64,000 nt of DNA from assembly GCF_900103505.1 (NCBI RefSeq), contig NZ_FNIA01000005.1, positions 124,001 through 188,000 of the forward strand, in the 5' to 3' direction. Under the pieces are notes generated by a model, which ran no database searches, was not told the origin of the DNA, and saw only the letters and a program-made list of their open reading frames with translations. Every line of letters starts with the position of its first letter. Positions within the stretch are counted from its first letter, which is position 1. This document shows, in pieces, positions 1 to 64,000 of the stretch. The position numbers were made by a program, and so were the translations under genes. The stretch comes from Haloarchaeobius iranensis (lineage in GTDB: Archaea; Halobacteriota; Halobacteria; Halobacteriales; Natrialbaceae).

Positions 1-343
1 TGTTGCGCGTCTCGCTGTCGGCGGCCGCGTGCCTGTCGACGACGTTGTGCGCGAGGTTTATCTCGCCACCGGGGTACCAGTCCGTGAACTGCGGCCCCTC
101 GCTGTCGTCACGGACCGTGTCGTACTCCTCGTAGAACTCGATGCCCAGGTAGTCCACGAGCTCGTCCCAGAACCAGTCGACGCCCGACTCGTCGACGCCG
201 TCGACCTCGGTGGTCGTCCGCTCGATGAGCTCGTCGTAGTCCGCGATGTCGTACTCCTGCATGAACTGCCAGACGTTCGTCGACTCGACGAACTCCTGTG
301 AGGGTTCGAACGCGACCTCGGATACGTCTTCCAGGGATTCCAT
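1..343 (-). CDS. Acyl-CoA (probably acetyl-CoA) synthetase, AMP-forming, N-terminal part
   Basis: Only the first 114 codons are inside the window; the gene runs off the left edge. From the ATG at 341-343 the frame is open and acidic. It contains the segment FTDWYPGGEINLAHNVVDRH near residues 85-104, which matches the conserved N-terminal region of AMP-forming acetyl-CoA synthetases (typically W-F-x-G-G-x-x-N-x-x-x-N-x-x-D-R-H). The preceding stretch VDWFWDELVDYLGIEFYEEY fits the entry helix of the same family. The expected reaction is acetate or another short acid plus ATP and CoA to acyl-CoA. Substrate cannot be assigned because the adenylation core is missing. The gene is divergent from the region to its right. 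Confidence 0.75.
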   Translation of the reverse strand, partial: MESLEDVSEVAFEPSQEFVESTNVWQFMQEYDIADYDELIERTTTEVDGVDESGVDWFWDELVDYLGIEFYEEYDTVRDDSEGPQFTDWYPGGEINLAHNVVDRHAAADSETRN

Positions 344-469
344 GTCGTGTGGTGCTTTTCGGGGACGGGTCATAGAAATTGCCCTCAACGTTCGTGCGGT
401 TTCTGTGTGGATTGGCTGGTCTCCTCGTGGGATAGGGTTGGGATAAATCGTTGGAACCGCTGGTGACGG

Positions 470-800
470 GAACAGCCAGAAAGCCCCGACGGGAGAGCGC
501 GGCGCTCCCGAGCTCACGGGCGCGGAGGGCCCGTGAACGCCCCTTTCGGCCCCACCGTCGGAGCAAGCTCCGACGAGCCCCCGTTCGCTCGCAGGCTCGC
601 TCGCGGGGACACCCGACCGCGACCCACCTCGGGCCTCCCCAGCCGCGCGCCGTGCCGGTTGGCTCGGCGAAGCCCTTCCCAGCCACGGGGCCAAGACACC
701 CCGCGCCGGCAGGCGCGTGGGTGTCGAGGGGGAGGGCTGGGCCGGTGCGGTCGCGGTGGGCAGGATGTGCTGGCTGAGCGGGGGAACCAGTCGTAGTTCA
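470..800. repeat. Noncoding modular element, copy A
   Basis: The 567 bases between the synthetase start and the glycosyltransferase hold no credible gene. They contain three blocks shared in the same order with a second region near 4545-4920: a GAACAGCCAGAAAG(C/T)CCCG block at 470-493, a GCCCCTTTC block at 539-556, and CACCTCGGGCCTCCCCAGCC at 625-644 (19 of 20 identical to 4781-4800). Between the blocks are palindromes such as GTCGGAGC/GCTCCGAC at 557-574 and TCACGGGC/GCCCGTGA at 514-536. Base composition and in-frame content do not look coding. Function unknown; I recall similar sequences in other haloarchaea but cannot check. A TATA-like GTCTTTATTA at 872-881 is probably the promoter of the gene that follows. 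Confidence 0.6.
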
Positions 801-910
801 GGAGGTCGACCCGTCTCGACCGACAACGACCCGCAACGGGAAGGGACGAGACGATGCGCACGAGAGCCGGGGTCTTTATTACCGAACCGGGTGCCTACTT
901 CGCATAGACG

Positions 911-1981
911 ATGCGTGTCGCGTTCGTCGCGCTGGAGACGGCACTCCACGTCGACAGCGAGGCGAACCGACGGCTGAAGAGGCTCGCGGAGGACCTCGCG
1001 GCCCGCGGGCACGACGTCTGCGTGTTCTGTGCGAAGTGGTGGACCGGCGACATGGCCGAGTGGGAACACGAGGACGTGGTCTACCGCGGGCTGGTCGACG
1101 AGTGCGAGTCCGAGCGGAAGTTCCGGTACGCGCTCCCGATAGCGGTCCGCAAGTTCGGGGCGGAGGTCGTCCACGCCGCGGGGCGGCCGCCGAAGCAGGT
1201 GTCCGCGGCGAAGAAGGCCGCCCGGGTCGCGCGGGCGCCGCTCGTCACGGACTGGTACGGCGATTGCGACGAGTACGGGCGCGCCCACCGGAAGGCGTTG
1301 CAGAAGTCGGACCGGGTGGTCACGCCGTCGGAGATGGTCCGGACGCACGCGTGGGAGCACGGCGCGAGTGAGGACGCCGTCGACGTGGTCCCGAACAGCA
1401 TCGACTTCGACCTGCTGCAGTCGGTCGAGCCGCGCGAGGTCGCCGACGTGGTGTACGCCCGGCGGCTGGACGCGGGGGCGAACCTGGAGTCCGTGCTGCT
1501 GGCACTCGCGGAGCTGCGACAGGTGGACTGGTCGGCGGTCGTCATCGGCGACGGGCCGGAGCGGGCGGCGTACGAGCAGCAGGCACGCGACCTGCGCATC
1601 GACGACCGCATCACGTGGCTGGGCGAGTGCGACCGCGAGCAGCGGGTGGCGGTGTACCGCGGCGCGCACGTGTTCGCCCAGACCGCCCACGAATGCCGCT
1701 TCGCCACCGAGCTGCTGTGGGCGCTGGCGTGTGGCTGCATCGGCATCGTGGAGTACCACGCCGACTCGTCGGCGCACGAACTGCTGGTGCGGCGTGACGC
1801 CGAGTTCGACCGCGGCTTCCGCACCACGAGCGAGCAGGAGCTCGCCGACGCCATCAGCGAGGCGGCCGGGATGGAGCGGCTGGCCGTCGACGACCGGTTC
1901 GCGGAGTTCGACAGGCGGGAGATACTCGAACGCTACCTGCAGTGCTACCGCGAGGAGATGGAGTCGGTGGGGCTGTTCTGA
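911..1981 (+). CDS. Glycosyltransferase, GT4-like
   Basis: A 356-residue protein with the two-Rossmann-domain layout of GT-B glycosyltransferases. The N-terminal MRVAFVALETALHVDSEANR is typical of the acceptor-binding domain. The C-terminal half has VVIGDGPERAAYE near residue 215 and an ATELLWALACGC stretch near 265 that corresponds to the donor-binding EGFGLPxLEAMACG signature, though its usual acidic residues are altered. Length is normal for the family. It probably transfers a sugar from a nucleotide donor to a lipid or glycan; the substrate is not predictable. The ATG lies about 30 bases after a TATA-like sequence, consistent with a nearly leaderless transcript. It converges on the folate gene with a 3-base gap. 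Confidence 0.75.
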   Translation: MRVAFVALETALHVDSEANRRLKRLAEDLAARGHDVCVFCAKWWTGDMAEWEHEDVVYRGLVDECESERKFRYALPIAVRKFGAEVVHAAGRPPKQVSAAKKAARVARAPLVTDWYGDCDEYGRAHRKALQKSDRVVTPSEMVRTHAWEHGASEDAVDVVPNSIDFDLLQSVEPREVADVVYARRLDAGANLESVLLALAELRQVDWSAVVIGDGPERAAYEQQARDLRIDDRITWLGECDREQRVAVYRGAHVFAQTAHECRFATELLWALACGCIGIVEYHADSSAHELLVRRDAEFDRGFRTTSEQELADAISEAAGMERLAVDDRFAEFDRREILERYLQCYREEMESVGLF

Positions 1982-1984
1982 CGC

Positions 1985-4459
1985 TCAGCCGTCCAACGTT
2001 GTCTGGTCACGCACGCCCTCGGCGACCCGGACGGCGTCGACGTTCTCCCGGACGTCGTGCACCCGTATCACGTCCGCGCCGCGGTCCGTCGCGATGGCGG
2101 TTCCGGCGACGGTCGCCGGGAGCCGCTCGCCGTCGTCGCGGCCGATGGCCCCGAACATCGACTTGTGGGAGTGGCCGACGAGGACGGGACAGCCGAGCGC
2201 CTCGAACTCCTCGATGCGGTCGAGAAGCTCGAACGATTCGGCGGCCGTCTTACCGAAGCCGAGGCCGGGGTCGACGACGATCTGCTCGCGGTCGAGGCCG
2301 GCCTTCTCAGCCAGCAGCACCCGCTCGCGGAGCTGGTCGAGCACGTCCGCGACCACGTCGTCGTAGGCGATGTCGTTCTCGGGGTCGACGGGCGTGTCGA
2401 TGCTGTGCATGACGACGAGTGGGGCGTCGTACTCGGCGGCGACGAAGCGCATCTCGGGGTCGCCGAGCCCGGAGACGTCGTTGCAGATGTCGGCCCCGGC
2501 GTCGAGTGCGGCGCGGGCGACGTCGGCTCGGCGCGTGTCGACCGAGATGGGCACGTCGATGCCGGCGTCGCGGATGGCCTCGATGACGGGGACGACGCGG
2601 TCGCGCTCCTCCTCGATGGAGACGGGGTCCGCGCCGGGCCGTGTCGACTCGCCGCCGATGTCGACGATGTCGACGCCGGCGTCGACCATCTCCCGTGTCC
2701 GGTCCAGTGCGTCCTCGACAGCGTCGTACTCGCCGCCGTCGTGGAACGAGTCGGGCGTGACGTTCAGGATGCCCATGACGGCGGTGCCGTCCGTCCAGGG
2801 GTAGTCTGCGTCGTCGGTCCCGCCGGCGTCGAGGTCCAGTGTCGCCCGCAGCTCGCGGGCGAACTGCGCGAGTCCGTCGGGGCCGTCAGCGATGTCGTCC
2901 GCGAGCGCCTCGAACTCCGCGAGGGTCCCCATGAGCACCACGTCGAGGCGCTCGCCCTCGGTCTCGAGCCCGGAGACGGCGCACTGGCCGCCGTGGGTCA
3001 GCAGGGAGTCGCGTATCTTCGTCGCCTGCCTCCCCTGGAGTCGCGTCCGGAGCACGCGGTGGACGCCGTCGGCGCGCAGTTCCCGTATCTCGTCGTCGGC
3101 GACGGCGGCGTCGGTCAGCACCTCGGTCGCGTCGTCGACGTCGCGGACCATCGTGGGGACCTGCACCCGGGTCCAGCGCGTGCGGGCCTCCGCGACGGTA
3201 AAGAGCGAGCCCGTCACGAGCACGCAGTCGTCGGGGCCGGCGGCGTCGAGCGCCCGGTCGAGCGCCGAATCGACCGCGCCGCAGGGCTGTGGGTCGGCGA
3301 CGCCGGCATCCGCGAACACCCGCGCGAGGACGGCGTCGTCCTCGGCGCGCTGGAGGTCCGGTTCGCAGGTGTAGACGGCGCTCGGCTCGGGCAGTCCGGC
3401 CGCCATCTCGCGGTGGGCCTTGTCGTGCATCGCGCCGAAGACGACGTGTAGCTCGTCGTAGTCGAACTCCGCGAGCGTCTCGCCGGCGCGCTCGCAGGCC
3501 GCCGGGTTGTGCGCGCCGTCCAGCACCGTCACCGGGGCGTCGTCCAGCACCTCGAACCGCCCCGGCCAGTGTGCGTTCCGGAGGCCGCGAGCCAGCGTCG
3601 CCTCGTCGACGGCCGCGCCGGCCACGTCGCCGGCCTGCCGGGCCAGCGCGCAGGCGATGCCCGCGTTCGTCGCCTGGTGCGCGCCCAGCGTCGGGATGCG
3701 CGTCTCGACCCGCCACTCCGTGCCGTCGCCATCCCCGCCAGCGACGGAGACGCCCGCCTCGACGTGGTTCGCCCGGCCGTCGTAGCTCGTCCGAACGGCC
3801 GCGTCGTCGCCGCCGACGGTGAGCACGTCCCCCGCCTGCTCCCGAACCGCCGCCAGCGCGTCCCCGGTCGTGCCCGTGACGAGCGGCCGGTCGGCCGGTG
3901 CGACGTGGGCCTTGTCCGTCGCGATCTCCTCGACCGTGTCGCCGAGCAGCTGCGTGTGCTCCAGCGAGACGTTCGTCACCGCGCTCGCGACGGGGTCGAC
4001 GACACTCGTCGCGTCCAGCTTCCCGCCGATGCCGACCTCCAGCACCGCCACGTCCACGTCCTCCCGGGCGAAGTGCCACAGCGCCAGCGCCGTCATCGCC
4101 TCGAAGAACGTCGGCGACTCCCCGTCGGCCGCCCGCTCGACCACGTGCGGTTCGATGGCCGCCACGAACTCGCACATCGTCGAGCGCGGGACGGTCCGCC
4201 CGTCGACCCGGACCCGCTCGCGCACGTCCTCGAAATGCGGCGACGTGTACAGCCCCACCGTCAGTCCCGCCTCCCGCAGCACCGACTCCACCATCCGGCT
4301 CGTGCTGCCCTTGCCGTTCGACCCTGCGACCTGGACACACGCCAGGTCCTCGTGGGGGTCACCGACGGTCGCGAGGAGGTCCGCCGTCGACTCCGTCCCC
4401 GGCTTCGCGCCGTAGCGACGGAGATCGAACAGCAGGCTCGCCGCCTCGTGATACTGCAT
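1985..4459 (-). CDS. folCP: Folylpolyglutamate/dihydrofolate synthase fused to dihydropteroate synthase
   Basis: This 824-residue protein joins two folate enzymes. Residues 1 to about 430 are FolC-like (Mur-ligase fold), with the ATP loop VAGSNGKGSTSR near residue 45 and GAHNPAA near 310. Residues from about 545 to the end are FolP-like, opening with the pterin-binding motif MGILNVTPDSFHDGGEY, followed by DIGGESTRPGA and SVDTRRADVARAALDAGAD. A linker of roughly 100 residues separates them. FolP joins p-aminobenzoate to the pterin, and FolC adds glutamate, so one chain catalyses successive steps. The fusion is known in haloarchaea. The start gives MQYHEAASLLFDLRRYG, a normal FolC beginning. 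The gene reads away from the second noncoding element. Confidence 0.92.
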   Translation of the reverse strand: MQYHEAASLLFDLRRYGAKPGTESTADLLATVGDPHEDLACVQVAGSNGKGSTSRMVESVLREAGLTVGLYTSPHFEDVRERVRVDGRTVPRSTMCEFVAAIEPHVVERAADGESPTFFEAMTALALWHFAREDVDVAVLEVGIGGKLDATSVVDPVASAVTNVSLEHTQLLGDTVEEIATDKAHVAPADRPLVTGTTGDALAAVREQAGDVLTVGGDDAAVRTSYDGRANHVEAGVSVAGGDGDGTEWRVETRIPTLGAHQATNAGIACALARQAGDVAGAAVDEATLARGLRNAHWPGRFEVLDDAPVTVLDGAHNPAACERAGETLAEFDYDELHVVFGAMHDKAHREMAAGLPEPSAVYTCEPDLQRAEDDAVLARVFADAGVADPQPCGAVDSALDRALDAAGPDDCVLVTGSLFTVAEARTRWTRVQVPTMVRDVDDATEVLTDAAVADDEIRELRADGVHRVLRTRLQGRQATKIRDSLLTHGGQCAVSGLETEGERLDVVLMGTLAEFEALADDIADGPDGLAQFARELRATLDLDAGGTDDADYPWTDGTAVMGILNVTPDSFHDGGEYDAVEDALDRTREMVDAGVDIVDIGGESTRPGADPVSIEEERDRVVPVIEAIRDAGIDVPISVDTRRADVARAALDAGADICNDVSGLGDPEMRFVAAEYDAPLVVMHSIDTPVDPENDIAYDDVVADVLDQLRERVLLAEKAGLDREQIVVDPGLGFGKTAAESFELLDRIEEFEALGCPVLVGHSHKSMFGAIGRDDGERLPATVAGTAIATDRGADVIRVHDVRENVDAVRVAEGVRDQTTLDG

Positions 4460-4634
4460 ACGCGAGCATTCCTCGGTGGGCGCTTTAGCGTGTCGGAGTC
4501 CGAATGTGGTTCTGCTCGTGAGGCGGTTTGACTGTGTTGTGGACCGCCAGAAAGCCCCGGCCGTCGTGGGATTCTCTTGAACCGCGAACAGCCAGAAAGT
4601 CCCGGCGGGCTACGCTCCCGCGACTCGCTGTCGT

Positions 4635-4659
4635 TCGAAAGAGCGCGGAGCGCTCTTTC
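4635..4659. repeat. Perfect 11-bp inverted repeat, GGA triloop
   Basis: The arms CGAAAGAGCGC (4635-4645) and GCGCTCTTTCG (4649-4659) pair perfectly around a 3-base GGA loop closed by C and G. It lies inside noncoding element copy B and is followed 6 bases later by a second hairpin of the same shape. Confidence 0.8.
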
Positions 4660-4665
4660 GTGATG

Positions 4666-4690
4666 ACGAAAGACGCCGGAGGCGTCTTTC
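4666..4690. repeat. Perfect 11-bp inverted repeat, GGA triloop
   Basis: The arms CGAAAGACGCC (4666-4676) and GGCGTCTTTCG (4680-4690) pair perfectly around GGA. The outer bases CGAAAGA are shared with the hairpin at 4635-4659, while the inner arm bases differ but stay complementary. No T-run follows, so it is not an obvious transcription terminator. Confidence 0.8.
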
Positions 4691-4954
4691 GAACCACGCT
4701 CCTCGTTCCTGCGGTGCTTGCTTCGTCGGGGTTCGCGTAGCCCGCCGCCCCTTTCAGTCCCGCCCACCGCAACCGCACCGCACCTCAGGCCTCCCCAGCC
4801 TCTTGCGCTCCTCGCTAGCGCTGCGGTGCTCATCCCTCGCACGAGTGGGGCTCGCGGTCTCGCTGGCGCTCGACACGCTCGCCAGCCGCGCGCCAGCCGG
4901 CTGGTCAGCGCTCGATGTGGGCATAGGGTTTACAATATTCGTAAACTCCTGTGG

Positions 4955-5821
4955 TCAGGCGAGCCAGCCCTGCAGCCAGAACACGCCCTCCACGTCGTCG
5001 CCGGGCTCGGGCACGTAGCCGTCGCAGGCGTGCTCGGCGGCGTACAGGGAGATCTCGTAGTCGTTCCCGTGGGCGTCGCGGAAGAGGGGGGCGCGACAGC
5101 GGTAGATGGTCGCGTCGCCGAACGCGACCTGCTTCACCGACTCGATGCGCGTCTGGAAGACGTAGTCGTCGACGTCCCCGCCGTCGAACGGGACGAAGCC
5201 GGCCATCCCGGCGGTGGAGAACTCGTGCTCGTCGTCGACGGTGAGGGTCTCGTCGGTGGCCGGATTGAGGTCGTAGCAGAGCGCGGCGAGTTCGACCTGT
5301 CGGGAGCCCTCGATGCGCTCGTCGATGGTGACGTAGTTCGTCGCGAACACCGAGACGGTCGAGTCGCCGAGTGCGCCCGTCAGCTGTGCCTCCGCGCCGT
5401 TGGCCCAGGGGACGACCGTCTCGACGGACAGTTCGTGGGTGATGCCCTCGGCGACGGGGTAGGCGGTCCACAGGTCGCCGTCGGGGCCGGTGACGACCAG
5501 TGTGGAGACGGGGCCGGCGCCGGCCCGGTAGCCGACGACCGTCTCGCCGTCGTCGGTACGCCATTCGGTCGGCATCCCGGACTCGACCGCGCCGCGGATG
5601 GTGCTGATGACGTCCATCTGCCCGGTCGTCACGGTGTCCCAGTGGCTGCCGTGGCTGCCGCTCTTCTCGCCGTCTGCGGCCTCGTTGACGCCGCCGCGAC
5701 CGCGGCCATCGGGGTCGGTCGTCGGCTCCGGTGCGGCCTCGGCGTCGTCGTGGCCGGTCGCCGGCTCCGGCTCGGGGTCGTCGCCGCCGAAGACGCCCCG
5801 GACGCGGTCGAACAGTCCCAT
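4955..5821 (-). CDS. Uncharacterised haloarchaeal protein
   Basis: I do not recognise this 288-residue protein as a member of a functionally known family. It begins MGLFDRVRGVFGGDDPEPEP, followed by a low-complexity Asp/Glu/Pro-rich segment to about residue 55. A folded domain follows, rich in beta-strand-like stretches (GPVSTLVVTGPDGDLWTAYP, DYVFQTRIESVKQVAFGD). It has no signal peptide or membrane segment and looks cytoplasmic. It is monocistronic, between noncoding element B and a small membrane-protein gene read in the same direction 57 bases upstream. Confidence 0.6.
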   Translation of the reverse strand: MGLFDRVRGVFGGDDPEPEPATGHDDAEAAPEPTTDPDGRGRGGVNEAADGEKSGSHGSHWDTVTTGQMDVISTIRGAVESGMPTEWRTDDGETVVGYRAGAGPVSTLVVTGPDGDLWTAYPVAEGITHELSVETVVPWANGAEAQLTGALGDSTVSVFATNYVTIDERIEGSRQVELAALCYDLNPATDETLTVDDEHEFSTAGMAGFVPFDGGDVDDYVFQTRIESVKQVAFGDATIYRCRAPLFRDAHGNDYEISLYAAEHACDGYVPEPGDDVEGVFWLQGWLA

Positions 5822-5878
5822 GCGGGGGACTGCGTGACGACGCGTGAAGGGCTTTCCGTCGTCGGCTACGGTCGTGAC

Positions 5879-6310
5879 TCAGCTCGCCGCCGAGCCGTCG
5901 GCCCGCAGCTCGGCGAGCACCGTGGTGGAGAGCCCGGCCACGAGCCCCCCGACGACCGCGAAGCCGACGAAGATACCGCCCATGAGGGCGGCGATGCCGA
6001 GCTCCTGCCAGAGCGTCAGTGCGCCGGGAGCCATCGTGTTGATGCCGATGTGGACGCCGTTCTCGTGGTAGCCGACCGGGGCGAACGCGCCGGCGCTGGC
6101 GAAGTACACCAGCGCGACCCACGGCAGCGAGCCGAGGAGGCCGGCGGCGCCGCCGGCGACCGCGCCGCGCAGAGGGCCGTCCGTTCCCCGGCCCGCGAGC
6201 CAGCCGCCGAGGCTGGCACCGAGGCCCGTCGGGGCGGTCACCAGCACGGTGATACTGCCGAGGAGTACTCGTCCGATTCGCGTCGTGAGCGATTGCTTCG
6301 AGCGTGCCAT
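5879..6310 (-). CDS. Small membrane protein, DUF5518-like
   Basis: A 143-residue protein from the ATG at 6308-6310 (MARSKQSLTTRIGRVLLGSI). It has about four hydrophobic spans: around residues 15-40 (ITVLVTAPTGLGASLGGWLA), 50-75 (VAGGAAGLLGSLPWVALVYF) and two near the C-terminus (GIAALMGGIFVGFAVVGGLV). Gly- and Ala-rich repeated spans resemble the haloarchaeal DUF5518 family; I am not certain of the assignment. The frame stays open further upstream, but that extension has shadow composition and overlaps the divergent regulator, so I reject it. It shares a 94-base divergent region with the winged-helix gene. Confidence 0.6.
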   Translation of the reverse strand: MARSKQSLTTRIGRVLLGSITVLVTAPTGLGASLGGWLAGRGTDGPLRGAVAGGAAGLLGSLPWVALVYFASAGAFAPVGYHENGVHIGINTMAPGALTLWQELGIAALMGGIFVGFAVVGGLVAGLSTTVLAELRADGSAAS

Positions 6311-6350
6311 CCGTGTCTGGACGCATGTGGTTGCGGTACATCGTCCCGCA

Positions 6351-6379
6351 CGGCTGGCTTCAACGGCTGAAGCCAGCCG
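6351..6379. promoter_or_regulatory. 12-bp inverted repeat in a divergent promoter region
   Basis: CGGCTGGCTTCA (6351-6362) and TGAAGCCAGCCG (6368-6379) are perfect inverted repeats separated by ACGGC. The repeat lies between the divergent membrane-protein gene (start 6310) and the winged-helix regulator (start 6405), ending 25 bases before the latter. It could be the operator of that regulator or a structured leader; this is inference from position and symmetry. Confidence 0.55.
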
Positions 6380-6404
6380 AAACGTGGACGGTGGCCGAAC
6401 AGTT

Positions 6405-6776
6405 ATGGCCATCTGTGGAGATGACACAGCCGTCGTGGCCGACCCGCCAGACATCGACACCCTCGCGGACCTGCTCGCCGACGAGTGCGCCCGACAGATA
6501 CTGGTGGAGACGAGGGGTGAGGCGCTCCCGGCGGCGGCGCTCAGCGAGCGGACCGGCGCCTCGGAGCCGACGGTGTACCGGCGGCTCGAGCGGCTCCAGG
6601 CGGCCGACCTCGTCGCCGAAGAGGTCCAGGTGGTCACCGACGGGAAGAACTACAGCGTCTACCGTGCGCGGCTCGACGGCGTCGAACTCGACCTCACCGA
6701 CGACGGCTTCGAGGTCGAGATCGCGCGTCGGGAGCGCATGGCGGACCGGTTCACGCGGCTCGTAGAGGAGATGTGA
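6405..6776 (+). CDS. Winged-helix transcriptional regulator
   Basis: A 123-residue DNA-binding protein starting MAICGDDTAVVADPPD. Residues about 17-90 form an ArsR/MarR-like winged helix: LADLLADECARQILVETRGE, then LPAAALSERTGASEPTVYRR as helix-turn-helix, and the wing LVAEEVQVVTDGKNYSVYRA. The C-terminal helix (EIARRERMADRFTRLVEEM) is suited to dimerisation. I chose ATG 6405 because the upstream extension would run through the inverted repeat at 6351-6379. Its stop overlaps the start of the next gene by one base, so the two are translationally coupled. This pairing suggests the regulator acts with, or on, that small membrane protein. Confidence 0.75.
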   Translation: MAICGDDTAVVADPPDIDTLADLLADECARQILVETRGEALPAAALSERTGASEPTVYRRLERLQAADLVAEEVQVVTDGKNYSVYRARLDGVELDLTDDGFEVEIARRERMADRFTRLVEEM

Positions 6777-7096
6777 TGATGCTCGAACTCCCACTCCAGT
6801 CGTTCGACCTGGAAACGCTCAGTCTCGCCCGGCAGCTCAGCGAGAGCCTCACGGTGCTGCTCGGGCTGGCAATCAGCTACATCGCCTACCGGGGCTATCG
6901 GCGGAACCAGAGCCGGCCGATGCTGTTCGTGGCCGCCGGGTTCGCCCTCGTCGTGGGGGTGCCGGCGGCCGCGGCACTGGTCCTGTACGTCGTGTTCGAC
7001 GCCCCGATTCCCGTCATCAACAGCGTCGGCCAGGTGAGCGAACTCGTCGGGATGGTCGCCATCCTCTACGGGCTGTGGACGCCACGCGCCGGCTGA
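6776..7096 (+). CDS. Small membrane protein coupled to the regulator
   Basis: A 106-residue protein with three predicted membrane spans: SLTVLLGLAISYIAYRGYRR near 25-45, PMLFVAAGFALVVGVPAAAA near 48-70 and a third, LVGMVAILYGLWTPRAG, at the C-terminus. Basic residues RGYRRNQSR follow the first span. The start could be GTG 6773, ATG 6776 or ATG 6779; 6776 gives a one-base stop-start overlap (TGATG) with the regulator. It belongs to a type of small haloarchaeal membrane protein often found after a winged-helix gene, but no function is known to me. Confidence 0.65.
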   Translation: MMLELPLQSFDLETLSLARQLSESLTVLLGLAISYIAYRGYRRNQSRPMLFVAAGFALVVGVPAAAALVLYVVFDAPIPVINSVGQVSELVGMVAILYGLWTPRAG

Positions 7097-7173
7097 CGCC
7101 GGGTGGACCGTCGGGACGACCGACAGACGGAGCCGGGACAACTCATATTGTGTTCGGACTGTAACGTCGAGCC

Positions 7174-7791
7174 ATGTACGTCCGGGACGCGAAAAACAGG
7201 GAGGAAGTGTGGTTGCTGGACCACATCGAGGCCATGGGACTGGACGACACGGCGTTCCGGTCGCGCGATTACGTCGTGGCTATCGACGAGGAGGCCGGCT
7301 CGAAGGCCGGCTTCGGCCGCATCCGCGTCCACACGGCGGGCGAGGGCGAGCGCACACAGAGCGGTCGGCGCGACCCCGACGAGGATGACGTCTGCGAGCT
7401 GACGAGCATCGGCGTCCTCGACGGCTGGCAGGGCCAGGGCGTCGGGGCACACATCATCGAGCGGCTGGTCGAGTACGCGGGCGACGCGGGCTTCGAGCGG
7501 GTGTACGCACTCACCGACGAGGGTGGCTACCTCGCCCAGTTCGGCTTCGACGCCATCGACGCGGACGCTCTGCCGCCGCTGCTCCAGGAGCGGCTGACGA
7601 CGAAGCGAGAGTCGACGACGCCCGAGGCGCGCCCGATGCGGCTCGATGTCGACGAGTTCGACGTCCCCGACCGGTTCCGCGAGCGGTTCAAGGACGCCGG
7701 CGAGGAGGAGTCCACCGCGGCGGAGGAGGCGCCGGAGGACTTCGGCATCGACCCGGAGAAGGCGACCTACAAGTACGACACGGGACAGTAG
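7174..7791 (+). CDS. GNAT-family N-acetyltransferase
   Basis: A 205-residue protein with a GNAT core in residues 1-130. ELTSIGVLDGWQGQGVGAHI near residue 73 contains the acetyl-CoA pyrophosphate-binding motif Q/R-x-x-G-x-G/A. It is followed by the helix IIERLVEYAGDAGFERVYAL and the YLAQFGFDAID segment that ends GNAT domains. The last 60 residues are acidic and charged, outside the core, and may be a disordered tail. It would transfer acetyl from acetyl-CoA to an amine or protein N-terminus; the substrate is unknown. It is a single gene, converging on the photolyase-like stub. Confidence 0.8.
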   Translation: MYVRDAKNREEVWLLDHIEAMGLDDTAFRSRDYVVAIDEEAGSKAGFGRIRVHTAGEGERTQSGRRDPDEDDVCELTSIGVLDGWQGQGVGAHIIERLVEYAGDAGFERVYALTDEGGYLAQFGFDAIDADALPPLLQERLTTKRESTTPEARPMRLDVDEFDVPDRFRERFKDAGEEESTAAEEAPEDFGIDPEKATYKYDTGQ

Positions 7792-7798
7792 CCGCCGG

Positions 7799-7972
7799 TC
7801 AGAACTGGTCGAGGCTGGCCCGTCCGTCGTCTCGCTCGTGGCTGCCCTCGTCGCCCCGACGGCCCCGCCTGCGCCGGGAGAGGGCCTCGGTCGCCGCGTC
7901 GGCGGCGGCCGCCAGCGCGGGGTTGTCGGCGAGGCGGAGGTCGACCCGGTGCCAGACGACCACCGGGTTCAT
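7799..7972 (-). pseudogene. Photolyase-like N-terminal stub
   Basis: A 57-codon frame starting MNPVVVWHRVDLRLADNPAL. This closely resembles the first strand and helix of DNA photolyases/cryptochromes (V-W-x-R-x-D-L-R-x-x-D-N-P-A-L). After about 30 residues the likeness stops and a highly charged Arg-rich tail ([18 protein letters not shown]) leads to the stop. A real photolyase has about 450-550 residues, and the space beyond is filled by the convergent GNAT gene. Its ATG overlaps the stop of the upstream membrane-protein gene by ATGA, so it would still be translated. I read it as a truncated remnant; a small real gene with chance similarity is the alternative. Confidence 0.5.
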
Positions 7973-8259
7973 TCGCCGACGGCGTCGTCCCCGTCGGTCC
8001 GGTCGCCGACGAAGCCGTACTTGAACGCGACCCAGCCGAGGAAGCTGATGAAGAGGATGGGTGGGAGGATCATGAAGCCCCAGAGCGGGTCGAGCCCCCA
8101 GCCGAGCAGCAGCACGACGTCCGCGAGCCCGAGCGCGAGGAACGGCGAGATGAACAGCGCGGCCTGCTTGCGCGACACTTCGTCGTCGTCGTCCGGGATT
8201 GGGGCGCCCGCAGGGTCGACCGTCGCGTCCTCCCGCGCGCGGTCGTCCGTGTCATCCAT
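7969..8259 (-). CDS. Small membrane protein, possibly DUF5822-like
   Basis: A 96-residue protein. Residues 1-30 are acidic and soluble (MDDTDDRAREDATVDPAGAP). Two hydrophobic spans follow: AALFISPFLALGLADVVLLL and MILPPILFISFLGWVAFKYG. The ATG at 8257-8259 is preferred over the nearby one because it starts the acidic leader typical of haloarchaeal proteins. Its stop overlaps the start of the photolyase-like stub by ATGA, so the ancestral operon was probably this gene plus a photolyase. Function unknown. Confidence 0.6.
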   Translation of the reverse strand: MDDTDDRAREDATVDPAGAPIPDDDDEVSRKQAALFISPFLALGLADVVLLLGWGLDPLWGFMILPPILFISFLGWVAFKYGFVGDRTDGDDAVGE

Positions 8260-8337
8260 ACTCCGGTCTCGGGTGTGGACGACGAAAAATGCCGCGGTCG
8301 GCGGTAGATTCTCCCCTCGCGGTGGCGTAGCTGTCGT

Positions 8338-8667
8338 ATGGACACCGAGACGAGCGTCGAGGAAGGGGCCGAGACCCGGCGTGTGTGGCTCGTCGAACGG
8401 ACCTACTCCGACGACGCACCGTGAGAGCGCGCTCTCACGGGGAACCCCAACATCGTCATCCTCACGTACGCGACGCCGGACGGCGAGTGGTACCACCGGA
8501 AGGAGCGCGCACTGACGAGCTACACGGGTGACCAGCGCGAGACGCTCGCGGCGCTCGACGTCCAGGTCTCGAACCTCGGGCGAGTCGAGGACGAGGGGAA
8601 GCGCGAGTGGTTCGCGACCGAGGCGTCGCGGATGCAGGCGGCGCACGAGCCGGACGACGCGGTCTGA
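8338..8667 (+). pseudogene. Small haloarchaeal gene interrupted by TGA at a palindrome
   Basis: The frame from ATG 8338 encodes MDTETSVEEGAETRRVWLVE-RTYSDDAP, meets TGA at 8422-8424 (codon 29), and then continues in the same frame for 81 codons as ERALTGNPNIVILTYATPDG-EWYHRKERALTSYTGD to TGA 8665-8667. Both halves have normal haloarchaeal codon use, and together they make a sensible protein of about 100 residues with a strand-rich centre and acidic C-terminus. The stop lies inside a perfect 22-base palindrome (8419-8440). The likely history is insertion of a palindrome into a small conserved gene. Readthrough or sequencing error cannot be excluded from sequence alone. Confidence 0.6.
8419..8440. 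repeat. Perfect 22-bp palindrome inside a gene
   Basis: CCGTGAGAGCG followed at once by its reverse complement CGCTCTCACGG, with no spacer. It carries the in-frame TGA of the interrupted gene. Its outer bases CGTGAGAG are also the outer bases of the hairpin at 19867-19897. Confidence 0.85.
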
Positions 8668-8685
8668 ATCGGACGGTCCCGGGGG

Positions 8686-9384
8686 CTACTCGAGGGTCCA
8701 CCAGTCGGTGACGGTCTCCACCCAGCCGGACTCGCCCCGCCAGCACAGCACGCTCTCGCCGGGCCAGTCGACCCGGAGGGAGTCGCCGACGGTCACCGGG
8801 TCGCCGGGGGCCTTCTCCGTCAGGTCCGACCAGCGCGCGGTGTCGAGCAGTTCCCGGTCGCCCGACACGTTCCGGACCTGCAGTCGTCCGGCCGGGACCG
8901 ACGCCGGGCCGACGTTCTGCAGCACGATGGCCTCGTTCCCATCGGCGCGCATGTCGAAGAGGGCCTCCGGCGGGGACGGCATCGTCGGAGGTTCACCGGC
9001 GGGGTTCTCGTCGGTGGTCGTGACCCGGTCGCCGAGATGGACGGCCAGCCGGGTGACGCCGGTCATCTTGCTCGCACCCTCGCGGAGGTAACAGTGCGCC
9101 GAGACGCAGTCCCCCCGTTCGATGTCGAGCGACTCGGACTCGCGTTCCGGGTCGAGCACCCCCCAGCCGGTGCCGTCGGTCAGCACCAGCCGGTAGCCGA
9201 CGTGCACGACGACGGCACGCACCCGGGCGGTTCGCGGCGGCTCCTCCGTCGTCACGGCGTCGAGGAGGGAGCCGAGGGAGTCGTTCCCGGGTTCGCACGG
9301 CTGTGGTTCGGCGACCTCGGCGGCGCCGAGGCAGCCGGCGAGCGAGGCGGTGCCGATGCTGGCGAGGAGGGCACGTCGTCGCAT
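8686..9384 (-). CDS. Secreted lipoprotein, uncharacterised
   Basis: A 232-residue protein starting [20 protein letters not shown]. This is a twin-arginine-like leader with lipobox LAGC, so it is probably exported by Tat and lipid-anchored at Cys18. The mature part has an [26 protein letters not shown] region and a C-terminal immunoglobulin/lamin-tail-like segment ([20 protein letters not shown]). I do not recognise the family. ATG 9382-9384 was chosen because it places the leader at the N-terminus; the longer frame is a shadow extension. It is divergent from mcmA with 96 bases between. Confidence 0.65.
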
Positions 9385-9480
9385 CGTCCGGAATCGTCGG
9401 GGACCACACAAAAACACACGGATTGGCGGTTTCCGTCGGTTCGTCAAAGGTTAATGCGGAGGCCGTCGTGGCTTCGAGTA

Positions 9481-11163
9481 ATGTTCGACGAAGAGGACCT
9501 CGACGCCATCCGGTCCGCGAAGTCGGAGTGGGAGGCGGACGAGGTCGAACCGGTCGTCGATCGGTTCGGCGAACGCAAGGAGACGTTCACGACAGACACG
9601 GGTGGCCACGAGGTCGACCGGCTGTACACGCCCGACGACGTGCGGGACCTCGACTACGAGGACAACCTCGGCTTCCCCGGCGAGGAGCCCTACACCCGTG
9701 GGGTCTACTCCACGGGGTACCGGGGCCGACTGTGGACGATGCGCCAGTACGCGGGGATGGGCACGCCCGAGGAGACCAACGAGCGGTTCCACTACCTGCT
9801 CGACCAGGGCCAGACCGGCCTCTCGATGGCGTTCGACCTCCCCACGCAGATGGGCTACGCCTCCGACGCCGCGATGGCCGCCGGCGAGGTCGGCAAGTCG
9901 GGCGTCGCCATCGACACGCTCGCCGACATGGAGACGGTGTTCGACGGCATCCCGCTCGACGAGGTCTCCACCTCGATGACCATCAACGCGCCCGCCAGCG
10001 TCCTGCTCGCCATGTACATCGCCGTCGGAGACCGTCAGGGCATCGACCGCGAGGAGCTGCGGGGCACCATCCAGAACGACGTGCTGAAGGAGTACATCGC
10101 GCGGAACACGTACATCTACCCGCCGGAGCCGTCGATGCGCATCATCACGGACATCTTCGAGTTCTGCGCGGACGAGACGCCGAAGTTCAACACCATCTCC
10201 ATCTCGGGCTACCACATCCGCGAGGCCGGCTCGACGGCCGCCCAGGAGATCGCCTTCACGCTCGCCGACGGCATCGAGTACGTCGAGACCGCGCTCGACG
10301 CCGGCCTGGACGTCGACGAGTTCGCACCACAGCTCTCCTTCTTCTTCGCATCGTACAACAACATCCTCGAGGAGGTCGCGAAGTTCCGCGCCGCCCGTCG
10401 GCTCTGGGCGAAGCTGATGGAGGAGCGCTTCGACCCCGAGAACCCCAAGTCCAAGCAGTTGAAGTTCCACACCCAGACCGCGGGCTCGACGCTGACTGCC
10501 CAGCAGATCGAGAACAACATCGTCCGCGTCGCCTACCAGGCGCTCGCGGCCGTGCTCGGCGGCACGCAGAGCCTGCACACCAACGGGAAGGACGAGGCGC
10601 TCGCGCTCCCGACAGAGGAGTCGGTGCGGACCGCGCTGCGCACCCAGCAGATACTCGCTCACGAGTCCGGGGCCGCGGACACCGTCGACCCGCTCGCGGG
10701 CAGCTACTACGTCGAGGACCTCACCGACGAGCTGGAGCAGGAGGCACGGGACATCATCGAGACCATCGACGGGAAAGGCGGGATGCTCGACGCCGTCGAG
10801 AGCCAGTGGGTCCAGCGCCAGATCCAGGACACGGCGTTCGACCGGCAGGAGGAGATCGAGGAGGGCGAGCGCGTCATCGTCGGGGTCAACGAGTACCAGG
10901 TCGACGAGGAGCCCGAGATGGACCTGGAGGAGGTCACGGAGGAGGACGAGCGCCGCCAGAAGGAGAGCCTCGCCGCGGTGAAGGAGGACCGCGACGACGA
11001 GGACGTCGCGGCGACGCTCGAAGCACTGCGGGCCGCAGCCCGGAGCGACGACAACCTCATGCCGTACATCGTCGACTGCGTGAAGGCGTACGCGACGGTC
11101 GGCGAGGTCTGCGACGTGCTCCGCGACGAGTTCGGGGAGTACCACCCCGGCAGCGCGCTGTAA
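9481..11163 (+). CDS. mcmA: Methylmalonyl-CoA mutase, large (catalytic) subunit
   Basis: A 560-residue catalytic subunit of the adenosylcobalamin-dependent mutase that interconverts methylmalonyl-CoA and succinyl-CoA. Recognisable family segments include [20 protein letters not shown] near residues 75-95, [16 protein letters not shown] near 115, [20 protein letters not shown] near 238 and [18 protein letters not shown] near 330. The C-terminal B12-binding domain is absent, as in the split archaeal/bacterial forms where a separate small subunit supplies it. That subunit is not in this window. ATG 9481 gives [20 protein letters not shown], the usual beginning. The epimerase of the same pathway lies 3.6 kb downstream on the same strand. 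Confidence 0.92.
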
Positions 11164-11190
11164 TCCGGGTCCTGGGCCGTTCTCGTCCGG

Positions 11191-12108
11191 TCAGTCGCTT
11201 CCGCCGAGGTCCACGTCGGCGTTCCACGTCGCGCGGGCGACCTCCGTGTCACCGTCGGATTCGCGGTGGACGACGGCGACGTGTCCGGGGAAGCTGTACT
11301 CGAAGCCGGCCGTCAGTTCGTAGTCGACGGCACCGACGCAGTCCGCACACGCGCCGTCGTCCTCGATGGCGTCGAGGACGACCCGGAACAGGTCCTCGTC
11401 CTCCCGGTAGGTCGACTCGACCACCTCGACCGAGTGGCAGGGGTCGGGTGTGAAGAACCTGCCGTCGACGGCCACCTCGGTCCCGCCGTACTCGATACGC
11501 GCCCGGTGGGCGGAGCTGTCGGCACAGTCGCCCTCAGAACGATCGACGGCGACATTCGTTACGCTGACGCCGGGACAGCCCGCGAGCGTGCTACCCCGGG
11601 TCATGTCGACGGACCAGTCGTCGTGCACCCGCACCACGCGCCCCTTCGCGTTGCAGTCGAACTCTCGGTGGGCGAACCGGGACTCGTGGAGCCGCCGCCC
11701 GTCACCGTCGACCAGGAGGGCGTACTCCATCGGGACCGGGAACCGGAGCCACACGTACTCCCACGGCTCGAAGGAGTGGACGCCGAGGTCGCGCTCGTCC
11801 CACCCGGTCGTGACGCGGACGCGGAGGTCGCGCGCCGTGTCGGCGTGGTTCCAGACGACCCAGTCGATGGGTACGTCCTGGTCGATGTCCTGCCCCGGGA
11901 ACGCGTCGCCGTCGACGTGTCCTATCTCGTACCGAGCGACGGCGTCGTATCGGTCGCGACTGAACCGCGGGTCAGCGTAGTTCTGGGGTGGGTCGCGGGT
12001 TCGAGTCGAACCGGTGCCGATATCGCCGACACCGGTACCGTCGAAACAGCCTGCGAGGGACCCGATGCCGAGGCTGCCGACCGTGGACAGGAGGGCACGA
12101 CGCTGCAT
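11191..12108 (-). CDS. Secreted lipoprotein, paralogue 1 of a tandem pair
   Basis: A 305-residue lipoprotein starting MQRRALLSTVGSLGIGSLAG-CF, a Tat-like leader with lipobox LAGC. The mature region has two beta-rich halves: VWNHADTARDLRVRVTTGWD near residue 85 and a C-terminal block with paired cysteines (ACADCVGAVDYELTAGFEYS). The end, DGDTEVARATWNADVDLGGSD, is almost the same as the end of the next gene. It is a tandem duplicate with the gene at 12199-13179, read in the same direction. No enzymatic motif is visible; a surface-exposed binding or structural role is a guess. Confidence 0.65.
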   Translation of the reverse strand: MQRRALLSTVGSLGIGSLAGCFDGTGVGDIGTGSTRTRDPPQNYADPRFSRDRYDAVARYEIGHVDGDAFPGQDIDQDVPIDWVVWNHADTARDLRVRVTTGWDERDLGVHSFEPWEYVWLRFPVPMEYALLVDGDGRRLHESRFAHREFDCNAKGRVVRVHDDWSVDMTRGSTLAGCPGVSVTNVAVDRSEGDCADSSAHRARIEYGGTEVAVDGRFFTPDPCHSVEVVESTYREDEDLFRVVLDAIEDDGACADCVGAVDYELTAGFEYSFPGHVAVVHRESDGDTEVARATWNADVDLGGSD

Positions 12109-12198
12109 ACGCGACGGAGAGCGGGAGGGAAAGTAAATCCCCTCGACTGTTTTGCCTGGAACCGTGTTCCTGCGGCGAGGTCGACGGTGGCGGGGACC

Positions 12199-13179
12199 CT
12201 ACAGGAACGCGGCGTCGTCGCCGCCGAGTTCGAAGCCGGCGTTCCAGGTCGCGCGGGCGACCTCCGTGTCACCGTCGTTCGTCCGGTGCACGACCGAGAC
12301 GTGGGCGGGGAAGTCCGCCTCGAAGCCGACGGTGCTCTCGTAGTCGACGACGCCGACGCATTCGACACAGCTCTCGGCGTCGTTCTCGGTCGCCACGAGG
12401 ACGAGTTCGAACTCGTCGGTCTCCTCGTCGTAGTTGGACTCGGTCACCTCGACCGAGTAGCAGGGCGTCGGCGTGACGAACGCGCCCTCGACGGTCACCT
12501 CCTCGTCGCCGTAGGAGACGGTCGCGGTGTGGTCCTCGCCGTCTGCGCACTCGCCTTCGCCCTGTCCGACGCCGACGGTGCGCGCGGACGGGCTGGGGCA
12601 CGCCATCCTCGTGCTGACGCCGCTGGTCTCGACCGACCAGTCCTCGGCGACCGTGATGGAGGTGAAGCCGCTGTTGCAGGTGAAGTCGCCGTGGCCGAGC
12701 TGGTGCTCGTGCAGCGTCTCGCCGTTGCCATCGACGGTGAGGGTGTACGTGGCGGGCACGTAGAACATGACCGTCACGTACGCGTCGGCCGAGAGCGTCG
12801 TCGTGCCGAGGTCCCGGACCTGCAGGTCGTCGCTCGGGCCGGGGGTCGGCCGGGTCACCTGGAGCGCGAAGTCACGCTCCTCGTCGGCGTCGTTGCGGAC
12901 GTGGACGGGGACGGGCTTGTTGTTGTTCGCGAAGGCGACGCCCTCGGGGGAGCCGACCTCGAAGCGGGCGGCCTCGGTCTGCTCGTCGGGGTTGAACTCC
13001 GAGCCGTCGTCATCGTCGGTGCCGTCGGGCGTGTCGGTGCCGTCGTCGGGCGTCGTGCCCGGCTCGTCGGTCGTGGTGTTGTCCGTGCCGGAGTCGCCGG
13101 GGCTGCTGTCGTCGATACAGCCGGTGACGCCGACCGCGCCGATGCTTGCGAGCGAGCTCAGGAGGGTCCGTCGCTTCAT
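12199..13179 (-). CDS. Secreted lipoprotein, paralogue 2 of a tandem pair
   Basis: A 326-residue lipoprotein from ATG 13177-13179 (MKRRTLLSSLASIGAVGVTG-C), with Tat-like leader and lipobox. Residues about 25-60 are a Thr/Asp/Gly linker (DNTTTDEPGTTPDDGTDTPD) not present in paralogue 1. The rest aligns along its length with the protein at 11191-12108, including the cysteine segment CVECVGVVDYESTVGFEADF and the terminal block DGDTEVARATWNAGFELGGD. The spacing cysteines suggest disulfides outside the cell. Function unknown. Confidence 0.65.
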   Translation of the reverse strand: MKRRTLLSSLASIGAVGVTGCIDDSSPGDSGTDNTTTDEPGTTPDDGTDTPDGTDDDDGSEFNPDEQTEAARFEVGSPEGVAFANNNKPVPVHVRNDADEERDFALQVTRPTPGPSDDLQVRDLGTTTLSADAYVTVMFYVPATYTLTVDGNGETLHEHQLGHGDFTCNSGFTSITVAEDWSVETSGVSTRMACPSPSARTVGVGQGEGECADGEDHTATVSYGDEEVTVEGAFVTPTPCYSVEVTESNYDEETDEFELVLVATENDAESCVECVGVVDYESTVGFEADFPAHVSVVHRTNDGDTEVARATWNAGFELGGDDAAFL

Positions 13180-13266
13180 ACCCGGCCATACTCGCTCCGA
13201 GGGATTAACCCCTATCCAAGCTGAAAGGAGTGTTTTACCGGTCGAAAGTCCGGTCAAAGACGGCTT

Positions 13267-14379
13267 TCACTCATCGAGGGCGTCGAGGAGGGCGTCCACG
13301 TCGTCGGCGGTGTTGAACACGTGGATCGACGCACGGACGACGCCGGTCGTCGGGATGGAGCGGACCTCGATGCCCCGTTCGGCCACCCGCTCGACCGTCG
13401 CCTCGGGGTCGTCGTCAGCGAACGAGACGAGCCCGGTGTGGTACTCGCGGGGCGAGACGAGACTGTCCGCATCGAGGCCCTCCTTCAGCCGATTGGTGAG
13501 GCGTTCGACGCGGGACTGGACGGTGTCGATACCGATATCCTCGATGGTCTCGATGGCCGTCTGGAGGCCGGCGTACGGGGCGGGTGCGACGGTGCCGAAC
13601 TCGAAGCGCCGCGCGCCCTCGGCGTACTCGTAGGGGTCGGCGTACGGGTCGACGGTGTTCCGGTAGCCGAGCTGTGCCGGTGCGAGGGTCTCGGCGAACG
13701 CGGGGTCGACGTAGAGGAAGCCCGCGCCCCACGGCCCGAGCAGCCACTTGTGACCCGAGGCGGCGACCGCGTCGGCGCCCCACTCCTCGACGTCGACTGG
13801 GTGCTGGCCGGGCGACTGCACGGCGTCGACGACGACGCGTGCCCCCGCGTCGTGGGCGCGCTCGGTGAGCTCGCGGACCGGGGCGCGCACGCCGGAGGTC
13901 CAGCAGACCGAGCTGAACGTCGCGAGCGTCGCGCCCTGCACAGCGTCCTCCCAGTCGTCGGGGTCGATCCAGCCCCGGTCGGTCTCCACGACGCGCACCT
14001 CGACGCCGTACTCGTCCCGGAGGCGGCGCCAGGGGAGGATGCCGGCGGCGTGCTCCACGTCGGTCCGGACGACGACATCGTCGGCGTCCCAGTCCATTGC
14101 GAGGGGGAGCCGGCTGATTCCGTCGGTCGTGCTGCCGGTGAGTGCGACGTTGCCGGGCTCTGTGCCGATGTGTGAGGCCACGGTCGCGCGCGCCTGGTCG
14201 AACAGTTCGAACGCCGGCTCGTACATCCCCGGTCCCGCCGCCGACTCGAACTCGTGGAACTCGTGCCACGACTCCGTCGAATCGACGATGTGGCGGGGAC
14301 TGGGGCCGCTCGCGCCGGTGTTCAGGTAGGTCGTCTCGTCGAGGACGGGCATGTCGTCACGGAGCTGAGATGGGTTCAT
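13267..14379 (-). CDS. Class V aminotransferase / cysteine desulfurase-like PLP enzyme
   Basis: A 370-residue PLP enzyme of fold type I. It begins MNPSQLRDDMPVLDETTYLN and then TGASGPSP, the substrate-binding start of SufS/CsdA-like proteins. The segment VVVDAVQSPGQHPVDVEEWG near residue 195 carries the Asp that contacts the pyridine nitrogen. SGHKWLLGPWGAGFLYV near 215 carries the Lys that forms the Schiff base. It lacks an obvious active-site Cys loop of the sulfur-donating group, so aminotransferase or isopenicillin-epimerase-like activity is as likely as desulfurase. It is a single gene with normal length. Confidence 0.8.
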   Translation of the reverse strand: MNPSQLRDDMPVLDETTYLNTGASGPSPRHIVDSTESWHEFHEFESAAGPGMYEPAFELFDQARATVASHIGTEPGNVALTGSTTDGISRLPLAMDWDADDVVVRTDVEHAAGILPWRRLRDEYGVEVRVVETDRGWIDPDDWEDAVQGATLATFSSVCWTSGVRAPVRELTERAHDAGARVVVDAVQSPGQHPVDVEEWGADAVAASGHKWLLGPWGAGFLYVDPAFAETLAPAQLGYRNTVDPYADPYEYAEGARRFEFGTVAPAPYAGLQTAIETIEDIGIDTVQSRVERLTNRLKEGLDADSLVSPREYHTGLVSFADDDPEATVERVAERGIEVRSIPTTGVVRASIHVFNTADDVDALLDALDE

Positions 14380-14442
14380 AGTGGGTGGTGTGTGTCCAGG
14401 GTACGTCCGCCGGGCCGAAAACGAGACGGGTCCGCGGGCGGG

Positions 14443-14682
14443 TCAGTTCCCGCGCCGCAGGGTGCGGATGTCGAGCAGGCTGTACGCCGGGCAGGTCTGC
14501 GTGTAGCCGGTGACGAGCAGGACGAGCCCGACGACGGCGAGCACGAGCGGCGCACCGACGGTCGCGACGGTGCCGCTGCCGACGCTCAGGATACCCGCCC
14601 CGACGACGGCTGCAGCGACCAGCATGACTGCCCCGAGGACGAGGCGAACGATACGGTCTGTGGAGCCGACGTTGAGTTCCAT
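14443..14682 (-). CDS. Two-span membrane protein, DUF2892 (YgaP-like transmembrane domain)
   Basis: A 79-residue protein, MELNVGSTDRIVRLVLGAVM-LVAA. The N-terminal N-V-G-x-x-D-R-x-x-R motif and two hydrophobic spans (near 14-32 and 38-57) followed by CPAYSLLDIRT are the hallmarks of DUF2892, the membrane part of bacterial YgaP. There is no rhodanese domain attached here. Related proteins are linked to sulfur handling, but this is not shown by the context. A TATA-like region CCATTTATCC lies about 30 bases upstream. Confidence 0.75.
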   Translation of the reverse strand: MELNVGSTDRIVRLVLGAVMLVAAAVVGAGILSVGSGTVATVGAPLVLAVVGLVLLVTGYTQTCPAYSLLDIRTLRRGN

Positions 14683-14799
14683 AGGAGTAGTATTGTGCTA
14701 AGTAGGGATAAATGGACATCACTGTTCTCACTCTGCGGGAGTGACACCCGCCGCGGCGGAGGCTGTACCTTCATGTCGGTGCGACGTGTCGGGTCGGAT

Positions 14800-15186
14800 A
14801 TGGAGTTCGATCACGCTGGCGTCGCGACGGACGACGCGACGGGGATGGCGGAGCTGTACGGGGACCTGTTCGGGCTCGAGACCGCCCACGAGGAGGAGTT
14901 CGACGGGATGCACGTCGTCTTCCTCGACGTGGGCAACGGCTACTTCGAACTCCTCGAACCGCTCGAGGAGGGTGGCGCAGTCGCGCGGTTCCTCGCGAAC
15001 CGCGGCCCTGGTATCCATCACGTCGCGCTCGCCACCGAGGATATCGACGCCGCCCTCGATAGGGCGCGGGAGCACGATGTCCGGCTCATCGACGAGGAAC
15101 CCCGCCCGGGTGCGTGGGGACACGACGTGGCGTTCCTCCACCCGAAGGACACCGGCGGCGTGCTCGTGGAGTTCGTCCAGCACTGA
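14800..15186 (+). CDS. mce: Methylmalonyl-CoA epimerase (VOC family)
   Basis: A 128-residue vicinal-oxygen-chelate protein, MEFDHAGVATDDATGMAELY. The metal-binding residues expected for the epimerase are visible: His5 in DHAGVA, HHVALAT near residue 75 and the terminal Glu in GGVLVEFVQH. It interconverts the (R) and (S) forms of methylmalonyl-CoA and so feeds the mutase encoded at 9481-11163. ATG 14800 matches the usual family start; an in-frame ATG at 14773 would add nine residues. The mutase small subunit and MeaB are not nearby. Confidence 0.85.
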   Translation: MEFDHAGVATDDATGMAELYGDLFGLETAHEEEFDGMHVVFLDVGNGYFELLEPLEEGGAVARFLANRGPGIHHVALATEDIDAALDRAREHDVRLIDEEPRPGAWGHDVAFLHPKDTGGVLVEFVQH

Positions 15187-15210
15187 GCCGGCCTCCCGGG
15201 AGACTGCGCG

Positions 15211-15780
15211 CTACCCGTCGGCCCACCGCGCGACCCTGTCCGCGAACGGCTCGTACACCGGCGTCGGCGGGTCGGCCGGATGGAACCACCGCGCCTCGAC
15301 GACCTCGTCGTCGCCGACCGCGATGTCGGTCCCGCGGGTCGGGCGCGCGTCGACGTGCACCGTCAGCATCGCCAGCGTCCGCGTCGGGTCCTCGGCGTGG
15401 ACGATGGTCCTCCGGACTGTCTGGAACACGTCGACGGCTTCGGCGTCGATGCCGGTCTCCTCGTCCACCTCGCGGAGCGCCGTCTCGACGTGGTTCTCGC
15501 CGGGCTCGTGGCCGCCGCCCGGAAGGCCCCAGGTGTCGGGCGCGCCCTCGTGCCGGATGAACAGCGCGCGACCGTCGCCGTCGACCACGAACGCGCCGGC
15601 GTCGCCGCGCCAGCCGTCGCGGGCCAGCTCGACGCCGGACTCGAAGTAGTCGGGCTCGTTCCCGACGGTCTCCTCGTGGACCGGAAAGTCGCCGAACCGG
15701 TCGCTGAGCCGGGCGAGTTCGGCGTCGACGTCGGCGCGCATCCGGTCGCCGAGGCCGGTCGCCGGGTCGTCGTCGCTCAT
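15211..15780 (-). CDS. NUDIX hydrolase, second of a coupled pair
   Basis: A 189-residue protein, MSDDDPATGLGDRMRADVDA. The NUDIX box is GGGHEPGENHVETALREVDE-ETG near residues 104-126 (G-x5-E-x7-R-E-x-x-E-E), preceded by LFIRHEGAPDTWGLPG. An N-terminal helical region of about 65 residues is shared with the upstream NUDIX gene. It would hydrolyse a nucleoside diphosphate linked to another group; the substrate is unknown. Its ATG overlaps the stop of the upstream gene (ATGA, 15777-15780), so the two are coupled duplicates. Confidence 0.8.
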   Translation of the reverse strand: MSDDDPATGLGDRMRADVDAELARLSDRFGDFPVHEETVGNEPDYFESGVELARDGWRGDAGAFVVDGDGRALFIRHEGAPDTWGLPGGGHEPGENHVETALREVDEETGIDAEAVDVFQTVRRTIVHAEDPTRTLAMLTVHVDARPTRGTDIAVGDDEVVEARWFHPADPPTPVYEPFADRVARWADG

Positions 15781-16361
15781 GGCCACTCGTGGGCGCGGTC
15801 CTCGATGGCCGGGTGGAGGTCCGCCGGCAGCTCCCGGAACCAGCACGCGCCGTTGAGTTCGCCGCTCTGGATGGCGACCTCGCCGTCGACGTAGTCCGCC
15901 TCGAAGAACGTGTAGCAGAGGTGGACCTCGCTGCCGGTCTCCTCGTGGGTCCCGACGACGCGTTCGACGAACAGGACGTCGGAGACCGAACAGTCGATGG
16001 AGACCTCCTCGCCGACCTCGCGCTCGGCGGCCGCTTCCGCCGTCTCGCCGTCCTCGATGCCGCCGCCGGGGACACCCCAGTGGCTCACGCCACGGCCCAT
16101 GATGAGCAGGACCCGGTCGCCGTCGGCGGCCGCCTCGTCGGGCATCGACTCGGAGAGGGACGGGGCCTCGGTCTCACCGCGTCGAATCCAGCAGTACGCA
16201 CCACCGATGTAGTCGTACGCGTCCACGTCGTCGGTCCAGTCGGCGTACTGCTCCGTTGTGAGTGGTTCGCGGTTCTCCGCGACCGGGAACTCACCGTATC
16301 GCTCGTGGAGCCGGTCGAGGCGGCGGTCGACCTCGGCGGCGTTGATTCTCTCGGGCGGCAT
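15777..16361 (-). CDS. NUDIX hydrolase, first of a coupled pair
   Basis: A 194-residue protein, MPPERINAAEVDRRLDRLHE. The NUDIX box is GGGIEDGETAEAAAEREVGE-EVS near residues 101-123, after VLLIMGRGVSHWGVPG. Its first 60 residues (DRRLDRLHERYGEFPVAEN) parallel those of the downstream NUDIX protein (DAELARLSDRFGDFPVHEE), which shows duplication. It also contains WDD/YDYIGGAYCWIRRG, a strand ahead of the catalytic fold. Probably a house-cleaning pyrophosphatase; substrate not predictable. Confidence 0.8.
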   Translation of the reverse strand: MPPERINAAEVDRRLDRLHERYGEFPVAENREPLTTEQYADWTDDVDAYDYIGGAYCWIRRGETEAPSLSESMPDEAAADGDRVLLIMGRGVSHWGVPGGGIEDGETAEAAAEREVGEEVSIDCSVSDVLFVERVVGTHEETGSEVHLCYTFFEADYVDGEVAIQSGELNGACWFRELPADLHPAIEDRAHEWP

Positions 16362-16476
16362 GGACTGCGTAGGAAAACGGAGGGACGACTAATAGCCGTC
16401 GAAATGCCGTGGCAGTCGCTCTACTGCTCGGCCTCGCGAAGCACCGGATGGAGTTCGACCGCGACGACGAGGCCGT

Positions 16477-17115
16477 CTAGCCGAAGCTCTCGACCTGCGC
16501 CGCGTCGGCGTCGAGGCCGGCCGACTCGAGCGCGTCGGTGACGGCCCCGCAGAAGTCGGCGAAGCCGAACACGTACACCTCGCCGTCGTCGCCGTACTCG
16601 CCGACGGCGTCGGCGAGGTCGGGGTCCGCGTCGTCGTCGAAGACGTGGACGGTCGCGCCGGCGGCTTCGAGTGCGTCGAGGCGGTCCGTGTGGGCCGGCC
16701 CGTCGTCCTGGTAGAGCACGACGGCCTCGTGTCCGTGCTCGACGGCGCGCTCGGCGATGGCGACGGCGGGGCCGATGCCCGGCCCGCCCGCGGCGACCAC
16801 CACGTCGCCCCCGTCGTCGTACTTGACGTTCCCGAACGGCCCCTCGATGGTGAGCTCCGCGCCGGCGTCGAGGTCGGCCAGCCACGGGGAGATGTCGCCG
16901 TCGGGGTCGACGCCGACGGTCAGCTCGAACGTCCCGTCGACGTCGGGCGAGGAGAGCGTGTAGTACCGCGACAGCTCCTCGCCCTCGACCGTCGCCCGGA
17001 CGAGCACGAACTGTCCCGGGAGCGCCTCGAACCCCTCGGGTGTCTCTACGTCTATCGCGACGGTTCCCGGCCCCACCGTTTCGACTGCTGCAACGGTAAC
17101 GACCCTCTCGTCCAT
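16477..17115 (-). CDS. FAD-dependent oxidoreductase, ferredoxin-NADP reductase-like
   Basis: A 212-residue protein from ATG 17113-17115, MDERVVTVAAVETVGPGTVA. The FAD-binding beta barrel comes first, with RYYTLSSPDVDGTFELTVGV near residue 50 (R-x-Y-S/T-x-x-S/T FAD motif). The NAD(P)-binding half follows, with VVVAAGGPGIGPAVAIAERA near 105. There is no iron-sulfur or ferredoxin domain, so it probably passes electrons between NAD(P)H and a separate ferredoxin or flavodoxin. It is divergent from korA, whose enzyme reduces ferredoxin, with 124 bases between. A redox link to KorAB is plausible but inferred. Confidence 0.75.
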   Translation of the reverse strand: MDERVVTVAAVETVGPGTVAIDVETPEGFEALPGQFVLVRATVEGEELSRYYTLSSPDVDGTFELTVGVDPDGDISPWLADLDAGAELTIEGPFGNVKYDDGGDVVVAAGGPGIGPAVAIAERAVEHGHEAVVLYQDDGPAHTDRLDALEAAGATVHVFDDDADPDLADAVGEYGDDGEVYVFGFADFCGAVTDALESAGLDADAAQVESFG

Positions 17116-17239
17116 GGTCGGCGGTAGCCATGGCATCGGTAAAGGCGTTCCTCTCCCGGCTTGCGGCAAAACCGCCCTCGGCCCGTCGTCGGGTGTTTCA
17201 GAAGCCTTTTGCTCCCACGCTTGGTAGCCACAGCACAAC

Positions 17240-18994
17240 ATGGCCGAGGACCTAAACTGGGCTATCGGTGGCGAGGCCGGCGACGGTATCGACTCCACCG
17301 GTAAGATATTCGCCCAGGCCCTCTCACGGGCCGGACGGCACGTATTCACCTCGAAAGACTTCGCGTCGCGCATCCGTGGCGGGTACACCGCCTACAAGAT
17401 TCGCACGTCGACCGAACAGGTCCAGAGCGTCGTCGACCGCCTGGACATTCTGGTCGCACTGACACAGCGGACCATCGACGAGAACCTCGACGAACTCCAC
17501 GACGAGTCCGCCGTCATCTACGACGGCGAGCGCTCCTGGGAGGCCGAGTACCCCGACCACATCACCGGGGTCGATGTCCCGCTGAAATCGCTGGCCGAGG
17601 AGGCCGGCGGGGCGATCATGCGCAACATCGTCGCGCTCGGTGCCGCCTGCGAGATCACGAACTTCTCCATCGAGAACCTCGACGAGGCCCTCGAGAAGCG
17701 CTTCGGTGCCAAGGGCGAGAAGATCGTCGAGAACAACAAGAAGGCCGCCCGACTCGGGCAGGAGTACGTCGCCGAGAACTACGACCTCGACGTCGACTAC
17801 GACATCGACGAGACGGACAACGACTACGTCCTGCTCAACGGCGACGAGGCCATCGGGATGGGTGCCATCGCCGCGGGCTGCCGGTTCTACGCCGGCTACC
17901 CCATCACGCCCGCGACGGACGTGATGGAGTACCTCACCGGCCGCATCGACGAGTTCGGCGGTCACGTCGTCCAGGCCGAGGACGAGCTCTCCGCCATCAA
18001 CCTCGCGCTCGGCGCGGCACGCGCCGGCGCACGCTCGATGACCGCGACCTCCGGGCCCGGCATCGACCTGATGACAGAGACGTTCGGTCTCGTCGCGACC
18101 AGCGAGACGCCGCTGGTCATCGTCGACGTGATGCGCTCCGGCCCCTCGACCGGGATGCCGACGAAGCAGGAGCAGGGCGACCTCAACATGACCCTGTACG
18201 GCGGCCACGGCGAGATTCCGCGGTTCGTCGTCGCCCCGACGAGCATCGACGAGTGCTTCTGGAAGACCGTCGAGGCGTTCAACTACGCCGAGAAGTACCA
18301 GACGCCGGTCTACCTCGTCGCCGACCTCGCACTCGCCGTCACCGAGCAGACGTTCCCGCCGGAGACGTTCGACATGGACGAGGTCGAAATCGACCGCGGC
18401 AAGGTCGTCGACGACGACACCGTCGACGAGTGGCTCGACGAGGAGGGTCGCTTCCGAGCCCACGCGAACACCGAGGACGGCGTCTCGCCGCGTGCGTTCC
18501 CCGGCACGGCCGACGGCGCGCACATGTCCACCGGCCTCGAGCACGACGAGCTCGGACGCCGGACCGAGGACACGAACGTCCGCATCGAGCAGGTCGACAA
18601 GCGCAACCGGAAGGTCGACACCGCGCGCGAGCAGGAGAACTGGGACTACCGCGAGTTCGGCAACCCCGACGCGGAGAACCTCGTCATCTCCTGGGGCTCG
18701 AACGAGGGCGCGATGGTCGAGGCCATCGACTACCTCGAGGAGCGCGGCGTCGACGTGCGCTTCCTCTCGGTGCCCTACATCTTCCCGCGTCCCGACCTCA
18801 CGGCTGACATCGAGGCCGCCGAGAACGTCATCGTCGTCGAGTGCAACGCGACGGGGCAGTTCGCGGACATCATCGAGCACGACGTGCTCCAGCGCGTCGA
18901 ACGCATCAACAAGTACAACGGTGTCCGCTTCAAGGCGGACGAGCTGGCAGACGACATCGAGGAGACCCTCAAGACGGAGGCGAAAGCACAATGA
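17240..18994 (+). CDS. korA: 2-oxoacid:ferredoxin oxidoreductase, alpha (gamma-alpha fused) subunit
   Basis: A 584-residue subunit that combines the gamma domain (residues 1 to about 185, starting MAEDLNWAIGGEAGDGIDST) and the alpha domain (from about 200: AIGMGAIAAGCRFYAGYPIT, then SMTATSGPGIDLMTETFGL). YPITPATDVMEYL near residue 218 is the conserved alpha-domain motif. With KorB it oxidises a 2-oxoacid (2-oxoglutarate is usual for KorAB) plus CoA to acyl-CoA, reducing ferredoxin, and so replaces the NAD-linked dehydrogenase complex in the TCA cycle. Its stop overlaps korB by ATGA. Length is normal for haloarchaeal KorA. Confidence 0.92.
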   Translation: MAEDLNWAIGGEAGDGIDSTGKIFAQALSRAGRHVFTSKDFASRIRGGYTAYKIRTSTEQVQSVVDRLDILVALTQRTIDENLDELHDESAVIYDGERSWEAEYPDHITGVDVPLKSLAEEAGGAIMRNIVALGAACEITNFSIENLDEALEKRFGAKGEKIVENNKKAARLGQEYVAENYDLDVDYDIDETDNDYVLLNGDEAIGMGAIAAGCRFYAGYPITPATDVMEYLTGRIDEFGGHVVQAEDELSAINLALGAARAGARSMTATSGPGIDLMTETFGLVATSETPLVIVDVMRSGPSTGMPTKQEQGDLNMTLYGGHGEIPRFVVAPTSIDECFWKTVEAFNYAEKYQTPVYLVADLALAVTEQTFPPETFDMDEVEIDRGKVVDDDTVDEWLDEEGRFRAHANTEDGVSPRAFPGTADGAHMSTGLEHDELGRRTEDTNVRIEQVDKRNRKVDTAREQENWDYREFGNPDAENLVISWGSNEGAMVEAIDYLEERGVDVRFLSVPYIFPRPDLTADIEAAENVIVVECNATGQFADIIEHDVLQRVERINKYNGVRFKADELADDIEETLKTEAKAQ

Positions 18995-19854
18995 GCTCAG
19001 ACGTACGTTTCACCGACTTCAAGTCCGACAAGCAGCCGACCTGGTGTCCGGGATGCGGCGACTTCGGCACGATGAACGGCATGATGAAGGCGCTGGCGAA
19101 CACGGGCAACGACCCCGACAACACGTTCGTCGTCGCCGGCATCGGCTGTTCCGGCAAGATCGGCACCTACATGCACAGCTACGCGCTCCACGGCGTCCAC
19201 GGGCGCGCACTCCCCGTCGGCACCGGCGTCAAGCTCGCCAACCCCGACCTCGAAGTGATGGTCGCGGGCGGCGACGGCGACGGCTACTCCATCGGCGCGG
19301 GCCACTTCGTCCACGCCGTTCGGCGGAACGTCGACCTGACCTACGTCGTCATGGACAACCGTATCTACGGACTGACGAAGGGCCAGGCGTCCCCGACCTC
19401 GCGCGAGGACTTCGAGACGAGCACTACCCCCGAGGGACCGCAGCAGCCCCCGGTCAACCCGCTCGCACTCGCCCTCGCCTCCGGCGCGACGTTCATCGCG
19501 CAGTCGTTCTCCAGCGACGCGCTCCGCCACGCCGAGATCATCGAGCAGGCCATCGAGCACGACGGCTTCGGCTTCGTCAACGTGTTCAGCCCGTGCGTGA
19601 CGTTCAACGACGTCGACACGTACGACTACTTCCGCGACTCGCTGGTCGACCTGAAGGAGGCCGACCACGACCCGCACGACTACGACGACGCCAAGGAGAA
19701 GATCCTCGAGGGCGACAAGGAGTACATGGGCGTCCTCTGGCAGGACGAGGAGAGCGTCCCGTACCACCAGACCCACGGTGTCACCGAGGACATGACCGAC
19801 ATCCCCGACGGCGCCGCCGACGGGTCGATGGACCTGGTCCGGGAGTTCTACTAA
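18991..19854 (+). CDS. korB: 2-oxoacid:ferredoxin oxidoreductase, beta subunit
   Basis: A 287-residue thiamine-diphosphate-binding subunit. WCPGCGDFGTMNGMMKAL at residues 18-35 carries two of the iron-sulfur cysteines, and GIGCSGKIGTYM near 52 a further one. GGDGDGYSIGAGHFVHAVRR-NVDLTYVVMDN near 90-120 is the ThDP-binding G-D-G-x(20-30)-N motif, followed by YGLTKGQASPTS. It forms the catalytic centre together with KorA and shares its transcript, with an ATGA overlap at 18991-18994. A strong hairpin at 19867 lies 13 bases after the stop. Confidence 0.92.
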   Translation: MSSDVRFTDFKSDKQPTWCPGCGDFGTMNGMMKALANTGNDPDNTFVVAGIGCSGKIGTYMHSYALHGVHGRALPVGTGVKLANPDLEVMVAGGDGDGYSIGAGHFVHAVRRNVDLTYVVMDNRIYGLTKGQASPTSREDFETSTTPEGPQQPPVNPLALALASGATFIAQSFSSDALRHAEIIEQAIEHDGFGFVNVFSPCVTFNDVDTYDYFRDSLVDLKEADHDPHDYDDAKEKILEGDKEYMGVLWQDEESVPYHQTHGVTEDMTDIPDGAADGSMDLVREFY

Positions 19855-19866
19855 CGACCTTTTTCC

Positions 19867-19897
19867 CGTGAGAGTCGCGCGGAGCGCGACCCTCACG
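19867..19897. repeat. 14-bp inverted repeat, GGA triloop, after korB
   Basis: CGTGAGAGTCGCGC (19867-19880) and GCGCGACCCTCACG (19884-19897) pair around GGA with a single mismatch. It lies just after the korB stop and the run CTTTTTCCC, so it could protect the transcript end, although archaeal termination normally needs T-runs rather than hairpins. The apex, C-GGA-G, is the same as in the two hairpins at 4635-4690. Confidence 0.75.
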
Positions 19898-19929
19898 TCA
19901 AAAAGCTCGGACAAAAAGGCCGGGCTAAG

Positions 19930-19950
19930 CGAGGCGACGCAGTCGCCTCG
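19930..19950. repeat. Perfect 9-bp inverted repeat, GCA triloop
   Basis: CGAGGCGAC (19930-19938) and GTCGCCTCG (19942-19950) pair perfectly around GCA, 32 bases after the previous hairpin. From here to 20279 I see no gene. The stretch holds a C-run near 20043-20050 and the promoter elements of the PhoX gene. Confidence 0.7.
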
Positions 19951-20148
19951 TTGGCGAACGGGCCGGAGCCTGCGGAGGTCCGTGAGCCCGCTGACGCGAG
20001 CGCGGACGTCTCTCGGTCGACGGTCGTCGCGTATCGACGCTTCCCCCCCCCGTCGCGACCGTTCCGGGTCGCTGCTTCGACACGTTCTGGCAGCTCCGCT
20101 ACTATCATTCGTTCGGCGTCGGCTCGACCTGTCGGCGAATCGTGACAG

Positions 20149-20243
20149 TAGACGGATAGCCGTCTATAGTCGGTACATATCCGGTGATTGCCAGTAGTGC
20201 TGGAACGTAGACGAGGGGCGCGGGCAGTACATCTATTATAAAG
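20149..20243 (+). promoter_or_regulatory. Promoter region of the PhoX-like gene
   Basis: A perfect 7-base inverted repeat TAGACGG-ATAG-CCGTCTA lies at 20149-20166. A clear TATA-like box, TATTATAAAG, lies at 20234-20243, about 37 bases before the ATG at 20280. This is much more A/T-rich than its surroundings. The inverted repeat may be an operator; phosphate control would make sense for a phosphatase but is not shown. Confidence 0.5.
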
Positions 20244-20279
20244 CGCTTTTGGCCGATGCTGCTATCGCTCACCTGCATC

Positions 20280-22910
20280 ATGGAGTTCACCAGACGGAAC
20301 CTGATGGCGTCGTCCGTGGCCGCTGCACTGGGAGCCAGCGTCGCGGGGAAGGCGACGGCCGTCGTCGACGATCCGGACACACCGGGGGCACCGAGCGTGA
20401 AGGGGGAGCTGAAGCGGTTCTCGACGACCGCACTGGGGGCGGAGGTGACCGGTCCCTACGTCTTCGCGGACGGGTCGCTGCTGTACAGCCTGCAGCACCC
20501 GAGCCGCGACAACGAACCGCCGTTCGACCGGGCGGGGGTCGGCTACTTCAGCGGGTTCCAGTTCGAGATGGACGGGAGCAACGGCGACTTCGAGGAGCTG
20601 TCGATTCCGGAGACAGAAGCCGAGCGCGGGGCGGTCCGCTCCGGCGAGGGCGAGTGGGTCCCCCTCGCACAGGAGGAGGACGAGATACGGGGCGGCGCTG
20701 AGCTGCTCGGCGTCTCCCAGACACCCGACGGGACGAACATCTCGCGCGAGAACTTCGCGGGCACCCAGTACGGGAACGCGGGGTACAACCCGGACTGCAA
20801 CCAGTTCGTGGCGACGAACGACGAGGGCACCGAGGGCTACCTGTTCACCAACTGGGAGAACAGTCCGGGCAACGTCTCGCGGGTCCCACTCAGTCAGGAC
20901 GACGACGGCGAGTGGAGCGCGGACCTGGAGAACGCGATGAACCTCTCGAACACCGAGGCCTTCCGCGAGGTCGGCGGCACGCGCATCAACTGCTACGGCG
21001 ACCTGAGTCCGTGGGGGACGATGCTCTCCTCCGAGGAGAACTACGCCCATCCGCGCGTCTCGATGACCTCGACCGTCGGCGACATCGCCGAGGCGGGGAC
21101 CGGACGGGGCCACGTCGGCGCGTGCCAGTTCTGGAACCGCCCGAACCCGAGCGAGATTCAGGGCGCGGTCGACGACTACTACGGGGAGAACTCGTGGGAC
21201 ATCCAGGGTTACTGGGCGCTCACCGGCGTCGAGTTCCTCGCGTACTACCTCGGCGCGGAGCCGGTCGACCAGACCGGTGGCAACGAGCAGAACACCACGA
21301 ACCCGATCGGCGACGTCTACCCGAATCCGTACCGCTACGGCTACCACGTCGACATCCGCGAGCCCGCAGCCGACACGCCCCAGCCCGTGAAGTACTACGT
21401 CATGGGCCGGGCGGCGTGGGAGGCCCCCGACGTGCAGGGCGACAGGAAGACCGTCTACGAGTGCTCCGACGGCGACAGCAAGGGCATCTACAAGTTCGTC
21501 GCCGACGAGCCCATCGACAGCTACGAGGACCCGATGGACGTTGCGGGCACGCTGTACGCGCCGAAGATCACCAACGGGGCGGCCGCCGCCGGTGGCTCGC
21601 CGGCGGAGGTCCCGCTGCACGTCGACTGGCTCGAACTCGGCCACGCGACCAACGCCGAGGTCGCCTCGTGGATCGCCGAGTACGACGACGTGACCCAGGA
21701 GACGTACTTGGAGACCCACGCGGAGACCGACTGGACCGAGGACCTCGCAGGGGCCATCGCGGAGGCCGACCAGACCGTCGTCGAGGAGGGGAACCGGAAC
21801 TACATCACGAACGAGGAGATCCTCGCGTGGGCCGCCCAGTACGAGAGCGAGGGCCCCGACGGCGTCGACGAGGAGTTGCGTCGCGTCCCCTTCCTCGAGA
21901 CCCGCGCCGCCGCCAAGGAGGTCGGCGCGTCCATCGAGTTCAACAAGGCCGAGGGCGTCGACAGCCGCGACGACGCCGGCCCCGGCGACTTCGTCTACTT
22001 CGGCATCTCGGAGTTCAACGACGACCTCGCGAACGACGTCGGCGACATCCAGCTCGACCGCGTCGACGGCGGTGTCGTCTACCGCGCCGAGCTCGAGCGC
22101 AACTACGATGTCTCCGTGCTGGAGCCGGTCATCACCGGGCCCGACGCGAGCGACCCGGCCGACGTGGCCGACGACGCGCTCGTCAACGTCGACAACGTCT
22201 ACGTGATGGACGACGGTCGCGTGCTCTGCTGCGAGGACGCCGACCAGTTCGGTCGCTCGTACCCGAACGACGCGCTGTACGTCTACCAGCCCGACGTCAT
22301 CCTCGACGTCCAGTCCATCGCGGTCCAGCACGGGGCGACCGGCAGCGCCGACCTGCTCGTCTCCTCGCTCCCGGCAGGCGTCTCGGGCGGGGACCTGACC
22401 GTCACGGTCACCGAACCCGACGTGGCGAGCATCACCGGCGTCGAGTTCCCCGACGACGTGGGGCTGACGGAGGCCACCGTCAGCGACGACGGCTCGTCGG
22501 TCGAGATCCGCTTCTCGGACGTCGACCGTGCCGTCCAGCCCGGCGAGATAGACGTGCCCCTCGCCTCGCTCGATATCCTCGCGGAGAACACGGGGACGAG
22601 CGACCTCGCTGTCGAGGTCACCCAGCTCGACGACGATGAGGGGAGCCCCATCGAGGCGACCACCCGCAAGGGCATCGTGGTCGCCGGGCCGCCGCCGGTC
22701 GTCGGCCCGAACCCGCCGACAGACCCCGACGGCGACGGCCTGTACGAGGACGTCAACGGCAACGGGCAGGTCGACTACGACGACATCGTCGTCCTGTTCC
22801 AGCAGTTCGACTCCGACAGCGTCCAGCTGAACCCGGCGGCCTACGACTTCAACGAGAACGGCGAACTCGACTACGACGACATCGTGACGCTGTACGAGGA
22901 AGTGAACTGA
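20280..22910 (+). CDS. Secreted PhoX-type phosphatase with cohesin-like and dockerin modules
   Basis: An 876-residue exported protein. MEFTRRNLMASSVAAALGAS is a Tat signal. Residues about 45-670 belong to the PhoX/DUF839 family (calcium/iron-dependent alkaline phosphatase): INCYGDLSPWGTMLSSEEN at 236-254 matches the PhoX signature, with Cys238 and Glu252/253. Residues about 675-800 are a cohesin-like beta-sandwich (SADLLVSSLPAGVSGGDLTV, ISFSD-like VEIRFSDVDRAVQPGEIDV). Residues 815-876 are a type I dockerin with two EF-hand-like loops, DVNGNGQVDYDDIVVLF from 824 and DFNENGELDYDDIVTLY from 856. A phosphatase with both halves of a cohesin-dockerin pair is unusual. The next gene, 21 bases on, encodes another cohesin-like domain on a membrane anchor, so the enzyme may be held at the surface. 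Confidence 0.85.
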   Translation: MEFTRRNLMASSVAAALGASVAGKATAVVDDPDTPGAPSVKGELKRFSTTALGAEVTGPYVFADGSLLYSLQHPSRDNEPPFDRAGVGYFSGFQFEMDGSNGDFEELSIPETEAERGAVRSGEGEWVPLAQEEDEIRGGAELLGVSQTPDGTNISRENFAGTQYGNAGYNPDCNQFVATNDEGTEGYLFTNWENSPGNVSRVPLSQDDDGEWSADLENAMNLSNTEAFREVGGTRINCYGDLSPWGTMLSSEENYAHPRVSMTSTVGDIAEAGTGRGHVGACQFWNRPNPSEIQGAVDDYYGENSWDIQGYWALTGVEFLAYYLGAEPVDQTGGNEQNTTNPIGDVYPNPYRYGYHVDIREPAADTPQPVKYYVMGRAAWEAPDVQGDRKTVYECSDGDSKGIYKFVADEPIDSYEDPMDVAGTLYAPKITNGAAAAGGSPAEVPLHVDWLELGHATNAEVASWIAEYDDVTQETYLETHAETDWTEDLAGAIAEADQTVVEEGNRNYITNEEILAWAAQYESEGPDGVDEELRRVPFLETRAAAKEVGASIEFNKAEGVDSRDDAGPGDFVYFGISEFNDDLANDVGDIQLDRVDGGVVYRAELERNYDVSVLEPVITGPDASDPADVADDALVNVDNVYVMDDGRVLCCEDADQFGRSYPNDALYVYQPDVILDVQSIAVQHGATGSADLLVSSLPAGVSGGDLTVTVTEPDVASITGVEFPDDVGLTEATVSDDGSSVEIRFSDVDRAVQPGEIDVPLASLDILAENTGTSDLAVEVTQLDDDEGSPIEATTRKGIVVAGPPPVVGPNPPTDPDGDGLYEDVNGNGQVDYDDIVVLFQQFDSDSVQLNPAAYDFNENGELDYDDIVTLYEEVN

Positions 22911-22931
22911 CGCACCAGCGTACCCCTACCC

Positions 22932-23720
22932 ATGCCCTCGAACACCTCCCGTGTGACGCGTGACGTCGCGTTCACCGTGACGGTCACGACACTGGCGCTC
23001 GCGGTACTCACGCTTGCAGGTCTGGCCCTCAGCGGAACGGTCGCGGCCGTCCCGGGCGACTCGACCGCCGCCCAGCCCGCGGAGCCGACGCTGCACTTCG
23101 TCGGTGGCACCGTCAGCGACGACGGGACCACCGCGGTCGACGTCGTGCTCTCGTCCGCCCCGGACGGCCTCGCGGGCTACTACCTCCGCGTCGCCGTCGT
23201 GGACGCCGAGGTCGCCCGCATCGAGGGTGCCAGCTACCCCGACCGATTCGCGATGACGACCGACCCCGCCGTCACCGACGACGGTCGCTCGGTCGCCCTC
23301 GAGGCGGCCGACCTGAACCGGTCGGTCCAGCCCGGGGCGAGCAACGTGACCCTCGCGACCCTCTCGGTCGCCGGGATCGACCCCGGCGAGGTCCGCGTCA
23401 CCGTCGAGCCGGTGCAGTTCGACGCCGACGACGGTCGCGGATTCGAGCCCGCGACCGAGCCCGGTGTCGTCACGGTGACTACCGCGCACGCCACCGGGAC
23501 CCCCGTCGAGGACGCCGACGGAAGCACGGCGACGGCGGGTGTCCGACCCAACGCCGCGCCGCCCGGCACCGACGCCGACCCGGCGAGCGCCGACGGCCCG
23601 GACGACGCACCGACTGACGGTGGGTCGTCCCCCGACGGCGGTGGCGTCCCGACAATCGTGCTCGCGGCAGTCGGGGCTGCGTTCCTGGTCGTCGGGCTCC
23701 TCGCGGGTCGGCGACTGTAG
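22932..23720 (+). CDS. Membrane-anchored cohesin-like surface protein
   Basis: A 262-residue protein with an N-terminal hydrophobic signal (TVTVTTLALAVLTLAGLALS), a cohesin-like beta-sandwich at about 50-170, a Thr/Asp/Pro/Gly linker, and a C-terminal span VPTIVLAAVGAAFLVVGLLA ending GRRL. The domain matches the one in the preceding PhoX-like protein: TTAVDVVLSSAPDGLAGYYL, VSDDG-like VTDDGRSVALEAADLNRSVQ and QPGASNVTLATLSVAG. It is in the same operon, 21 bases after that gene. It could act as a minimal anchoring scaffoldin that binds the dockerin of its neighbour. No PGF-CTERM sorting motif is visible, so anchoring is through the C-terminal span. Confidence 0.75.
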   Translation: MPSNTSRVTRDVAFTVTVTTLALAVLTLAGLALSGTVAAVPGDSTAAQPAEPTLHFVGGTVSDDGTTAVDVVLSSAPDGLAGYYLRVAVVDAEVARIEGASYPDRFAMTTDPAVTDDGRSVALEAADLNRSVQPGASNVTLATLSVAGIDPGEVRVTVEPVQFDADDGRGFEPATEPGVVTVTTAHATGTPVEDADGSTATAGVRPNAAPPGTDADPASADGPDDAPTDGGSSPDGGGVPTIVLAAVGAAFLVVGLLAGRRL

Positions 23721-23755
23721 CGACCACCCTCCACCGTTTGCTATTCCACCCACCC

Positions 23756-24178
23756 ATGTCACGGACAAACCGAGAGAGACCGAACGGCACCGAATCCGTC
23801 GTCAGCGAGTACGTCTTCGACGTGCGAATCGTCGAAGTCACCGGCGACTCCGGCGAGACTCGCTACCGGTTCGAGGCACCACAGCACTGCGGCCGCGAGT
23901 TCGAATCGCGCGAGCTCGCCGAGCTGTACGCAGACGTGTACTTCGACGTGAACGGCTTCGAGGAGGCCGGCACCGGCGAGCGAGGCATCCCGCCGGAGGT
24001 CGTCCAGGCGGGCCGGGACACGCTCGCGGCGTACTTCCTCACACAGCCGTACAGCGACGCGCAGTGGGTCGCCTCCTTCTACGGGCGGCGGCCGGAGAAG
24101 GTCGAGCGATACGCGGAACGGGTCCGGACCCGCGCGGACGAGATCCGGGAGCAGGTCAGGGAGCGCGGGCTCGACTGA
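23756..24178 (+). CDS. Uncharacterised haloarchaeal protein
   Basis: A 140-residue soluble protein from ATG 23756 (MSRTNRERPNGTESVVSEYV). It has a strand-rich first half (VFDVRIVEVTGDSGETRYRF) and a charged helical C-terminus (EKVERYAERVRTRADEIREQ). I do not recognise the family. It lies 35 bases after the cohesin-like gene and could be the third gene of that operon, although it has no signal peptide and would stay in the cytoplasm. Confidence 0.6.
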   Translation: MSRTNRERPNGTESVVSEYVFDVRIVEVTGDSGETRYRFEAPQHCGREFESRELAELYADVYFDVNGFEEAGTGERGIPPEVVQAGRDTLAAYFLTQPYSDAQWVASFYGRRPEKVERYAERVRTRADEIREQVRERGLD

Positions 24179-24179
24179 G

Positions 24180-24836
24180 TTACTCCTCGTCGCTGTGTTC
24201 GATGCTCTCGATGAGGTCGAGGATGTTGTCGCGTTCGTCGGGCAGCTGCGTCGGGTGGCCGCCGATGGCCACGACGTAGTCGTCGCCGTGCTTGACGACG
24301 CTGACGTAGATGTTCACCTCGACCTCGCGGCCGGCGAAGTTCGTCGTGGTGGTGAAGACGGCGACGTCGGTCTGCTCGCCGAGCATCGTGGCCTGCAGGG
24401 TGTCGGTGCGTTCGGCACCCGAGAGGTCGCCGTAGGACGTCTCGTACTGGCCGACGAGCTCGGTGAGCACCTCTCCCTCGCTCATGTTCGCGATGGGGTT
24501 CTGCGGCTCGCCCACCACGTCGACCTCGTGGGTCGAGACGACCGCGAACACGCCCACGGTCTCGTCGATGAAGTCGTCCTGCTTCTCGTACCGCGCGAGC
24601 CAGTTCTCGATGACGACGGTCCGATTGCCGAGGTCCTCGCTGGTCTGTTCGATGACCTCCTGGTCGACGGAGCGCTCCGTGTAGCCCGTTCCGCCGTCGC
24701 CGAGCGCGCTGTCGGCGACCGTCGCCCGTTCGGCGCTGTAGGTCAGCGGCTCCTCGCCGGTGATGAAGCCGATACAGCCGGCACCAGTCAGCAGGAGGGT
24801 CACGGCGAGAACCGTCGCGAGGCGTCTCGAAGCCAT
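24180..24836 (-). CDS. Lipoprotein, DUF6517-like
   Basis: A 218-residue lipoprotein starting MASRRLATVLAVTLLLTGAG-CIGFITGEEPL, with a hydrophobic leader and lipobox TGAGC. The mature part starts PLTYSAERATVADSALGDGG-TGYTERSV, the pattern I associate with the haloarchaeal DUF6517 family, and has alternating strands ending in VVKHGDDYVVAIGGHPTQLP. ATG 24834-24836 puts the leader at the N-terminus. The stop lies one base from the end of the convergent gene at 23756-24178. Function unknown. Confidence 0.65.
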   Translation of the reverse strand: MASRRLATVLAVTLLLTGAGCIGFITGEEPLTYSAERATVADSALGDGGTGYTERSVDQEVIEQTSEDLGNRTVVIENWLARYEKQDDFIDETVGVFAVVSTHEVDVVGEPQNPIANMSEGEVLTELVGQYETSYGDLSGAERTDTLQATMLGEQTDVAVFTTTTNFAGREVEVNIYVSVVKHGDDYVVAIGGHPTQLPDERDNILDLIESIEHSDEE

Positions 24837-24885
24837 GCTTCGTCCCTCGCCACCTCCGGCAATCAAGGTTCCGGCCTTCGCCGGC

Positions 24886-25518
24886 TCAACAGATGGGTTT
24901 CGGGTCGACGCCGAGTTCGGTGAGCGAGTCCGCGTAGTCGTCGTAGGCGAGCTGGACGACGTACTCGGCGACGGCCTGGGCACGCTCCCAGTCGGCGTCG
25001 TCCTCGCAGACCGAGTCGAGGAGGTCGAGGCCCGCCGAGAGGGAGGCCTCGGTCTCGCTCCGGAGGTCGCGGAACAGGTCGGCGTTCGCCGCGTCCGCCT
25101 CGTTGACGAAGAAGCCGACGACCTGGAGGTGCGTCCGGAGGCTGACGAGGCCGCGCCCGACGAGCCCCGCGGCGGCGCGCTCGACGGCGTCGTCGCGGTC
25201 GCGCAGGTAGGCGTGCATCGGGCCGACGCTCTCGGGTTCGACGGGTTCGCCGAGAGCGTCGACGACGCGTTCGTAGTGCTCGGCCTCCTGTGCGGCCACG
25301 TCCGCGAACACCGCGCTCGCCTCGCCGTTCGGCTCGTCGGCGGCCCACGATTCGAACGTCTCGCGGGCGAGGAACTCGCTGAAGGCGGCGGCTCGGAGGA
25401 CGGCCTCCTCGGAGAGGGCCGCGTCGGTCAGCGCGATGAGCAGCTTCGAGGAGCCGAGTCGGTCGAGCTCGGTCGCTTTCGCGGCCTCGACAGACTCGCG
25501 GAAGGCGGTCGCATCCAT
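24886..25518 (-). CDS. Ferritin-like / rubrerythrin-family protein
   Basis: A 210-residue all-helical protein, MDATAFRESVEAAKATELDR. Glu-rich helices contain FSEFLARETFESWAADEPNG and the E-x-x-H-like AAQEAEHYERVVDALGE near residue 75, as in diiron ferritin-like four-helix bundles. A further helix, DLFRDLRSETEASLSAGLDL, may supply later ligands. No rubredoxin-type Cys domain is present; it ends PKPIC. Haloarchaeal relatives are usually labelled rubrerythrin family without a proven role; oxidative-stress defence is a guess. It is divergent from the rhodanese/MBL gene. Confidence 0.55.
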   Translation of the reverse strand: MDATAFRESVEAAKATELDRLGSSKLLIALTDAALSEEAVLRAAAFSEFLARETFESWAADEPNGEASAVFADVAAQEAEHYERVVDALGEPVEPESVGPMHAYLRDRDDAVERAAAGLVGRGLVSLRTHLQVVGFFVNEADAANADLFRDLRSETEASLSAGLDLLDSVCEDDADWERAQAVAEYVVQLAYDDYADSLTELGVDPKPIC

Positions 25519-25628
25519 GCCTGACGTGTCGGCCGGTGTCGGCTTCAACGTTGTCCCACACCGGCGGTTCTGGCGGACCGAACGGTCCACGCACGGTTTT
25601 TATCCTCCCGCCGGGCGTACGGTGGGGT

Positions 25629-26789
25629 ATGAGTGCCCCATCCGAAGCCGACGGCGCGCCGCCGTCGCTCTCCCCGCGAGCCCTCGACGAGCTGCTCCGG
25701 TCGGGCGAGCCGTTCACCCTGCTCGACGTCCGCGACCGCGACGAGTTCGAGGCGTGGCACGTCGACGGCCCGGAGGTCCGCGCGGTGCAGGTACCCCACG
25801 TGAGGTTCGTGCAGGCGCAGGTCACCGGCGACGTGGACTCGCTCGTCGGCGAGGCCCCCGACGAACCCATCGTCGCGGTCTGTGGCCACGGCGAGGCGAG
25901 CGCGCACGCCGCGGAACTCCTCGTCGATGCGGGCTACGACGCCCGGAACCTCGCCGGCGGGATGGACGCCTGGGCGCGCCTGCTCGTCGCCCGCGATATC
26001 GAGGCCGCGTCGGGCACCGTCGTCCAGTACGACCGGCCCTCGAGTGGCTGTCTCTCCTACATGATCGTCGACGGCGACGAGGCAGCGGTCGTCGACCCGC
26101 TCCGGGCGTTCGCCGACCGGTACGTCGCCGACGCGAGCGAGCGGGGCGCGAACATCCGGTACGCCATCGACACCCACGTTCACGCCGACCACGTCTCCGG
26201 CGTGCGGGCCGTCGCCGTCGCGAGCGACGCCGAGCCCGTCCTCCCCGAGCTGGCCAGGGAGCGCGGCCTCGCGTACGACGTGCGCCCGCTGGCCGACGGC
26301 GAGACGCTCACCGTCGGCGACACCGACATCGAGGCCGTCGCGACCCCCGGCCACACCACCGAGATGACGACGCTCGTCGCCAGCGGCGTGCTGTTCACCG
26401 GTGACGGGCTGTTCGTCGACACCGTCGCCCGGCCGGACCTGGAGGACGGCGACGAGGGTGCGGCCGAGCTGGCGGCCGAGCTGTACGACTCCGTGCGGGA
26501 GCGACTGCTGACCGTCCCCGATGCGATGGTCGTCGCGCCGGGACACCGCGACGACGGGACGCCGCGGGCCGAGGACGGGACCGTCACCGCGACCCTCGGG
26601 ACGGTGCGCGACCGCGTCGAGGCGCTCTCGCTCGGACGCGACGAGTTCGTCGACCACGTGCTCGCGGCGCTGCCGCCCCAGCCCAACGAGTACGAGCGCA
26701 TCATCGAGACGAACCTCGGCCGCGAGACGCTGGACGACGAGGACGCCTTCGCGGTCGAGCTCGGGCCCAACAACTGCGCGGCGCGGTGA
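25629..26789 (+). CDS. Rhodanese-metallo-beta-lactamase fusion
   Basis: A 386-residue fusion. Residues about 15-120 are a rhodanese domain (PFTLLDVRDRDEFEAWHVDG; active loop VAVCGHGEAS near 82; NLAGGMDAWARL). Residues about 130-330 are a metallo-beta-lactamase hydrolase with THVHADHVSG near 183, VATPGHTTEMT, LFTGDGLFVD and VVAPGHRD as metal-binding motifs. Such pairs are sulfur-transfer or persulfide-dioxygenase enzymes that act on low-molecular-weight persulfides. The rhodanese comes first here, whereas many known fusions have the MBL domain first. The loop keeps the catalytic Cys but lacks the usual C-x-x-G-x-R-S arginine. It ends VELGPNNCAAR. Confidence 0.8.
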   Translation: MSAPSEADGAPPSLSPRALDELLRSGEPFTLLDVRDRDEFEAWHVDGPEVRAVQVPHVRFVQAQVTGDVDSLVGEAPDEPIVAVCGHGEASAHAAELLVDAGYDARNLAGGMDAWARLLVARDIEAASGTVVQYDRPSSGCLSYMIVDGDEAAVVDPLRAFADRYVADASERGANIRYAIDTHVHADHVSGVRAVAVASDAEPVLPELARERGLAYDVRPLADGETLTVGDTDIEAVATPGHTTEMTTLVASGVLFTGDGLFVDTVARPDLEDGDEGAAELAAELYDSVRERLLTVPDAMVVAPGHRDDGTPRAEDGTVTATLGTVRDRVEALSLGRDEFVDHVLAALPPQPNEYERIIETNLGRETLDDEDAFAVELGPNNCAAR

Positions 26790-26855
26790 GGTGTGAACGG
26801 CTCGCACGCCTGCTGAAGACTTTTACCGGGTGCGCCGTGACTCCACGGCACGCAG

Positions 26856-27734
26856 ATGAGCGACGTGGCACCCGAGGCGATGAGCGACGAACCGATCACC
26901 GTCGAGCGGCTGGTCTCTGACCTGCGCGAGCTGGGGCTGTCGGCGGGCGACACCGTCTTCGTGCACAGCTCGCTGTCGGCGCTCGGCTGGGTCTGCGGCG
27001 GCCCGGCGGCGGTCGTGGACGCCCTCCAGCGGACCGTCACCGAGGCCGGGACGCTGGTGCTGCCGACGTTCACGGGCGACTACTCCGACCCGAGCGGCTG
27101 GCAGAACCCGCCGGTCCCGGACGAGTGGGAGCCGACCATCCGCGAGACGATGCCGGCGTTCCGCCCCGAGTCGACGCCCTGTCCACGGATCGGGGCCATC
27201 CCGAACACGTTCCGGTCGTACCCCGGCGTCGTCCGGAGCGACCACCCCGTCGTCTCGTTCGCCGCGTGGGGTGCCGACGCCGAGGCTATCGTCCGCCCGC
27301 ACCCCGACGACGAACCGCTCGGCGAGGGGACGCCGCTCGCACGGCTGTACGACCACGACGCCTCGGTGCTCATGCTCGGCACCGACTACGAGACGGCCAC
27401 CTCCTGCCACCTCGCCGAGTACCGCGGCGAGTTCCCGACGGAGCGCGAGACCGGCGGCGGCCCGGCCATCCGGGACGGCGAACGGATCTGGCTGGCGTTC
27501 GACGACGTCGCCCTCGACACGAGCGACTTCCCGCTGGTCGGCGACGCGTTCGAAGCCGAGCGCCCCGCGGCGGTGACCGTCGGTCGGGTCGGGGAGGCGG
27601 AGTCGCGGCTCGTCGACCAGCGCGCGCTCGTGGACTTCGCGGAGACGTGGTTCGGCGAGAACAGACCCGAGTCGCTTGAGCGAGCGGCCGACGACGCCGA
27701 CGAGACGTCGTCGACGGACGGGGAGTCGGCGTAG
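26856..27734 (+). CDS. Aminoglycoside N(3)-acetyltransferase-family protein
   Basis: A 292-residue protein of the AAC(3)/YokD family. VFVHSSLSALGWVCGGPAAV near residue 35 is the acetyl-CoA-binding start; LVLPTFTGDYSDPSGWQNPP and FRSYPGVVRSDHPVVSFAAW-G follow with the conserved S-x-H-P motif, and LMLGTDYETATSCHLAEYR matches the later His-containing region. In archaea such proteins are chromosomal, and the natural substrate is unknown; resistance to aminoglycosides should not be assumed. The acidic C-terminal tail (ADDADETSSTDGESA) is outside the fold. It starts 66 bases after the rhodanese/MBL gene and converges on the ferredoxin gene. Confidence 0.8.
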   Translation: MSDVAPEAMSDEPITVERLVSDLRELGLSAGDTVFVHSSLSALGWVCGGPAAVVDALQRTVTEAGTLVLPTFTGDYSDPSGWQNPPVPDEWEPTIRETMPAFRPESTPCPRIGAIPNTFRSYPGVVRSDHPVVSFAAWGADAEAIVRPHPDDEPLGEGTPLARLYDHDASVLMLGTDYETATSCHLAEYRGEFPTERETGGGPAIRDGERIWLAFDDVALDTSDFPLVGDAFEAERPAAVTVGRVGEAESRLVDQRALVDFAETWFGENRPESLERAADDADETSSTDGESA

Positions 27735-28070
27735 TCAGTCGTCGTCCGCGGCAGCGCCCGCGTCCGCGGCCACCGCGGCGTCGTCCTCGATGCTCGGAGG
27801 GTACTTCCCGCGGTCGAGCTTCAGGTCCGAGGTTGGGCGTGCCATGCATGTCAGCGCGTAGTTCTCGCGCTCCGCCTCGGTGAGCCCGCGGGCGGCCGGC
27901 TGGGTCACGTCGCCTTCCACGATCTCGGCGGAGCAGGCCAGACACATCCCGACCCGGCAGGAGTACTCCTGTGCGATGCCCTCCTCGATGCATCGCTTCA
28001 GGATGGTCTGCTTGTCGGAGACGGTGATGGACTCACCGGTCCCCACGAACTCGACGGTGTAGTCGGTCAT
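27735..28070 (-). CDS. [2Fe-2S] ferredoxin
   Basis: A 111-residue plant-type ferredoxin, MTDYTVEFVGTGESITVSDK. The cluster ligands are Cys37, Cys42, Cys45 and Cys74 in EYSCRVGMCLACSAEIVEGD and ALTCMARPTSDL. It ends in an acidic tail (DDAAVAADAGAAADDD). Compared with the classical haloarchaeal ferredoxin it lacks the N-terminal acidic insertion, so it is a specialised form. It is divergent, across a 103-base region, from a geranylgeranyl reductase-family gene, and ferredoxin is a known electron donor for some archaeal members of that family. This makes it a candidate partner. Confidence 0.88.
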   Translation of the reverse strand: MTDYTVEFVGTGESITVSDKQTILKRCIEEGIAQEYSCRVGMCLACSAEIVEGDVTQPAARGLTEAERENYALTCMARPTSDLKLDRGKYPPSIEDDAAVAADAGAAADDD

Positions 28071-28173
28071 AGCTTCGGCTACAGCGGTTCCGGACTAAAC
28101 TCTTTATCCTTTTCTGGGGTCGGTGAGGCGACAGAAACGGGAGTAAAACGTTTTTTCCCTGCGGCTGCGACGG

Positions 28174-29550
28174 ATGAGCATGACCAGCCACGAGTTCGAT
28201 GTCGCCGTCGCCGGTGCGGGGACGTCGGGGTGCTACGCGGCGGCGACAATCGCCCGAGAGGGATACGATGTCGTCGTCGTAGAGCGCAAGGACGAGGAGG
28301 AAGCCGGGCACATCGCCTGCGGGGACGCTCTCAAGGGCGCGGACGCGTTCCCGGAGGCCATCCCGAAGGAGAAGCTGGAACCGGCCTTCACCAACACGGG
28401 CGTGGACCACGGGCGCTTCGAGATCCCCCAGGAGGACACGGTCCTGGAGATTCCGGTGCCGGGCGAGCTGGCCGTCATCGACCGCTGGGAGTACGGCCGC
28501 TGTGTCATCCAGGGGGCGAAAGACGCCGGCGCGGAGTTCCACTACGACACCGTCATCCAGGACGTGAGACAGGACGACGACGGCGTCGTCACCGGACTCA
28601 CAGCGAACAGGAAGGGCGAGCCAGTCGAGTACGAGGCCGAGGTCGTCATCGACGGCGCGGGCTCGCTCTCACTGCTGCAGGACAAGGTCGACTTCTCCGA
28701 CGCGACGTTCGACACCAACGTCAACTACTCGCAGTTCTGCTCGGCCTACCGCGAGATCGTTCACGTCGACGAGCCCGTCGAGTGGGACGACGCGCTGGTG
28801 TTCAAGCCGACCGAGCGCGCGGCGGGCTACCTCTGGTACTTCCCGCGGACCGACACGGAGATCAACGCCGGCCTCGGCTTCCAGATGACCGAGGAGCCGA
28901 TGGCGCTCGTCGACGACCTCAAACAGGACCTCCGGGACCGCGGGGAGTTCGCGGGCGCGGAGGTCGAGGACAAGCTCGGCGCCGCGCTCCCGACCCGACG
29001 ACCCTACGACTCGGCGGTCGCGCCGGGCTACATGGCCGTCGGCGACGCTGCCGGTCACGTCAACCCGACCACCGGCGGCGGCATCGCCGGCGCGGCCTAC
29101 GCGGGCAAGTACGCCGGCGAGCAGGCCATCGAGGCCATCGAGCGGGGCGACGTGAGCGAGGAGACGCTCTGGGAGTACAACGAGCGCGTCATGGACCACT
29201 TCGGCGCTCGCTACGCGGCGCTGGACGTGTACAACATCCTCTCGACCGCGGTCGACGTCGACGACCTGATGGGGCTGCTCGCCTCCCTGCCTGGCGAGAA
29301 GCTCGCGGAGGCGCTGTACGAGGGCAGCACCGAGATGAGCACGCTGTTCAAGGCCAAGCTCGCGGTGCAGAGCTTCGGCTACTGGCGGAACATCCTCCAG
29401 TTCTACCGCACGAAGCAGTGCGCCGACGACCTGATGGACCACTACGAGCACTACCCGAGCTCGCCCGCCGACTTCGAGCTCTGGCAGTCCAAGCGGGACT
29501 CGCTGATGGAAGCGGTGTACGAGACGACCGGCGCGGAGCCGAAGTACTGA
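28174..29550 (+). CDS. Geranylgeranyl reductase-family flavoprotein
   Basis: A 458-residue FAD enzyme. DVAVAGAGTSGCYAAATIAR near residues 9-28 is the dinucleotide-binding motif, followed by the acidic strand end VVVVERKDEEEAGHIACGDA. GYMAVGDAAGHVNPTTGGGI near 290 is the second FAD motif with the family's P-T-T-G-G-G-I signature. Such enzymes saturate the geranylgeranyl chains of archaeal lipids or quinones. The C-terminal 100 residues (VYNILSTAVDVDDLMGLLAS onward) are helical, as in the archaeal lipid reductases. The exact substrate (digeranylgeranyl glycerolipid or menaquinone) cannot be chosen from sequence. A TATA-like GTAAAACGTTTTTT precedes it at about 28142. Confidence 0.82.
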   Translation: MSMTSHEFDVAVAGAGTSGCYAAATIAREGYDVVVVERKDEEEAGHIACGDALKGADAFPEAIPKEKLEPAFTNTGVDHGRFEIPQEDTVLEIPVPGELAVIDRWEYGRCVIQGAKDAGAEFHYDTVIQDVRQDDDGVVTGLTANRKGEPVEYEAEVVIDGAGSLSLLQDKVDFSDATFDTNVNYSQFCSAYREIVHVDEPVEWDDALVFKPTERAAGYLWYFPRTDTEINAGLGFQMTEEPMALVDDLKQDLRDRGEFAGAEVEDKLGAALPTRRPYDSAVAPGYMAVGDAAGHVNPTTGGGIAGAAYAGKYAGEQAIEAIERGDVSEETLWEYNERVMDHFGARYAALDVYNILSTAVDVDDLMGLLASLPGEKLAEALYEGSTEMSTLFKAKLAVQSFGYWRNILQFYRTKQCADDLMDHYEHYPSSPADFELWQSKRDSLMEAVYETTGAEPKY

Positions 29551-29979
29551 CTACCGCGACCCCGTCCCGATTTTCGTCGCCGGCTCGTCGCTGATGTCGG
29601 CGCTCTCGATGTCCGGCGTGAACGCGTCACCGCTCAGCGCGAGTCCGACGAACGCGCCCCCGTTGGCGACGAGCGCGACGATGCTCCCACCGCCACCGGC
29701 CGTGACGAGAGTCCAGACGTTGACGACGCCGGCGAGCGCGAACAGGAGCATCCCGACCGGGCGCGACCAGGTCCGCATCTGGAACAGCGCGCCGGCGACG
29801 AGTATCCGGAGCAGTCCGAACACGATCATCGCTCCGCCGAACGCGATGACGAGCGGTGATTCGAACGATGCGCCGATGACGAACAGCAGGCCGCTGTCGA
29901 TGAGCGTCCAGAACCCCCCGATGGCCGCGACGAACGCCGCGAACGTGACGGTCGTCGGCCGGTACGTCGGTCTCCCCAT
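29551..29979 (-). CDS. Four-span membrane protein with IGTGSR tail
   Basis: A 142-residue protein, MGRPTYRPTTVTFAAFVAAI. About four hydrophobic spans are visible, including FWTLIDSGLLFVIGASF and GMLLFALAGVVNVWTLVTAG. It ends with the hydrophilic tail ADISDEPATKIGTGSR. The next gene on the same strand encodes another membrane protein ending SEMHATDIGTGYR, so the tail is shared. A palindrome, GTTGGCCAAC, lies at 29988-29997, eight bases before the ATG in gene direction. Function unknown. Confidence 0.6.
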   Translation of the reverse strand: MGRPTYRPTTVTFAAFVAAIGGFWTLIDSGLLFVIGASFESPLVIAFGGAMIVFGLLRILVAGALFQMRTWSRPVGMLLFALAGVVNVWTLVTAGGGGSIVALVANGGAFVGLALSGDAFTPDIESADISDEPATKIGTGSR

Positions 29980-30054
29980 GGAAACTGGTTGGCCAACTGA
30001 AAACAAAAAGGTTCGGCCTAAAATTATCGCCACAGCATGGGATAGAATGCTCGC

Positions 30055-30495
30055 TCAGCGGTAGCCGGTGCCGATGTCGGTGGCGTGCATCTCGGAGGTG
30101 TCCGTGCGGCTGGTGTCGAACGCCTCGCCGGCGTTGACCAGGCCGACCGTCGCGAAGGCGTTCGCCAGGCAGAGCACCAGCGGGACGATGCTGATACCGA
30201 CGGTGACGAGCGCGTAGCCCAGGGCGGCCGTCCAGGCGAGGTGGACCAGGACGCCCGGGGCGCGGGCCCAGCCGTACTGCTGGTGGACTGCGGTCGTGAC
30301 GAACGTCTGGAGGAAGCCGGCGGCCAGCGTGACCCCGGCGAGGGTCCAGGGCCCGTAGGCCGAGACGGCCTCCACACCCGGGTCCACCGCGAACGGCCCC
30401 AGCGCGAGCCCCACGACCACCAGGACGGACGCCGTGAGGCTCCCGGCGAGGACCGCGACCGAGACGCCGACGGTTCGAACAGGAGAGTCTGACAT
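30055..30495 (-). CDS. Four-span membrane protein with IGTGYR tail
   Basis: A 146-residue protein, MSDSPVRTVGVSVAVLAGSL. Hydrophobic spans include SVLVVVGLALGPFAV, WTLAGVTLAAGFLQTFV, VLVHLAWTAALGYALVTVGI and IVPLVLCLANAFATVGLVNA. The hydrophilic end SRTDTSEMHATDIGTGYR resembles the end of the neighbouring membrane protein at 29551-29979. A TATA-like TATTATTTAGC lies about 25 bases upstream in gene direction. Function unknown. Confidence 0.6.
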   Translation of the reverse strand: MSDSPVRTVGVSVAVLAGSLTASVLVVVGLALGPFAVDPGVEAVSAYGPWTLAGVTLAAGFLQTFVTTAVHQQYGWARAPGVLVHLAWTAALGYALVTVGISIVPLVLCLANAFATVGLVNAGEAFDTSRTDTSEMHATDIGTGYR

Positions 30496-30576
30496 TAATT
30501 TAGTCAAAAAAGACGGTGCTAAATAATACTTTCGGAGAAGAGTTCGCGAAACAATCGGAAAAAGTAACCCGCGCCG

Positions 30577-31848
30577 TCAGGGTCGCTCGTCGGCGACGGC
30601 CTCGATGGTCCCGGCGAGGACGTCGACGCCGATGGGGAGGCTGTCCTCGTCCACGTCGAACGTCGCGGTGTGGTGGCCACCGGGGTGGTCCGTGCCGACG
30701 CAGACGTACGCCGCGAGGCCGCCGCGTTGCTGGACCGCCTGCATGAGGAACGTCGCGTCCTCGCTGCCGCCGAGGGCGTCGCGGTCGACCACGCGCTCCA
30801 CGTCGGCGTTCCCGCCCGCGGTTCGGCCCACGAGGTCGACGAGTTCGTCGTCGCTCCGCGCCGAGGGAGCCTCGCCGGCGACGCTGGTCTCGGACTCGCA
30901 GCCGTGCATCGCCGCGGCGTTCTCGATGACGCGGTGGGCGCGCTCGTCCATGTAGTCCTTGAGCTTCGTCGTCACGCCGCGGACCTCGCACTCCATGGCG
31001 GCCGCCTCGGCGACGATGTTCGTCGCGTTTCCGGCCTCGAGCCGGCCGACGTTGACCCGCGTCGCCCCGTCGGAGTGTCGCGGTATCGCGTAGAGGTTCT
31101 GGATCGCGCTGGCGACCGCCTGCACGGCGTTCTCGCCCTCCTCGGGCTTCGCGCCGGCGTGGGCGGGCTCGCCGGTGAACCGAACGTCGATGTGCTTCAC
31201 CGCCAGGAACTCGTCGATGCCACAGACGACCTCGCCGGTCGGGTGGTCCAGTCCGAGGTGGAGCGCGAACAGGTAGTCCACGTCGTCGAGGTGGCCGGAC
31301 TTCGCCATCGCCTTCCCGCCGCCGACGACCTCCTCCGCGGGCTGGAAGAACACCTTCAGCGTCCCCGCGAAGTCGCTCTCCGTCACGGCCTCCAGCACGC
31401 CGAGACCGATGGTCGCGTGGCCGTCGTGCCCGCAGGCGTGCATCGCGCCGGTCCCCGAGCGGAAGCCCGCCGCCGCCGGCTCGTGCGCCTCGTCCGTGGA
31501 CTCCTCGCGCGGGAGACCGTCGATGTCGACCCGCAGGCCGACCGTCGGGCCCGCCCCCTGCTCGACGACCGCGACCGCGCCCGTGTGTCCGCCCCGGAGC
31601 TGTTCGAGCACATCCTCGTCCGCGCCGGCGTCGAGCGCCCGCTCGTACCACGATTCGAGCTCCGCCGCCGGCGGCACGGCCATCCGCTCGTCCGTGTTCA
31701 GCGCGTCCGGGCCGACGTAGAGCTCGTCGACGCCGATGGTCTCCAGCTCTTCGACGATGCGCGCGGTCGTCCAGTACTCGCGCCACGCCGGCTCCGGCTG
31801 GCGGTGGAACGCCCGCCGCAACGAGACGAGTCTGTCTCTGTCTACCAT
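30577..31848 (-). CDS. M20-family amidohydrolase
   Basis: A 423-residue zinc peptidase-like enzyme from ATG 31846-31848 (MVDRDRLVSLRRAFHRQPEP). Family motifs include VGLRVDIDGLPREESTDEAH near 108, GAMHACGHDGHATIGLGVLE near 140 (metal-binding Cys/His in A-C-G-H-D-x-H), VFFQPAEEVVGGGKAMAKSG near 172 with the catalytic Glu pair, and HHTATFDVDEDSLPIG near the end. This is the AbgB/HipO/IAA-amino-acid hydrolase group, which removes acyl groups from amino acids or splits p-aminobenzoyl-glutamate. The insert LAAYVCVGTDHPGGHH suits the AbgB branch. It is a single gene. Confidence 0.8.
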   Translation of the reverse strand: MVDRDRLVSLRRAFHRQPEPAWREYWTTARIVEELETIGVDELYVGPDALNTDERMAVPPAAELESWYERALDAGADEDVLEQLRGGHTGAVAVVEQGAGPTVGLRVDIDGLPREESTDEAHEPAAAGFRSGTGAMHACGHDGHATIGLGVLEAVTESDFAGTLKVFFQPAEEVVGGGKAMAKSGHLDDVDYLFALHLGLDHPTGEVVCGIDEFLAVKHIDVRFTGEPAHAGAKPEEGENAVQAVASAIQNLYAIPRHSDGATRVNVGRLEAGNATNIVAEAAAMECEVRGVTTKLKDYMDERAHRVIENAAAMHGCESETSVAGEAPSARSDDELVDLVGRTAGGNADVERVVDRDALGGSEDATFLMQAVQQRGGLAAYVCVGTDHPGGHHTATFDVDEDSLPIGVDVLAGTIEAVADERP

Positions 31849-32104
31849 ATCCGGGGCGACGCGCCCGAGGCACTTAACCGCGGAGTTGTCGCGGTGCGTT
31901 TCCGGCTGTGGCGTCGGGTGCACCGGCTCGAGCGTTCACACATATTGGAGCCTCCAGCGGGCGACAGCGCGGAATCAACCGGGTGGCGCGCGCTCGGGAG
32001 CGTACCGAGCGGGCGGAAGCGTTCTGGCTGTTCGAGATGCCACTCGTTTCGACCGGCGAAACCAGGTGAGAACGGCCGAGAGAATACTGGACGGAGAGAA
32101 CGAC

Positions 32105-32437
32105 TTACGAGCCCTGCGACCGGACCTGTTCGACCTCGGCGGCGACGTGGACGGAGTCGGGGAACGCAGAGCCGGCGGCGATGGTGTGGGCGAGCTCGTC
32201 GTGGCCGACGATCTCGATCTCGCGCTTGTAGACGGTGTAGTCCCAGGCGCCGAACTGGGTGGCGGTGTCGTCGGTGGGCTGTTTGTACTGCGGCACGCGG
32301 AGGCGTTCCGGTGGGGCGGAGTGGGGGCCTTTCATCTCCGCACCCTTCCGGGAGACGCGCTCGCGGATGTCCTCGACGACGCTGTCGAGGGCGGCGCGGT
32401 CCCCGCTCTGGAGCGTGAGGCGTGTGACGAAGCTCAT
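32105..32437 (-). CDS. uS10-like ribosomal protein family paralogue
   Basis: A 110-residue protein, MSFVTRLTLQSGDRAALDSV. It has the S10 alpha-beta pattern: a strand, the helix VVEDIRERVSRKGAEMKGPH, the loop SAPPERLRVPQYKQPTDD, and a strand YTVYKREIEIVGHDELAHTI. The normal ribosomal uS10 lies next to elongation factor genes in archaea; this one does not, so it is a second copy, known in haloarchaea as a uS10-family protein of unclear role. It is divergent from a NUDIX gene with 101 bases between. Confidence 0.7.
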   Translation of the reverse strand: MSFVTRLTLQSGDRAALDSVVEDIRERVSRKGAEMKGPHSAPPERLRVPQYKQPTDDTATQFGAWDYTVYKREIEIVGHDELAHTIAAGSAFPDSVHVAAEVEQVRSQGS

Positions 32438-32538
32438 GGTCGTATTGGAACTGGTCGCGGCTGACGGTGAAAAACCCATTGAGACGCGACGCGGACCGTC
32501 CGATATTCTCTTAACTGGTGACGCTTTACAAGGTGGTA

Positions 32539-32985
32539 ATGGCAGTCGAAGCTACGAGCGCAGGTGCCATCCTCTTTCGCGACACGCGGGGCCGGCGCGA
32601 GTACCTTCTGCTAAAGAGCCGCCCTGGTGACTGGGAGTTCCCGAAGGGCGGTGTCGAGGGAGACGAAGAACTCCAGCAGACGGCTATTCGAGAAGTGAAA
32701 GAGGAAGCAGGCATCTACGACTTCCGTCTCATCGACGGATTCAGAAAAGAGTACGACTACGTCTTCGAGGCGGGTGGCGATACCATCCACAAGACGGTCC
32801 ACCTGTTCATCGCCCGGTCGTTCGAGGCCAGCGCGGAGCTCTCGACCGAGCACCGCGACCTCCAGTGGCGGGACTACGAACAGGCGTTCAACACCGTCAC
32901 GCAGGACGGACCACGCGAAATCCTCGAGGACGCCCACGAGTTCCTGAACGAACTCGAAGCAGAGAAAGAAGCCGGCGACGACTAG
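32539..32985 (+). CDS. NUDIX hydrolase, Ap4A hydrolase-like
   Basis: A 148-residue protein, MAVEATSAGAILFRDTRGRR. The NUDIX box is GGVEGDEELQQTAIREVKEE-AG near 37-58, after LLLKSRPGDWEFPKG. The W-E-F-P-K-G-x-x-E motif ahead of the box and the small size fit asymmetrical bis(5'-nucleosyl)-tetraphosphatases. It would clear dinucleoside polyphosphates. I chose ATG 32539 over an upstream in-frame start because it opens the family's standard first strand. The codon use is slightly less GC-rich than its neighbours. Confidence 0.8.
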   Translation: MAVEATSAGAILFRDTRGRREYLLLKSRPGDWEFPKGGVEGDEELQQTAIREVKEEAGIYDFRLIDGFRKEYDYVFEAGGDTIHKTVHLFIARSFEASAELSTEHRDLQWRDYEQAFNTVTQDGPREILEDAHEFLNELEAEKEAGDD

Positions 32986-33088
32986 TCGCCACCGGCTCCG
33001 CGAGCCGTCTCGCAATCGTCTCTCCCATTCTACCCGCCGAGCGACGGCCCAGCACTCCGCACCGGCCATGCACCAACTGGCACGGCAG

Positions 33089-34018
<930 letters not shown>

Positions 34019-34103
34019 ACGGACACGTTCCCGCCGAAGTGGAGAGGGAGTTTGGCCGGATGGATGCGGCGTTTTAAATACTACCGGCGTGCACCGTCCC
34101 TCC

Positions 34104-34754
34104 GTGCGACGCGTCACCTTCGCCGTCGACTACCCGCCGTCCCTGGCGCACCCGATGCATCGCCAGCTCGAAGAGAGTCCGGTCTCGCGCGCGGAGCTGC
34201 TGATGTGGGGGCCGATGGACACGGTGACGACGCTGGCCTGGTACGAGGGGGAGCCCGACGCGGTCCGGTCGCTGCTCGACGCGGTCGAGAGCAGCACCAC
34301 CGTCGACCTCGTCGCGGGCGACGGCGGCACCTACGCGTTCGTCCACCAGACCGAGTACGAACTCGGCGCGCCGGTGCTCGACCTCGTCGCCGATTCGGGC
34401 GTCGTCTTCCTGCCACCGGTGACGTTCGAGCCGGGTGGGCGCGCCCGCTTCGAGGCCGTCGGGGAGAGCGAGTTCCTCGCGGCGTTCCACGCGGACCTCC
34501 GGGAGCACGTCGACGCGACGGTCGAGCGGGTTGCGGCGTTCAGACGGTGGGCCACGCCCGCGGTCGACGTGACCGCGCGCCAGCGGGAGGCGCTCGCGGC
34601 TGCCGTCGCGGTGGGCTACTACGAGGTGCCGAGAACGGGGAGTGTCGCGGACGTGGCGGCAGAACTCGGCTGTGCGGGGAGCACTGCGGGCGAGCTCCTC
34701 CGGAAGGCCGAAGGGGCGCTCGTGCGGGGCTTTGTCGGCGGGCAACGGGGGTAG
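34104..34754 (+). CDS. HTH-10 (bacterio-opsin activator-like) regulator
   Basis: A 216-residue protein. The C-terminal 55 residues are an HTH-10 domain: DVTARQREALAAAVAVGYYE, then RTGSVADVAAELGCAGSTAG and LLRKAEGALVRGF. The N-terminal part is the variable sensor half typical of haloarchaeal Bat-like regulators. I chose the GTG at 34104 because a strong TATA box, TTTTAAATAC, lies at 34073-34082, about 25 bases before it, fitting a leaderless transcript. Ligand and target are unknown. It is divergent from the alpha/beta hydrolase gene, which could be a target. Confidence 0.75.
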   Translation: MRRVTFAVDYPPSLAHPMHRQLEESPVSRAELLMWGPMDTVTTLAWYEGEPDAVRSLLDAVESSTTVDLVAGDGGTYAFVHQTEYELGAPVLDLVADSGVVFLPPVTFEPGGRARFEAVGESEFLAAFHADLREHVDATVERVAAFRRWATPAVDVTARQREALAAAVAVGYYEVPRTGSVADVAAELGCAGSTAGELLRKAEGALVRGFVGGQRG

Positions 34755-34791
34755 CGGGTCGGGACGCGGTTCGACGCTGCCGGCCGGCGAG

Positions 34792-35427
34792 TCACCGACC
34801 GACCGGTCCGCCGTTCGACGCGAGCGCGTCCGGGAGGGCAGCGAGCGACGGAACCTGGACGTCGGGCTCCCTGTAGGGTGTCTCGTCGTCCTCGTTCTCG
34901 ACCCACACCGACGTCATCCCGAGACACTCGCCCATCATGAGGTCCTCGTTGTACTCGTCGCTGACGAACGCGACCGGCTCGTCGCCCTCGGGCAGGCACT
35001 CGACGTATCCCCTCGGATGGGGCTTCGCGCGCTGGATCTCCGAGGAGACGACGAGTTCGTCGAAGCAGTCGCGGACGCCGTGCTCGGCGAGCACCGTCTC
35101 GACCCACGGGCGCGCCATGTTGCTGAAGAGCACGAGCGTGTGCTCGGCAGCGAGCGTCCGGAGGGCATCGGCGTTGGCCGCGGGGAACTCGGGGTCGAGC
35201 CACGTCTTCTCGACGTAGTCCAGACACGCGTCCTCGGATGCCCCCGTGAGCGTCGAGAGGAGGTCGACGTACCCGTCCGTGGTCTGGACGAAGCCGTTGC
35301 GGAACGCGAGGTAGGCGATCCACCCCGGGTAGGGGTCCGCTTCGGGGTCGGCACCCAGTAGGTGCGCGTGCTCGCGTTCGTCGCCGTTCTGGACGATGAC
35401 GCCGCCGTAGTCGAGGACGAGATGCAT
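34792..35427 (-). CDS. HAD-family hydrolase
   Basis: A 211-residue phosphatase-like protein starting MHLVLDYGGVIVQNGDERE, with the nucleophile Asp6 in L-D-x-G-G-V. TLVLFSNMARPWVETVLAEH near 97 is motif II (Ser/Thr), and AKPHPRGYVECLPEGDEPVA-FVSDEYNEDLMMG near 134-165 has motif III Lys and motif IV acidic pair. The Asp at +2 of motif I, usual in phosphatases, is replaced by Gly (D-Y-G), which is seen in the haloacid dehalogenase-like and epoxide-hydrolase-N-terminal groups. Catalytic type is therefore uncertain. It is divergent from DUF5787. Confidence 0.75.
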   Translation of the reverse strand: MHLVLDYGGVIVQNGDEREHAHLLGADPEADPYPGWIAYLAFRNGFVQTTDGYVDLLSTLTGASEDACLDYVEKTWLDPEFPAANADALRTLAAEHTLVLFSNMARPWVETVLAEHGVRDCFDELVVSSEIQRAKPHPRGYVECLPEGDEPVAFVSDEYNEDLMMGECLGMTSVWVENEDDETPYREPDVQVPSLAALPDALASNGGPVGR

Positions 35428-35529
35428 CGGATTCTTTCGGAACTCCCGACCAGTGTTCAATCTGTCGAACCGCCGCCCGTCCGTCGTCGACCCGTAACTG
35501 CTTCGGTACTCGAACGCGCAGGGCCGTGC

Positions 35530-36591
35530 ATGCTCCCCGGCGAGGACACCGAGTTCGCGTTCGAGCTTCGGGCCTGTCGCTGGGCCGAGCGCGCGTGGGA
35601 ACCCGCGCGCGACGACTCGGTCGTCGTCGTCGCGCGCCAGCTGGGCATCCGGGACCGTCGCTGGGACACCCTCGTCCTGGAGTGCGACCCAGCGGGGCTG
35701 CGCCAGCGGGCGCGGTTCGGGCTGGACGCGCTCGACTCGGACCTCCTCCACGTCGTCCGGCACGCGCCCGAGGACTGGACCTACTACCGCGACGCGCTCC
35801 CGCACCCGGGCTACCCGTGGCGGTACGTTCGCGAGGCGTTGCACCGGGCTGCCGACCGCGGCGTCGTCGAGACACGCAAGACCGGCAACCGTATCGAGTG
35901 CCGCCGCAGGTGGCCCTACCCGGACTGGTGCCGGCGCATCGTCGCCATCGAGAACAAGCCGGATCTCGACGCGAGCGCGGCGGACGCACTCGTCACGCAG
36001 CTGGAGTACGACGTGGCGCTCTCGCTCGCCGACGAGGCCTGGGTGGCGACCCGCGCCACCGACGGTGCCGTCGAGCCCGTGCTGCTCGAGGACCTACCGG
36101 TGGAGGCCGGCATCGTCACCCTCGAGACGGCGGACACCGGCGGTGTGGCAACGGGAAGCGTCGCCTGGCACGCCCGTTCGCTGGCCGTCACGGACCCCGG
36201 CACCCGAATCCTGGAGCGGCCAGACGGCGACGCGTTCGACGCCTCCGCCGCGCGCTTCGAGTACGTCGACTCCGCGTGGAAGGCGGCGAAGCGGCGCGAG
36301 ATCGCCGAGCGCGCCTACGCCCGCGGCTGGCGCTCCTACGTCGAGACGATGCGCCCGGACTGCCGGCACTACCGGCCCCGGGCGGACGGCGCGGTCCTGC
36401 CCTGGTGTGACGCGAAATCCCGCTGCCAGACCGCCGGCGAGTGCTCTGGGGCGTGTCCCGAGTTCGAGCCCGAACCGCCCGCGTGGCGGACCAGGGGCTG
36501 GCCGATCGAGGGCGGTCCGGGGGCCGCGACGAAGCGGCTGCTGGCACGGCGTCGCCGTCGCCGACGGCCGGGGATGGACGAGGTCGAGTGA
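35530..36591 (+). CDS. DUF5787-family protein, possible PD-(D/E)XK-like nuclease with Cys cluster
   Basis: A 353-residue protein that I recognise as DUF5787. TEFAFELRACRWAERAWEPA and VVVVARQLGIRDRRWDTLVL are the usual N-terminal half. YPDWCRRIVAIENKPDLDAS at 130-149 contains E141-x-K143, and LVTQLEYDVALSLADEAWVA follows; this is the pattern of a PD-(D/E)XK nuclease core. A C-terminal cluster of five cysteines (278, 293, 299, 305, 309) recalls iron-sulfur or zinc clusters of Cas4/AddB-type nucleases. The nuclease reading is my inference. The tail is Arg-rich (LLARRRRRRRPGMDEVE), suited to nucleic acid binding. ATG 35530 avoids overlap with the divergent HAD gene. Confidence 0.7.
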   Translation: MLPGEDTEFAFELRACRWAERAWEPARDDSVVVVARQLGIRDRRWDTLVLECDPAGLRQRARFGLDALDSDLLHVVRHAPEDWTYYRDALPHPGYPWRYVREALHRAADRGVVETRKTGNRIECRRRWPYPDWCRRIVAIENKPDLDASAADALVTQLEYDVALSLADEAWVATRATDGAVEPVLLEDLPVEAGIVTLETADTGGVATGSVAWHARSLAVTDPGTRILERPDGDAFDASAARFEYVDSAWKAAKRREIAERAYARGWRSYVETMRPDCRHYRPRADGAVLPWCDAKSRCQTAGECSGACPEFEPEPPAWRTRGWPIEGGPGAATKRLLARRRRRRRPGMDEVE

Positions 36592-36717
36592 CCCACCGGA
36601 CCGGGCGGCAGCCCGTCTCCCCCGAGTCTCGGCGTGCGACCCCCGTGGCACGGCTGTCCGGCGCACACGCACCCGTTGACGCAACTTCTTTCCGGCCGCC
36701 CAACCTACGGGAGTGTA

Positions 36718-37059
36718 ATGACGTTCGACCCGAACCAGAGCCTCCCACAGGAGGAAGTCGACGAGCGCGTACGGACGGCTATCGAGGAGAACGAGGTCGT
36801 CCTGTTCATGAAGGGCACGGAGATGATGCCCCAGTGTGGCTACTCGGACCGTGCCCTCGGGCTCATCGGCCAGTACCGCGAGGAGTTCGAGACGGTCGAC
36901 ACGCTCGACTCGCTCGAGGAGTTCCGCAGTGCACTCTCCGAGCACTCCGGCTGGGAGACCATCCCGCAGACGTTCGTGAACGGCGAGTTCGTCGGCGGCA
37001 GCGACGTCCTCGCGGAGCTCGACGAGCGCGACGAGCTCGAATCCACGCTCGTCGGCTGA
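36718..37059 (+). CDS. Monothiol glutaredoxin-family protein
   Basis: A 113-residue protein, MTFDPNQSLPQEEVDERVRT. EENEVVLFMKGTEMMPQCGY is followed by SDRAL; the active site CGYS stands in for the CGFS of monothiol (Grx4/PICOT) glutaredoxins. WETIPQTFVNGEFVGGSDVL near 85-104 contains the cis-Pro and the glutathione-site Gly-Gly-Ser-Asp. These proteins carry or deliver iron-sulfur clusters. Haloarchaea use gamma-glutamylcysteine rather than glutathione, so the thiol partner probably differs. It is a single gene with a strong start at 36718. Confidence 0.85.
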   Translation: MTFDPNQSLPQEEVDERVRTAIEENEVVLFMKGTEMMPQCGYSDRALGLIGQYREEFETVDTLDSLEEFRSALSEHSGWETIPQTFVNGEFVGGSDVLAELDERDELESTLVG

Positions 37060-37175
37060 TCTGCAGAGTTTAACAGGCGACCAGTCGGAAATAAACAGCA
37101 GGTCATTTAAGCGCAACGCCCCTACTAGCGACCGAGCGAACGGCCAGCGGACACGTCGTCACACCCCCATTTACC

Positions 37176-37766
37176 ATGTCAGCAGAAAACTCCGGTCAGG
37201 TATTCAGGCTCCATTCGACACTGGAACTCCCCCTCGAAGACGTTCGGGAGTTCCTCTCGAGCGATCCGGAGCTTCCAGACGGTATCGAATCCGTAGACAT
37301 CACACGACGCAACAACACCCTCATTCTCAAGGCCATCTCGGCCGACAAATCGGTGAGCAAGTACACGCCGACCGCCCAGCTGAAAGCCAGCGTCACCGAG
37401 AACCGGGTGTACGAGGAGGAACCCGAGGACCAGCACCGCGGCCCGCGCTGGGGCGACGAGGAGGACGAGGAGGAGGAGATCCCCTCCGAACTCGTCGAGT
37501 TCGCGGCGTTCAAGGGCGACCGCGAGACTGTGCTGCAGAACTCGCTGCTCCAGTACGAGATGTTCCTCGTGCTGTGTGCCATCGCCCGCGAGGCCGAGAA
37601 GGGCACGCTGACCGCTATCACGGCCCGCGACACGGACCTCGACGCGACCCGCATCGTCGACGGCGAGGACCGCCCGGCCTCCATCGAGGTCGTCGAGGGC
37701 CGGTCCGAGGGCCAGGCCGCAAACAGCGGCGTCAACTGGCGGGACAACAAGTTCATCAGCGACTGA
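37176..37766 (+). CDS. Conserved haloarchaeal protein of unknown function
   Basis: A 196-residue acidic protein, MSAENSGQVFRLHSTLELPL. The first 70 residues look like a small alpha/beta domain (VDITRRNNTLILKAISADKS). A linker of nearly pure acid (GDEEDEEEEIPS) follows, then a helical domain (SLLQYEMFLVLCAIAREAEK). Codon use is ordinary, and a TATA-like CATTTAAGCG lies near 37105. The domain order suggests a regulator or adaptor, but I do not recognise it. It converges on the DUF6498 gene with 36 bases between. Confidence 0.65.
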   Translation: MSAENSGQVFRLHSTLELPLEDVREFLSSDPELPDGIESVDITRRNNTLILKAISADKSVSKYTPTAQLKASVTENRVYEEEPEDQHRGPRWGDEEDEEEEIPSELVEFAAFKGDRETVLQNSLLQYEMFLVLCAIAREAEKGTLTAITARDTDLDATRIVDGEDRPASIEVVEGRSEGQAANSGVNWRDNKFISD

Positions 37767-37802
37767 CTCGTTCTCCACCGAGGCTTCCGGAGCGGCTTCT
37801 CG

Positions 37803-38999
37803 TCAGCGGTCGACAGTCGCCAGCACCCGATCCGCGTCGTCCAGGAACACCAGCCGGGCGTCGCCACCGTCGCGACGCTGGAGTCGGAGCACGCCGGTGT
37901 CGTAGCCGAACCGGTGCCCGAGCAGGCCGTCGCTGGTCCGGGTGTCGGCGATGTCGTGCGTCGGGACGAACCACTGGGGCGCGTCGAGCAACCGGTCGTA
38001 GGCGAGGACACCCTCGTCGTAGATGCGGTACTCCAGGTGGCCGAACAGCACATCCTGTTCGACGACGCGGACGAGGACCGCGACCGCGAGCACCGCGAGG
38101 GCAAGCGCGACCGCCGCCAGCGTGCCGTGGAAGGCCCAGGTGAGGAACGCGCCGCCGAACGCGACCAGCCCGGACGGCGGTAGGACCGCGGACACGATTC
38201 CGAGGCCGACCGCCCGGAGACGGACCGCGGTCCGGTCCGTCCGGACGCGGGCAGCGGGGTCCCCGGTGGGGACGTGGGCGGGCTCTTCGGGAGCGGACTC
38301 CTGGGTGCGTGCCGCGAGACGCGAGAGCACCGGGACCGAGCCGCGCGCGGCGAGGAACGCGCCCACGTCGAGACAGAGCTTCACCGCGACGACGACGCCG
38401 AAGACGAGGCTCGTCCCGGCGACGGTCGCCGTCTCGGGTGGGTTCGCGAACGCTCCCGCGGCCAGAATCAGGGCGACGAGGCCGACGATACGCCCCTGCG
38501 GGATGGCCGCGTGGACGGGCCGGTCGTCGTACCGGCCACGGCGGACCGCGGCGGCGAGCCCCACCGCGTTGGACACGACGATGCCGGCGAGTGCGACGGC
38601 GACCGTCGGTGCGCTCCCGGGGGCGAGCAACCGGTCGGGGCCCACGACGGAGAGGCCGACGCCCCCCAGCGGCCAGACGAGGAGGACGAGCCAGAGCGCG
38701 CCCACGGCCACCGGGACGTTCCGGGGGTAGAGTGGCCCGAGCGCGTCGTACAGCACGACACCGCCGCGCTTGTCGGCGAGGTCCTCGAACGGCGCCCAGC
38801 CCCCGGCCTCGGTCGCGGGTGGGCGGCCCGCGAACAGGCCTTCGACGCCCCCGCGGGCGACGAGAACACCGGTCTCGAGCCAGTAGAGGGCGAGCACCGT
38901 CGAGACAGTCCAGTCGAGCGCGAGCACGCCGACGACCGGGAGGGCGTTCGCGCCGAGGATGGCTGCGAGCGTCCGTCGGGTCGAACCGGGGTGAGGCAT
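37803..38999 (-). CDS. Multi-span membrane protein, DUF6498-like
   Basis: A 398-residue membrane protein, MPHPGSTRRTLAAILGANAL. About eight hydrophobic spans are visible, beginning PVVGVLALDWTVSTVLALYW followed by the conserved-looking E in LETGVLVARGG. The C-terminal 90 residues are soluble (FGHLEYRIYDEGVLAYDRLL to the end) and beta-rich. The W-x-x-E pattern in the first span is typical of DUF6498. Function unknown. ATG 38997-38999 starts directly before the first span; a longer frame exists but is of shadow composition. Confidence 0.65.
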   Translation of the reverse strand: MPHPGSTRRTLAAILGANALPVVGVLALDWTVSTVLALYWLETGVLVARGGVEGLFAGRPPATEAGGWAPFEDLADKRGGVVLYDALGPLYPRNVPVAVGALWLVLLVWPLGGVGLSVVGPDRLLAPGSAPTVAVALAGIVVSNAVGLAAAVRRGRYDDRPVHAAIPQGRIVGLVALILAAGAFANPPETATVAGTSLVFGVVVAVKLCLDVGAFLAARGSVPVLSRLAARTQESAPEEPAHVPTGDPAARVRTDRTAVRLRAVGLGIVSAVLPPSGLVAFGGAFLTWAFHGTLAAVALALAVLAVAVLVRVVEQDVLFGHLEYRIYDEGVLAYDRLLDAPQWFVPTHDIADTRTSDGLLGHRFGYDTGVLRLQRRDGGDARLVFLDDADRVLATVDR

Positions 39000-39139
39000 G
39001 GGTGTGAGGCGATGGGACCGCGTCGTCTCCAGTCTCGTGTCCGCCCACACGTGCTTTTTGCATCGGTGTCACGACGGCGCGGGACGCCCTCGCCGCATCC
39101 ACAACCCATTTCCACGTCACACGCCTCCTTCCGGACACG

Positions 39140-39970
39140 ATGTCTCAGGATTCACAGACCCCCGAGAGCGTCCCCACCGCCGACGGAATGCCGATGCTCG
39201 GCCTCGGCACCTGGCAGAACGAGGACCCCGACCAGTGCGCCGACAGCGTCGCCACGGCCCTCGAGATGGGCTATCGGCATATCGACACGGCCCAGATCTA
39301 CGGCAACGAGGCCGCCGTCGGCCGCGGCATCGAGCAGGCCGACGTGGACCGCGAGGACGTGTTCCTCGCGACGAAGGTGTGGATCAGCGAGCTGGCCCAC
39401 GACGACGTGCTCTCGAGCACCGAGGAGAGCCTCGAGAAGCTCGGCGTCGACTACGTCGACCTGCTGTACGTCCACTGGCCGGCCGAGGCGTACGACCCGG
39501 AGCCCACGCTCTCGGCGTTCGACCAGCTCGTCGACGAGGGGAAAGTCGAGCGCGTCGGCGTCTCGAACTTCGAGCCCGAGCACGTCGACGAGGCCATCGA
39601 CACTCTCGACGCGGAGCTGTTCGCGAACCAGTTCGAGTGCCACCCGCTGCTCCCGCAGGAGGAGCTGCGCGCCCGCTGTGAGGACGCCGGCGTGAACGTC
39701 GTCGCGTACTCCCCCCTGGCCCGCGGCAAGGTGTTCGACGTGCCCGAGATCCAGCGCGTCGCCGAGAAACACGACGTCAGTGCGGCCGCCGTCAGCCTCG
39801 CCTGGCTCCGCGAGAAGGGCGTGACGACCATCCCGAAGGCGACGAGCGAGGACCACATCCGCGACAACTGGGGGGCGCTCGCGGTCGACCTCGACGACGA
39901 GGACGTCGCGGCCATCGACGCCATCGACGAGCGCGAGCGGGAGGTCGACCCCGACTTCGCCCCCTGGTAG
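39140..39970 (+). CDS. Aldo/keto reductase
   Basis: A 276-residue TIM-barrel oxidoreductase. It has the catalytic Asp and Tyr in HIDTAQIYGNEAAVGRGI near 45-62, Lys in VFLATKVW, and His in LLYVHWPAEAYD near 112. GVSNFEPEHVDEAI near 145 and TTIPKATSEDHIRDNWGAL near 232 are the NADPH-binding motifs. It reduces aldehydes or ketones with NADPH; the diketo-gluconate reductase-like branch is closest by eye. It is a single gene with a normal length. Confidence 0.88.
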   Translation: MSQDSQTPESVPTADGMPMLGLGTWQNEDPDQCADSVATALEMGYRHIDTAQIYGNEAAVGRGIEQADVDREDVFLATKVWISELAHDDVLSSTEESLEKLGVDYVDLLYVHWPAEAYDPEPTLSAFDQLVDEGKVERVGVSNFEPEHVDEAIDTLDAELFANQFECHPLLPQEELRARCEDAGVNVVAYSPLARGKVFDVPEIQRVAEKHDVSAAAVSLAWLREKGVTTIPKATSEDHIRDNWGALAVDLDDEDVAAIDAIDEREREVDPDFAPW

Positions 39971-40025
39971 CTGTCGCCCGGTGCCAGCCGAAAGGTAAAA
40001 CGCTACGCGGGCGAACCCAGGTGAT

Positions 40026-40748
40026 ATGGCGGGGTTCGTCGAGGGCGTGGGCGTCGACCTGAAGCGACTGCACGAGACCTGGATGGAGCTGTTCTTTCCG
40101 CGCCAACGAGGGGCGGACCAGTCGGTCCTGGGTAAGTGGAAACCGGAGACGACGAGCGGCAAGCTCGCGTACACCGGCTGGGCGGCCGTCGGCGCGGTCG
40201 TCGTCGCGCTCGTCTATCCGTTCGCGCTGGCGGGCGTCGTCGCCCGGTACAACGCGTATCGGCTGGACGACCTCGCCGGTGCGCTGGGCGTCGTCGGGAC
40301 CGTACTCCTCGTCGCGCTGCTCTGGGGTGCGCTCTCGGCGGCCGCGTGGGTCCGGTTCACCTTCACGGGCTTCCTCGCCGTCGTCGCTGCGGCCGGCGTC
40401 GCCACCCTCTCGACCGCGCTCGCGCTCGGGTTCGCGCGCGTCGGTGGCCGCGTCACCACGGTCGTCCTCGCCTATCCGCTCGCCACGACCGCGGTCTTCC
40501 TGCCGCCCGTCGTCGCCGCGTTCTACTCGCCCGCGCTCGGCGAGCTGGTGTTCACCGAGAGCGAGTCGCTCGCCATCTGGTTCCTCGACAACGTCTTCGC
40601 CGTCGGCGGCATCAACGAGTACCTCCGCACCGAGTACGACCTCACCGGCGTCGCCTACGTCCTGCTCTGGCTCGGCGTCTCCGTCCCCGTCGGCTGGGCG
40701 CTCGGTATTCTGGTGACGCTCGCGAACCTGGTTCGGCCGACGGAGTAG
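40026..40748 (+). CDS. Multi-span membrane protein, uncharacterised
   Basis: A 240-residue protein. The first 45 residues are soluble (MAGFVEGVGVDLKRLHETWM) and about six hydrophobic spans follow, such as AAVGAVVVALVYPFALAGVV and VVGTVLLVALLWGALSAAAW. It ends LGILVTLANLVRPTE. No transporter motif is evident. It lies 55 bases after the aldo/keto reductase, so the two may be cotranscribed. Confidence 0.6.
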   Translation: MAGFVEGVGVDLKRLHETWMELFFPRQRGADQSVLGKWKPETTSGKLAYTGWAAVGAVVVALVYPFALAGVVARYNAYRLDDLAGALGVVGTVLLVALLWGALSAAAWVRFTFTGFLAVVAAAGVATLSTALALGFARVGGRVTTVVLAYPLATTAVFLPPVVAAFYSPALGELVFTESESLAIWFLDNVFAVGGINEYLRTEYDLTGVAYVLLWLGVSVPVGWALGILVTLANLVRPTE

Positions 40749-40907
40749 CGGGGGCTGGGTTCCGCGGTGCGGGGCGGGAGTCCGCGGTGCGGGGCCGGAC
40801 CGTCGGCGAGTCGACGGATACTCCGGGCCAGCGCGACGGCGCCCGAACCGACAGCGAGCTTCACTGGCTCCGTACGGATTATCTATCTCCGGCCCCCAGA
40901 AGCTCGT

Positions 40908-41099
40908 ATGGAACTCGACCAGACGAAGACCGCAGTGGCGTTCCTGGCCCTCATCGCGGTCGGAACGGCCGCGCTGCTCGCCATGCAAGTGATGCCGATG
41001 CAGACGACGCTCATGATGGTCACGCCGTCGATGCTCGTCTTCGGGCTCATCTGTCTAGGCATCGGCGTGGCCCACGGCGAGTACCGGGCGACGCGCTGA
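40908..41099 (+). CDS. Two-span small membrane protein
   Basis: A 63-residue protein, MELDQTKTAVAFLALIAVGT-AALLAMQVM, with spans near 8-28 and 37-55 and a short charged end GEYRATR. Met-rich centre (MQVMPMQTTLMMVTPSM) could bind metal but may be chance. Similar very small proteins (DUF7333 type) are common in haloarchaea. The region from 40749 to 40907 before it has a tandem duplication of about 20 bases (GGTTCCGCGGTGCGGGGC and GAGTCCGCGGTGCGGGGC near 40757-40795). Confidence 0.55.
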   Translation: MELDQTKTAVAFLALIAVGTAALLAMQVMPMQTTLMMVTPSMLVFGLICLGIGVAHGEYRATR

Positions 41100-41174
41100 C
41101 CGGCGAAGGCGCCAGACGCACCGGCCCGAGGTCGGAACGAAACCCATTCCTCCCACCCCGCCGACACGCCAGCT

Positions 41175-41564
41175 ATGAGCGACGCCACCGAAGCCACGGG
41201 ACTCCCAATCGCGCCCGAGACCGTCGGGCGCGCGTTCGCCGCCCTGTCGGGACTGCTCGGACTGGTCTTCCTCGCGACGCCGGTCACGTCGGACCTCGGA
41301 TCGCAGCTGGACCCCGCCGGCGTCGTCCCGGTGGTGTACGGGCTGGCCGTCGGCTTCGGGCTCTGTCTCGTCGCGATCAGCTGGCTGGGCCGCGACGGAC
41401 GGCGGCCGCTCGCGACGGTCGCGCCGGCGCTGCTGGCGGCTGCACTTCTCGTGCTCGGGCCGGGGCTGGGCTACCCGTTGAGCGCGTTCAACTGGGCGGG
41501 GCTGTTGCTCGCGTCGGTGGTGTTCGGCGGGCTCGGCGCGCTGTGGACGCTCGTGTACGGCTAG
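41175..41564 (+). CDS. Four-span membrane protein
   Basis: A 129-residue protein, MSDATEATGLPIAPETVGRA, with about four spans (FAALSGLLGLVFLATPV, VVYGLAVGFGLCLVAISWLG, VAPALLAAALLVLGPG, WAGLLLASVVFGGLGALWTL). I do not recognise the family. Its TAG stop overlaps the end of the convergent tfs gene by four bases (41561-41564). Confidence 0.6.
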   Translation: MSDATEATGLPIAPETVGRAFAALSGLLGLVFLATPVTSDLGSQLDPAGVVPVVYGLAVGFGLCLVAISWLGRDGRRPLATVAPALLAAALLVLGPGLGYPLSAFNWAGLLLASVVFGGLGALWTLVYG

Positions 41565-41881
41565 TGGTCGTCCTCGCGCCACTTGTGCTCGCACTCGGTG
41601 CAGATGAAGAAGCGCGTCTCTGACTCGTCCGCCGAGCGGATCTGCTGCATGTACCAGTAGGCCTCGTCGTTGTCACACTTCGGGCAGTGGGACTCCGTCG
41701 TCGGCAGGCCTTTGTTCTCGGCGTCGGAGACGTCGACGACCTCCGACTCCTCCTGGCCCTGCGTGGTCACCATCGCCTGTTCCGCCTGGGCGTCGCGGGC
41801 CTTCGAGAAGCCACAGCTCCCACAGACCCACTCGTCGCCCTCCGTCTTCATCATTGAACCGCAGTCGTCACAGAACTCCAT
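41561..41881 (-). CDS. tfs: Transcription factor S (RNA cleavage factor, TFIIS-like)
   Basis: A 106-residue protein with two zinc ribbons. The N-terminal ribbon is MEFCDDCGSMMKTEGDEWVC followed by GSCG. The C-terminal ribbon is HCPKCDNDEAYWYMQQIRSA then DESETRFFICTECEHKW. The D-E pair in RSADESE is the catalytic acidic tip that enters the RNA polymerase pore and stimulates transcript cleavage. This rescues backtracked polymerase. ATG 41879-41881 is the only reasonable start. Length is normal for archaeal TFS. Confidence 0.93.
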   Translation of the reverse strand: MEFCDDCGSMMKTEGDEWVCGSCGFSKARDAQAEQAMVTTQGQEESEVVDVSDAENKGLPTTESHCPKCDNDEAYWYMQQIRSADESETRFFICTECEHKWREDDH

Positions 41882-41968
41882 CGTACCCGTCCGTTCGCCC
41901 GCGAACGGACTTAAGCGACCCGCTTGTCCGGTCACCTGACAGTCCGTCCGACACCTCGACGGACCCGG

Positions 41969-42601
41969 TCAGACGCCCTCGACGAGCCGTTCGAGCTGTT
42001 CGGGCGGCACCGCGCCGCGAGCCTGGTGCCCGTCGGCGACGAACGTCGGCACGCCGGTGACGCCGGCGGCCTTCGCGGCGGCGAAATCTTCGGTGAGTGC
42101 GTCGCGGTTCGCGTCGTCCGAGAGCGCGGTCTCGGCCACGGTCCCGTCGAGACCGACACCGCGTGCGACGTCGGCGAGGACGTCCACGTCGCCGATGTCG
42201 CGGCCGTCGCGCCAGAGCGCCGCGAGCAGCGCCTCGTCGAGCGCGCGCCAGGTGTCGTAGGGCTCGTGCTCCTGGACGTACCGCGAGAGCAGCTGCGCCC
42301 GGAACGAGTCGACGTCGCGGGAGACGTCGACGCTCATCTCGACCCCGTACTTCTCGCGGAGGCGCTCGACGCCCTCCCTGGCGCGCTCGTAGTACGCGTC
42401 GTCCTTCCCGTCGTCCACGGTCAGGTCCAGCTCGCCGTCGGGGCCACGCTGGGCGGCTCGGAGGTCGAACGGGTGCCACTCGACCCGAAGGGGCTCCTCG
42501 CGGGTGTCCTGGTAGAGCGACAGCGCGTGGCGCCCGAGGTGGCAGAACGGACAGACGTAGTCGGCGTAGACCGTCACCGTGTCGACGTGCTCGCGTGTCA
42601 T
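41969..42601 (-). CDS. DsbA-family thiol oxidoreductase (FrnE-like)
   Basis: A 210-residue protein, MTREHVDTVTVYADYVCPFC-HLGRHALSLYQ. CPFC is the active-site pair in a thioredoxin fold, interrupted by a helical domain at about 65-150. VTGVPTFVADGHQARGAVPP near 185 has the cis-Pro. There is no signal peptide, as expected for the FrnE/2-hydroxychromene-isomerase-like group. It probably exchanges disulfides in the cytoplasm; the partner is unknown. It is transcribed away from the DUF5789 gene with 92 bases between. Confidence 0.82.
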   Translation of the reverse strand: MTREHVDTVTVYADYVCPFCHLGRHALSLYQDTREEPLRVEWHPFDLRAAQRGPDGELDLTVDDGKDDAYYERAREGVERLREKYGVEMSVDVSRDVDSFRAQLLSRYVQEHEPYDTWRALDEALLAALWRDGRDIGDVDVLADVARGVGLDGTVAETALSDDANRDALTEDFAAAKAAGVTGVPTFVADGHQARGAVPPEQLERLVEGV

Positions 42602-42693
42602 GGAACGGGGTACGTTCTCGACCCTGAAAAGCGAGACCCACCCGTGCGCCGGTCGCGAACGAGCGCCAGTCGCCCCCGGATTCCGCGACGCCC

Positions 42694-42957
42694 TCAGGCC
42701 CCGTCGGCGTCGCTGGTGTGCTCCCGGGACTCGGCGACCGGTACACCGACCGACTCCGCCAGTTCGAACAGCAGGTCCTCCGGCGTCTGGAACGCGTCGC
42801 TGTCGGTCTCCGAGACGAGCACCCCGAGGTTGGTCTCGCCGTCCGAGAGCACGAGCGTCACATCCTCGAGGTCCGCCGCGGCGTCGTGCCGGAGCACCGG
42901 GTAGGAGAGGTCCTCGAGCGTGGTCTCGATGTGTGCGAACTCGACGCGCCGTGTCAT
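42694..42957 (-). CDS. Small protein, DUF5789-like
   Basis: An 87-residue protein, MTRRVEFAHIETTLEDLSYP-VLRHDAAADLEDVTLVLSDG. The opening V-x-x-x-x-I-x-x-x-L-x-x-x-x-Y-P is typical of the haloarchaeal DUF5789 family. It is acidic and without membrane segments. It is divergent from the DUF5797 gene with 91 bases between. Function unknown. Confidence 0.65.
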   Translation of the reverse strand: MTRRVEFAHIETTLEDLSYPVLRHDAAADLEDVTLVLSDGETNLGVLVSETDSDAFQTPEDLLFELAESVGVPVAESREHTSDADGA

Positions 42958-43048
42958 GCGACAACATTCGACTCGCGTCCCCTTGAGCGTGGTGTCGAAC
43001 CACCCGGAGACAGAACGCCCAAATAGCGGCTGACCGTAGCGGCCTCCA

Positions 43049-43555
43049 ATGACCCTCTCGGAGGAGGCGCGCGAGCGTCTGGCCGACATCGTCGAACTCC
43101 AGCCGACGAAGAACGGCGAGCTGCAGGAGCGGTGGGGGATGGAGAGCGGGAGCGAGGTCCACGGCTTCCTCGAACGCGAGCTGCAGGAGTACTACTTCCG
43201 GGACGACAACAGCCTCATCAGAGCGACCGAGGAGGCCGCCGAACTCGTCGACGTCGAGCCGGGCGTCACCGCCGGCGACGAACCGGGTGGCACGCCGAGT
43301 GCGGTCCGTGTGCCCGCGCTCCAGGCGGCCATCCTCGACAGCCTCGCCGGGCCGGAGGAGGACGGTCAGAGCGTCGTCAGCGTGCTGCGGACGCTGCGCG
43401 AGACCGCGGACCTCGACCCCGACGTGGACGAGGTGCGCGACGCGCTCCAGTCCCTCCGCCGCAAGGACGTCGTCGAGGTCGTCTACACGACGGTGCCGAC
43501 GTTCCGCCTCGCCGTCGCCCGCGACGAGTTCGAGGTCACGGTGAACGACTCGTGA
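43049..43555 (+). CDS. DUF5797-family protein, winged-helix-like
   Basis: A 168-residue protein, MTLSEEARERLADIVELQPT-KNGELQERWGMESGSEVHGF. This is the standard beginning of haloarchaeal DUF5797, with a helix-turn-helix-like segment (KNGELQERWGMESGSEVHGF-LERELQEYY). A second helical block, VVSVLRTLRETADLDPDVDE-VRDALQSLRRKDVVEVVYTT, looks like a further winged helix. Probably binds DNA, but no target is known. The next gene follows after 16 bases, so the two are probably one operon. Confidence 0.7.
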   Translation: MTLSEEARERLADIVELQPTKNGELQERWGMESGSEVHGFLERELQEYYFRDDNSLIRATEEAAELVDVEPGVTAGDEPGGTPSAVRVPALQAAILDSLAGPEEDGQSVVSVLRTLRETADLDPDVDEVRDALQSLRRKDVVEVVYTTVPTFRLAVARDEFEVTVNDS

Positions 43556-43571
43556 CCACCGTCCGCCCGCG

Positions 43572-44384
43572 ATGACCGTCGTCTGCTGTGGCATCGGTGC
43601 CGACACCACCAACGTCGAGCTGCGGGACTCCCGGGTCCCGACGGTCGGGCCGGACGGCGAGTTCGAGTACCTGCCGATTCCCGAGAAGACCCGCGAGACG
43701 AGCGAGGACCGGCTGTACGGCGACCGGCCGCTGCGCTACGGCGACGGCACGATGGCCGACCTGCTCGCCAGGCTCGTCCCCGACCCCGGCGGCGACGCGG
43801 CCGAGATCACCGAACGGGACGCCATCGCCGCGTACCCGCCCCACGACGACCCGAACCTCGACGCGCTGACCTACGGCGAGCATCGCCCGGGCTACGTGAA
43901 CCGGCTGGCCGCGCTGGAGCCGGACGACGCGGTCGGGTTCTACGCCGGGCTCGAGGACGCGGACGGGCGACTGCACCGGTATCTCGTCGGCTGGTTCCGT
44001 CTCTCCCGGGTGACCGTCGTCGAGGCCGACGACGACCCCGAGACGACGGCCGAGAAGTTGGCGCGACACCCCGAGAACGCCCACACGAAGCGCGCCGTCG
44101 ACGGTCGCCCGTACCGCGACGACCGCCGGGTCGTGCTGCTGGACGGCGACGAGGGCGGGCTGTTCGAGCGCGTCGGGAGACCGATGAGCACGTTCGCGGC
44201 GTTCGACGGCGACCGACGGGGCTACTTCCTGGACGACGAGTTCGTCCGAGAGTTCGCGGTCACGAAGCCCGCGCACGACCCGGCGTCGACGGCCCGAGCG
44301 GACAAGGCCGGCGTGGTCCGGAAACCCGCCATCGTCTGTGCGCTGGATGCCGAGACGTTCCGACAGCGCGCGACGGAGTGGTGA
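43572..44384 (+). CDS. Nmad3-like protein (nucleotide modification-associated domain 3)
   Basis: A 270-residue protein, MTVVCCGIGADTTNVELRDS-RVPTVGPDGEFEYLPIPEKT. This opening (cysteine pair, then x-D-G-x-F-E-Y-x-P-I-P-E) matches my memory of the Nmad3 family, found near DNA-modification genes in bacteria and phages. The central part has VGFYAGLEDADGRLHRYLVG-WFRLSRVTVVE. No modification enzyme is nearby, and haloarchaeal copies are chromosomal. It forms an operon with DUF5797. The family assignment is moderately sure; function is not known. Confidence 0.55.
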   Translation: MTVVCCGIGADTTNVELRDSRVPTVGPDGEFEYLPIPEKTRETSEDRLYGDRPLRYGDGTMADLLARLVPDPGGDAAEITERDAIAAYPPHDDPNLDALTYGEHRPGYVNRLAALEPDDAVGFYAGLEDADGRLHRYLVGWFRLSRVTVVEADDDPETTAEKLARHPENAHTKRAVDGRPYRDDRRVVLLDGDEGGLFERVGRPMSTFAAFDGDRRGYFLDDEFVREFAVTKPAHDPASTARADKAGVVRKPAIVCALDAETFRQRATEW

Positions 44385-44705
44385 GCGGGGGCCGGCACGC
44401 CGACCGCGGTCGCGGAGAACCTGTGGGCGGTCGAGGCGGACATCGAGGGGGGTTCCTGCCGGGAAGCGACGAGGTGGCGTCGCTCTCCTTCTTCCTCGAC
44501 TGCGACGCCGACCGGTGGGACCGCGTGGTGTTCGACACGGCACCCACCGGGCACACGCTGCGGCTGCTGACGCTTCCGGACGTGCTCGGTGAGGGCCTCT
44601 CGACGGCGATGCGGATCCGTGGCGATACAGGTGCTGCCGGACCTGGGGCCGGAGGCGTACGGAGCGGACGCGCTCGACCGGCTGGCCGAGCGGTTCGAAC
44701 TCCGA
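44385..44705 (+). pseudogene. Decayed Get3/ArsA-type ATPase
   Basis: Pieces of a Get3/ArsA ATPase survive in different frames. TPTAVAENLWAVEADIEGG is read from about 44398, and FLPGSDEVASLSFFLDCDAD-RWDRVVFDTAPTGHTLRLLT-LPDVL from about 44454 in another frame. D-R-V-V-F-D-T-A-P-T-G-H-T-L-R is the switch II signature of the family. A further piece, LPDLGPEAYGADALDRLAER, follows near 44639 in the first frame. The P-loop and most of the protein (normally about 310-340 residues) are missing. At least two frameshifts and large deletions are needed, so it is not functional. The remains end where the gfcR gene ends. Confidence 0.75.
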
Positions 44706-44706
44706 G

Positions 44707-45354
44707 CTACTCGTCGCTGCCGACGGAGATGACCTGGAACAGCGAGTACACCGGGACGCCCTGGACCTCCTCGAGTCCCTGCTTGTCGACGAGGACGCAG
44801 GCGGCGACGGGGTTGCCTCCCTCGTCCTGGATGGCCTCGATGGTCTCGGTCATCGTCGTGCCCGAGGTGATGGTGTCGTCGACCACGTAGCAGTCGCGGT
44901 CCCGGATCTGGGCGAAGTTCCGGGAGAACGAGCCGCCGACGTCGGTGTCCAGCTCGCCCTCGTCCCACTGGTGCTTGCTGGGTGCGTAGCTGGAGAGGTC
45001 GGTGTCGAGGTTGCTGGCGATGTGGGTCGCGATGGGCGCGCCGGCCTTCTCGATGCCGACGGTGAGGTCCACGTCCTCGCCCTGCTTCGCGAGCAGGTCG
45101 GCCATCGCGCTGGTGACCGCCTCCAGACGGTAGCTGTCGCGGCCGACCGCGGACCAGTCGACGTGGATGTCCTGCGGACCGCCAGCGGGAGCGGTCGTGT
45201 CGGTCGTTGCCGGGGCCGCGGGCCCGCCGGCGCGCTCGACCAGCCAGGAGGCGGTCTCCCGGGAGACGTTCAGTTCGTCAGCAATCTCGCCCTTGGAGTG
45301 GCCGTGCTCGGCCAGCTCCGCCGCGCTCTCGATGAGGTCGTCGACGTTCTTCAT
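44707..45354 (-). CDS. gfcR: GfcR transcriptional regulator (PyrE-like)
   Basis: A 215-residue regulator. Residues 1-45 are a helix-turn-helix (MKNVDDLIESAAELAEHGHS, GEIADELNVSRETASWLVER), then a Pro/Ala/Thr linker, then a phosphoribosyltransferase-like domain with CYVVDDTITSGTTMTETIEA near 155, the PRPP-binding loop. In haloarchaea GfcR activates sugar-degradation genes and probably senses a phosphorylated sugar through this domain rather than acting as an enzyme. Its ATG overlaps the gdh stop (ATGA, 45351-45354), so it is made with glucose dehydrogenase. Matching operator-like sites are at 46455-46470 and 48416-48431. Confidence 0.9.
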   Translation of the reverse strand: MKNVDDLIESAAELAEHGHSKGEIADELNVSRETASWLVERAGGPAAPATTDTTAPAGGPQDIHVDWSAVGRDSYRLEAVTSAMADLLAKQGEDVDLTVGIEKAGAPIATHIASNLDTDLSSYAPSKHQWDEGELDTDVGGSFSRNFAQIRDRDCYVVDDTITSGTTMTETIEAIQDEGGNPVAACVLVDKQGLEEVQGVPVYSLFQVISVGSDE

Positions 45355-46421
45355 ATAGCGTCGAATTCGACGGCGGTTTTTATAGTGCTGTCGTCGGTCG
45401 CAAAAGCGGCGTCGAGCTCGTCGAGTCCGTAGACGCCGGTGACGAGATCGTCGAGGAACGCGTCGGGGAGGGCGTCGAGCCGGTCGACGGCCGCACCGAA
45501 GTGGCCGGTGTTGGAGTTGACGCACCCCACGAGTGCCTTGTTGTGGAGGACGAACTCGCGGTGGAGCCGCCCGCCGTCGACCTCGAACTCCCAGTCAGTC
45601 GGGACCCCGAGGAGCGCGCCGACGCCGTTGGGCGCGAGTGCGTCGATGGTGTCGAAGGCGTGCTTCGCGTAGCCGGTGGCTTCGTAGACGAAGTCGACCG
45701 GCTCGTGGACCGACGGGAACTCGGCGACGGCCGTCTCCCGCGAGTCGACGTACGTCGCGCCGAGCTGCTCGATGATGTCGATAGTGGGGTCGGGGCGGTC
45801 GCGCCGACCGAGACAGTAGCAGCGGTCGAACTGCTCGCTCCCGACGAGCATCGCGAGGGTCAAGAGGCCGAGGCTCCCGTTGCCCAGCACGAGCGCGGAG
45901 TCGGGCTCCCAGTCGAACGCGGAGCGTGAGGCGAAGGCGTGTTCGAACGCTTTCTCGGAGATGCTGATGGGTTCCGCCAGGAAGCCGAGGTCGGCCAGCT
46001 CGCGCGGGACGGGGACGAGACAGTCCGCGGGGCTGGTGAAGTACTCGCTCATGAAGCCGTGTGCGCCGACGATGCCGCGCTCGACGTACTCGCCGTCGGG
46101 AGCCATGTCGGGCTGACCGCGCTCGAAGTACTCGTTCGTCCCGCTGGCGGGCGTGCGCCGGACCGTGGGGACGACCACGTCGCCAGCCTCGAACCCGGTG
46201 CCGTTCGGGTCCTCGACGACGCCGACCGCCTCGTGGCCCAGCACGAGGTGGTCCTCGCCCGCGGGGGAGCCACCGTGGCTGCCCTCGATGACCTCGTGGT
46301 CGGTGCCGTCGATCCCGACCCGGAGCGTGCGGATCAGCGCCTCCTGCGGCCCGGGCTCGGGGCGTGGCTTCTCCACCACTTCGGGGCTGCTTCCTTTACG
46401 ACGCACTGCGACTGCGTGCAT
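45351..46421 (-). CDS. gdh: Glucose 1-dehydrogenase, zinc-dependent
   Basis: A 356-residue medium-chain dehydrogenase, MHAVAVRRKGSSPEVVEKPR. RVGIDGTDHEVIEGSHGG carries the catalytic zinc-site Asp, in place of the usual Cys, and LVLGHEAVGVVED the second zinc ligand His and Glu. LVLGNGSLGLLTLAMLV near 178 is the nucleotide-binding motif (G-x-G-x-x-G). This matches haloarchaeal glucose dehydrogenase, first step of the semi-phosphorylative Entner-Doudoroff route: glucose to gluconolactone with NAD(P). It heads an operon with gfcR, and its promoter carries a TACT-N7-GAATA site. Confidence 0.9.
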   Translation of the reverse strand: MHAVAVRRKGSSPEVVEKPRPEPGPQEALIRTLRVGIDGTDHEVIEGSHGGSPAGEDHLVLGHEAVGVVEDPNGTGFEAGDVVVPTVRRTPASGTNEYFERGQPDMAPDGEYVERGIVGAHGFMSEYFTSPADCLVPVPRELADLGFLAEPISISEKAFEHAFASRSAFDWEPDSALVLGNGSLGLLTLAMLVGSEQFDRCYCLGRRDRPDPTIDIIEQLGATYVDSRETAVAEFPSVHEPVDFVYEATGYAKHAFDTIDALAPNGVGALLGVPTDWEFEVDGGRLHREFVLHNKALVGCVNSNTGHFGAAVDRLDALPDAFLDDLVTGVYGLDELDAAFATDDSTIKTAVEFDAI

Positions 46422-46454
46422 GTCACCCCCAACGACCTACTGGGACAAAAGATT

Positions 46455-46470
46455 TATTCTATCGCGAGTA
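46455..46470 (-). promoter_or_regulatory. TrmB/GfcR-type site in the gdh promoter
   Basis: On the gdh strand this reads TACT-CGCGATA-GAATA, one mismatch from the TACT-N7-8-GAGTA motif known for the haloarchaeal sugar regulator TrmB. A TATA-like AATAAATCTTTT follows, 20-30 bases before the gdh ATG, so the site lies just upstream of the TATA box. That position would suit activation. The same intergenic region (203 bases) serves the divergent HAD gene. Confidence 0.6.
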
Positions 46471-46624
46471 AAGTATTATCTACGGTGGACGGTCACCGCC
46501 TGTGACGCGAGTTCCCCCCGGCAGCACCCACAGCCACTCCAGTCACGGTCCGTGCCATGCCGACCGGCCACCGCTTTTCACACCCTCAACCCCTTTCATA
46601 CCACTCCGACTCAATGGGAGTCAC

Positions 46625-47875
46625 ATGGAACGATACGACCTGCTGTACAGACTGTACGGCGAGTTCGACACGGAGACGCTACGGGAGTACCAGGAGTTCG
46701 TCGACCTCTTCCCGGCCGTCGACTCCCGGGTCGCCCTCGAGCACTGGCAGGACGCCAGCGAGGAGCTCGACACGCGAAAGGGCGAGATTCGCGACTCCTT
46801 CGTCCCCGGCGAGACGTTCGCGGAGGTCGCCGCCCACGCCACCCGGGACCAGGCCTTCACCGCGCTCGACCTCCTCTCGGCCTACGACCGCGCCATCAAC
46901 GTGCTCGTGCTCGACGTGGACGAGACCCTGCGCTCGGCCGGCAACACCGACAACGAGATCCCCCGGAACACGCTCCACCGGCTCACCGAGTTCTACGAGA
47001 GCGGCGTCCCCATCGTCATCTGCACCGGGCAGACCCTGGAGAACGTCAAGGGCTTCATGATCCAGGGACTGGGCAGCGAGGTCGTCCACTCCGGCGACCT
47101 GAGCATCGTCTACGAGTCCGGCAACGGCGTCTTCACGCCCGGCCACGGCGCGGAGACCAAGCGACTGCTGTACGAGGGCCTCGACGAGTTCGTCCGCGAG
47201 GTGTTCGACGACGTGCGTGCCCGCGCACTGACCGAGGCCCCCGAGGCCGTCCGCCACGGCTGTCACCTCCAGGGCAACGAGTTCAACGTCACGCTCAAGC
47301 CCAACTACGAGACCGGCAGCGAGCGCGCCCGCGAGATAATCGACACCGCGCTCGTCTACCAGCTCCAGCTCCTGGGGACCGCCGTCGCCCGTGCCGCCGC
47401 CGCGGACCTCGACGAGGACGACGCCGTGGGCTGGGCGCGGGCCTACTACGCCGACGCCGACCCCGAGATTCGCGGCGTGCTCGAACGAGAGGGTGAGTAC
47501 GAGGCACGTGACCTCGACGAGCTCCCCGACGTGCTCGCCGACGCCTACGACCGCATCGACGTCGCCTACTACGAGGCCGACGCCGCCGAGATATCGAGTC
47601 TCGAGCTCAACAAGGTCGCGGGTGTCGTGGCCGCGCTCGAGGTGCTCGGCGTCGACGACCCCTTCGCGCTCGTCATGGGCGACTCCAAGACCGACCTGCG
47701 GGTGATGCGCTGGGCCGAGGAGAACCACGCCGGCATCGCCGCGGCCCCGAACCACGCGTCCTCCGACGTGCTCGAACACGTCCTCTCGACCGACGAGCTC
47801 GTCTTCGACCGCGGGAAGTCGGCCGAACTACTGGGGACCGCGTACGCGATGAACTGTCTCGCGGGTCTCGACTGA
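46625..47875 (+). CDS. HAD-superfamily protein, haloarchaeal sugar-locus type
   Basis: A 416-residue protein, MERYDLLYRLYGEFDTETLR. VLVLDVDETLRSAGNTDNEI near 98 gives HAD motif I (D-V-D-E-T), IVICTGQTLENVKGFMIQG motif II, and VMGDSKTDLRVMRWAEENH near 357 motif IV. The first 95 residues form an extra helical domain, and a long cap lies between motifs II and III. It has no close functional label that I know. Its place between gdh and gad suggests a phosphatase or sugar-phosphate role in the same pathway, by context only. ATG 46625 follows a GACTC-AATGG-GAGTC inverted repeat at 46609-46623. Confidence 0.7.
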   Translation: MERYDLLYRLYGEFDTETLREYQEFVDLFPAVDSRVALEHWQDASEELDTRKGEIRDSFVPGETFAEVAAHATRDQAFTALDLLSAYDRAINVLVLDVDETLRSAGNTDNEIPRNTLHRLTEFYESGVPIVICTGQTLENVKGFMIQGLGSEVVHSGDLSIVYESGNGVFTPGHGAETKRLLYEGLDEFVREVFDDVRARALTEAPEAVRHGCHLQGNEFNVTLKPNYETGSERAREIIDTALVYQLQLLGTAVARAAAADLDEDDAVGWARAYYADADPEIRGVLEREGEYEARDLDELPDVLADAYDRIDVAYYEADAAEISSLELNKVAGVVAALEVLGVDDPFALVMGDSKTDLRVMRWAEENHAGIAAAPNHASSDVLEHVLSTDELVFDRGKSAELLGTAYAMNCLAGLD

Positions 47876-47993
47876 ACACGGGCCGTTCGCGGGTCCGGAA
47901 CGCCGGGCAAGCTGTCCGTCGTCGGTGGTTCCCGCCCTCGAAGTGCCGAAATTCAATCCGAACAATCAAACCCGAAGGCCCCGAATCGCCGGT

Positions 47994-48248
47994 ATGAGCG
48001 ACCTGTTCGAGTACGCGCTGGGGTTCAAACGACTGCTCGCGACCATCGCCGGGCTCGGGCTGCTCCTGCTGGTGCTCCTCGCGCTGGTCGTCGAGGGACG
48101 GACCGCGACGGTCGCCATCTACCTCGTCATCTCCGGGGTGCTGTTGCTGGCGGGCATCGCCATCGTGTACCTCCGGGTGCTCTCGAAGGAGAGTTCGGAG
48201 ATCCGCCAGCCGCCCGAGGAGTGGGAGCGTCGGGAGCCGGAGGAGTAG
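47994..48248 (+). CDS. Two-span small membrane protein
   Basis: An 84-residue protein, MSDLFEYALGFKRLLATIAG-LGLLLLVLLALVV, with a second span VAIYLVISGVLLLAGIAIVY and an acidic tail (RQPPEEWERREPEE). Function unknown. It is followed from 48249 by a partly self-complementary stretch (GGAGAGTC at 48249-48256 pairs with GACTCTCC at 48276-48283) and about 130 bases with no gene before the gad promoter. Confidence 0.55.
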   Translation: MSDLFEYALGFKRLLATIAGLGLLLLVLLALVVEGRTATVAIYLVISGVLLLAGIAIVYLRVLSKESSEIRQPPEEWERREPEE

Positions 48249-48415
48249 GGAGAGTCGAGTGAGCGCCAGCGAACGAGACTCTCCGAGACGCGAGCGGGGG
48301 AGGAACGACCGCGAGCAGAAGGGCGCTTATCGCTGTGCGCACGGGTCGCAGGCTCCCCGTTCGCAATCGCGGTTCTCGCTCGCTTTCACTCCGGACCGGC
48401 CCCGGAGCAAAGTTT

Positions 48416-48431
48416 TACTAAGGAGCGAGTA
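48416..48431 (+). promoter_or_regulatory. TrmB/GfcR-type site in the gad promoter
   Basis: TACT-AAGGAGC-GAGTA is an exact TACT-N7-GAGTA match. It lies 12 bases before the gad ATG, overlapping or just following the A/T-rich GCAAAGTTTTAC at 48407-48418 that would be the TATA region. Together with the gdh site it links both genes to one regulator. The position relative to the TATA box differs from that at gdh, so the effect could differ too. Confidence 0.65.
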
Positions 48432-48443
48432 AACACGTGTGCC

Positions 48444-49682
48444 ATGGGCATCGATTACACGGAGCTTCACGACCCGAACGCGGAGTACACGATGCGGGAC
48501 CTCTCCGCGGAGACGATGGGCGTGACACGCGAGCGCGGCGGCGGCCGGGACGTCGAGATCACCGACGTGCAGACGACGATGGTCGACGGGAACTTCCCGT
48601 GGACGCTCGTGCGGATCTACACCGACGCAGGCGTCGTCGGGACCGGCGAGGCGTACTGGGGCGCCGGCGTCCCCGAACTCATCGAGCGCATGGAGCCGTT
48701 CGTCGTCGGGGAGAACCCGCTCGACATCGACCGGCTGTACGAGCACCTCGTCCAGAAGATGTCCGGCGAGGGGAGCGTCGAGGGCATCACCGTCACCGCG
48801 ATCGCGGGTATCGAGGTCGCGCTCCACGACCTCGCCGGGAAGATACTGGAGGTGCCGGCATACCAGCTGCTCGGCGGGAAGTACCGCGACGAGATGCGCG
48901 TCTACTGCGACTGCCACACGGAGGCCGAGGCCGACCCCGAGGCCTGTGCCGACGAGGCGGAGCGCGTGGTCGAGGAGCTCGGCTACGACGCGCTGAAGTT
49001 CGACCTCGACGTGCCGTCGGGGCTGGAGAAGGACCGCGCGAACCGCCATCTCCGTCCCGGCGAGATCCGCCACAAGGCCGAGATCGTCGAGAAGGTAACC
49101 GAGCGCGTGAAGGACCGCGCGGACGTGGCGTTCGACTGCCACTGGACGTTCTCCGGCGGCTCGGCGAAGCGTCTCGCCAGCGCCATCGAGGAGTACGACG
49201 TCTGGTGGCTGGAGGACCCCGTGCCGCCGGAGAACCTCGCCGTACAGCAGGAGGTCACGCAGTCCACCATCACGCCCATCACGGTGGGCGAGAACCGCTA
49301 CCGCGTGACCGAGGAGCGCCGGCTCATCGAGGACCAGGCGGTCGACATCGTCGCGCCCGACATGCCGAAGGTCGGCGGGATGCGCGAGACGCGGAAGATC
49401 GCGGACGTGGCGAACCAGTACTACGTCCCCGTCGCGATGCACAACGTCTCCTCGCCGGTGGCGACGATGGCCAGCGCGCACGTCGGCGCGGCAATCCCGA
49501 ACGCGCTCGCCGTGGAGTACCACTCCTACGAGCTCGGCTGGTGGGCGGACCTCGTCGAGGAGGACGTCATCGAGGACGGCTACATCGAGATTCCGGAGCG
49601 GCCCGGGCTCGGCGTCACGCTCGACATGGACGCCGTCGCGGGGCACATGGTCGAGGGCGAGACGCTCTTCGACGAAGCGTAG
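48444..49682 (+). CDS. gad: Gluconate dehydratase (enolase superfamily)
   Basis: A 412-residue protein of the mandelate racemase/muconate lactonising group. An N-terminal capping domain comes first (MGIDYTELHDPNAEYTMRDL; WTLVRIYTDAGVVGTGEAYW). The TIM barrel has DALKFDLDVPSG near 178, metal ligands in VAFDCHWTFSGGSAKRLASA (Asp228 area), WWLEDPVPPEN and VGENRYRVTEERRLI. It matches haloarchaeal gluconate dehydratase, which turns gluconate into 2-keto-3-deoxygluconate, the second step after gdh. Xylonate dehydratase is a close relative and the alternative. The gdh, gfcR and HAD genes lie within 4 kb. Confidence 0.85.
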   Translation: MGIDYTELHDPNAEYTMRDLSAETMGVTRERGGGRDVEITDVQTTMVDGNFPWTLVRIYTDAGVVGTGEAYWGAGVPELIERMEPFVVGENPLDIDRLYEHLVQKMSGEGSVEGITVTAIAGIEVALHDLAGKILEVPAYQLLGGKYRDEMRVYCDCHTEAEADPEACADEAERVVEELGYDALKFDLDVPSGLEKDRANRHLRPGEIRHKAEIVEKVTERVKDRADVAFDCHWTFSGGSAKRLASAIEEYDVWWLEDPVPPENLAVQQEVTQSTITPITVGENRYRVTEERRLIEDQAVDIVAPDMPKVGGMRETRKIADVANQYYVPVAMHNVSSPVATMASAHVGAAIPNALAVEYHSYELGWWADLVEEDVIEDGYIEIPERPGLGVTLDMDAVAGHMVEGETLFDEA

Positions 49683-49722
49683 CGACACGCGGACGGGCGA
49701 TGAGCAAACTCACTTGTCCTAA

Positions 49723-49746
49723 TTCAACTTAGTTAGCGTTTTATGC
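49723..49746 (+). promoter_or_regulatory. Promoter with palindromic TTCAACTTAGTTA element
   Basis: TTCAACTTAGTTA (49723-49735, core AACTTAGTT palindromic) is followed by a TATA-like GTTTTATGC (49738-49746), 22 bases before the thioesterase ATG. The same arrangement occurs 560 bases downstream before nrdR. Confidence 0.55.
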
Positions 49747-49767
49747 CGTTCACGCGGAGTCGTCCAC

Positions 49768-50280
49768 ATGTCACAGCAGTGCGGCCGCGAGCGGACACTC
49801 CAGGAGTCGTTCACCGAGATGAGCGAGATCCTGATGCCGAACAGCACGAACAACCTCGGACGCGCGCTCGGTGGGGCCGTCCTCCACTGGATGGACATCT
49901 GCGGGGCCATCGCAGCCCGGCGGTTCTCACGGCGACAGGTCGTCACGGCGTCGATGGACCACGTCGACTTCATCGCGCCCATCGAGCTCGGGGACATCGT
50001 CACCGTCACGGCCTACGTCTTCGACACCGGGCGGACCAGCATGGACGTGAAGGTCGACGTGCTGGCCGAGCGCCCGAGCCATGGCGAGACTGCCGAGACC
50101 GCGAGCTCGTTCTTCAGCTTCGTCGCGCTCGACGCCGACGAGCAGCCGACCGAGATACCGACCCTCAGGTGCCCCACGGACGAGCAGCGCGGACTCCGGG
50201 ACGATGCCTTGGCGGCGCGCCGACAGCGACGGCGTGAGCTCGCGGTCGCGGGCACCGGAAAACAAGCTGACTTTCAGTAG
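49768..50280 (+). CDS. Acyl-CoA thioesterase, hotdog fold
   Basis: A 170-residue protein, MSQQCGRERTLQESFTEMSE. NNLGRALGGAVLHWMDICGA near 29-48 is the catalytic N-x-x-G-x-x-x-G-G-x-x-x-x-x-x-D motif of the BFIT/cytosolic acyl-CoA hydrolase group. VTASMDHVDFIAPIELGDIV near 60-80 is the typical central strand. It hydrolyses acyl-CoA to free acid and CoA; chain length is unknown. It ends just before the nrdR promoter, and both genes share a palindromic promoter element, so they may be co-regulated. Confidence 0.85.
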   Translation: MSQQCGRERTLQESFTEMSEILMPNSTNNLGRALGGAVLHWMDICGAIAARRFSRRQVVTASMDHVDFIAPIELGDIVTVTAYVFDTGRTSMDVKVDVLAERPSHGETAETASSFFSFVALDADEQPTEIPTLRCPTDEQRGLRDDALAARRQRRRELAVAGTGKQADFQ

Positions 50281-50308
50281 TTCAACTCTGTTGGGGAAAT
50301 TTTATACC
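50281..50308 (+). promoter_or_regulatory. nrd operon promoter with TTCAACTCTGTTG element
   Basis: TTCAACTCTGTTG (50281-50293, CAAC-TCT-GTTG palindromic) is followed by a clear TATA box in AAATTTTATACC (50297-50308). It starts directly after the thioesterase stop. It resembles the element at 49723-49735. An NrdR site or another regulator is possible; archaeal NrdR boxes are not well enough known to me to decide. Confidence 0.55.
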
Positions 50309-50390
50309 GACCGCCCCTGACAGCACATATTGCGACTGCCCCGCCCCGTCCCCCAGATGTGGGGGTCCGAAGCGACGCGTAGTGACGACC

Positions 50391-50903
50391 ATGGACTGCC
50401 CGAACTGCGACCACGACCCGACGCACGTCGTCGACACCGGCACGACCACCGACGGAACCGCCGTCCGGCGACGGCGCGAGTGTGGGGCCTGCTCGTTCCG
50501 GTTCACGACCTACGAGCGGACCGAGTGGGACTCGCTCCGCGTCGAGAAGCGCGACGGCAGCGTCGAGCCCTTCGACCGCGAGAAGCTCCGGACCGGTATC
50601 GAGCGCGCCGTCGAGAAGCGGCCGGTCGACGCCGGTGACGTCGCCACACTCGTCGAGGAGGTCGAGGCGGACCTGCCGGAGGGCGACGGCCGCGTCGTCA
50701 CGTCCGAGCGGGTCGGTGCGCTCGTCTCCGAGCGCCTGCGGTCGGTCGACCAGGTCGCCTACGTCCGTTTCGTCTCGGTCTACCGGGCGTTCTCGGACCC
50801 GGCGGCGTTCCGACGGGAGCTCGACGCCGTGCTGGACGACGACGCGCACGACGACCGCGACGAGGGCGGGCAGCGACGCGAACAGACCGATTCCGACACA
50901 TGA
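50391..50903 (+). CDS. nrdR: NrdR, ribonucleotide reductase repressor
   Basis: A 170-residue protein. MDCPNCDHDPTHVVDTGTTT and RRRECGACSFRFTTYERTEW form the four-Cys zinc ribbon (Cys3, Cys6, Cys32, Cys35) that binds DNA. The following ATP-cone runs from about 48 (VEKRDGSVEPFDREKLRTGI, ... VAYVRFVSVYRAFSDPAAF), which senses ATP/dATP. The protein represses RNR genes when dATP is high. ATG 50391 gives the standard M-x-C-P-x-C start; a GTG at 50382 is in frame. Its stop overlaps nrdA by ATGA, so it is the first gene of the operon it should control. Confidence 0.92.
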   Translation: MDCPNCDHDPTHVVDTGTTTDGTAVRRRRECGACSFRFTTYERTEWDSLRVEKRDGSVEPFDREKLRTGIERAVEKRPVDAGDVATLVEEVEADLPEGDGRVVTSERVGALVSERLRSVDQVAYVRFVSVYRAFSDPAAFRRELDAVLDDDAHDDRDEGGQRREQTDSDT

Positions 50904-53362
50904 GTCAGCAACAGACACAGACGACGACGGTCCGGTCCATCCTCGACCGGGCGCGAGACGACGACGCACAGCTACCGACCGACGAGACCGTCGAGACGCT
51001 CGTCGCGGAGATCGAACGGAACCTCTACGACGGAGCCGGGACCGACGAGGTGTACGAGGCGACAATCCAGTCGCTGACGGCGCGGATCGAGCGCGAACCG
51101 GCGTTCAAGCGGGTCGCCGCCGACGTGTTCCGGCAACGGTACTACCGCGAGCTCATCGGCTCGGACGAGACGGGCGACGAGCTGGACCGGGCGTACCGCC
51201 GGACCTTCGTCGAGAACGTTCGTCGCGGCGTCGACCTCGGCCTGCTCGACGAGCGACTCCGCGACCGGTTCGACCTCGACGCGCTGGCCGACGAACTCGT
51301 CATCGAACGCGACGAGAAGTTCGAGTACATGGCGATGGACACGCTCGCCCAGCGCTACTTCCTCAAGACGGAGGAGGGCGGGGAGCACCTCGAGCTCCCG
51401 CAGGCGTTCTGGATGCGCGTGGCGATGGGGCTGGCCGTCGCCGAGGACGACCCCCAGGCCCGTGCACTGGAGTTCTACGAGGTGCTCTCGAAGCTGGCGT
51501 TCACGCCGTCCTCGCCCACCCTGTTCCACAGCGGGACGGTCCACCCGCAGCTCTCCTCCTGCTACCTCACGACGGTGGAGGACGACCTCGAGCACATCTT
51601 CGACTCGTACAAGCACCACGCCCAGCTCTCGAAGTGGAGCGGCGGGCTGGGCAACGACTGGACGAACCTCCGTGCGGCCGGCGCGCTCATCGAGAGCACG
51701 GGCGTCGAGTCCACGGGCACCGTCCCGTTCCTCAAGATATCGAACGACGTGACGGCGGCCATCAACCGCTCCGGCAAGCGCCGCGGCGCGGCCTGTGCCT
51801 ACCTGGAGTGCTGGCACCTCGACTTCCCGGCGTTCGTCGACCTCCGGCGGAACACGGGCGACGAACGTCGGCGCACCCACGACATGAACACCGCCGCGTG
51901 GATCCCCGACCTGTTCATGGAGCGCGTGGCGGCCGACGAGGAGTGGACGCTGTTCAGCCCCGACGAGGTGCCCGAACTCCACGGGCTCTACGGCAGCGAG
52001 TTCGCCGAGCAGTACCGGGAGTACGAGGCGGCCGCGGACGCGGGCGAGCTCCGCCAGTTCGAGCGCGTCGACGCGGCGGAACTGTGGCGGACGATGCTCA
52101 CCCGGCTGTTCGAGACGGGCCACCCGTGGCTGACGTTCAAGGACCCCTGCAACGTCCGGTCGCCGCAGGACCACGTCGGCACGGTCCACTCCTCGAACCT
52201 CTGCACCGAGATCACCCTGAACACCAGCGCGGACGAGCACGCCGTCTGTAACCTCGGGTCGGTGAACCTCGCGACGCACGTCGAGGACGGCGCGCTGAAC
52301 CGCGACCGCCTCGCCGACACCATCGAGACGGCGATGCGGATGCTCGACAACGTCGTCGACCTGTGCTTCTACCCGACCGACGAGGCCGAGCACGCGAACA
52401 TGCAGCACCGGCCGGTCGGCCTCGGCGTGATGGGCTTCCACGACGCGCTCATGCAGCTCGAGGTCCCGATGGCGGGCGAGCGCGCCGTCGAGCTCGCGAA
52501 CCGCTGGCAGGAGTTCGTCTCCTACCACGCCATCCTGAACAGCGCCCGGCTGGCGAGCGAGCGCGGCGCGTACCCGAGCTACGAGGGCTCGAAGTGGGAC
52601 CGCGGGCTGCTCCCGCAGGACACCGTCGACCTGCTCGAGGAGGAGCGCGGCCGGGACATCCCGACCGACCGCACGGAGACCCTCGACTGGTCGGTCGTCC
52701 GCGAGCACGTCGACACCCACGGGATGCGCAACTCGAACACCATGGCCATCGCGCCGACGGCGACCATCTCGACCATCAACGGGACGTCGCCCTCCATCGA
52801 GCCCATCTACTCCAACCTCTACGTGAAGTCCAACATGTCCGGCGACTTCACCGTCGTCAACGACCAGCTCGTCGCCGACCTCAAGCAAGAGGGCCGCTGG
52901 GACGACGAGCTGGTCGACCGCATCAAGTTCCACGACGGCTCCATCCAGGAGATCCCCGAGATACCGGCCGAGACCCGCGAGCTGTACCGCGGCGCGTTCG
53001 AGATCGACCCGCGCCACCAGCTCCGGCTCACCGCCCACCGACAGACGTGGATCGACCAGTCGATCTCGCACAACGTCTTCTTCCCGTCGACCGACGGCTC
53101 GCTGCTCGGCGACGTCTACCGGACGGCGTGGGAGCTCGGGCTGAAGACCACGTACTACCTCCGCACCCTCGGTGCCTCCCAGATAGAGAAGTCGACGCTC
53201 GACATGGGCGAGTACGGTCGCACGCAGCACCGCGACGGCGGCCCGGACGCCGGCGACGACGACGGGACCGCCGCCGACGGCGGCCGCGCCGGCGAGCACG
53301 GCCGCACGGCCGACGAGGAGCTCTGCCGCGTCGAGGACCCGACCTGCGACGCGTGCCAGTGA
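50900..53362 (+). CDS. nrdA: Ribonucleotide reductase class I, large subunit
   Basis: An 820-residue catalytic subunit. Residues about 1-95 form an ATP-cone-like N-terminus. The redox pair is Cys221 (PQLSSCYL) and Cys450 (HAVCNLGSV), the thiyl cysteine is Cys435 with Asn433 and Glu437 in HSSNLCTEITLN. MRNSNTMAIAPTATISTING near 610 is the phosphate-binding loop. The C-terminus ends LCRVEDPTCDACQ, the mobile cysteines that pass electrons from thioredoxin or glutaredoxin. A Gly/Asp/Ala-rich linker precedes them. It reduces ribonucleoside diphosphates using a radical supplied by NrdB encoded 24 bases downstream. Confidence 0.92.
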   Translation: MSQQQTQTTTVRSILDRARDDDAQLPTDETVETLVAEIERNLYDGAGTDEVYEATIQSLTARIEREPAFKRVAADVFRQRYYRELIGSDETGDELDRAYRRTFVENVRRGVDLGLLDERLRDRFDLDALADELVIERDEKFEYMAMDTLAQRYFLKTEEGGEHLELPQAFWMRVAMGLAVAEDDPQARALEFYEVLSKLAFTPSSPTLFHSGTVHPQLSSCYLTTVEDDLEHIFDSYKHHAQLSKWSGGLGNDWTNLRAAGALIESTGVESTGTVPFLKISNDVTAAINRSGKRRGAACAYLECWHLDFPAFVDLRRNTGDERRRTHDMNTAAWIPDLFMERVAADEEWTLFSPDEVPELHGLYGSEFAEQYREYEAAADAGELRQFERVDAAELWRTMLTRLFETGHPWLTFKDPCNVRSPQDHVGTVHSSNLCTEITLNTSADEHAVCNLGSVNLATHVEDGALNRDRLADTIETAMRMLDNVVDLCFYPTDEAEHANMQHRPVGLGVMGFHDALMQLEVPMAGERAVELANRWQEFVSYHAILNSARLASERGAYPSYEGSKWDRGLLPQDTVDLLEEERGRDIPTDRTETLDWSVVREHVDTHGMRNSNTMAIAPTATISTINGTSPSIEPIYSNLYVKSNMSGDFTVVNDQLVADLKQEGRWDDELVDRIKFHDGSIQEIPEIPAETRELYRGAFEIDPRHQLRLTAHRQTWIDQSISHNVFFPSTDGSLLGDVYRTAWELGLKTTYYLRTLGASQIEKSTLDMGEYGRTQHRDGGPDAGDDDGTAADGGRAGEHGRTADEELCRVEDPTCDACQ

Positions 53363-53386
53363 TACTGTCCCCACCGCTACAACCCT

Positions 53387-54379
53387 ATGCCACTCATCGA
53401 CACCGACGCCGAACACGACCCGAACAAGATACTGCCCATCGACTACGACTGGGCCCGCGAGTACTACACAGCGGGCGTCGCCAACAACTGGGTGCCCGCC
53501 GAGATCCCGATGCAGGAGGACGTCTCACAGTGGAACGGCGACGCGCTCACCGACGCCGAGCGCCAGCTCGTCGAGTGGAACCTCGGCTTCTTCTCGACGG
53601 CGGAGTCGCTGACCGCGAACAACATCGTCCTCGCGCTGTACGAGTACGTCACCGCGCCGGAGTGCCGCCAGTACCTGCTCCGGCAGGCCTACGAGGAGGC
53701 CATCCACACCGACACGTTCATCTACTGCTGTGACACGCTCGGCTTCGACCCCGACTACCTCTACGGGATGTACGACCGTGTGCCAGCCATCCGCGAGAAG
53801 GACGAGTTCGTCGTCGACCTCACCCAGGTGCTCGACGACCCCGGGTTCACCATCGAGAGCGACGCGGACGTCCGCGCACTGCTGCGCGACCTCGTCGGCT
53901 TCTACGTCATCATGGAGGGGATCTTCTTCTACGCCGGCTTCGCCATGATGCTCGGGCTGAAGCGGCAGGGGAAGATGGTCGGCATCGGCCAGCAGTTCGA
54001 GTACATCATGCGCGACGAGTCGCTCCACGTCGGCTTCGGCGTGGACCTCGTCCAGCAGATCCGCACCGAGCACCCCGGCGTCTGGACCGACGAGTTCGGC
54101 GCGGAGGTCGTCGACCGCATCACCCGGGCCGTCGAGCTGGAGCAGCTGTACGCCCGGGAGGCCTGCCCCGACGAGATACTCGGTATGGGCCCCGAGCAGT
54201 TCGCGGAGTACGTCGAGCACGTCGCGGACCGGCGGCTCGGCCAGCTCGACCTGCCCGAACAGTACGGCACGGACAACCCGTTCCCCTGGATGTCCGAGCA
54301 GGTCGACCTCAACAAGGAGAAGAACTTCTTCGAGACGCAGGTGACGGAGTACCAGAGCGGCGGCAGCCTCGACTGGTAA
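53387..54379 (+). CDS. nrdB: Ribonucleotide reductase small subunit, class Ic-like
   Basis: A 330-residue ferritin-like metal protein. Metal ligands read as Glu73 (FFSTAESLTANN), Glu104 and His107 (RQAYEEAIHTDTFIYCCDTL), Glu177 (YVIMEGIFFY), Glu211 and His214 (RDESLHVGF). The radical Tyr of ordinary class Ia proteins is four residues after the first His; here that place is Phe111 (H-T-D-T-F). The first ligand is Glu rather than Asp. Both features match the chlamydial class Ic type, where a Mn(IV)/Fe(III) centre replaces the tyrosyl radical. The C-terminus QSGGSLDW keeps the end that docks on NrdA. Confidence 0.92.
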   Translation: MPLIDTDAEHDPNKILPIDYDWAREYYTAGVANNWVPAEIPMQEDVSQWNGDALTDAERQLVEWNLGFFSTAESLTANNIVLALYEYVTAPECRQYLLRQAYEEAIHTDTFIYCCDTLGFDPDYLYGMYDRVPAIREKDEFVVDLTQVLDDPGFTIESDADVRALLRDLVGFYVIMEGIFFYAGFAMMLGLKRQGKMVGIGQQFEYIMRDESLHVGFGVDLVQQIRTEHPGVWTDEFGAEVVDRITRAVELEQLYAREACPDEILGMGPEQFAEYVEHVADRRLGQLDLPEQYGTDNPFPWMSEQVDLNKEKNFFETQVTEYQSGGSLDW

Positions 54380-54385
54380 CGTCGC

Positions 54386-55030
54386 TCAGGTCCCCGTCCC
54401 GCCGCCCCGGCCGGTGCCCGGCTGCAACCCGCCGCCCGTGTACACCAGACTCGCGAGCAGCAGCAGGACCCCGAGCGGGAGGAGCCACTCGAACACGGTC
54501 AGCAGCGTCCCCGACGCCGACACGCCGACGGCGATGAGCACGGTCGGCCCGCAACAGGCGGTTCCGGAGAGGAGCGCGGGGATGGCCGCGAGCGCGCTGC
54601 TGCCGGTTCCGCGCGTGCGCTCGACGCCACAGGCCTGCGGGTAGCGCCACGCGAGGTAGGTGAGCCCCACGTTCGCGCCGACGAGGCCCGCCAGCACGCC
54701 GCCGACGGCGACGTTCAGCGGGGAGACCAGCCAGCGAGCGACGCCGAGGTCGACGAGCGCGACGGGCTCCCAGGCGAACGGCCCGGTCCGTTCGAGCATC
54801 CGCGAGACCGGGTCGGCGACGACCGTGACGACCTCGACCGGCAGCCCGGTCCGGATCGCCAGGTCGCCCAGCGCGACGAGGTAGACCGCGAGGTACGCGG
54901 CCGCGAGCAGCACCGAGACGGCGAGCGCGTCCCGCTGCCCGACGAGCAGGCCGAGCGAGCGGGCGGTGCGGCTGAGCCGACCGCCGATACCGGCGACCAC
55001 ACCCTCGAGGCGGGCCAGTCGGTCAGGCAT
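54386..55030 (-). CDS. Membrane protein with CCGPT motif
   Basis: A 214-residue membrane protein, MPDRLARLEGVVAGIGGRLS. Five or so hydrophobic spans follow, including ALAVSVLLAAAYLAVYLVAL and VGGVLAGLVGANVGLTYLAW. The last part has IPALLSGTACCGPTVLIAVG, a Cys pair at the membrane edge that resembles metal-handling membrane proteins. It ends in a Gly-rich tail (QPGTGRGGGTGT). Its ATG overlaps the end of the DUF3179 gene upstream by eight bases, so the two are one operon. Copper- or redox-related function is a guess. Confidence 0.65.
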   Translation of the reverse strand: MPDRLARLEGVVAGIGGRLSRTARSLGLLVGQRDALAVSVLLAAAYLAVYLVALGDLAIRTGLPVEVVTVVADPVSRMLERTGPFAWEPVALVDLGVARWLVSPLNVAVGGVLAGLVGANVGLTYLAWRYPQACGVERTRGTGSSALAAIPALLSGTACCGPTVLIAVGVSASGTLLTVFEWLLPLGVLLLLASLVYTGGGLQPGTGRGGGTGT

Positions 55031-56159
55031 GGACCTTCGTCGAGGGGTAGAACGCGAACCAGGCGAACCACATCGCGTCGAAGGACGGGAGCGGGTCGAG
55101 CGGCAGCTCGCCGGCGGCGTACGTCTCGCCGTCGAGCCGGTAGCCCCCGCCGACGATGGGCGTCGGGACGGCCGCGTCGGCGCTCGGGAGCCGGTAGACG
55201 TGGCCCGTGTCGAGCACGCCGTCCCGGGCGAAGACGACGGGTACGTCGCCCGCAGTGCCGGTGACGACGCGTTCCGCGCGGAGCAGTCGCTCGTGGACCG
55301 CGCTCGCGCCGGACGGCGTCCGCACCCCGTGGAAGACGTCCTTCGCGGGGTGCCGGTCGTCCTCTATCGCGGGGTCGAACAGCGTGCTCTCGCGGGCGTA
55401 GTAGCCGCCTCGCGGGTTGTACGAGCCGTAGGGGTCGCGCCCGTAGTCGCGGACGTAGCCGGTGTCGCGCGTGAGCACACGGCCGTCGGGGTGGGCCTCG
55501 CGCCAGCGCCCCCACGTCGTCCACCGGACGGGGAGGTGCTGGAGGCTCCGCCCCTCGTGCTCGCCCTCGATGGCGGTGCCGAGCACCTGCGGCCACCGGC
55601 TGTCGGTCCCGCGGTCGTACATCACGAGGTTCGAGTTGAGCAGGTTGCCCGAGACGCCGAACTCGACGCCGCCGCGGCGGTAGCCGATGGCGGTCCCGGT
55701 GAGCGGGCAGTACGTGACCGCGACGGGCTCGCCGCCCACGGTGTCGTTGACGATCTCGTGCCAGACCAGGATGGACTGGGGGTACGCGCGGGCGTCGCCG
55801 TCGACGACGACGGAGAACACGGGGTCGCCGTCCTCGAGGCGGTCGCCCACGTCGTCGGTCGACTCGAACGACGGCTCGTCGACCGAGGGGATGCCGTCCT
55901 TCGGCGGGCCGCCGGAGCGCACCCAGTCCCGCAGCTGGGCGAACGACTCCTCGACGACGAGGGACTCGTTCGCGAGCGGCGGGTCGCCGCTCTCGCCGTT
56001 TGACCCGCCGCCCGGGGGGTCGTCGAGCTGGTTCGCCGCCGGGGCGTCGGTGGTCCCGCCGCCGTCGGAGTCGGAACCGGACCCCAGACAGCCCGCCAGC
56101 GCGCTGAGGGCGGCGCCGGCGCCCGCGAGGAGACGGCGTCGTGTGCTATCCCTTACCAT
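55023..56159 (-). CDS. DUF3179-domain lipoprotein
   Basis: A 378-residue exported protein. MVRDSTRRRLLAGAGAALSA-LAGCL is a Tat leader with lipobox LAGC. A Gly/Asp/Ser linker follows to about 65. The DUF3179 domain includes ARAYPQSILVWHEIVNDTVG-GEPVAVTYCPLTGTAIGYRR near 125-165, with the single Cys of the family's T-Y-C-P-L-x-G motif. It probably sits outside the membrane. The family has no proven function. It overlaps its membrane partner by eight bases. Confidence 0.82.
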   Translation of the reverse strand: MVRDSTRRRLLAGAGAALSALAGCLGSGSDSDGGGTTDAPAANQLDDPPGGGSNGESGDPPLANESLVVEESFAQLRDWVRSGGPPKDGIPSVDEPSFESTDDVGDRLEDGDPVFSVVVDGDARAYPQSILVWHEIVNDTVGGEPVAVTYCPLTGTAIGYRRGGVEFGVSGNLLNSNLVMYDRGTDSRWPQVLGTAIEGEHEGRSLQHLPVRWTTWGRWREAHPDGRVLTRDTGYVRDYGRDPYGSYNPRGGYYARESTLFDPAIEDDRHPAKDVFHGVRTPSGASAVHERLLRAERVVTGTAGDVPVVFARDGVLDTGHVYRLPSADAAVPTPIVGGGYRLDGETYAAGELPLDPLPSFDAMWFAWFAFYPSTKVHA

Positions 56160-56270
56160 GGTGGACGGGAAGGGTCGCGTGGGATTAATCGTACGCTGGG
56201 CGTGCGTCGCCGCTGCACGAGCGTCGACGGCTGGAACGAACCGCAGAAGTGGGTGGTCGGCGGGCCGAGT

Positions 56271-57239
56271 CTACATGTAGCCGAGGTCGCGCAGGCGCTC
56301 CATCAGGTCCTCCTTGTCCTGGGCGCGGCCGGCGCGCTCGGTCGTGTTCTCGAGGTCCTGCAGCCAGGCCGGGTCCTGCTCGGCCTTCTCCGTCGAGACC
56401 TCACTTCCCAGGCTGCGGAAGCCCTCGAAGTACTTCGGCGAGACGGGGATGTCCTCGTGGGTCAGCCCGTTCGGCAGGTCGTCGTAGTCCTGCGGGACGT
56501 AGCCCTCGTCGGGGAACTCGTCGACGGTCTCGGGCACCACGAAGTGCCAGAACGCCTCCCAGACGTCGGCCTCGGCGAACTGGAGGATGGGCTGGATGCG
56601 GTCGTGGGGCGGGTAGATGTCGGGGTCGTGGCGCGGGCTGAAGAACGTCTCGTCGGCGCGGGCCTCCTGCTCGTCCCAGCGGATGCCCGAGATGATGCCG
56701 TCGATGTCCTCGGATTCGAGCGTGTCGTTCAGCGCCACCGTCTTCAGCAGGTGGTTCCCGACGTACGTGTCGAGCAGGAACGGGAACTCGTCCTCCTCGT
56801 ACTCGAGGATGTTGCGGATGTGGTGCTGGTTGTGCTCGGAGAGGGCGTCGACGGGGATGTCGTCGCCCGGCGTCAGGTCGTGCTCGTCGACGTAGTCGCC
56901 CACGTCGCTGTTGCGGGCGTAGACGACCTCGAGGTCCCACTCGTCGGCCCAGTGCTCGACGAACTCCATCAGCTCGTCGAAGTGCTGGAAGTGGTCGATG
57001 AAGACGGTCGTCGGCAGGTCGTAGCCGTGCTTCTCGGCGACCTCCTTCACGAAGTAGAGGGTGAGCGTCGAGTCCTTGCCACCGGTCCACATCACGGCGG
57101 GGTTCTCGTACTGCTCGAGGCCCTTCTGGGTGACTTCGAGGGCCTTCTCTATCTTGTGCTCGATGGACGGGTAGGTCGCCGGTGTCTCGCCTTCGCCGTC
57201 CGTGTAATCGACGTCGAGATAGTCGGGGAACTCGCTCAT
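56271..57239 (-). CDS. PAPS reductase-family (adenine nucleotide alpha hydrolase) protein
   Basis: A 322-residue protein, MSEFPDYLDVDYTDGEGETP. VMWTGGKDSTLTLYFVKEVA near 50 is the PP-loop (S-G-G-K-D-S type). TVFIDHFQHFDELMEFVEHW and EVVYARNSDVGDYVDEHDL follow as in CysD/PAPS-reductase proteins, and GIISGIRWDEQEARADETFF-SPRHD near 190 is the family's substrate region. It could be a sulfate adenylyltransferase-like or thiolation enzyme; typical iron-sulfur cysteines are absent. A tandem repeat TAATTACAT-C-TAATTACAT sits exactly at its start. Confidence 0.8.
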   Translation of the reverse strand: MSEFPDYLDVDYTDGEGETPATYPSIEHKIEKALEVTQKGLEQYENPAVMWTGGKDSTLTLYFVKEVAEKHGYDLPTTVFIDHFQHFDELMEFVEHWADEWDLEVVYARNSDVGDYVDEHDLTPGDDIPVDALSEHNQHHIRNILEYEEDEFPFLLDTYVGNHLLKTVALNDTLESEDIDGIISGIRWDEQEARADETFFSPRHDPDIYPPHDRIQPILQFAEADVWEAFWHFVVPETVDEFPDEGYVPQDYDDLPNGLTHEDIPVSPKYFEGFRSLGSEVSTEKAEQDPAWLQDLENTTERAGRAQDKEDLMERLRDLGYM

Positions 57240-57257
57240 GTAATTAGATGTAATTAC
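57237..57257 (-). repeat. Tandem TAATTACAT repeat at a gene start
   Basis: In gene direction the sequence reads GTAATTACAT-C-TAATTACATG, two copies of TAATTACAT separated by one base, the second ending in the start codon of the PAPS-reductase-family gene. It is strikingly A/T-rich for this genome and could be an operator for tight control of initiation. Confidence 0.55.
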
Positions 57258-57398
57258 AGACTCGCAAAAGTGTCTTTTGGGTTCGGGTCACCAGTAGGTT
57301 GTGACGGAATCTAACAGCCGGCAGACCTGTCCTGCACAAAGCATATGATGGCTGGCATCGTCTGGGTGGCCGTGAGACAGAAGAGCGACGAGTAAAGC

Positions 57399-57872
57399 AT
57401 GAACCGGAGAACGGTGTTACGCCTGTCCTTGATTGGTCTCCCGGCGACATCCGGCTGTATTGGAACCAATGAAAGCCGGGCGGTAACCAGTATCGAAACG
57501 AACAGTTGTAGTGAACAGTATATAGTTCCAGATATACAAATCGAGAATCAGACTAGCTCGGCGCGGACGGTACACGTCGAGATTCGTGGTGAATCGGGGG
57601 AGGAGACGCAACTGCTATTCTCGAACACGTATCAGGCACCGGCAGACACCGTCACAGAGGAGTCGGAACGGATATTCAAGGACAACGGGCGCCCGTTCGA
57701 CACGTACCGGGCCGAAATCAGTTCGGGGAGCGGGGAGCAGTCGATGGACGTCAGTTCGGTCGCGGCGGAACCATCCCTCCACAGCGTCCGCGTCATCCTG
57801 AGCGATTCCGGGATAACCGTTCGGGACCATCACGCCGACCCAGGTGAGGACTACAACCCGAACTGCTACTGA
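57399..57872 (+). CDS. Small lipoprotein in a low-GC patch
   Basis: A 157-residue lipoprotein, MNRRTVLRLSLIGLPATSGC-IGTNES, with an RR leader and lipobox TSGC. The mature domain is a single beta-sandwich-like fold (IVPDIQIENQTSSARTVHVE; NTYQAPADTVTEESERIFKD). It ends DPGEDYNPNCY. Codon use and composition (ATA, AAT, TTA codons; 57240-57870 overall) are lower in GC than neighbours, which suggests recent transfer. Such small lipoproteins are numerous in haloarchaea and mostly unknown. Confidence 0.65.
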   Translation: MNRRTVLRLSLIGLPATSGCIGTNESRAVTSIETNSCSEQYIVPDIQIENQTSSARTVHVEIRGESGEETQLLFSNTYQAPADTVTEESERIFKDNGRPFDTYRAEISSGSGEQSMDVSSVAAEPSLHSVRVILSDSGITVRDHHADPGEDYNPNCY

Positions 57873-58005
57873 CTCCTGGTTCGGCGGTTCTCGCGGCTCT
57901 CGGACTGACCGCTTCCACTCGAAGTGTCACCGGTCCCGCCGGTCATCCGTGGTCCGCAGTTCCGCCACCCGAACCCATTAGCCCCGTCGCCGCCACGTCC
58001 GTCGT

Positions 58006-59811
58006 ATGCCATACGATATCGAGCGCTATCTCAACGTCCGGAGCGCCTACGGGGCGTCGTTCGGGCCCGAGGGCGAGCGCGTTTCCTTCCTGATGGACAC
58101 GACCGGCACGCCGCAGGTCTGGTCGGTCGACGGGCCCGGCGAGTGGCCCAATCAGCGCACGTTCGAGGACGAGCGCGTCGGCTTCGCGTCGTGGTCGCCC
58201 GAGCGCGACGAACTCGTCTACGGGATGGACGAGGGCGGCAACGAGCGGATGCAGTTCTTCCGGATGAGCGGCGACGGCAGTGAGGAGGTCGCGCTCACCG
58301 CACACCCGGACGCGAAGCACCGCTGGGGCGGCTGGAGCCACGACGGCGAGCGGTTCGCGTTCGCGTCGAACCGCCGCGACGAAAGCGTGTTCGACATCTA
58401 CGTGCAGGGCCGGGACGAGACCGGCGACGACGCGACGCTGGTCCACGAGGGCGACGGCTGGCTCAGCGTCGGCGGCTGGAGCCCGAGCGACGACCGTCTC
58501 GTCGTCTCGCAGGCGTACTCGAACTACGACCAGGACCTCTACGTGCTGGACCTCGAATCGGGCGACTTCGAGCACCTGACGCCCCACGAGGGGAACGTCC
58601 GGTACACCAGCGCGTCGTGGGGACCCGACGGCGACGCCCTGTATCTCTGTACCGACGCCGACTCGGACACGCTCTATCTCGCGCGGCTCGACCTCGCAAC
58701 CGGCGACCTCGAGACGGTGGTCGACGGTGGCGACTGGAGCATCGACGGCGTGTCCCTCGACGACGAGACTGGGCGGCTGGTCTACTCGCGCAACGTCGAC
58801 GGGTACACCGAGCTGACCGTCGGTAAGCTCGCCGGCAGGACCGACATCGAGGAGTTCCCGTCGCCGGACCTCCCCGGCGGTATCGCGGGCGGCGTCTCGT
58901 GGGGGCCCGACGCCGAGCGGTTCGCCGTCACCGCGACGGGTGCGGCCGTGAACACCAACGTCTACGTCGTCGAGACGGAGACGGGCGCGACCGAACGGTG
59001 GACCTACGCCGCGACGGCGGGCATCCCCGAGTCGTCGTTCCGCGAGCCCGAGCTCGTCCACGTCGAGAGCTTCGACGGCCTCGAGGTACCGGGGTTCCTC
59101 ACGCTGCCCGACGGCGCGTCGGCTGCCGACCCGGTGCCGGTCATCGTCTCCATCCACGGCGGCCCCGAGTCCCAGCGTCGCCCGTCGTTCAACCCCGTCA
59201 AGCAGTACTACCTGAACCGCGGCTACGGCTACTTCGAACCCAACGTGCGCGGCTCCGCCGGCTACGGGAAGGCGTACAGCCACCTCGACGACGTGCGCAA
59301 CCGGATGGACTCCGTCGCCGACATCGAGGCCTGCCTCGACTGGCTGGAGAGCCAGGGCGCCGTCGACGCGGACCGGCTCGTCGCCATGGGCGGCTCCTAC
59401 GGCGGGTTCATGGTGCTCGCGAGCCTCATCGAGTACCCCGAACGGTGGGCTGCGGGCGTCGACATCGTCGGCATCGCCAACTTCGTCACGTTCCTCGAGA
59501 ACACCGGCGAGTGGCGGCGCAAGCTCCGCGAGGCCGAGTACGGCTCGCTCGACGAGGACCGCGAGTTCCTCCAGTCCATCTCGCCGACGGAGAACGCCGA
59601 CGCCATCCGGTCGCCGCTGTTCGTCATCCACGGCGAGAACGACCCGCGGGTGCCGGTCGGCGAGGCCCACCAGATCGTCGAGGCTGCAGGCGAGCAGGGC
59701 GTCCCCGTCCGCGAGCTCATCTTCGAGGACGAGGGGCACGGGCTGACGAAGCTCGAGAACAAGGTGGAGGCCCACACCGCGGTCGCTGCCTTCCTCGACG
59801 AGCACGTCTGA
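58006..59811 (+). CDS. S9-family serine peptidase (prolyl oligopeptidase/acylaminoacyl-peptidase type)
   Basis: A 601-residue peptidase. Residues 1 to about 350 are a beta-propeller with repeated W-S/G-P/H-D-G-D/E blades (RWGGWSHDGERFAFASNRRD, YTSASWGPDGDALYLCTDAD, SWGPDAERFAVTATG). Residues about 350-600 are an alpha/beta hydrolase: VIVSIHGGPESQ, Ser464 in AMGGSYGGFMVLA, Asp in FVIHGENDPRVPVGEAH and His in FEDEGHGLTKLENKV. It has no signal peptide, so it probably works in the cytoplasm on short peptides. Length is normal for the acylaminoacyl-peptidase branch. Confidence 0.9.
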   Translation: MPYDIERYLNVRSAYGASFGPEGERVSFLMDTTGTPQVWSVDGPGEWPNQRTFEDERVGFASWSPERDELVYGMDEGGNERMQFFRMSGDGSEEVALTAHPDAKHRWGGWSHDGERFAFASNRRDESVFDIYVQGRDETGDDATLVHEGDGWLSVGGWSPSDDRLVVSQAYSNYDQDLYVLDLESGDFEHLTPHEGNVRYTSASWGPDGDALYLCTDADSDTLYLARLDLATGDLETVVDGGDWSIDGVSLDDETGRLVYSRNVDGYTELTVGKLAGRTDIEEFPSPDLPGGIAGGVSWGPDAERFAVTATGAAVNTNVYVVETETGATERWTYAATAGIPESSFREPELVHVESFDGLEVPGFLTLPDGASAADPVPVIVSIHGGPESQRRPSFNPVKQYYLNRGYGYFEPNVRGSAGYGKAYSHLDDVRNRMDSVADIEACLDWLESQGAVDADRLVAMGGSYGGFMVLASLIEYPERWAAGVDIVGIANFVTFLENTGEWRRKLREAEYGSLDEDREFLQSISPTENADAIRSPLFVIHGENDPRVPVGEAHQIVEAAGEQGVPVRELIFEDEGHGLTKLENKVEAHTAVAAFLDEHV

Positions 59812-59836
59812 GACGCGGGGGCGGGCGACCCGGTGG

Positions 59837-60229
59837 TCAGCCGACCACCGCGCCGATGACCGACGCGATCGAGAGGAAGACGAGGAGTCCGCCGACGACG
59901 TAGCACGCGAGCCCCAGCAGGTTGCCCCAGGTCCGCCATTCCACGAAGTCAACGATGACGAGGAGCGTCTGGAGCGGGAGCGATGCGTCGTCCCTGTTCT
60001 CGATCCCCTCGTAGTCGAGCGTGTTTCGGAGGCGACCGAAGCCCAGCACCCCGAGGCCGACGCCACCGATAGCGACCGAGAGCATGACCTCTCCAACGAC
60101 GTGCGGCACAGGCAGTGCTGTCGCACCAGCGACGAGGATCACGGCACAGAGGACACTGGTCGCCGTGAACGCGAACACCCGGCGGACGTAGTCCATCGAC
60201 CGAACCGGCGTTTCACCGATGTTTCCCAT
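59837..60229 (-). CDS. Three- to four-span membrane protein
   Basis: A 130-residue protein, MGNIGETPVRSMDYVRRVFA. Spans include FTATSVLCAVILVAGATAL, VMLSVAIGGVGLGVLGFGRL and LLGLACYVVGGLLVFLSIAS. A soluble loop of about 25 residues (NTLDYEGIENRDDASLPLQT) lies between. The upstream region is A/T-rich (60229-60270) and probably holds its promoter. Function unknown. Confidence 0.6.
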   Translation of the reverse strand: MGNIGETPVRSMDYVRRVFAFTATSVLCAVILVAGATALPVPHVVGEVMLSVAIGGVGLGVLGFGRLRNTLDYEGIENRDDASLPLQTLLVIVDFVEWRTWGNLLGLACYVVGGLLVFLSIASVIGAVVG

Positions 60230-60337
60230 ACGCCAGTTCGTGAATCATTTTACATCAATCATTCGGGATTAAATCCTGGCCGGGGATGGCTCCGCTTCGG
60301 ACGTGCCATTATCCGCCTGGCCCGCGAACGGCCCGAC

Positions 60338-60853
60338 ATGGACGGACTCCCCCGTCGTCGTCTGCTGACCTGCCAGTCGAGTTTCCTGACGCTCGGCGCG
60401 CTGGCGGGCTGTCTGGACGGGGACGACGCCAGTCCGGAGACGACCGACGGCACCGGAACTGGCGACAGCCACGGAACCGACGACCTCGACCTGCGCGAGG
60501 CGAACGTCGTCGCCGTCGCCGCCGAGGACGGGGACGGCAGCTACGCGTTCGACGTCACGCTGCACCACGACGACGACGGCGAGGACGGCTTCGTGGACTG
60601 GTGGCAGGTCGAACGGCTCGACGGCAGCCGGCTCGGCCGCCGCGAGCTGCTGCACGCGCACTCCCGACAGCCGTTCACGCGGTCCGAGACCATCGAGATT
60701 CCCGGCGAGGTGACCTGCGTCGTCGTCCGCGGGCACGACCGGACGCACGGCTACGGCGGGGTCGCGATGCTGGTCGACCTCGAATCGGGGGCCACGCGAC
60801 GGGTCGACCAGGGTACCGAGCCGCGGTCGTTCGACGCGAGCGACTGTCCCTGA
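60338..60853 (+). CDS. Small lipoprotein
   Basis: A 171-residue lipoprotein, MDGLPRRRLLTCQSSFLTLG-ALAGCLDG, with an RRR leader and lipobox LAGC. A Thr/Asp/Gly linker leads to a beta-rich domain: VVAVAAEDGDGSYAFDVTLH-HDDDGEDGFVDWWQVE. The W-W pair and strand pattern (GEVTCVVVRGHDRTHGYGGV-AML) are typical of small haloarchaeal surface proteins. Function unknown. Confidence 0.65.
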   Translation: MDGLPRRRLLTCQSSFLTLGALAGCLDGDDASPETTDGTGTGDSHGTDDLDLREANVVAVAAEDGDGSYAFDVTLHHDDDGEDGFVDWWQVERLDGSRLGRRELLHAHSRQPFTRSETIEIPGEVTCVVVRGHDRTHGYGGVAMLVDLESGATRRVDQGTEPRSFDASDCP

Positions 60854-60914
60854 GTGGGTGCGGTCTCGTGGTGTGCCAGTCGGTCCCCGGCTACTCGCGT
60901 GCCCCCTCTGCTCG

Positions 60915-61139
60915 CTACCCGCCGAGATAGTAGCGGTCGTAGAACAGCAACAGCCCGAGGAAGGCGACGACGAACACGACGACGGTGAGGATGGTCACCC
61001 CGATACCGCTGGCGAGGCCAGTCCAGGCCAGGGCCACCTCCGTGACTGCCGTGGCGGCCAGTGCCGCCGCGAAGAAGCTCCCGACGAGGAACAGTAGGTT
61101 TCCGAGGGAGGACGGCTCCCCGGTCGCGTCATCGGCCAT
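60915..61139 (-). CDS. Two-span small membrane protein
   Basis: A 74-residue protein, MADDATGEPSSLGNLLFLVG-SFFAAALAAT, with a second span GVTILTVVVFVVAFLGLLLF and the end YDRYYLGG. It is divergent from the LPG-synthase-like gene with 158 bases between. Function unknown. Confidence 0.55.
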   Translation of the reverse strand: MADDATGEPSSLGNLLFLVGSFFAAALAATAVTEVALAWTGLASGIGVTILTVVVFVVAFLGLLLFYDRYYLGG

Positions 61140-61297
61140 ATCAATCGATAGGTGTCCGCGGGGACAAAAGACCCCCTGCTCGTGGCGAGCCAGACCAGCC
61201 CCGCACCGGCCCGGCTCCCGTCGACCCCTCCCCTGGCCCCCCGGACGACCGTGGAACACCCGATGCGCTCTTGTGTGCCACGTGCGACTGACCCCAC

Positions 61298-62383
61298 ATG
61301 GGACTGCGGGAGATCGTCGCTGGCGTCGTCGCGGGCCTCGTCGTGGTCGCCCTGCTCGCCGTCGGTGTCGGCTGGGAGCAGGTGCTCGACCGGGTGCTCG
61401 CGGCCGACAAGCCCCTGTTCGGGCTGGCGCTGCTCGCCGGGTTCGGCTCCATCGCGGCCTGGGGGCTCTCCGTCTACGCGCTCGTCCGTCCGATTCCCGA
61501 CGCGCCGGGGCTGCGTCGGTTCTCCGGCCTCTTCCTCGCCGCGGTGTTCGTCAAACAGGCGCTCCCCCTGGGCGTCGCTGGGGGCGCGGCCATCATCGCC
61601 TACGTCGTCTCGCGGTACTCCGACGCGACCATCGAACGGACGCTGCTCGCCACGACGGTCGCGGGCTTCCTCTCGACGGTCGCCTCGGCGCTCGTCGCCG
61701 GGGTCGGCCTGCTGTTCGTCCTGCTCACGCGTCCCGTCCCACAGTGGATCATCCAGCTCACCGTCGTCCTGGCCATCGGGCTGCTGGTGCTCATCACGGT
61801 GGTGACGGGCTTTGCCATCTGGCCCGGCATCCTCCGGCGGGCGACGGTCAGGTTCGCCGGCGCGGTCCACCCCACGGTCGCGGCCCTGTCGACGCGGGTC
61901 GGGAGGGTCGTCGAGCCGAACCAGGTCCGCGCACGCCTGGACCGCTTCGTCGACACGGGCGAGGTCGTCGCCAGACATCCCCGGGCCGTCGTGGCGTCGT
62001 TCGCCGCGGCGGTCCTCGCGTGGGTGTTCACCGCCGCCGCGTTGAGCTTCTCGCTGGCGGCGGTCAGCAGCCCCGCGCCGCTGTCGGTCTCCGCGTTCGC
62101 CGTCACGGTCTCCGGAGTCGCGACCGCCGTTCCGCTCCCGGGTGGCCTCGGCGGGGTCGAGGCGACGCTGTCGGCGCTCGTCACCGTGATGAGCGGCGAC
62201 GCGGTGACCAGGGTCGGCGCGGGCGTCGTGCTGTACCGGGTCGCGACGTTCTGGCTCCGGCTGGTCGTCGGCGGGCCCGCCGGCGTGGCGGTACTCGGAC
62301 GCTACGGCTCGGGCTCGCAGGCGCTCGACGAACTCGACGAGATAGAGGAGAGCGTCGGCGACGTCGGGTCGGCGAGCGAGTAG
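61298..62383 (+). CDS. Lysylphosphatidylglycerol synthase TM-like / UPF0104 membrane protein
   Basis: A 361-residue membrane protein, MGLRELIVAG-like (MGLREIVAGVVAGLVVVALL). About eight hydrophobic spans, with FLAAVFVKQALPLGVAGGAA near 85 and VSGVATAVPLPGGLGGVEAT near 268. The P-L-P-G-G-L-G-G-x-E motif is the hallmark of the LPG-synthase transmembrane family. In archaea these proteins are thought to move or modify lipid-linked precursors; activity is unproven here. It converges on egsA with one base between the two stops. Confidence 0.82.
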   Translation: MGLREIVAGVVAGLVVVALLAVGVGWEQVLDRVLAADKPLFGLALLAGFGSIAAWGLSVYALVRPIPDAPGLRRFSGLFLAAVFVKQALPLGVAGGAAIIAYVVSRYSDATIERTLLATTVAGFLSTVASALVAGVGLLFVLLTRPVPQWIIQLTVVLAIGLLVLITVVTGFAIWPGILRRATVRFAGAVHPTVAALSTRVGRVVEPNQVRARLDRFVDTGEVVARHPRAVVASFAAAVLAWVFTAAALSFSLAAVSSPAPLSVSAFAVTVSGVATAVPLPGGLGGVEATLSALVTVMSGDAVTRVGAGVVLYRVATFWLRLVVGGPAGVAVLGRYGSGSQALDELDEIEESVGDVGSASE

Positions 62384-62384
62384 C

Positions 62385-63434
62385 CTACTCGATGACGCCG
62401 GTCTTCCTGGCGGTCTCCCACGCCGCCTCCTCGCTCATGCCGTCGCCGAGGATGGTGTACCGGTCGCGGATCTCGTGACACGTCGTCAGCGCCTCGACGA
62501 GCGTCTCCGGCGGGATGCCGAGCTCCCCCGCGGTCGTCGGCGCGTCGATGCTCCGGAGCGCGTCCCGGATGTCCGTCCAGAAGCCGCGGTCGCCGCCGTG
62601 GAGGTACGCCGTCAGGATGGAGCCGACGCCGACCTGGTGCCCGTGCAACGCCGGCTCGGGCGCGATGCGGTCGAGCTGGTGCGAGAACAGGTGCTCGGCA
62701 CCGGAGGCCGGCCGCGACGACCCCGCGATGGACATCGCCACCCCGGAGGAGACCAGCGCCTTCGTCACGACCCAGGCGGACTCCTCCAGCCCCGGACGCA
62801 CCGAGTCCGCATTGTCGACGAGTATCTCGGCGGTCATCTCCGAGAGCGCGGCCGCGTACTCGGAGTGGGGCACGTCCTTCAACCGGTTCGCGAGCCGCCA
62901 GTCCATCACCGCGGTGTAGTTGGAGATGATGTCCGCACAGCCCGCCGTCGTCAGCTCCCACGGTGCCTCCGCGAGCACCTCGGTGTCCGCGACGACTGCA
63001 AGCGGCGGGTCCGCCGCGACGCTGTGGCGGGTGTCGCCCTCAGGGACCGACCCGCGCCCCGAGACGATGCCGTCGTGGCTCGCCGCCGTCGGCACCGAGA
63101 CGAAGCCGAGGCCGACGTGGTCGGCCGCCATCTTCGCGATGTCGATGGCCTTCCCGCCGCCGACGCCCAGCAGGAAGCCCGGCTGCGTCGCCTCCGCACG
63201 CTCGATGACGCGCTCGACCGACTCGAACGTCGCCTCCTCGACCACGACGACCGCCGAGTCCGTGAACTGCGACTCGATGGCGTCGCCGACCAGCGACCGG
63301 GGCGTCGGGCTCGTCACGACGAGCGGTCGCCCCTGCAGGTGCAGGTCGTCGACGACCTCCGCCGTGCGGTCGACGACGCCGTGGCCGACCACCACGTTCC
63401 GGGGTAGCCGGATCCACGTCGATTTGGTGAACAT
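62385..63434 (-). CDS. egsA: sn-Glycerol-1-phosphate dehydrogenase
   Basis: A 349-residue enzyme, MFTKSTWIRLPRNVVVGHGV. VGGGKAIDIAKMAADHVGLG near 94 is the NAD(P)-binding region, followed by SVPTAASHDGIVSGRGSVPE. Zinc ligands are expected in AGCADIISNYTAVMDW (Asp) and in SGAEHLFSHQLDRIAPEPAL-HGHQVGVG (His residues). It reduces dihydroxyacetone phosphate to sn-glycerol-1-phosphate, the backbone of all archaeal lipids. Length is exactly that of archaeal G1PDH. It is preceded by 182 bases with no gene before the next minus-strand gene. Confidence 0.95.
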   Translation of the reverse strand: MFTKSTWIRLPRNVVVGHGVVDRTAEVVDDLHLQGRPLVVTSPTPRSLVGDAIESQFTDSAVVVVEEATFESVERVIERAEATQPGFLLGVGGGKAIDIAKMAADHVGLGFVSVPTAASHDGIVSGRGSVPEGDTRHSVAADPPLAVVADTEVLAEAPWELTTAGCADIISNYTAVMDWRLANRLKDVPHSEYAAALSEMTAEILVDNADSVRPGLEESAWVVTKALVSSGVAMSIAGSSRPASGAEHLFSHQLDRIAPEPALHGHQVGVGSILTAYLHGGDRGFWTDIRDALRSIDAPTTAGELGIPPETLVEALTTCHEIRDRYTILGDGMSEEAAWETARKTGVIE

Positions 63435-63616
63435 ACCCCAACGGACACCGGCCGTCGGGAAAGGAGTTACGCGACGCCGAGAGACGTCGGAGACGGTGGG
63501 GAGAGGCGCCGAAACGGCTGGTACGGTGTCGAACCGGCGGGATGGTGGTGAGTCGGGGACCGGACGGGGTAGTGAGACGGCCGCTCCGCACTCGAACGAG
63601 AAACAGCGGTAGCGAC

Positions 63617-64000
63617 TCAGCTGTCCAGCAGCCCGAGCTCCCGAAGCTCGTCGGCGAGCGCCGCCTCGTCCGCGTCGTCCATCCGCCGCAGCGGGCTCCG
63701 CAGCGGCCCGGCGTCGAACCCCTGCAGCGAGAGCGCGGCCTTCACGCCGGCCATGTACGGCCCCCGCTTCAGCGCGGAGCGCACGTCGTACACGTGGCTC
63801 TGCAGTTCTCGCGCGCGGTCCTCGTCGCCGGCGTCGTAGGCCTCGTACAGGTCCACGACGAGCTCGGGGAAGGCGTTGGCGACCGCCGAGACCATCCCCG
63901 AGCAGCCGACCTCCAGGCCGGGGAACAGCAGCGAGTCGGAGCCCGAGAGGAACGTCAGCTCGGGGTGGTCGTCGATGGCCTGGCCGAGCCACGGCACGTC
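63617..64000 (-). CDS. DapA/KDG-aldolase-family protein, C-terminal part
   Basis: The last 127 codons of a gene that runs off the right edge. FLSGSDSLLFPGLEVGCSGM-VSAVANAFPELVVDLYEAYD corresponds to the G-x-D-x-x-x-x-x-x-x-x-G-x-x-G-x-I-S-x-x-x-N segment of the dihydrodipicolinate synthase family, and the C-terminal helices (SHVYDVRSALKRGPYMAGVK) fit. The catalytic Lys is upstream of the window. Members include dihydrodipicolinate synthase and 2-keto-3-deoxygluconate aldolase; I cannot choose between them from this part. Confidence 0.75.
   Translation of the reverse strand, partial: DVPWLGQAIDDHPELTFLSGSDSLLFPGLEVGCSGMVSAVANAFPELVVDLYEAYDAGDEDRARELQSHVYDVRSALKRGPYMAGVKAALSLQGFDAGPLRSPLRRMDDADEAALADELRELGLLDS

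Follow-up and report, generated by a model that had tools for sequence, protein, structure and literature searches.

The locus raises the question of whether a haloarchaeal phosphatase that carries both a cohesin-like domain and a dockerin, and whose gene is followed by that of a membrane-anchored cohesin-like protein, is held at the cell surface by these modules and linked through them into larger assemblies. In the window, i.e., the whole 64,000-nucleotide stretch of Haloarchaeobius iranensis DNA that was analyzed, the two genes lie on the forward strand with 21 nt between the stop of the first and the start of the second. We consider it likely that they form a cohesin-dockerin unit for displaying a PhoX-type phosphatase exported by the Tat route, in which a second socket would permit a chain to form without a scaffoldin; the original prediction, taken as a whole, is partly supported.

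Organization of the locus

The features of the unit are as follows.

20236..20242, + strand: TATA-box-like TTATAAA, possible promoter of the two-gene unit (by eye; 37 nt before the start codon)
20280..22910, + strand: PhoX-cohesin-dockerin gene, 876 aa (ORF, Pfam; start MxEFTRR conserved in orthologues)
20280..20360, + strand: twin-arginine (Tat) type signal peptide MEFTRRNLMASSVAAALGASVAGKATA (sequence; the two arginines do not vary among orthologues)
20370..22289, + strand: PhoX catalytic beta-propeller domain, residues 31-670 (PF05787; PDB PhoX 3zwu)
22293..22688, + strand: enzyme-borne cohesin-fold domain coh1, residues 672-803 (AlphaFold2 model; PDB cohesins, Z up to 16.4)
22689..22721, + strand: short Pro/Gly-rich linker GPPPVVGPNPP, joining coh1 to the dockerin
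22722..22907, + strand: type I dockerin, residues 815-876 (PF00404; near-invariant calcium loops at 22749-22784 and 22845-22880)
22932..23720, + strand: membrane-anchored cohesin gene, 262 aa (ORF; 21 nt 3' of the enzyme stop)
23082..23483, + strand: anchor cohesin-fold domain coh2, residues 51-184 (AlphaFold2 model; PDB cohesins, Z up to 15.3)
23484..23645, + strand: low-complexity linker rich in D, G, S, T and P (sequence)
23649..23708, + strand: C-terminal membrane span, then RRL; possible archaeosortase-type anchor (sequence)

A promoter and terminator scan, which used bacterial-type consensus only and is uninformative for archaea, detected nothing resembling a terminator between the two genes or behind them. 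The second protein ends in a clear C-terminal membrane span (IVLAAVGAAFLVVGLLAGRR). Of the 29 anchors scanned (that of the window and its orthologues), nine matched the PGF-CTERM model TIGR04126, and the same scan found no PGF-CTERM signal in the window's own anchor.

The putative exported phosphatase

The 876-aa protein begins with the twin-arginine stretch MEFTRRNLMASS and continues through the PhoX domain, a cohesin-fold domain and the Pro/Gly linker to the type I dockerin. The Pfam match to PF05787 covers residues 219-656 and scores 83.7 bits against a cut-off of 24, and the PhoX of Pseudomonas fluorescens (PDB 3zwu), a member of the same family, was matched at E 9e-07 with the single sequence and 3.8e-10 with a profile. 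Cys238 and Glu381 align with Cys179 and Glu273 of 3zwu, which we take to be ligands of its metal centre, and both are invariant among relatives. The propeller of the window enzyme appears circularly permuted relative to 3zwu, and the solved chain, unlike the window enzyme, lists neither a cohesin nor a dockerin.

Dockerin and cohesin-fold domains

Dockerin_1 (PF00404) was matched at residues 822-872, with a score of 22.9 bits in the whole protein, exactly at the curated cut-off. The score rose to 27.8 bits when the genome as a whole was scanned and to 28.4 bits for the segment alone, and Dockerin_1 was also matched in 24 of the 24 relatives scanned. The calcium loops begin at D824 (DVNGNGQVDYDD) and D856 (DFNENGELDYDD), exactly where the original prediction of a PhoX-type protein with a C-terminal type I dockerin had placed them. 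Both are complete, reading D-V-N-G-N-G-Q-V-D-Y-D-D and D-F-N-E-N-G-E-L-D-Y-D-D, with ligands at 1, 3, 5, 9 and 12, and the ligand positions are invariant or nearly so across relatives. In the AlphaFold2 model of coh1 with the dockerin (pLDDT 88), each loop is followed by a helix (170-178 and 202-212), completing the duplicated arrangement. Against the PDB, the dockerin profile matched 2mte and 1daq, both dockerins, at E 4e-4, with EF-hand proteins scoring equally well or better. The end of the cohesin is separated from the first calcium loop by 21-27 residues (43 sequences).

Neither coh1 nor coh2 was matched by Pfam Cohesin PF00963 or NCBIfam, and their identity as cohesins therefore rests on structure and profile comparison; a PDB sequence search with the anchor-cohesin profile returned no cohesin match. 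Both domains are predicted with confidence to adopt the nine-stranded cohesin fold. The coh2 model (pLDDT 94, pTM 0.86) is a nine-strand sandwich, and the top listed PDB matches to the coh1 (Z 16.4) and coh2 (Z 15.3) models are all cohesins, the archaeal 2xdh included; the Foldseek and VIA matches to the coh1-dockerin model span its cohesin part only. The cohesin fold that had been set as a test was thus recovered in both predicted structures (Z 15-16). The resemblance between the domain before the dockerin and that on the downstream membrane protein, also part of the prediction, was borne out by hhalign (99.9%, E 1.9e-31), which establishes their homology and rules out chance. The anchor cohesins are further related to Pfam-detected cohesins of the same genome (hhalign 96.4%, E 1e-9). 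The expected dockerin-binding face (strands 8-3-6-5) is no more conserved than the back face (p 0.13-0.45).

Conservation of the gene pair

The cohesin/dockerin gene pair is real and far beyond chance, since it is kept in dozens of species. Absence from all related genomes, which would have counted against the original prediction, was not observed: a membrane cohesin lies directly 3' of 37 of 43 dockerin-bearing PhoX genes and of none of the 40 dockerin-less ones (Fisher p 1.9e-17). On the PhoX tree, the presence of the dockerin switches 8 times; in 7.1 of 8 independent pairs the anchor gene follows suit, and in none does it change in the other direction (tree-controlled sign test, median p 0.016). 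This one-way association lends good support to the proposal that the phosphatase is retained at the cell surface. The joint gains and losses may be due in part to physical linkage, because one recombination of the 3' end of the gene can move both elements. In the PhoX of Haloarcula pellucida, the cohesin scores low and the dockerin and anchor are both lost, and the enzyme cohesin is kept in 43 of 43 dockerin-bearing copies. With the PhoX distance controlled for, distances between dockerins correlate with those between anchor cohesins (partial r 0.46, p 0.0005) and more strongly with those between the cohesins borne by the enzymes themselves (partial r 0.58).

PhoX-cohesin-dockerin enzymes occur without a same-family cohesin outside those enzymes in Halogranum amylolyticum, Halocatena marina, Halegenticoccus tardaugens and Halalkalicoccus paucihalophilus, and a PhoD version occurs in the same situation in one further genome (G007); therefore, the anchor is not always needed. 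The PhoX relatives found in Haloferax and Haladaptatus lack the cohesin-dockerin module, so surface docking would be optional for the enzyme.

The module on other enzymes

The enzyme-anchor gene pair is spread across many haloarchaeal families, and the cohesin-dockerin module is also found on at least four other enzyme families, namely PhoD, 5'-nucleotidase, an SNase-type nuclease and a choice-of-anchor I protein. These enzymes are often unlinked to any anchor gene, and one genome has four module-bearing enzymes and a single PhoX-type anchor. Of the 9 genomes in which a PhoD-cohesin-dockerin gene is unlinked, 8 also have a strong PhoX-type anchor, compared with 37 of the 145 genomes in the class sample that served as the baseline (binomial p 1e-4), a comparison that is free of gene linkage. 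Dockerins of different enzyme families are 68.6% alike within a genome versus 64.0% between genomes (p 2e-4), and enzyme cohesins of different families are not more alike within than between genomes (p 0.10). The genome of the window also holds an SNase-type module-bearing nuclease with its own anchor, and an S8 subtilase-Cohesin-Dockerin gene with a cohesin gene next in line, in which every domain is detected by Pfam. Neither the subtilase version nor the sharing of the module among enzyme families was part of the original prediction.

Scaffoldins with up to eight cohesins were observed in relatives amid GH5-dockerin genes, and these go unmentioned in the published description of what is probably the same cluster. 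In relatives, the co-occurrence of proteins that have several cohesins with series of dockerin-bearing enzymes is best explained by docking.

Proposed assembly and alternative explanations

From these observations, we infer dockerin-cohesin binding, a preference among cohesins, chain growth, calcium dependence and phosphatase activity. The phosphatase would leave the cell by the Tat route, after which calcium would fold its C-terminal dockerin, and the dockerin would plug into coh2 on the membrane-anchored product of the downstream gene. The docked enzyme would thereby remain on the outside of the membrane rather than be lost to the brine. The enzyme's own cohesin would be a second socket on the same molecule, able to take the dockerin of another copy or that of PhoD, 5'-nucleotidase, nuclease or choice-of-anchor I protein, and a short chain of phosphorus-scavenging enzymes could grow from one anchor with no scaffoldin. 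The linking of enzyme copies into chains, which the original prediction had raised, would fit because a cohesin is borne by the enzyme itself, anchorless genomes keep the cohesin-dockerin tandem and several such enzymes may share one PhoX-type anchor. It is possible, though somewhat doubtful, that haloarchaea more generally build a surface phosphorus-scavenging complex by daisy-chaining plug-and-socket enzymes from one membrane cohesin, and that other haloarchaea apply similar parts to polysaccharides, by way of true scaffoldins that have as many as eight cohesins.

The presence of one anchor gene per PhoX unit could also reflect a one-to-one tether between dockerin and anchor cohesin, the enzyme cohesin being a relic without function from the duplication that gave rise to the anchor gene. 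A bare tether of this kind is unlikely, if not negligibly so, and its probability overlaps that of the display unit, since the tether step is common to both and the chain step alone is denied. Dockerin-bearing PhoX relatives always have the enzyme cohesin, as if the two were copied en bloc; however, the enzyme cohesin persists in every one of these enzymes, in the PhoD, 5'-nucleotidase and nuclease versions, and also where several enzymes face one PhoX-type anchor.

The closer tracking of dockerin distances with the enzyme's own cohesin counts against the preferred reading, as pairing in cis would give the same result. Together with the retention of the tandem in genomes that have no anchor, it points to a dockerin that pairs chiefly with the cohesin on the same polypeptide, or head to tail with that of a second copy, as a stability or dimerization device; the membrane cohesin would then play a minor or competing part. 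Such pairing is nevertheless improbable: the Pro/Gly linker of just 21-27 residues may fall short of the binding face, and neither the fact that the anchor gene never adjoins a dockerin-less PhoX nor the company of unlinked PhoD versions with the anchor is explained. Haloarchaeal dockerins have been interpreted as substrate-binding (PMC10963439, PMC13260240), and the modules may be passive, with the cohesin folds as beta-sandwich spacers and the dockerin as a calcium-stabilized or substrate-binding tail that binds no cohesin. The presumed binding face shows no conservation signal, and docking is itself something that we infer; yet the best structural matches are specifically cohesins, dockerin and anchored cohesin come and go together on the tree, and the dockerin-bearing enzymes that accompany multi-cohesin proteins in relatives are best explained by docking, which makes passive modules a poor prospect.

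Significance and comparison with known systems

The display unit would take cohesin-dockerin assembly beyond the breakdown of carbohydrates and into phosphorus acquisition, and it would represent a dedicated enzyme-anchor operon in archaea, an undescribed way to build cell-surface enzyme complexes. The original prediction knew of no such phosphatase assembly in haloarchaea, and a literature search, with the review of Peer et al. 2009 (PMC3035643) outside its scope, agrees. A role is offered for the unassigned small membrane proteins adjoining these enzymes, the published substrate-binding reading of haloarchaeal dockerins is challenged, and scaffold-free enzyme chaining becomes directly testable. 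The modules may also provide a salt-tolerant plug-and-socket pair for protein engineering.

As in bacterial cellulosomes with an anchoring scaffoldin, the dockerin is on the enzyme and the cohesin on a surface protein, but the unit in the window has one cohesin per protein and its enzyme carries both partners. Membership of a cellulosome was rejected, as the unit has no multi-cohesin scaffoldin and no carbohydrate-active enzyme, its catalytic domain being PhoX. Glycoside hydrolases of Clostridium perfringens (2jh2, 2w1n, 2vo8) also bear cohesin-like modules and are among the best structural matches; these are carbohydrate-active bacterial enzymes, whereas the enzymes here are archaeal phosphatases whose operon includes a membrane cohesin dedicated to them.

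Non-cellulosomal cohesin and dockerin proteins of Archaeoglobus fulgidus are attributed to Bayer (1999) in PMC9012536. The A. fulgidus cohesin 2xdh, likewise archaeal and non-cellulolytic, was matched in fold at Z 14.6-15.8. We take the cohesin and dockerin of A. fulgidus to be encoded by two neighbouring genes with no enzymatic role assigned; in contrast, the haloarchaeal module sits on recognized phosphorus-themed enzymes and its partner is membrane-anchored. In ANME archaea, S-layer proteins and the binding proteins of ABC transporters carry the dockerins, and a single protein contains as many as five cohesins (PMC9012536). These proteins are also archaeal and outside cellulose degradation, and surface attachment has been proposed for them, whereas the locus in the window is a compact two-gene enzyme-anchor unit.

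The two genes

Both open reading frames were confirmed at the positions originally predicted, and are as follows (window positions):

20280-22910: PhoX-cohesin-dockerin gene, 876 amino acids
22932-23720: membrane cohesin gene, product referred to here as the anchor

The larger protein has a twin-arginine start and a PhoX domain (PF05787, 83.7 bits; cut-off 24). After these comes a domain of ~130 residues unmatched by Pfam, which a short Pro/Gly linker joins to a type I dockerin. The dockerin loops start at D824 and D856, again as predicted, and are nearly invariant among relatives. The second gene begins 21 nt past the first, and its product opens with a signal segment and a second ~130-residue domain of the same kind, from which a low-complexity linker leads to a membrane span at the C-terminus. 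Residues 37-84 of the enzyme (window 20388-20531; GELKRFSTTALGAEVTGPY...QHPSRDN) align weakly to residues 510-559, at the C-terminus of bacterial PhoX, and the remainder aligns in the usual order; judged from this alignment, the PhoX propeller of haloarchaea may be a circular permutation.

Identity of the cohesin domains

Pfam Cohesin matched neither ~130-residue domain of the window, and no cohesin was found on comparing the anchor sequence profile with the PDB. The two domains are homologous to each other (hhalign 99.9%, E 1.9e-31), and the anchor profile matched a profile of five cohesins found by the Pfam model in the same genome with 96.4% probability. AlphaFold2, run with natural relatives as input (38 and 43 rows), modelled the anchor domain at pLDDT 94 and pTM 0.86 and the cohesin-dockerin tail of the enzyme at pLDDT 88. 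When these models were searched with Foldseek and VIA-align, all top rows for both domains were solved cohesins, the archaeal cohesin 2xdh among them (best match: Z 15.3, rmsd 2.4 A over 130 residues for the anchor; Z 16.4, rmsd 1.9 A over 128 residues for the enzyme). The cohesin fold first proposed by eye is hence confidently predicted, and both domains are taken to be divergent cohesins that escape the standard Pfam model.

Conservation of the gene pair

A total of 84,980 species genomes were scanned and the best 80 PhoX loci taken, which with the window gave 83 scorable PhoX genes. Cohesin plus dockerin was found on 43/83. The gene pair sought in haloarchaeal genomes was present: a membrane-span cohesin gene lies directly next in 37 of the 43 dockerin-bearing cases and in none of the 40 dockerin-less ones (Fisher p 1.9e-17). 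The dockerin-less enzymes terminate in tails that are short or low in complexity and lack a membrane span. Among the six dockerin-bearing exceptions, one belongs to a tandem pair, as its first copy, and both copies share one downstream anchor. Because the species are related, a PhoX tree was built, on which dockerin status changes at least eight times; the anchor moves with the dockerin in a mean of 7.1 of 8 independent pairs and in the opposite sense in 0 (sign test, median p 0.016). Haloarcula pellucida lacks both dockerin and anchor, and its enzyme cohesin has a low score. One recombination could move dockerin and anchor together, because the end of the gene coding for cohesin and dockerin adjoins the anchor gene. 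The conserved enzyme-anchor pair is real biology.

At one locus (L189:7200-8014, genome G153), the anchor gene, 3' of two tandem PhoX-cohesin-dockerin genes, lies in two frames, possibly through a frameshift or sequencing error. PhoX-cohesin-dockerin genes also occur at loci L091, L093, L094, L095 and L099, in genomes without a cohesin of the same family outside those enzymes.

Other enzymes with the same tail

The cohesin-dockerin tail was found on PhoX and on several other families:

Cohesin-dockerin enzymes and neighbouring cohesin (locus, positions)
L078, L179, L183: PhoD with the tail
L172, L184, L192: UshA-like 5'-nucleotidase with the tail
L081 (window's genome), L173: staphylococcal-nuclease-type protein with the tail
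L191, L193: choice-of-anchor I protein with the tail
L081:5747-9187 (window's genome, contig C49): the staphylococcal-nuclease-type protein, 1147 aa, with DUF4350/ABC_transp_aux, SNase, cohesin and dockerin
L081:4984-5739 (window's genome, contig C49): membrane cohesin, next after the 1147-aa protein
L082:5108-9292, L083:7783-11190 (window's genome): S8 subtilases with dockerin and cohesin

To free phosphate from extracellular DNA and nucleotides, a cell needs nuclease, nucleotidase and phosphatase steps, and from these families we infer a joint phosphate-scavenging role. One genome (G262) combines four such enzymes with a single PhoX-operon-type anchor.

The window's genome provides an internal control: on contig C53, an S8 subtilase carries Cohesin and Dockerin_1, both over the Pfam cut-offs, and is followed by a small cohesin gene; therefore, within one organism, the layout of enzyme, cohesin and dockerin plus separate cohesin also rests on domains that Pfam identifies with certainty. 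Of the L082 and L083 subtilases, one precedes a separate cohesin gene; for the other, the whole-genome scan gave no adjoining cohesin match.

Proposed mode of action

The architecture of the domains, their predicted fold and their association in genomes are observations. In the most likely mode of action, the dockerin would dock the Tat-exported phosphatase onto the membrane cohesin, and the enzyme's own cohesin would be left open to receive the dockerin of a further enzyme. Binding between dockerin and cohesin, its dependence on calcium, the choice of partner and the growth of chains are all inferred.

PhoD with the same tail is encoded elsewhere in the genome, and no adjacent anchor was found at the PhoD loci whose neighbours were read. 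Such PhoD occurs in 9/391 genomes of the class Halobacteria, and a strong PhoX-operon anchor is present in 8/9 of these versus 37/145 sampled genomes (binomial p ~1e-4, the species being not fully independent); this co-occurrence is free of the linkage caveat. Dockerins of different enzyme families resemble one another more within (68.6%) than between (64.0%) genomes (eight genomes, p 2e-4), while enzyme cohesins were not more alike within than between these (p 0.10). This pattern would be the expected product of a shared docking partner, and gene conversion could also give it.

Four species have the PhoX tandem and no anchor of this cohesin family, which suggests that the enzyme part has its own use, as though the tandem could function there by itself. 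Either self-chaining or cis pairing would provide such a use. With PhoX distance removed, dockerin distances correlate at r 0.58 with the enzyme's own cohesin and 0.46 with the anchor; the correlations do not separate self-chaining from cis pairing, and strand conservation compared on the cohesins gave no signal.

Scaffoldin-like clusters in relatives

Cluster features (locus, positions, genome and contig)
L086:9075-14381 (G029:C23): GH5 protein of 1768 aa, Tat-exported, containing eight cohesins
L086:14658-15434 (G029:C23): 258-aa membrane cohesin after the GH5 protein
L089:1-3521 (G019:C23): GH5 protein, truncated at the end of the contig, with five or more cohesins

Six of the eight cohesins in the 1768-aa protein are mutually 89-98% identical, and at least 12 dockerin ORFs follow the 258-aa membrane cohesin (L086, L087, L088). 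The ORF lengths of G029 (637, 610, 258, 759, 589, 741, 577, 815, 490 aa) match those of a Natronoglomus mannanivorans cluster in the literature (PMC10963439), in which a 1755-aa ORF at that place was described as a GH5/CBM6 endoglucanase and the 258-aa ORF as an S-layer glycoprotein, cohesins going unmentioned. This is a scaffoldin in an apparent haloarchaeal cellulosome cluster. The G019 locus, with a membrane cohesin of 209 aa and five dockerin ORFs close by, is a second scaffoldin-like cluster. Two- or three-cohesin proteins stand amid dockerin ORFs, of which one or more is a GH5, at L177 (G171; also with fn3, PKD and CBM5/12 domains), L180 (G172) and L187 (G141). All of these look like archaeal cellulosomes and merit separate study. 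Many dockerin matches and several two- or three-cohesin proteins were also seen in G039 (L090).

Comparison with known systems

No published description of a PhoX-cohesin-dockerin plus membrane cohesin unit was found in the literature searched. Two recent haloarchaeal papers take dockerins as substrate-binding (PMC10963439, PMC13260240), and a comparative study of how haloarchaea use cellulose makes no mention of cohesin or dockerin (PMC10267330). Among archaea, Archaeoglobus and ANME archaea are known to have cohesins and dockerins; a passage of PMC9012536 states, citing Peer 2009, that archaea with these modules lacked large scaffoldins, and the same source counts as many as five cohesins in a single ANME protein. 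The glycoside hydrolases of Clostridium perfringens are known examples of enzymes bearing cohesin-like modules, and these modules are among the best structural matches of the window cohesins.
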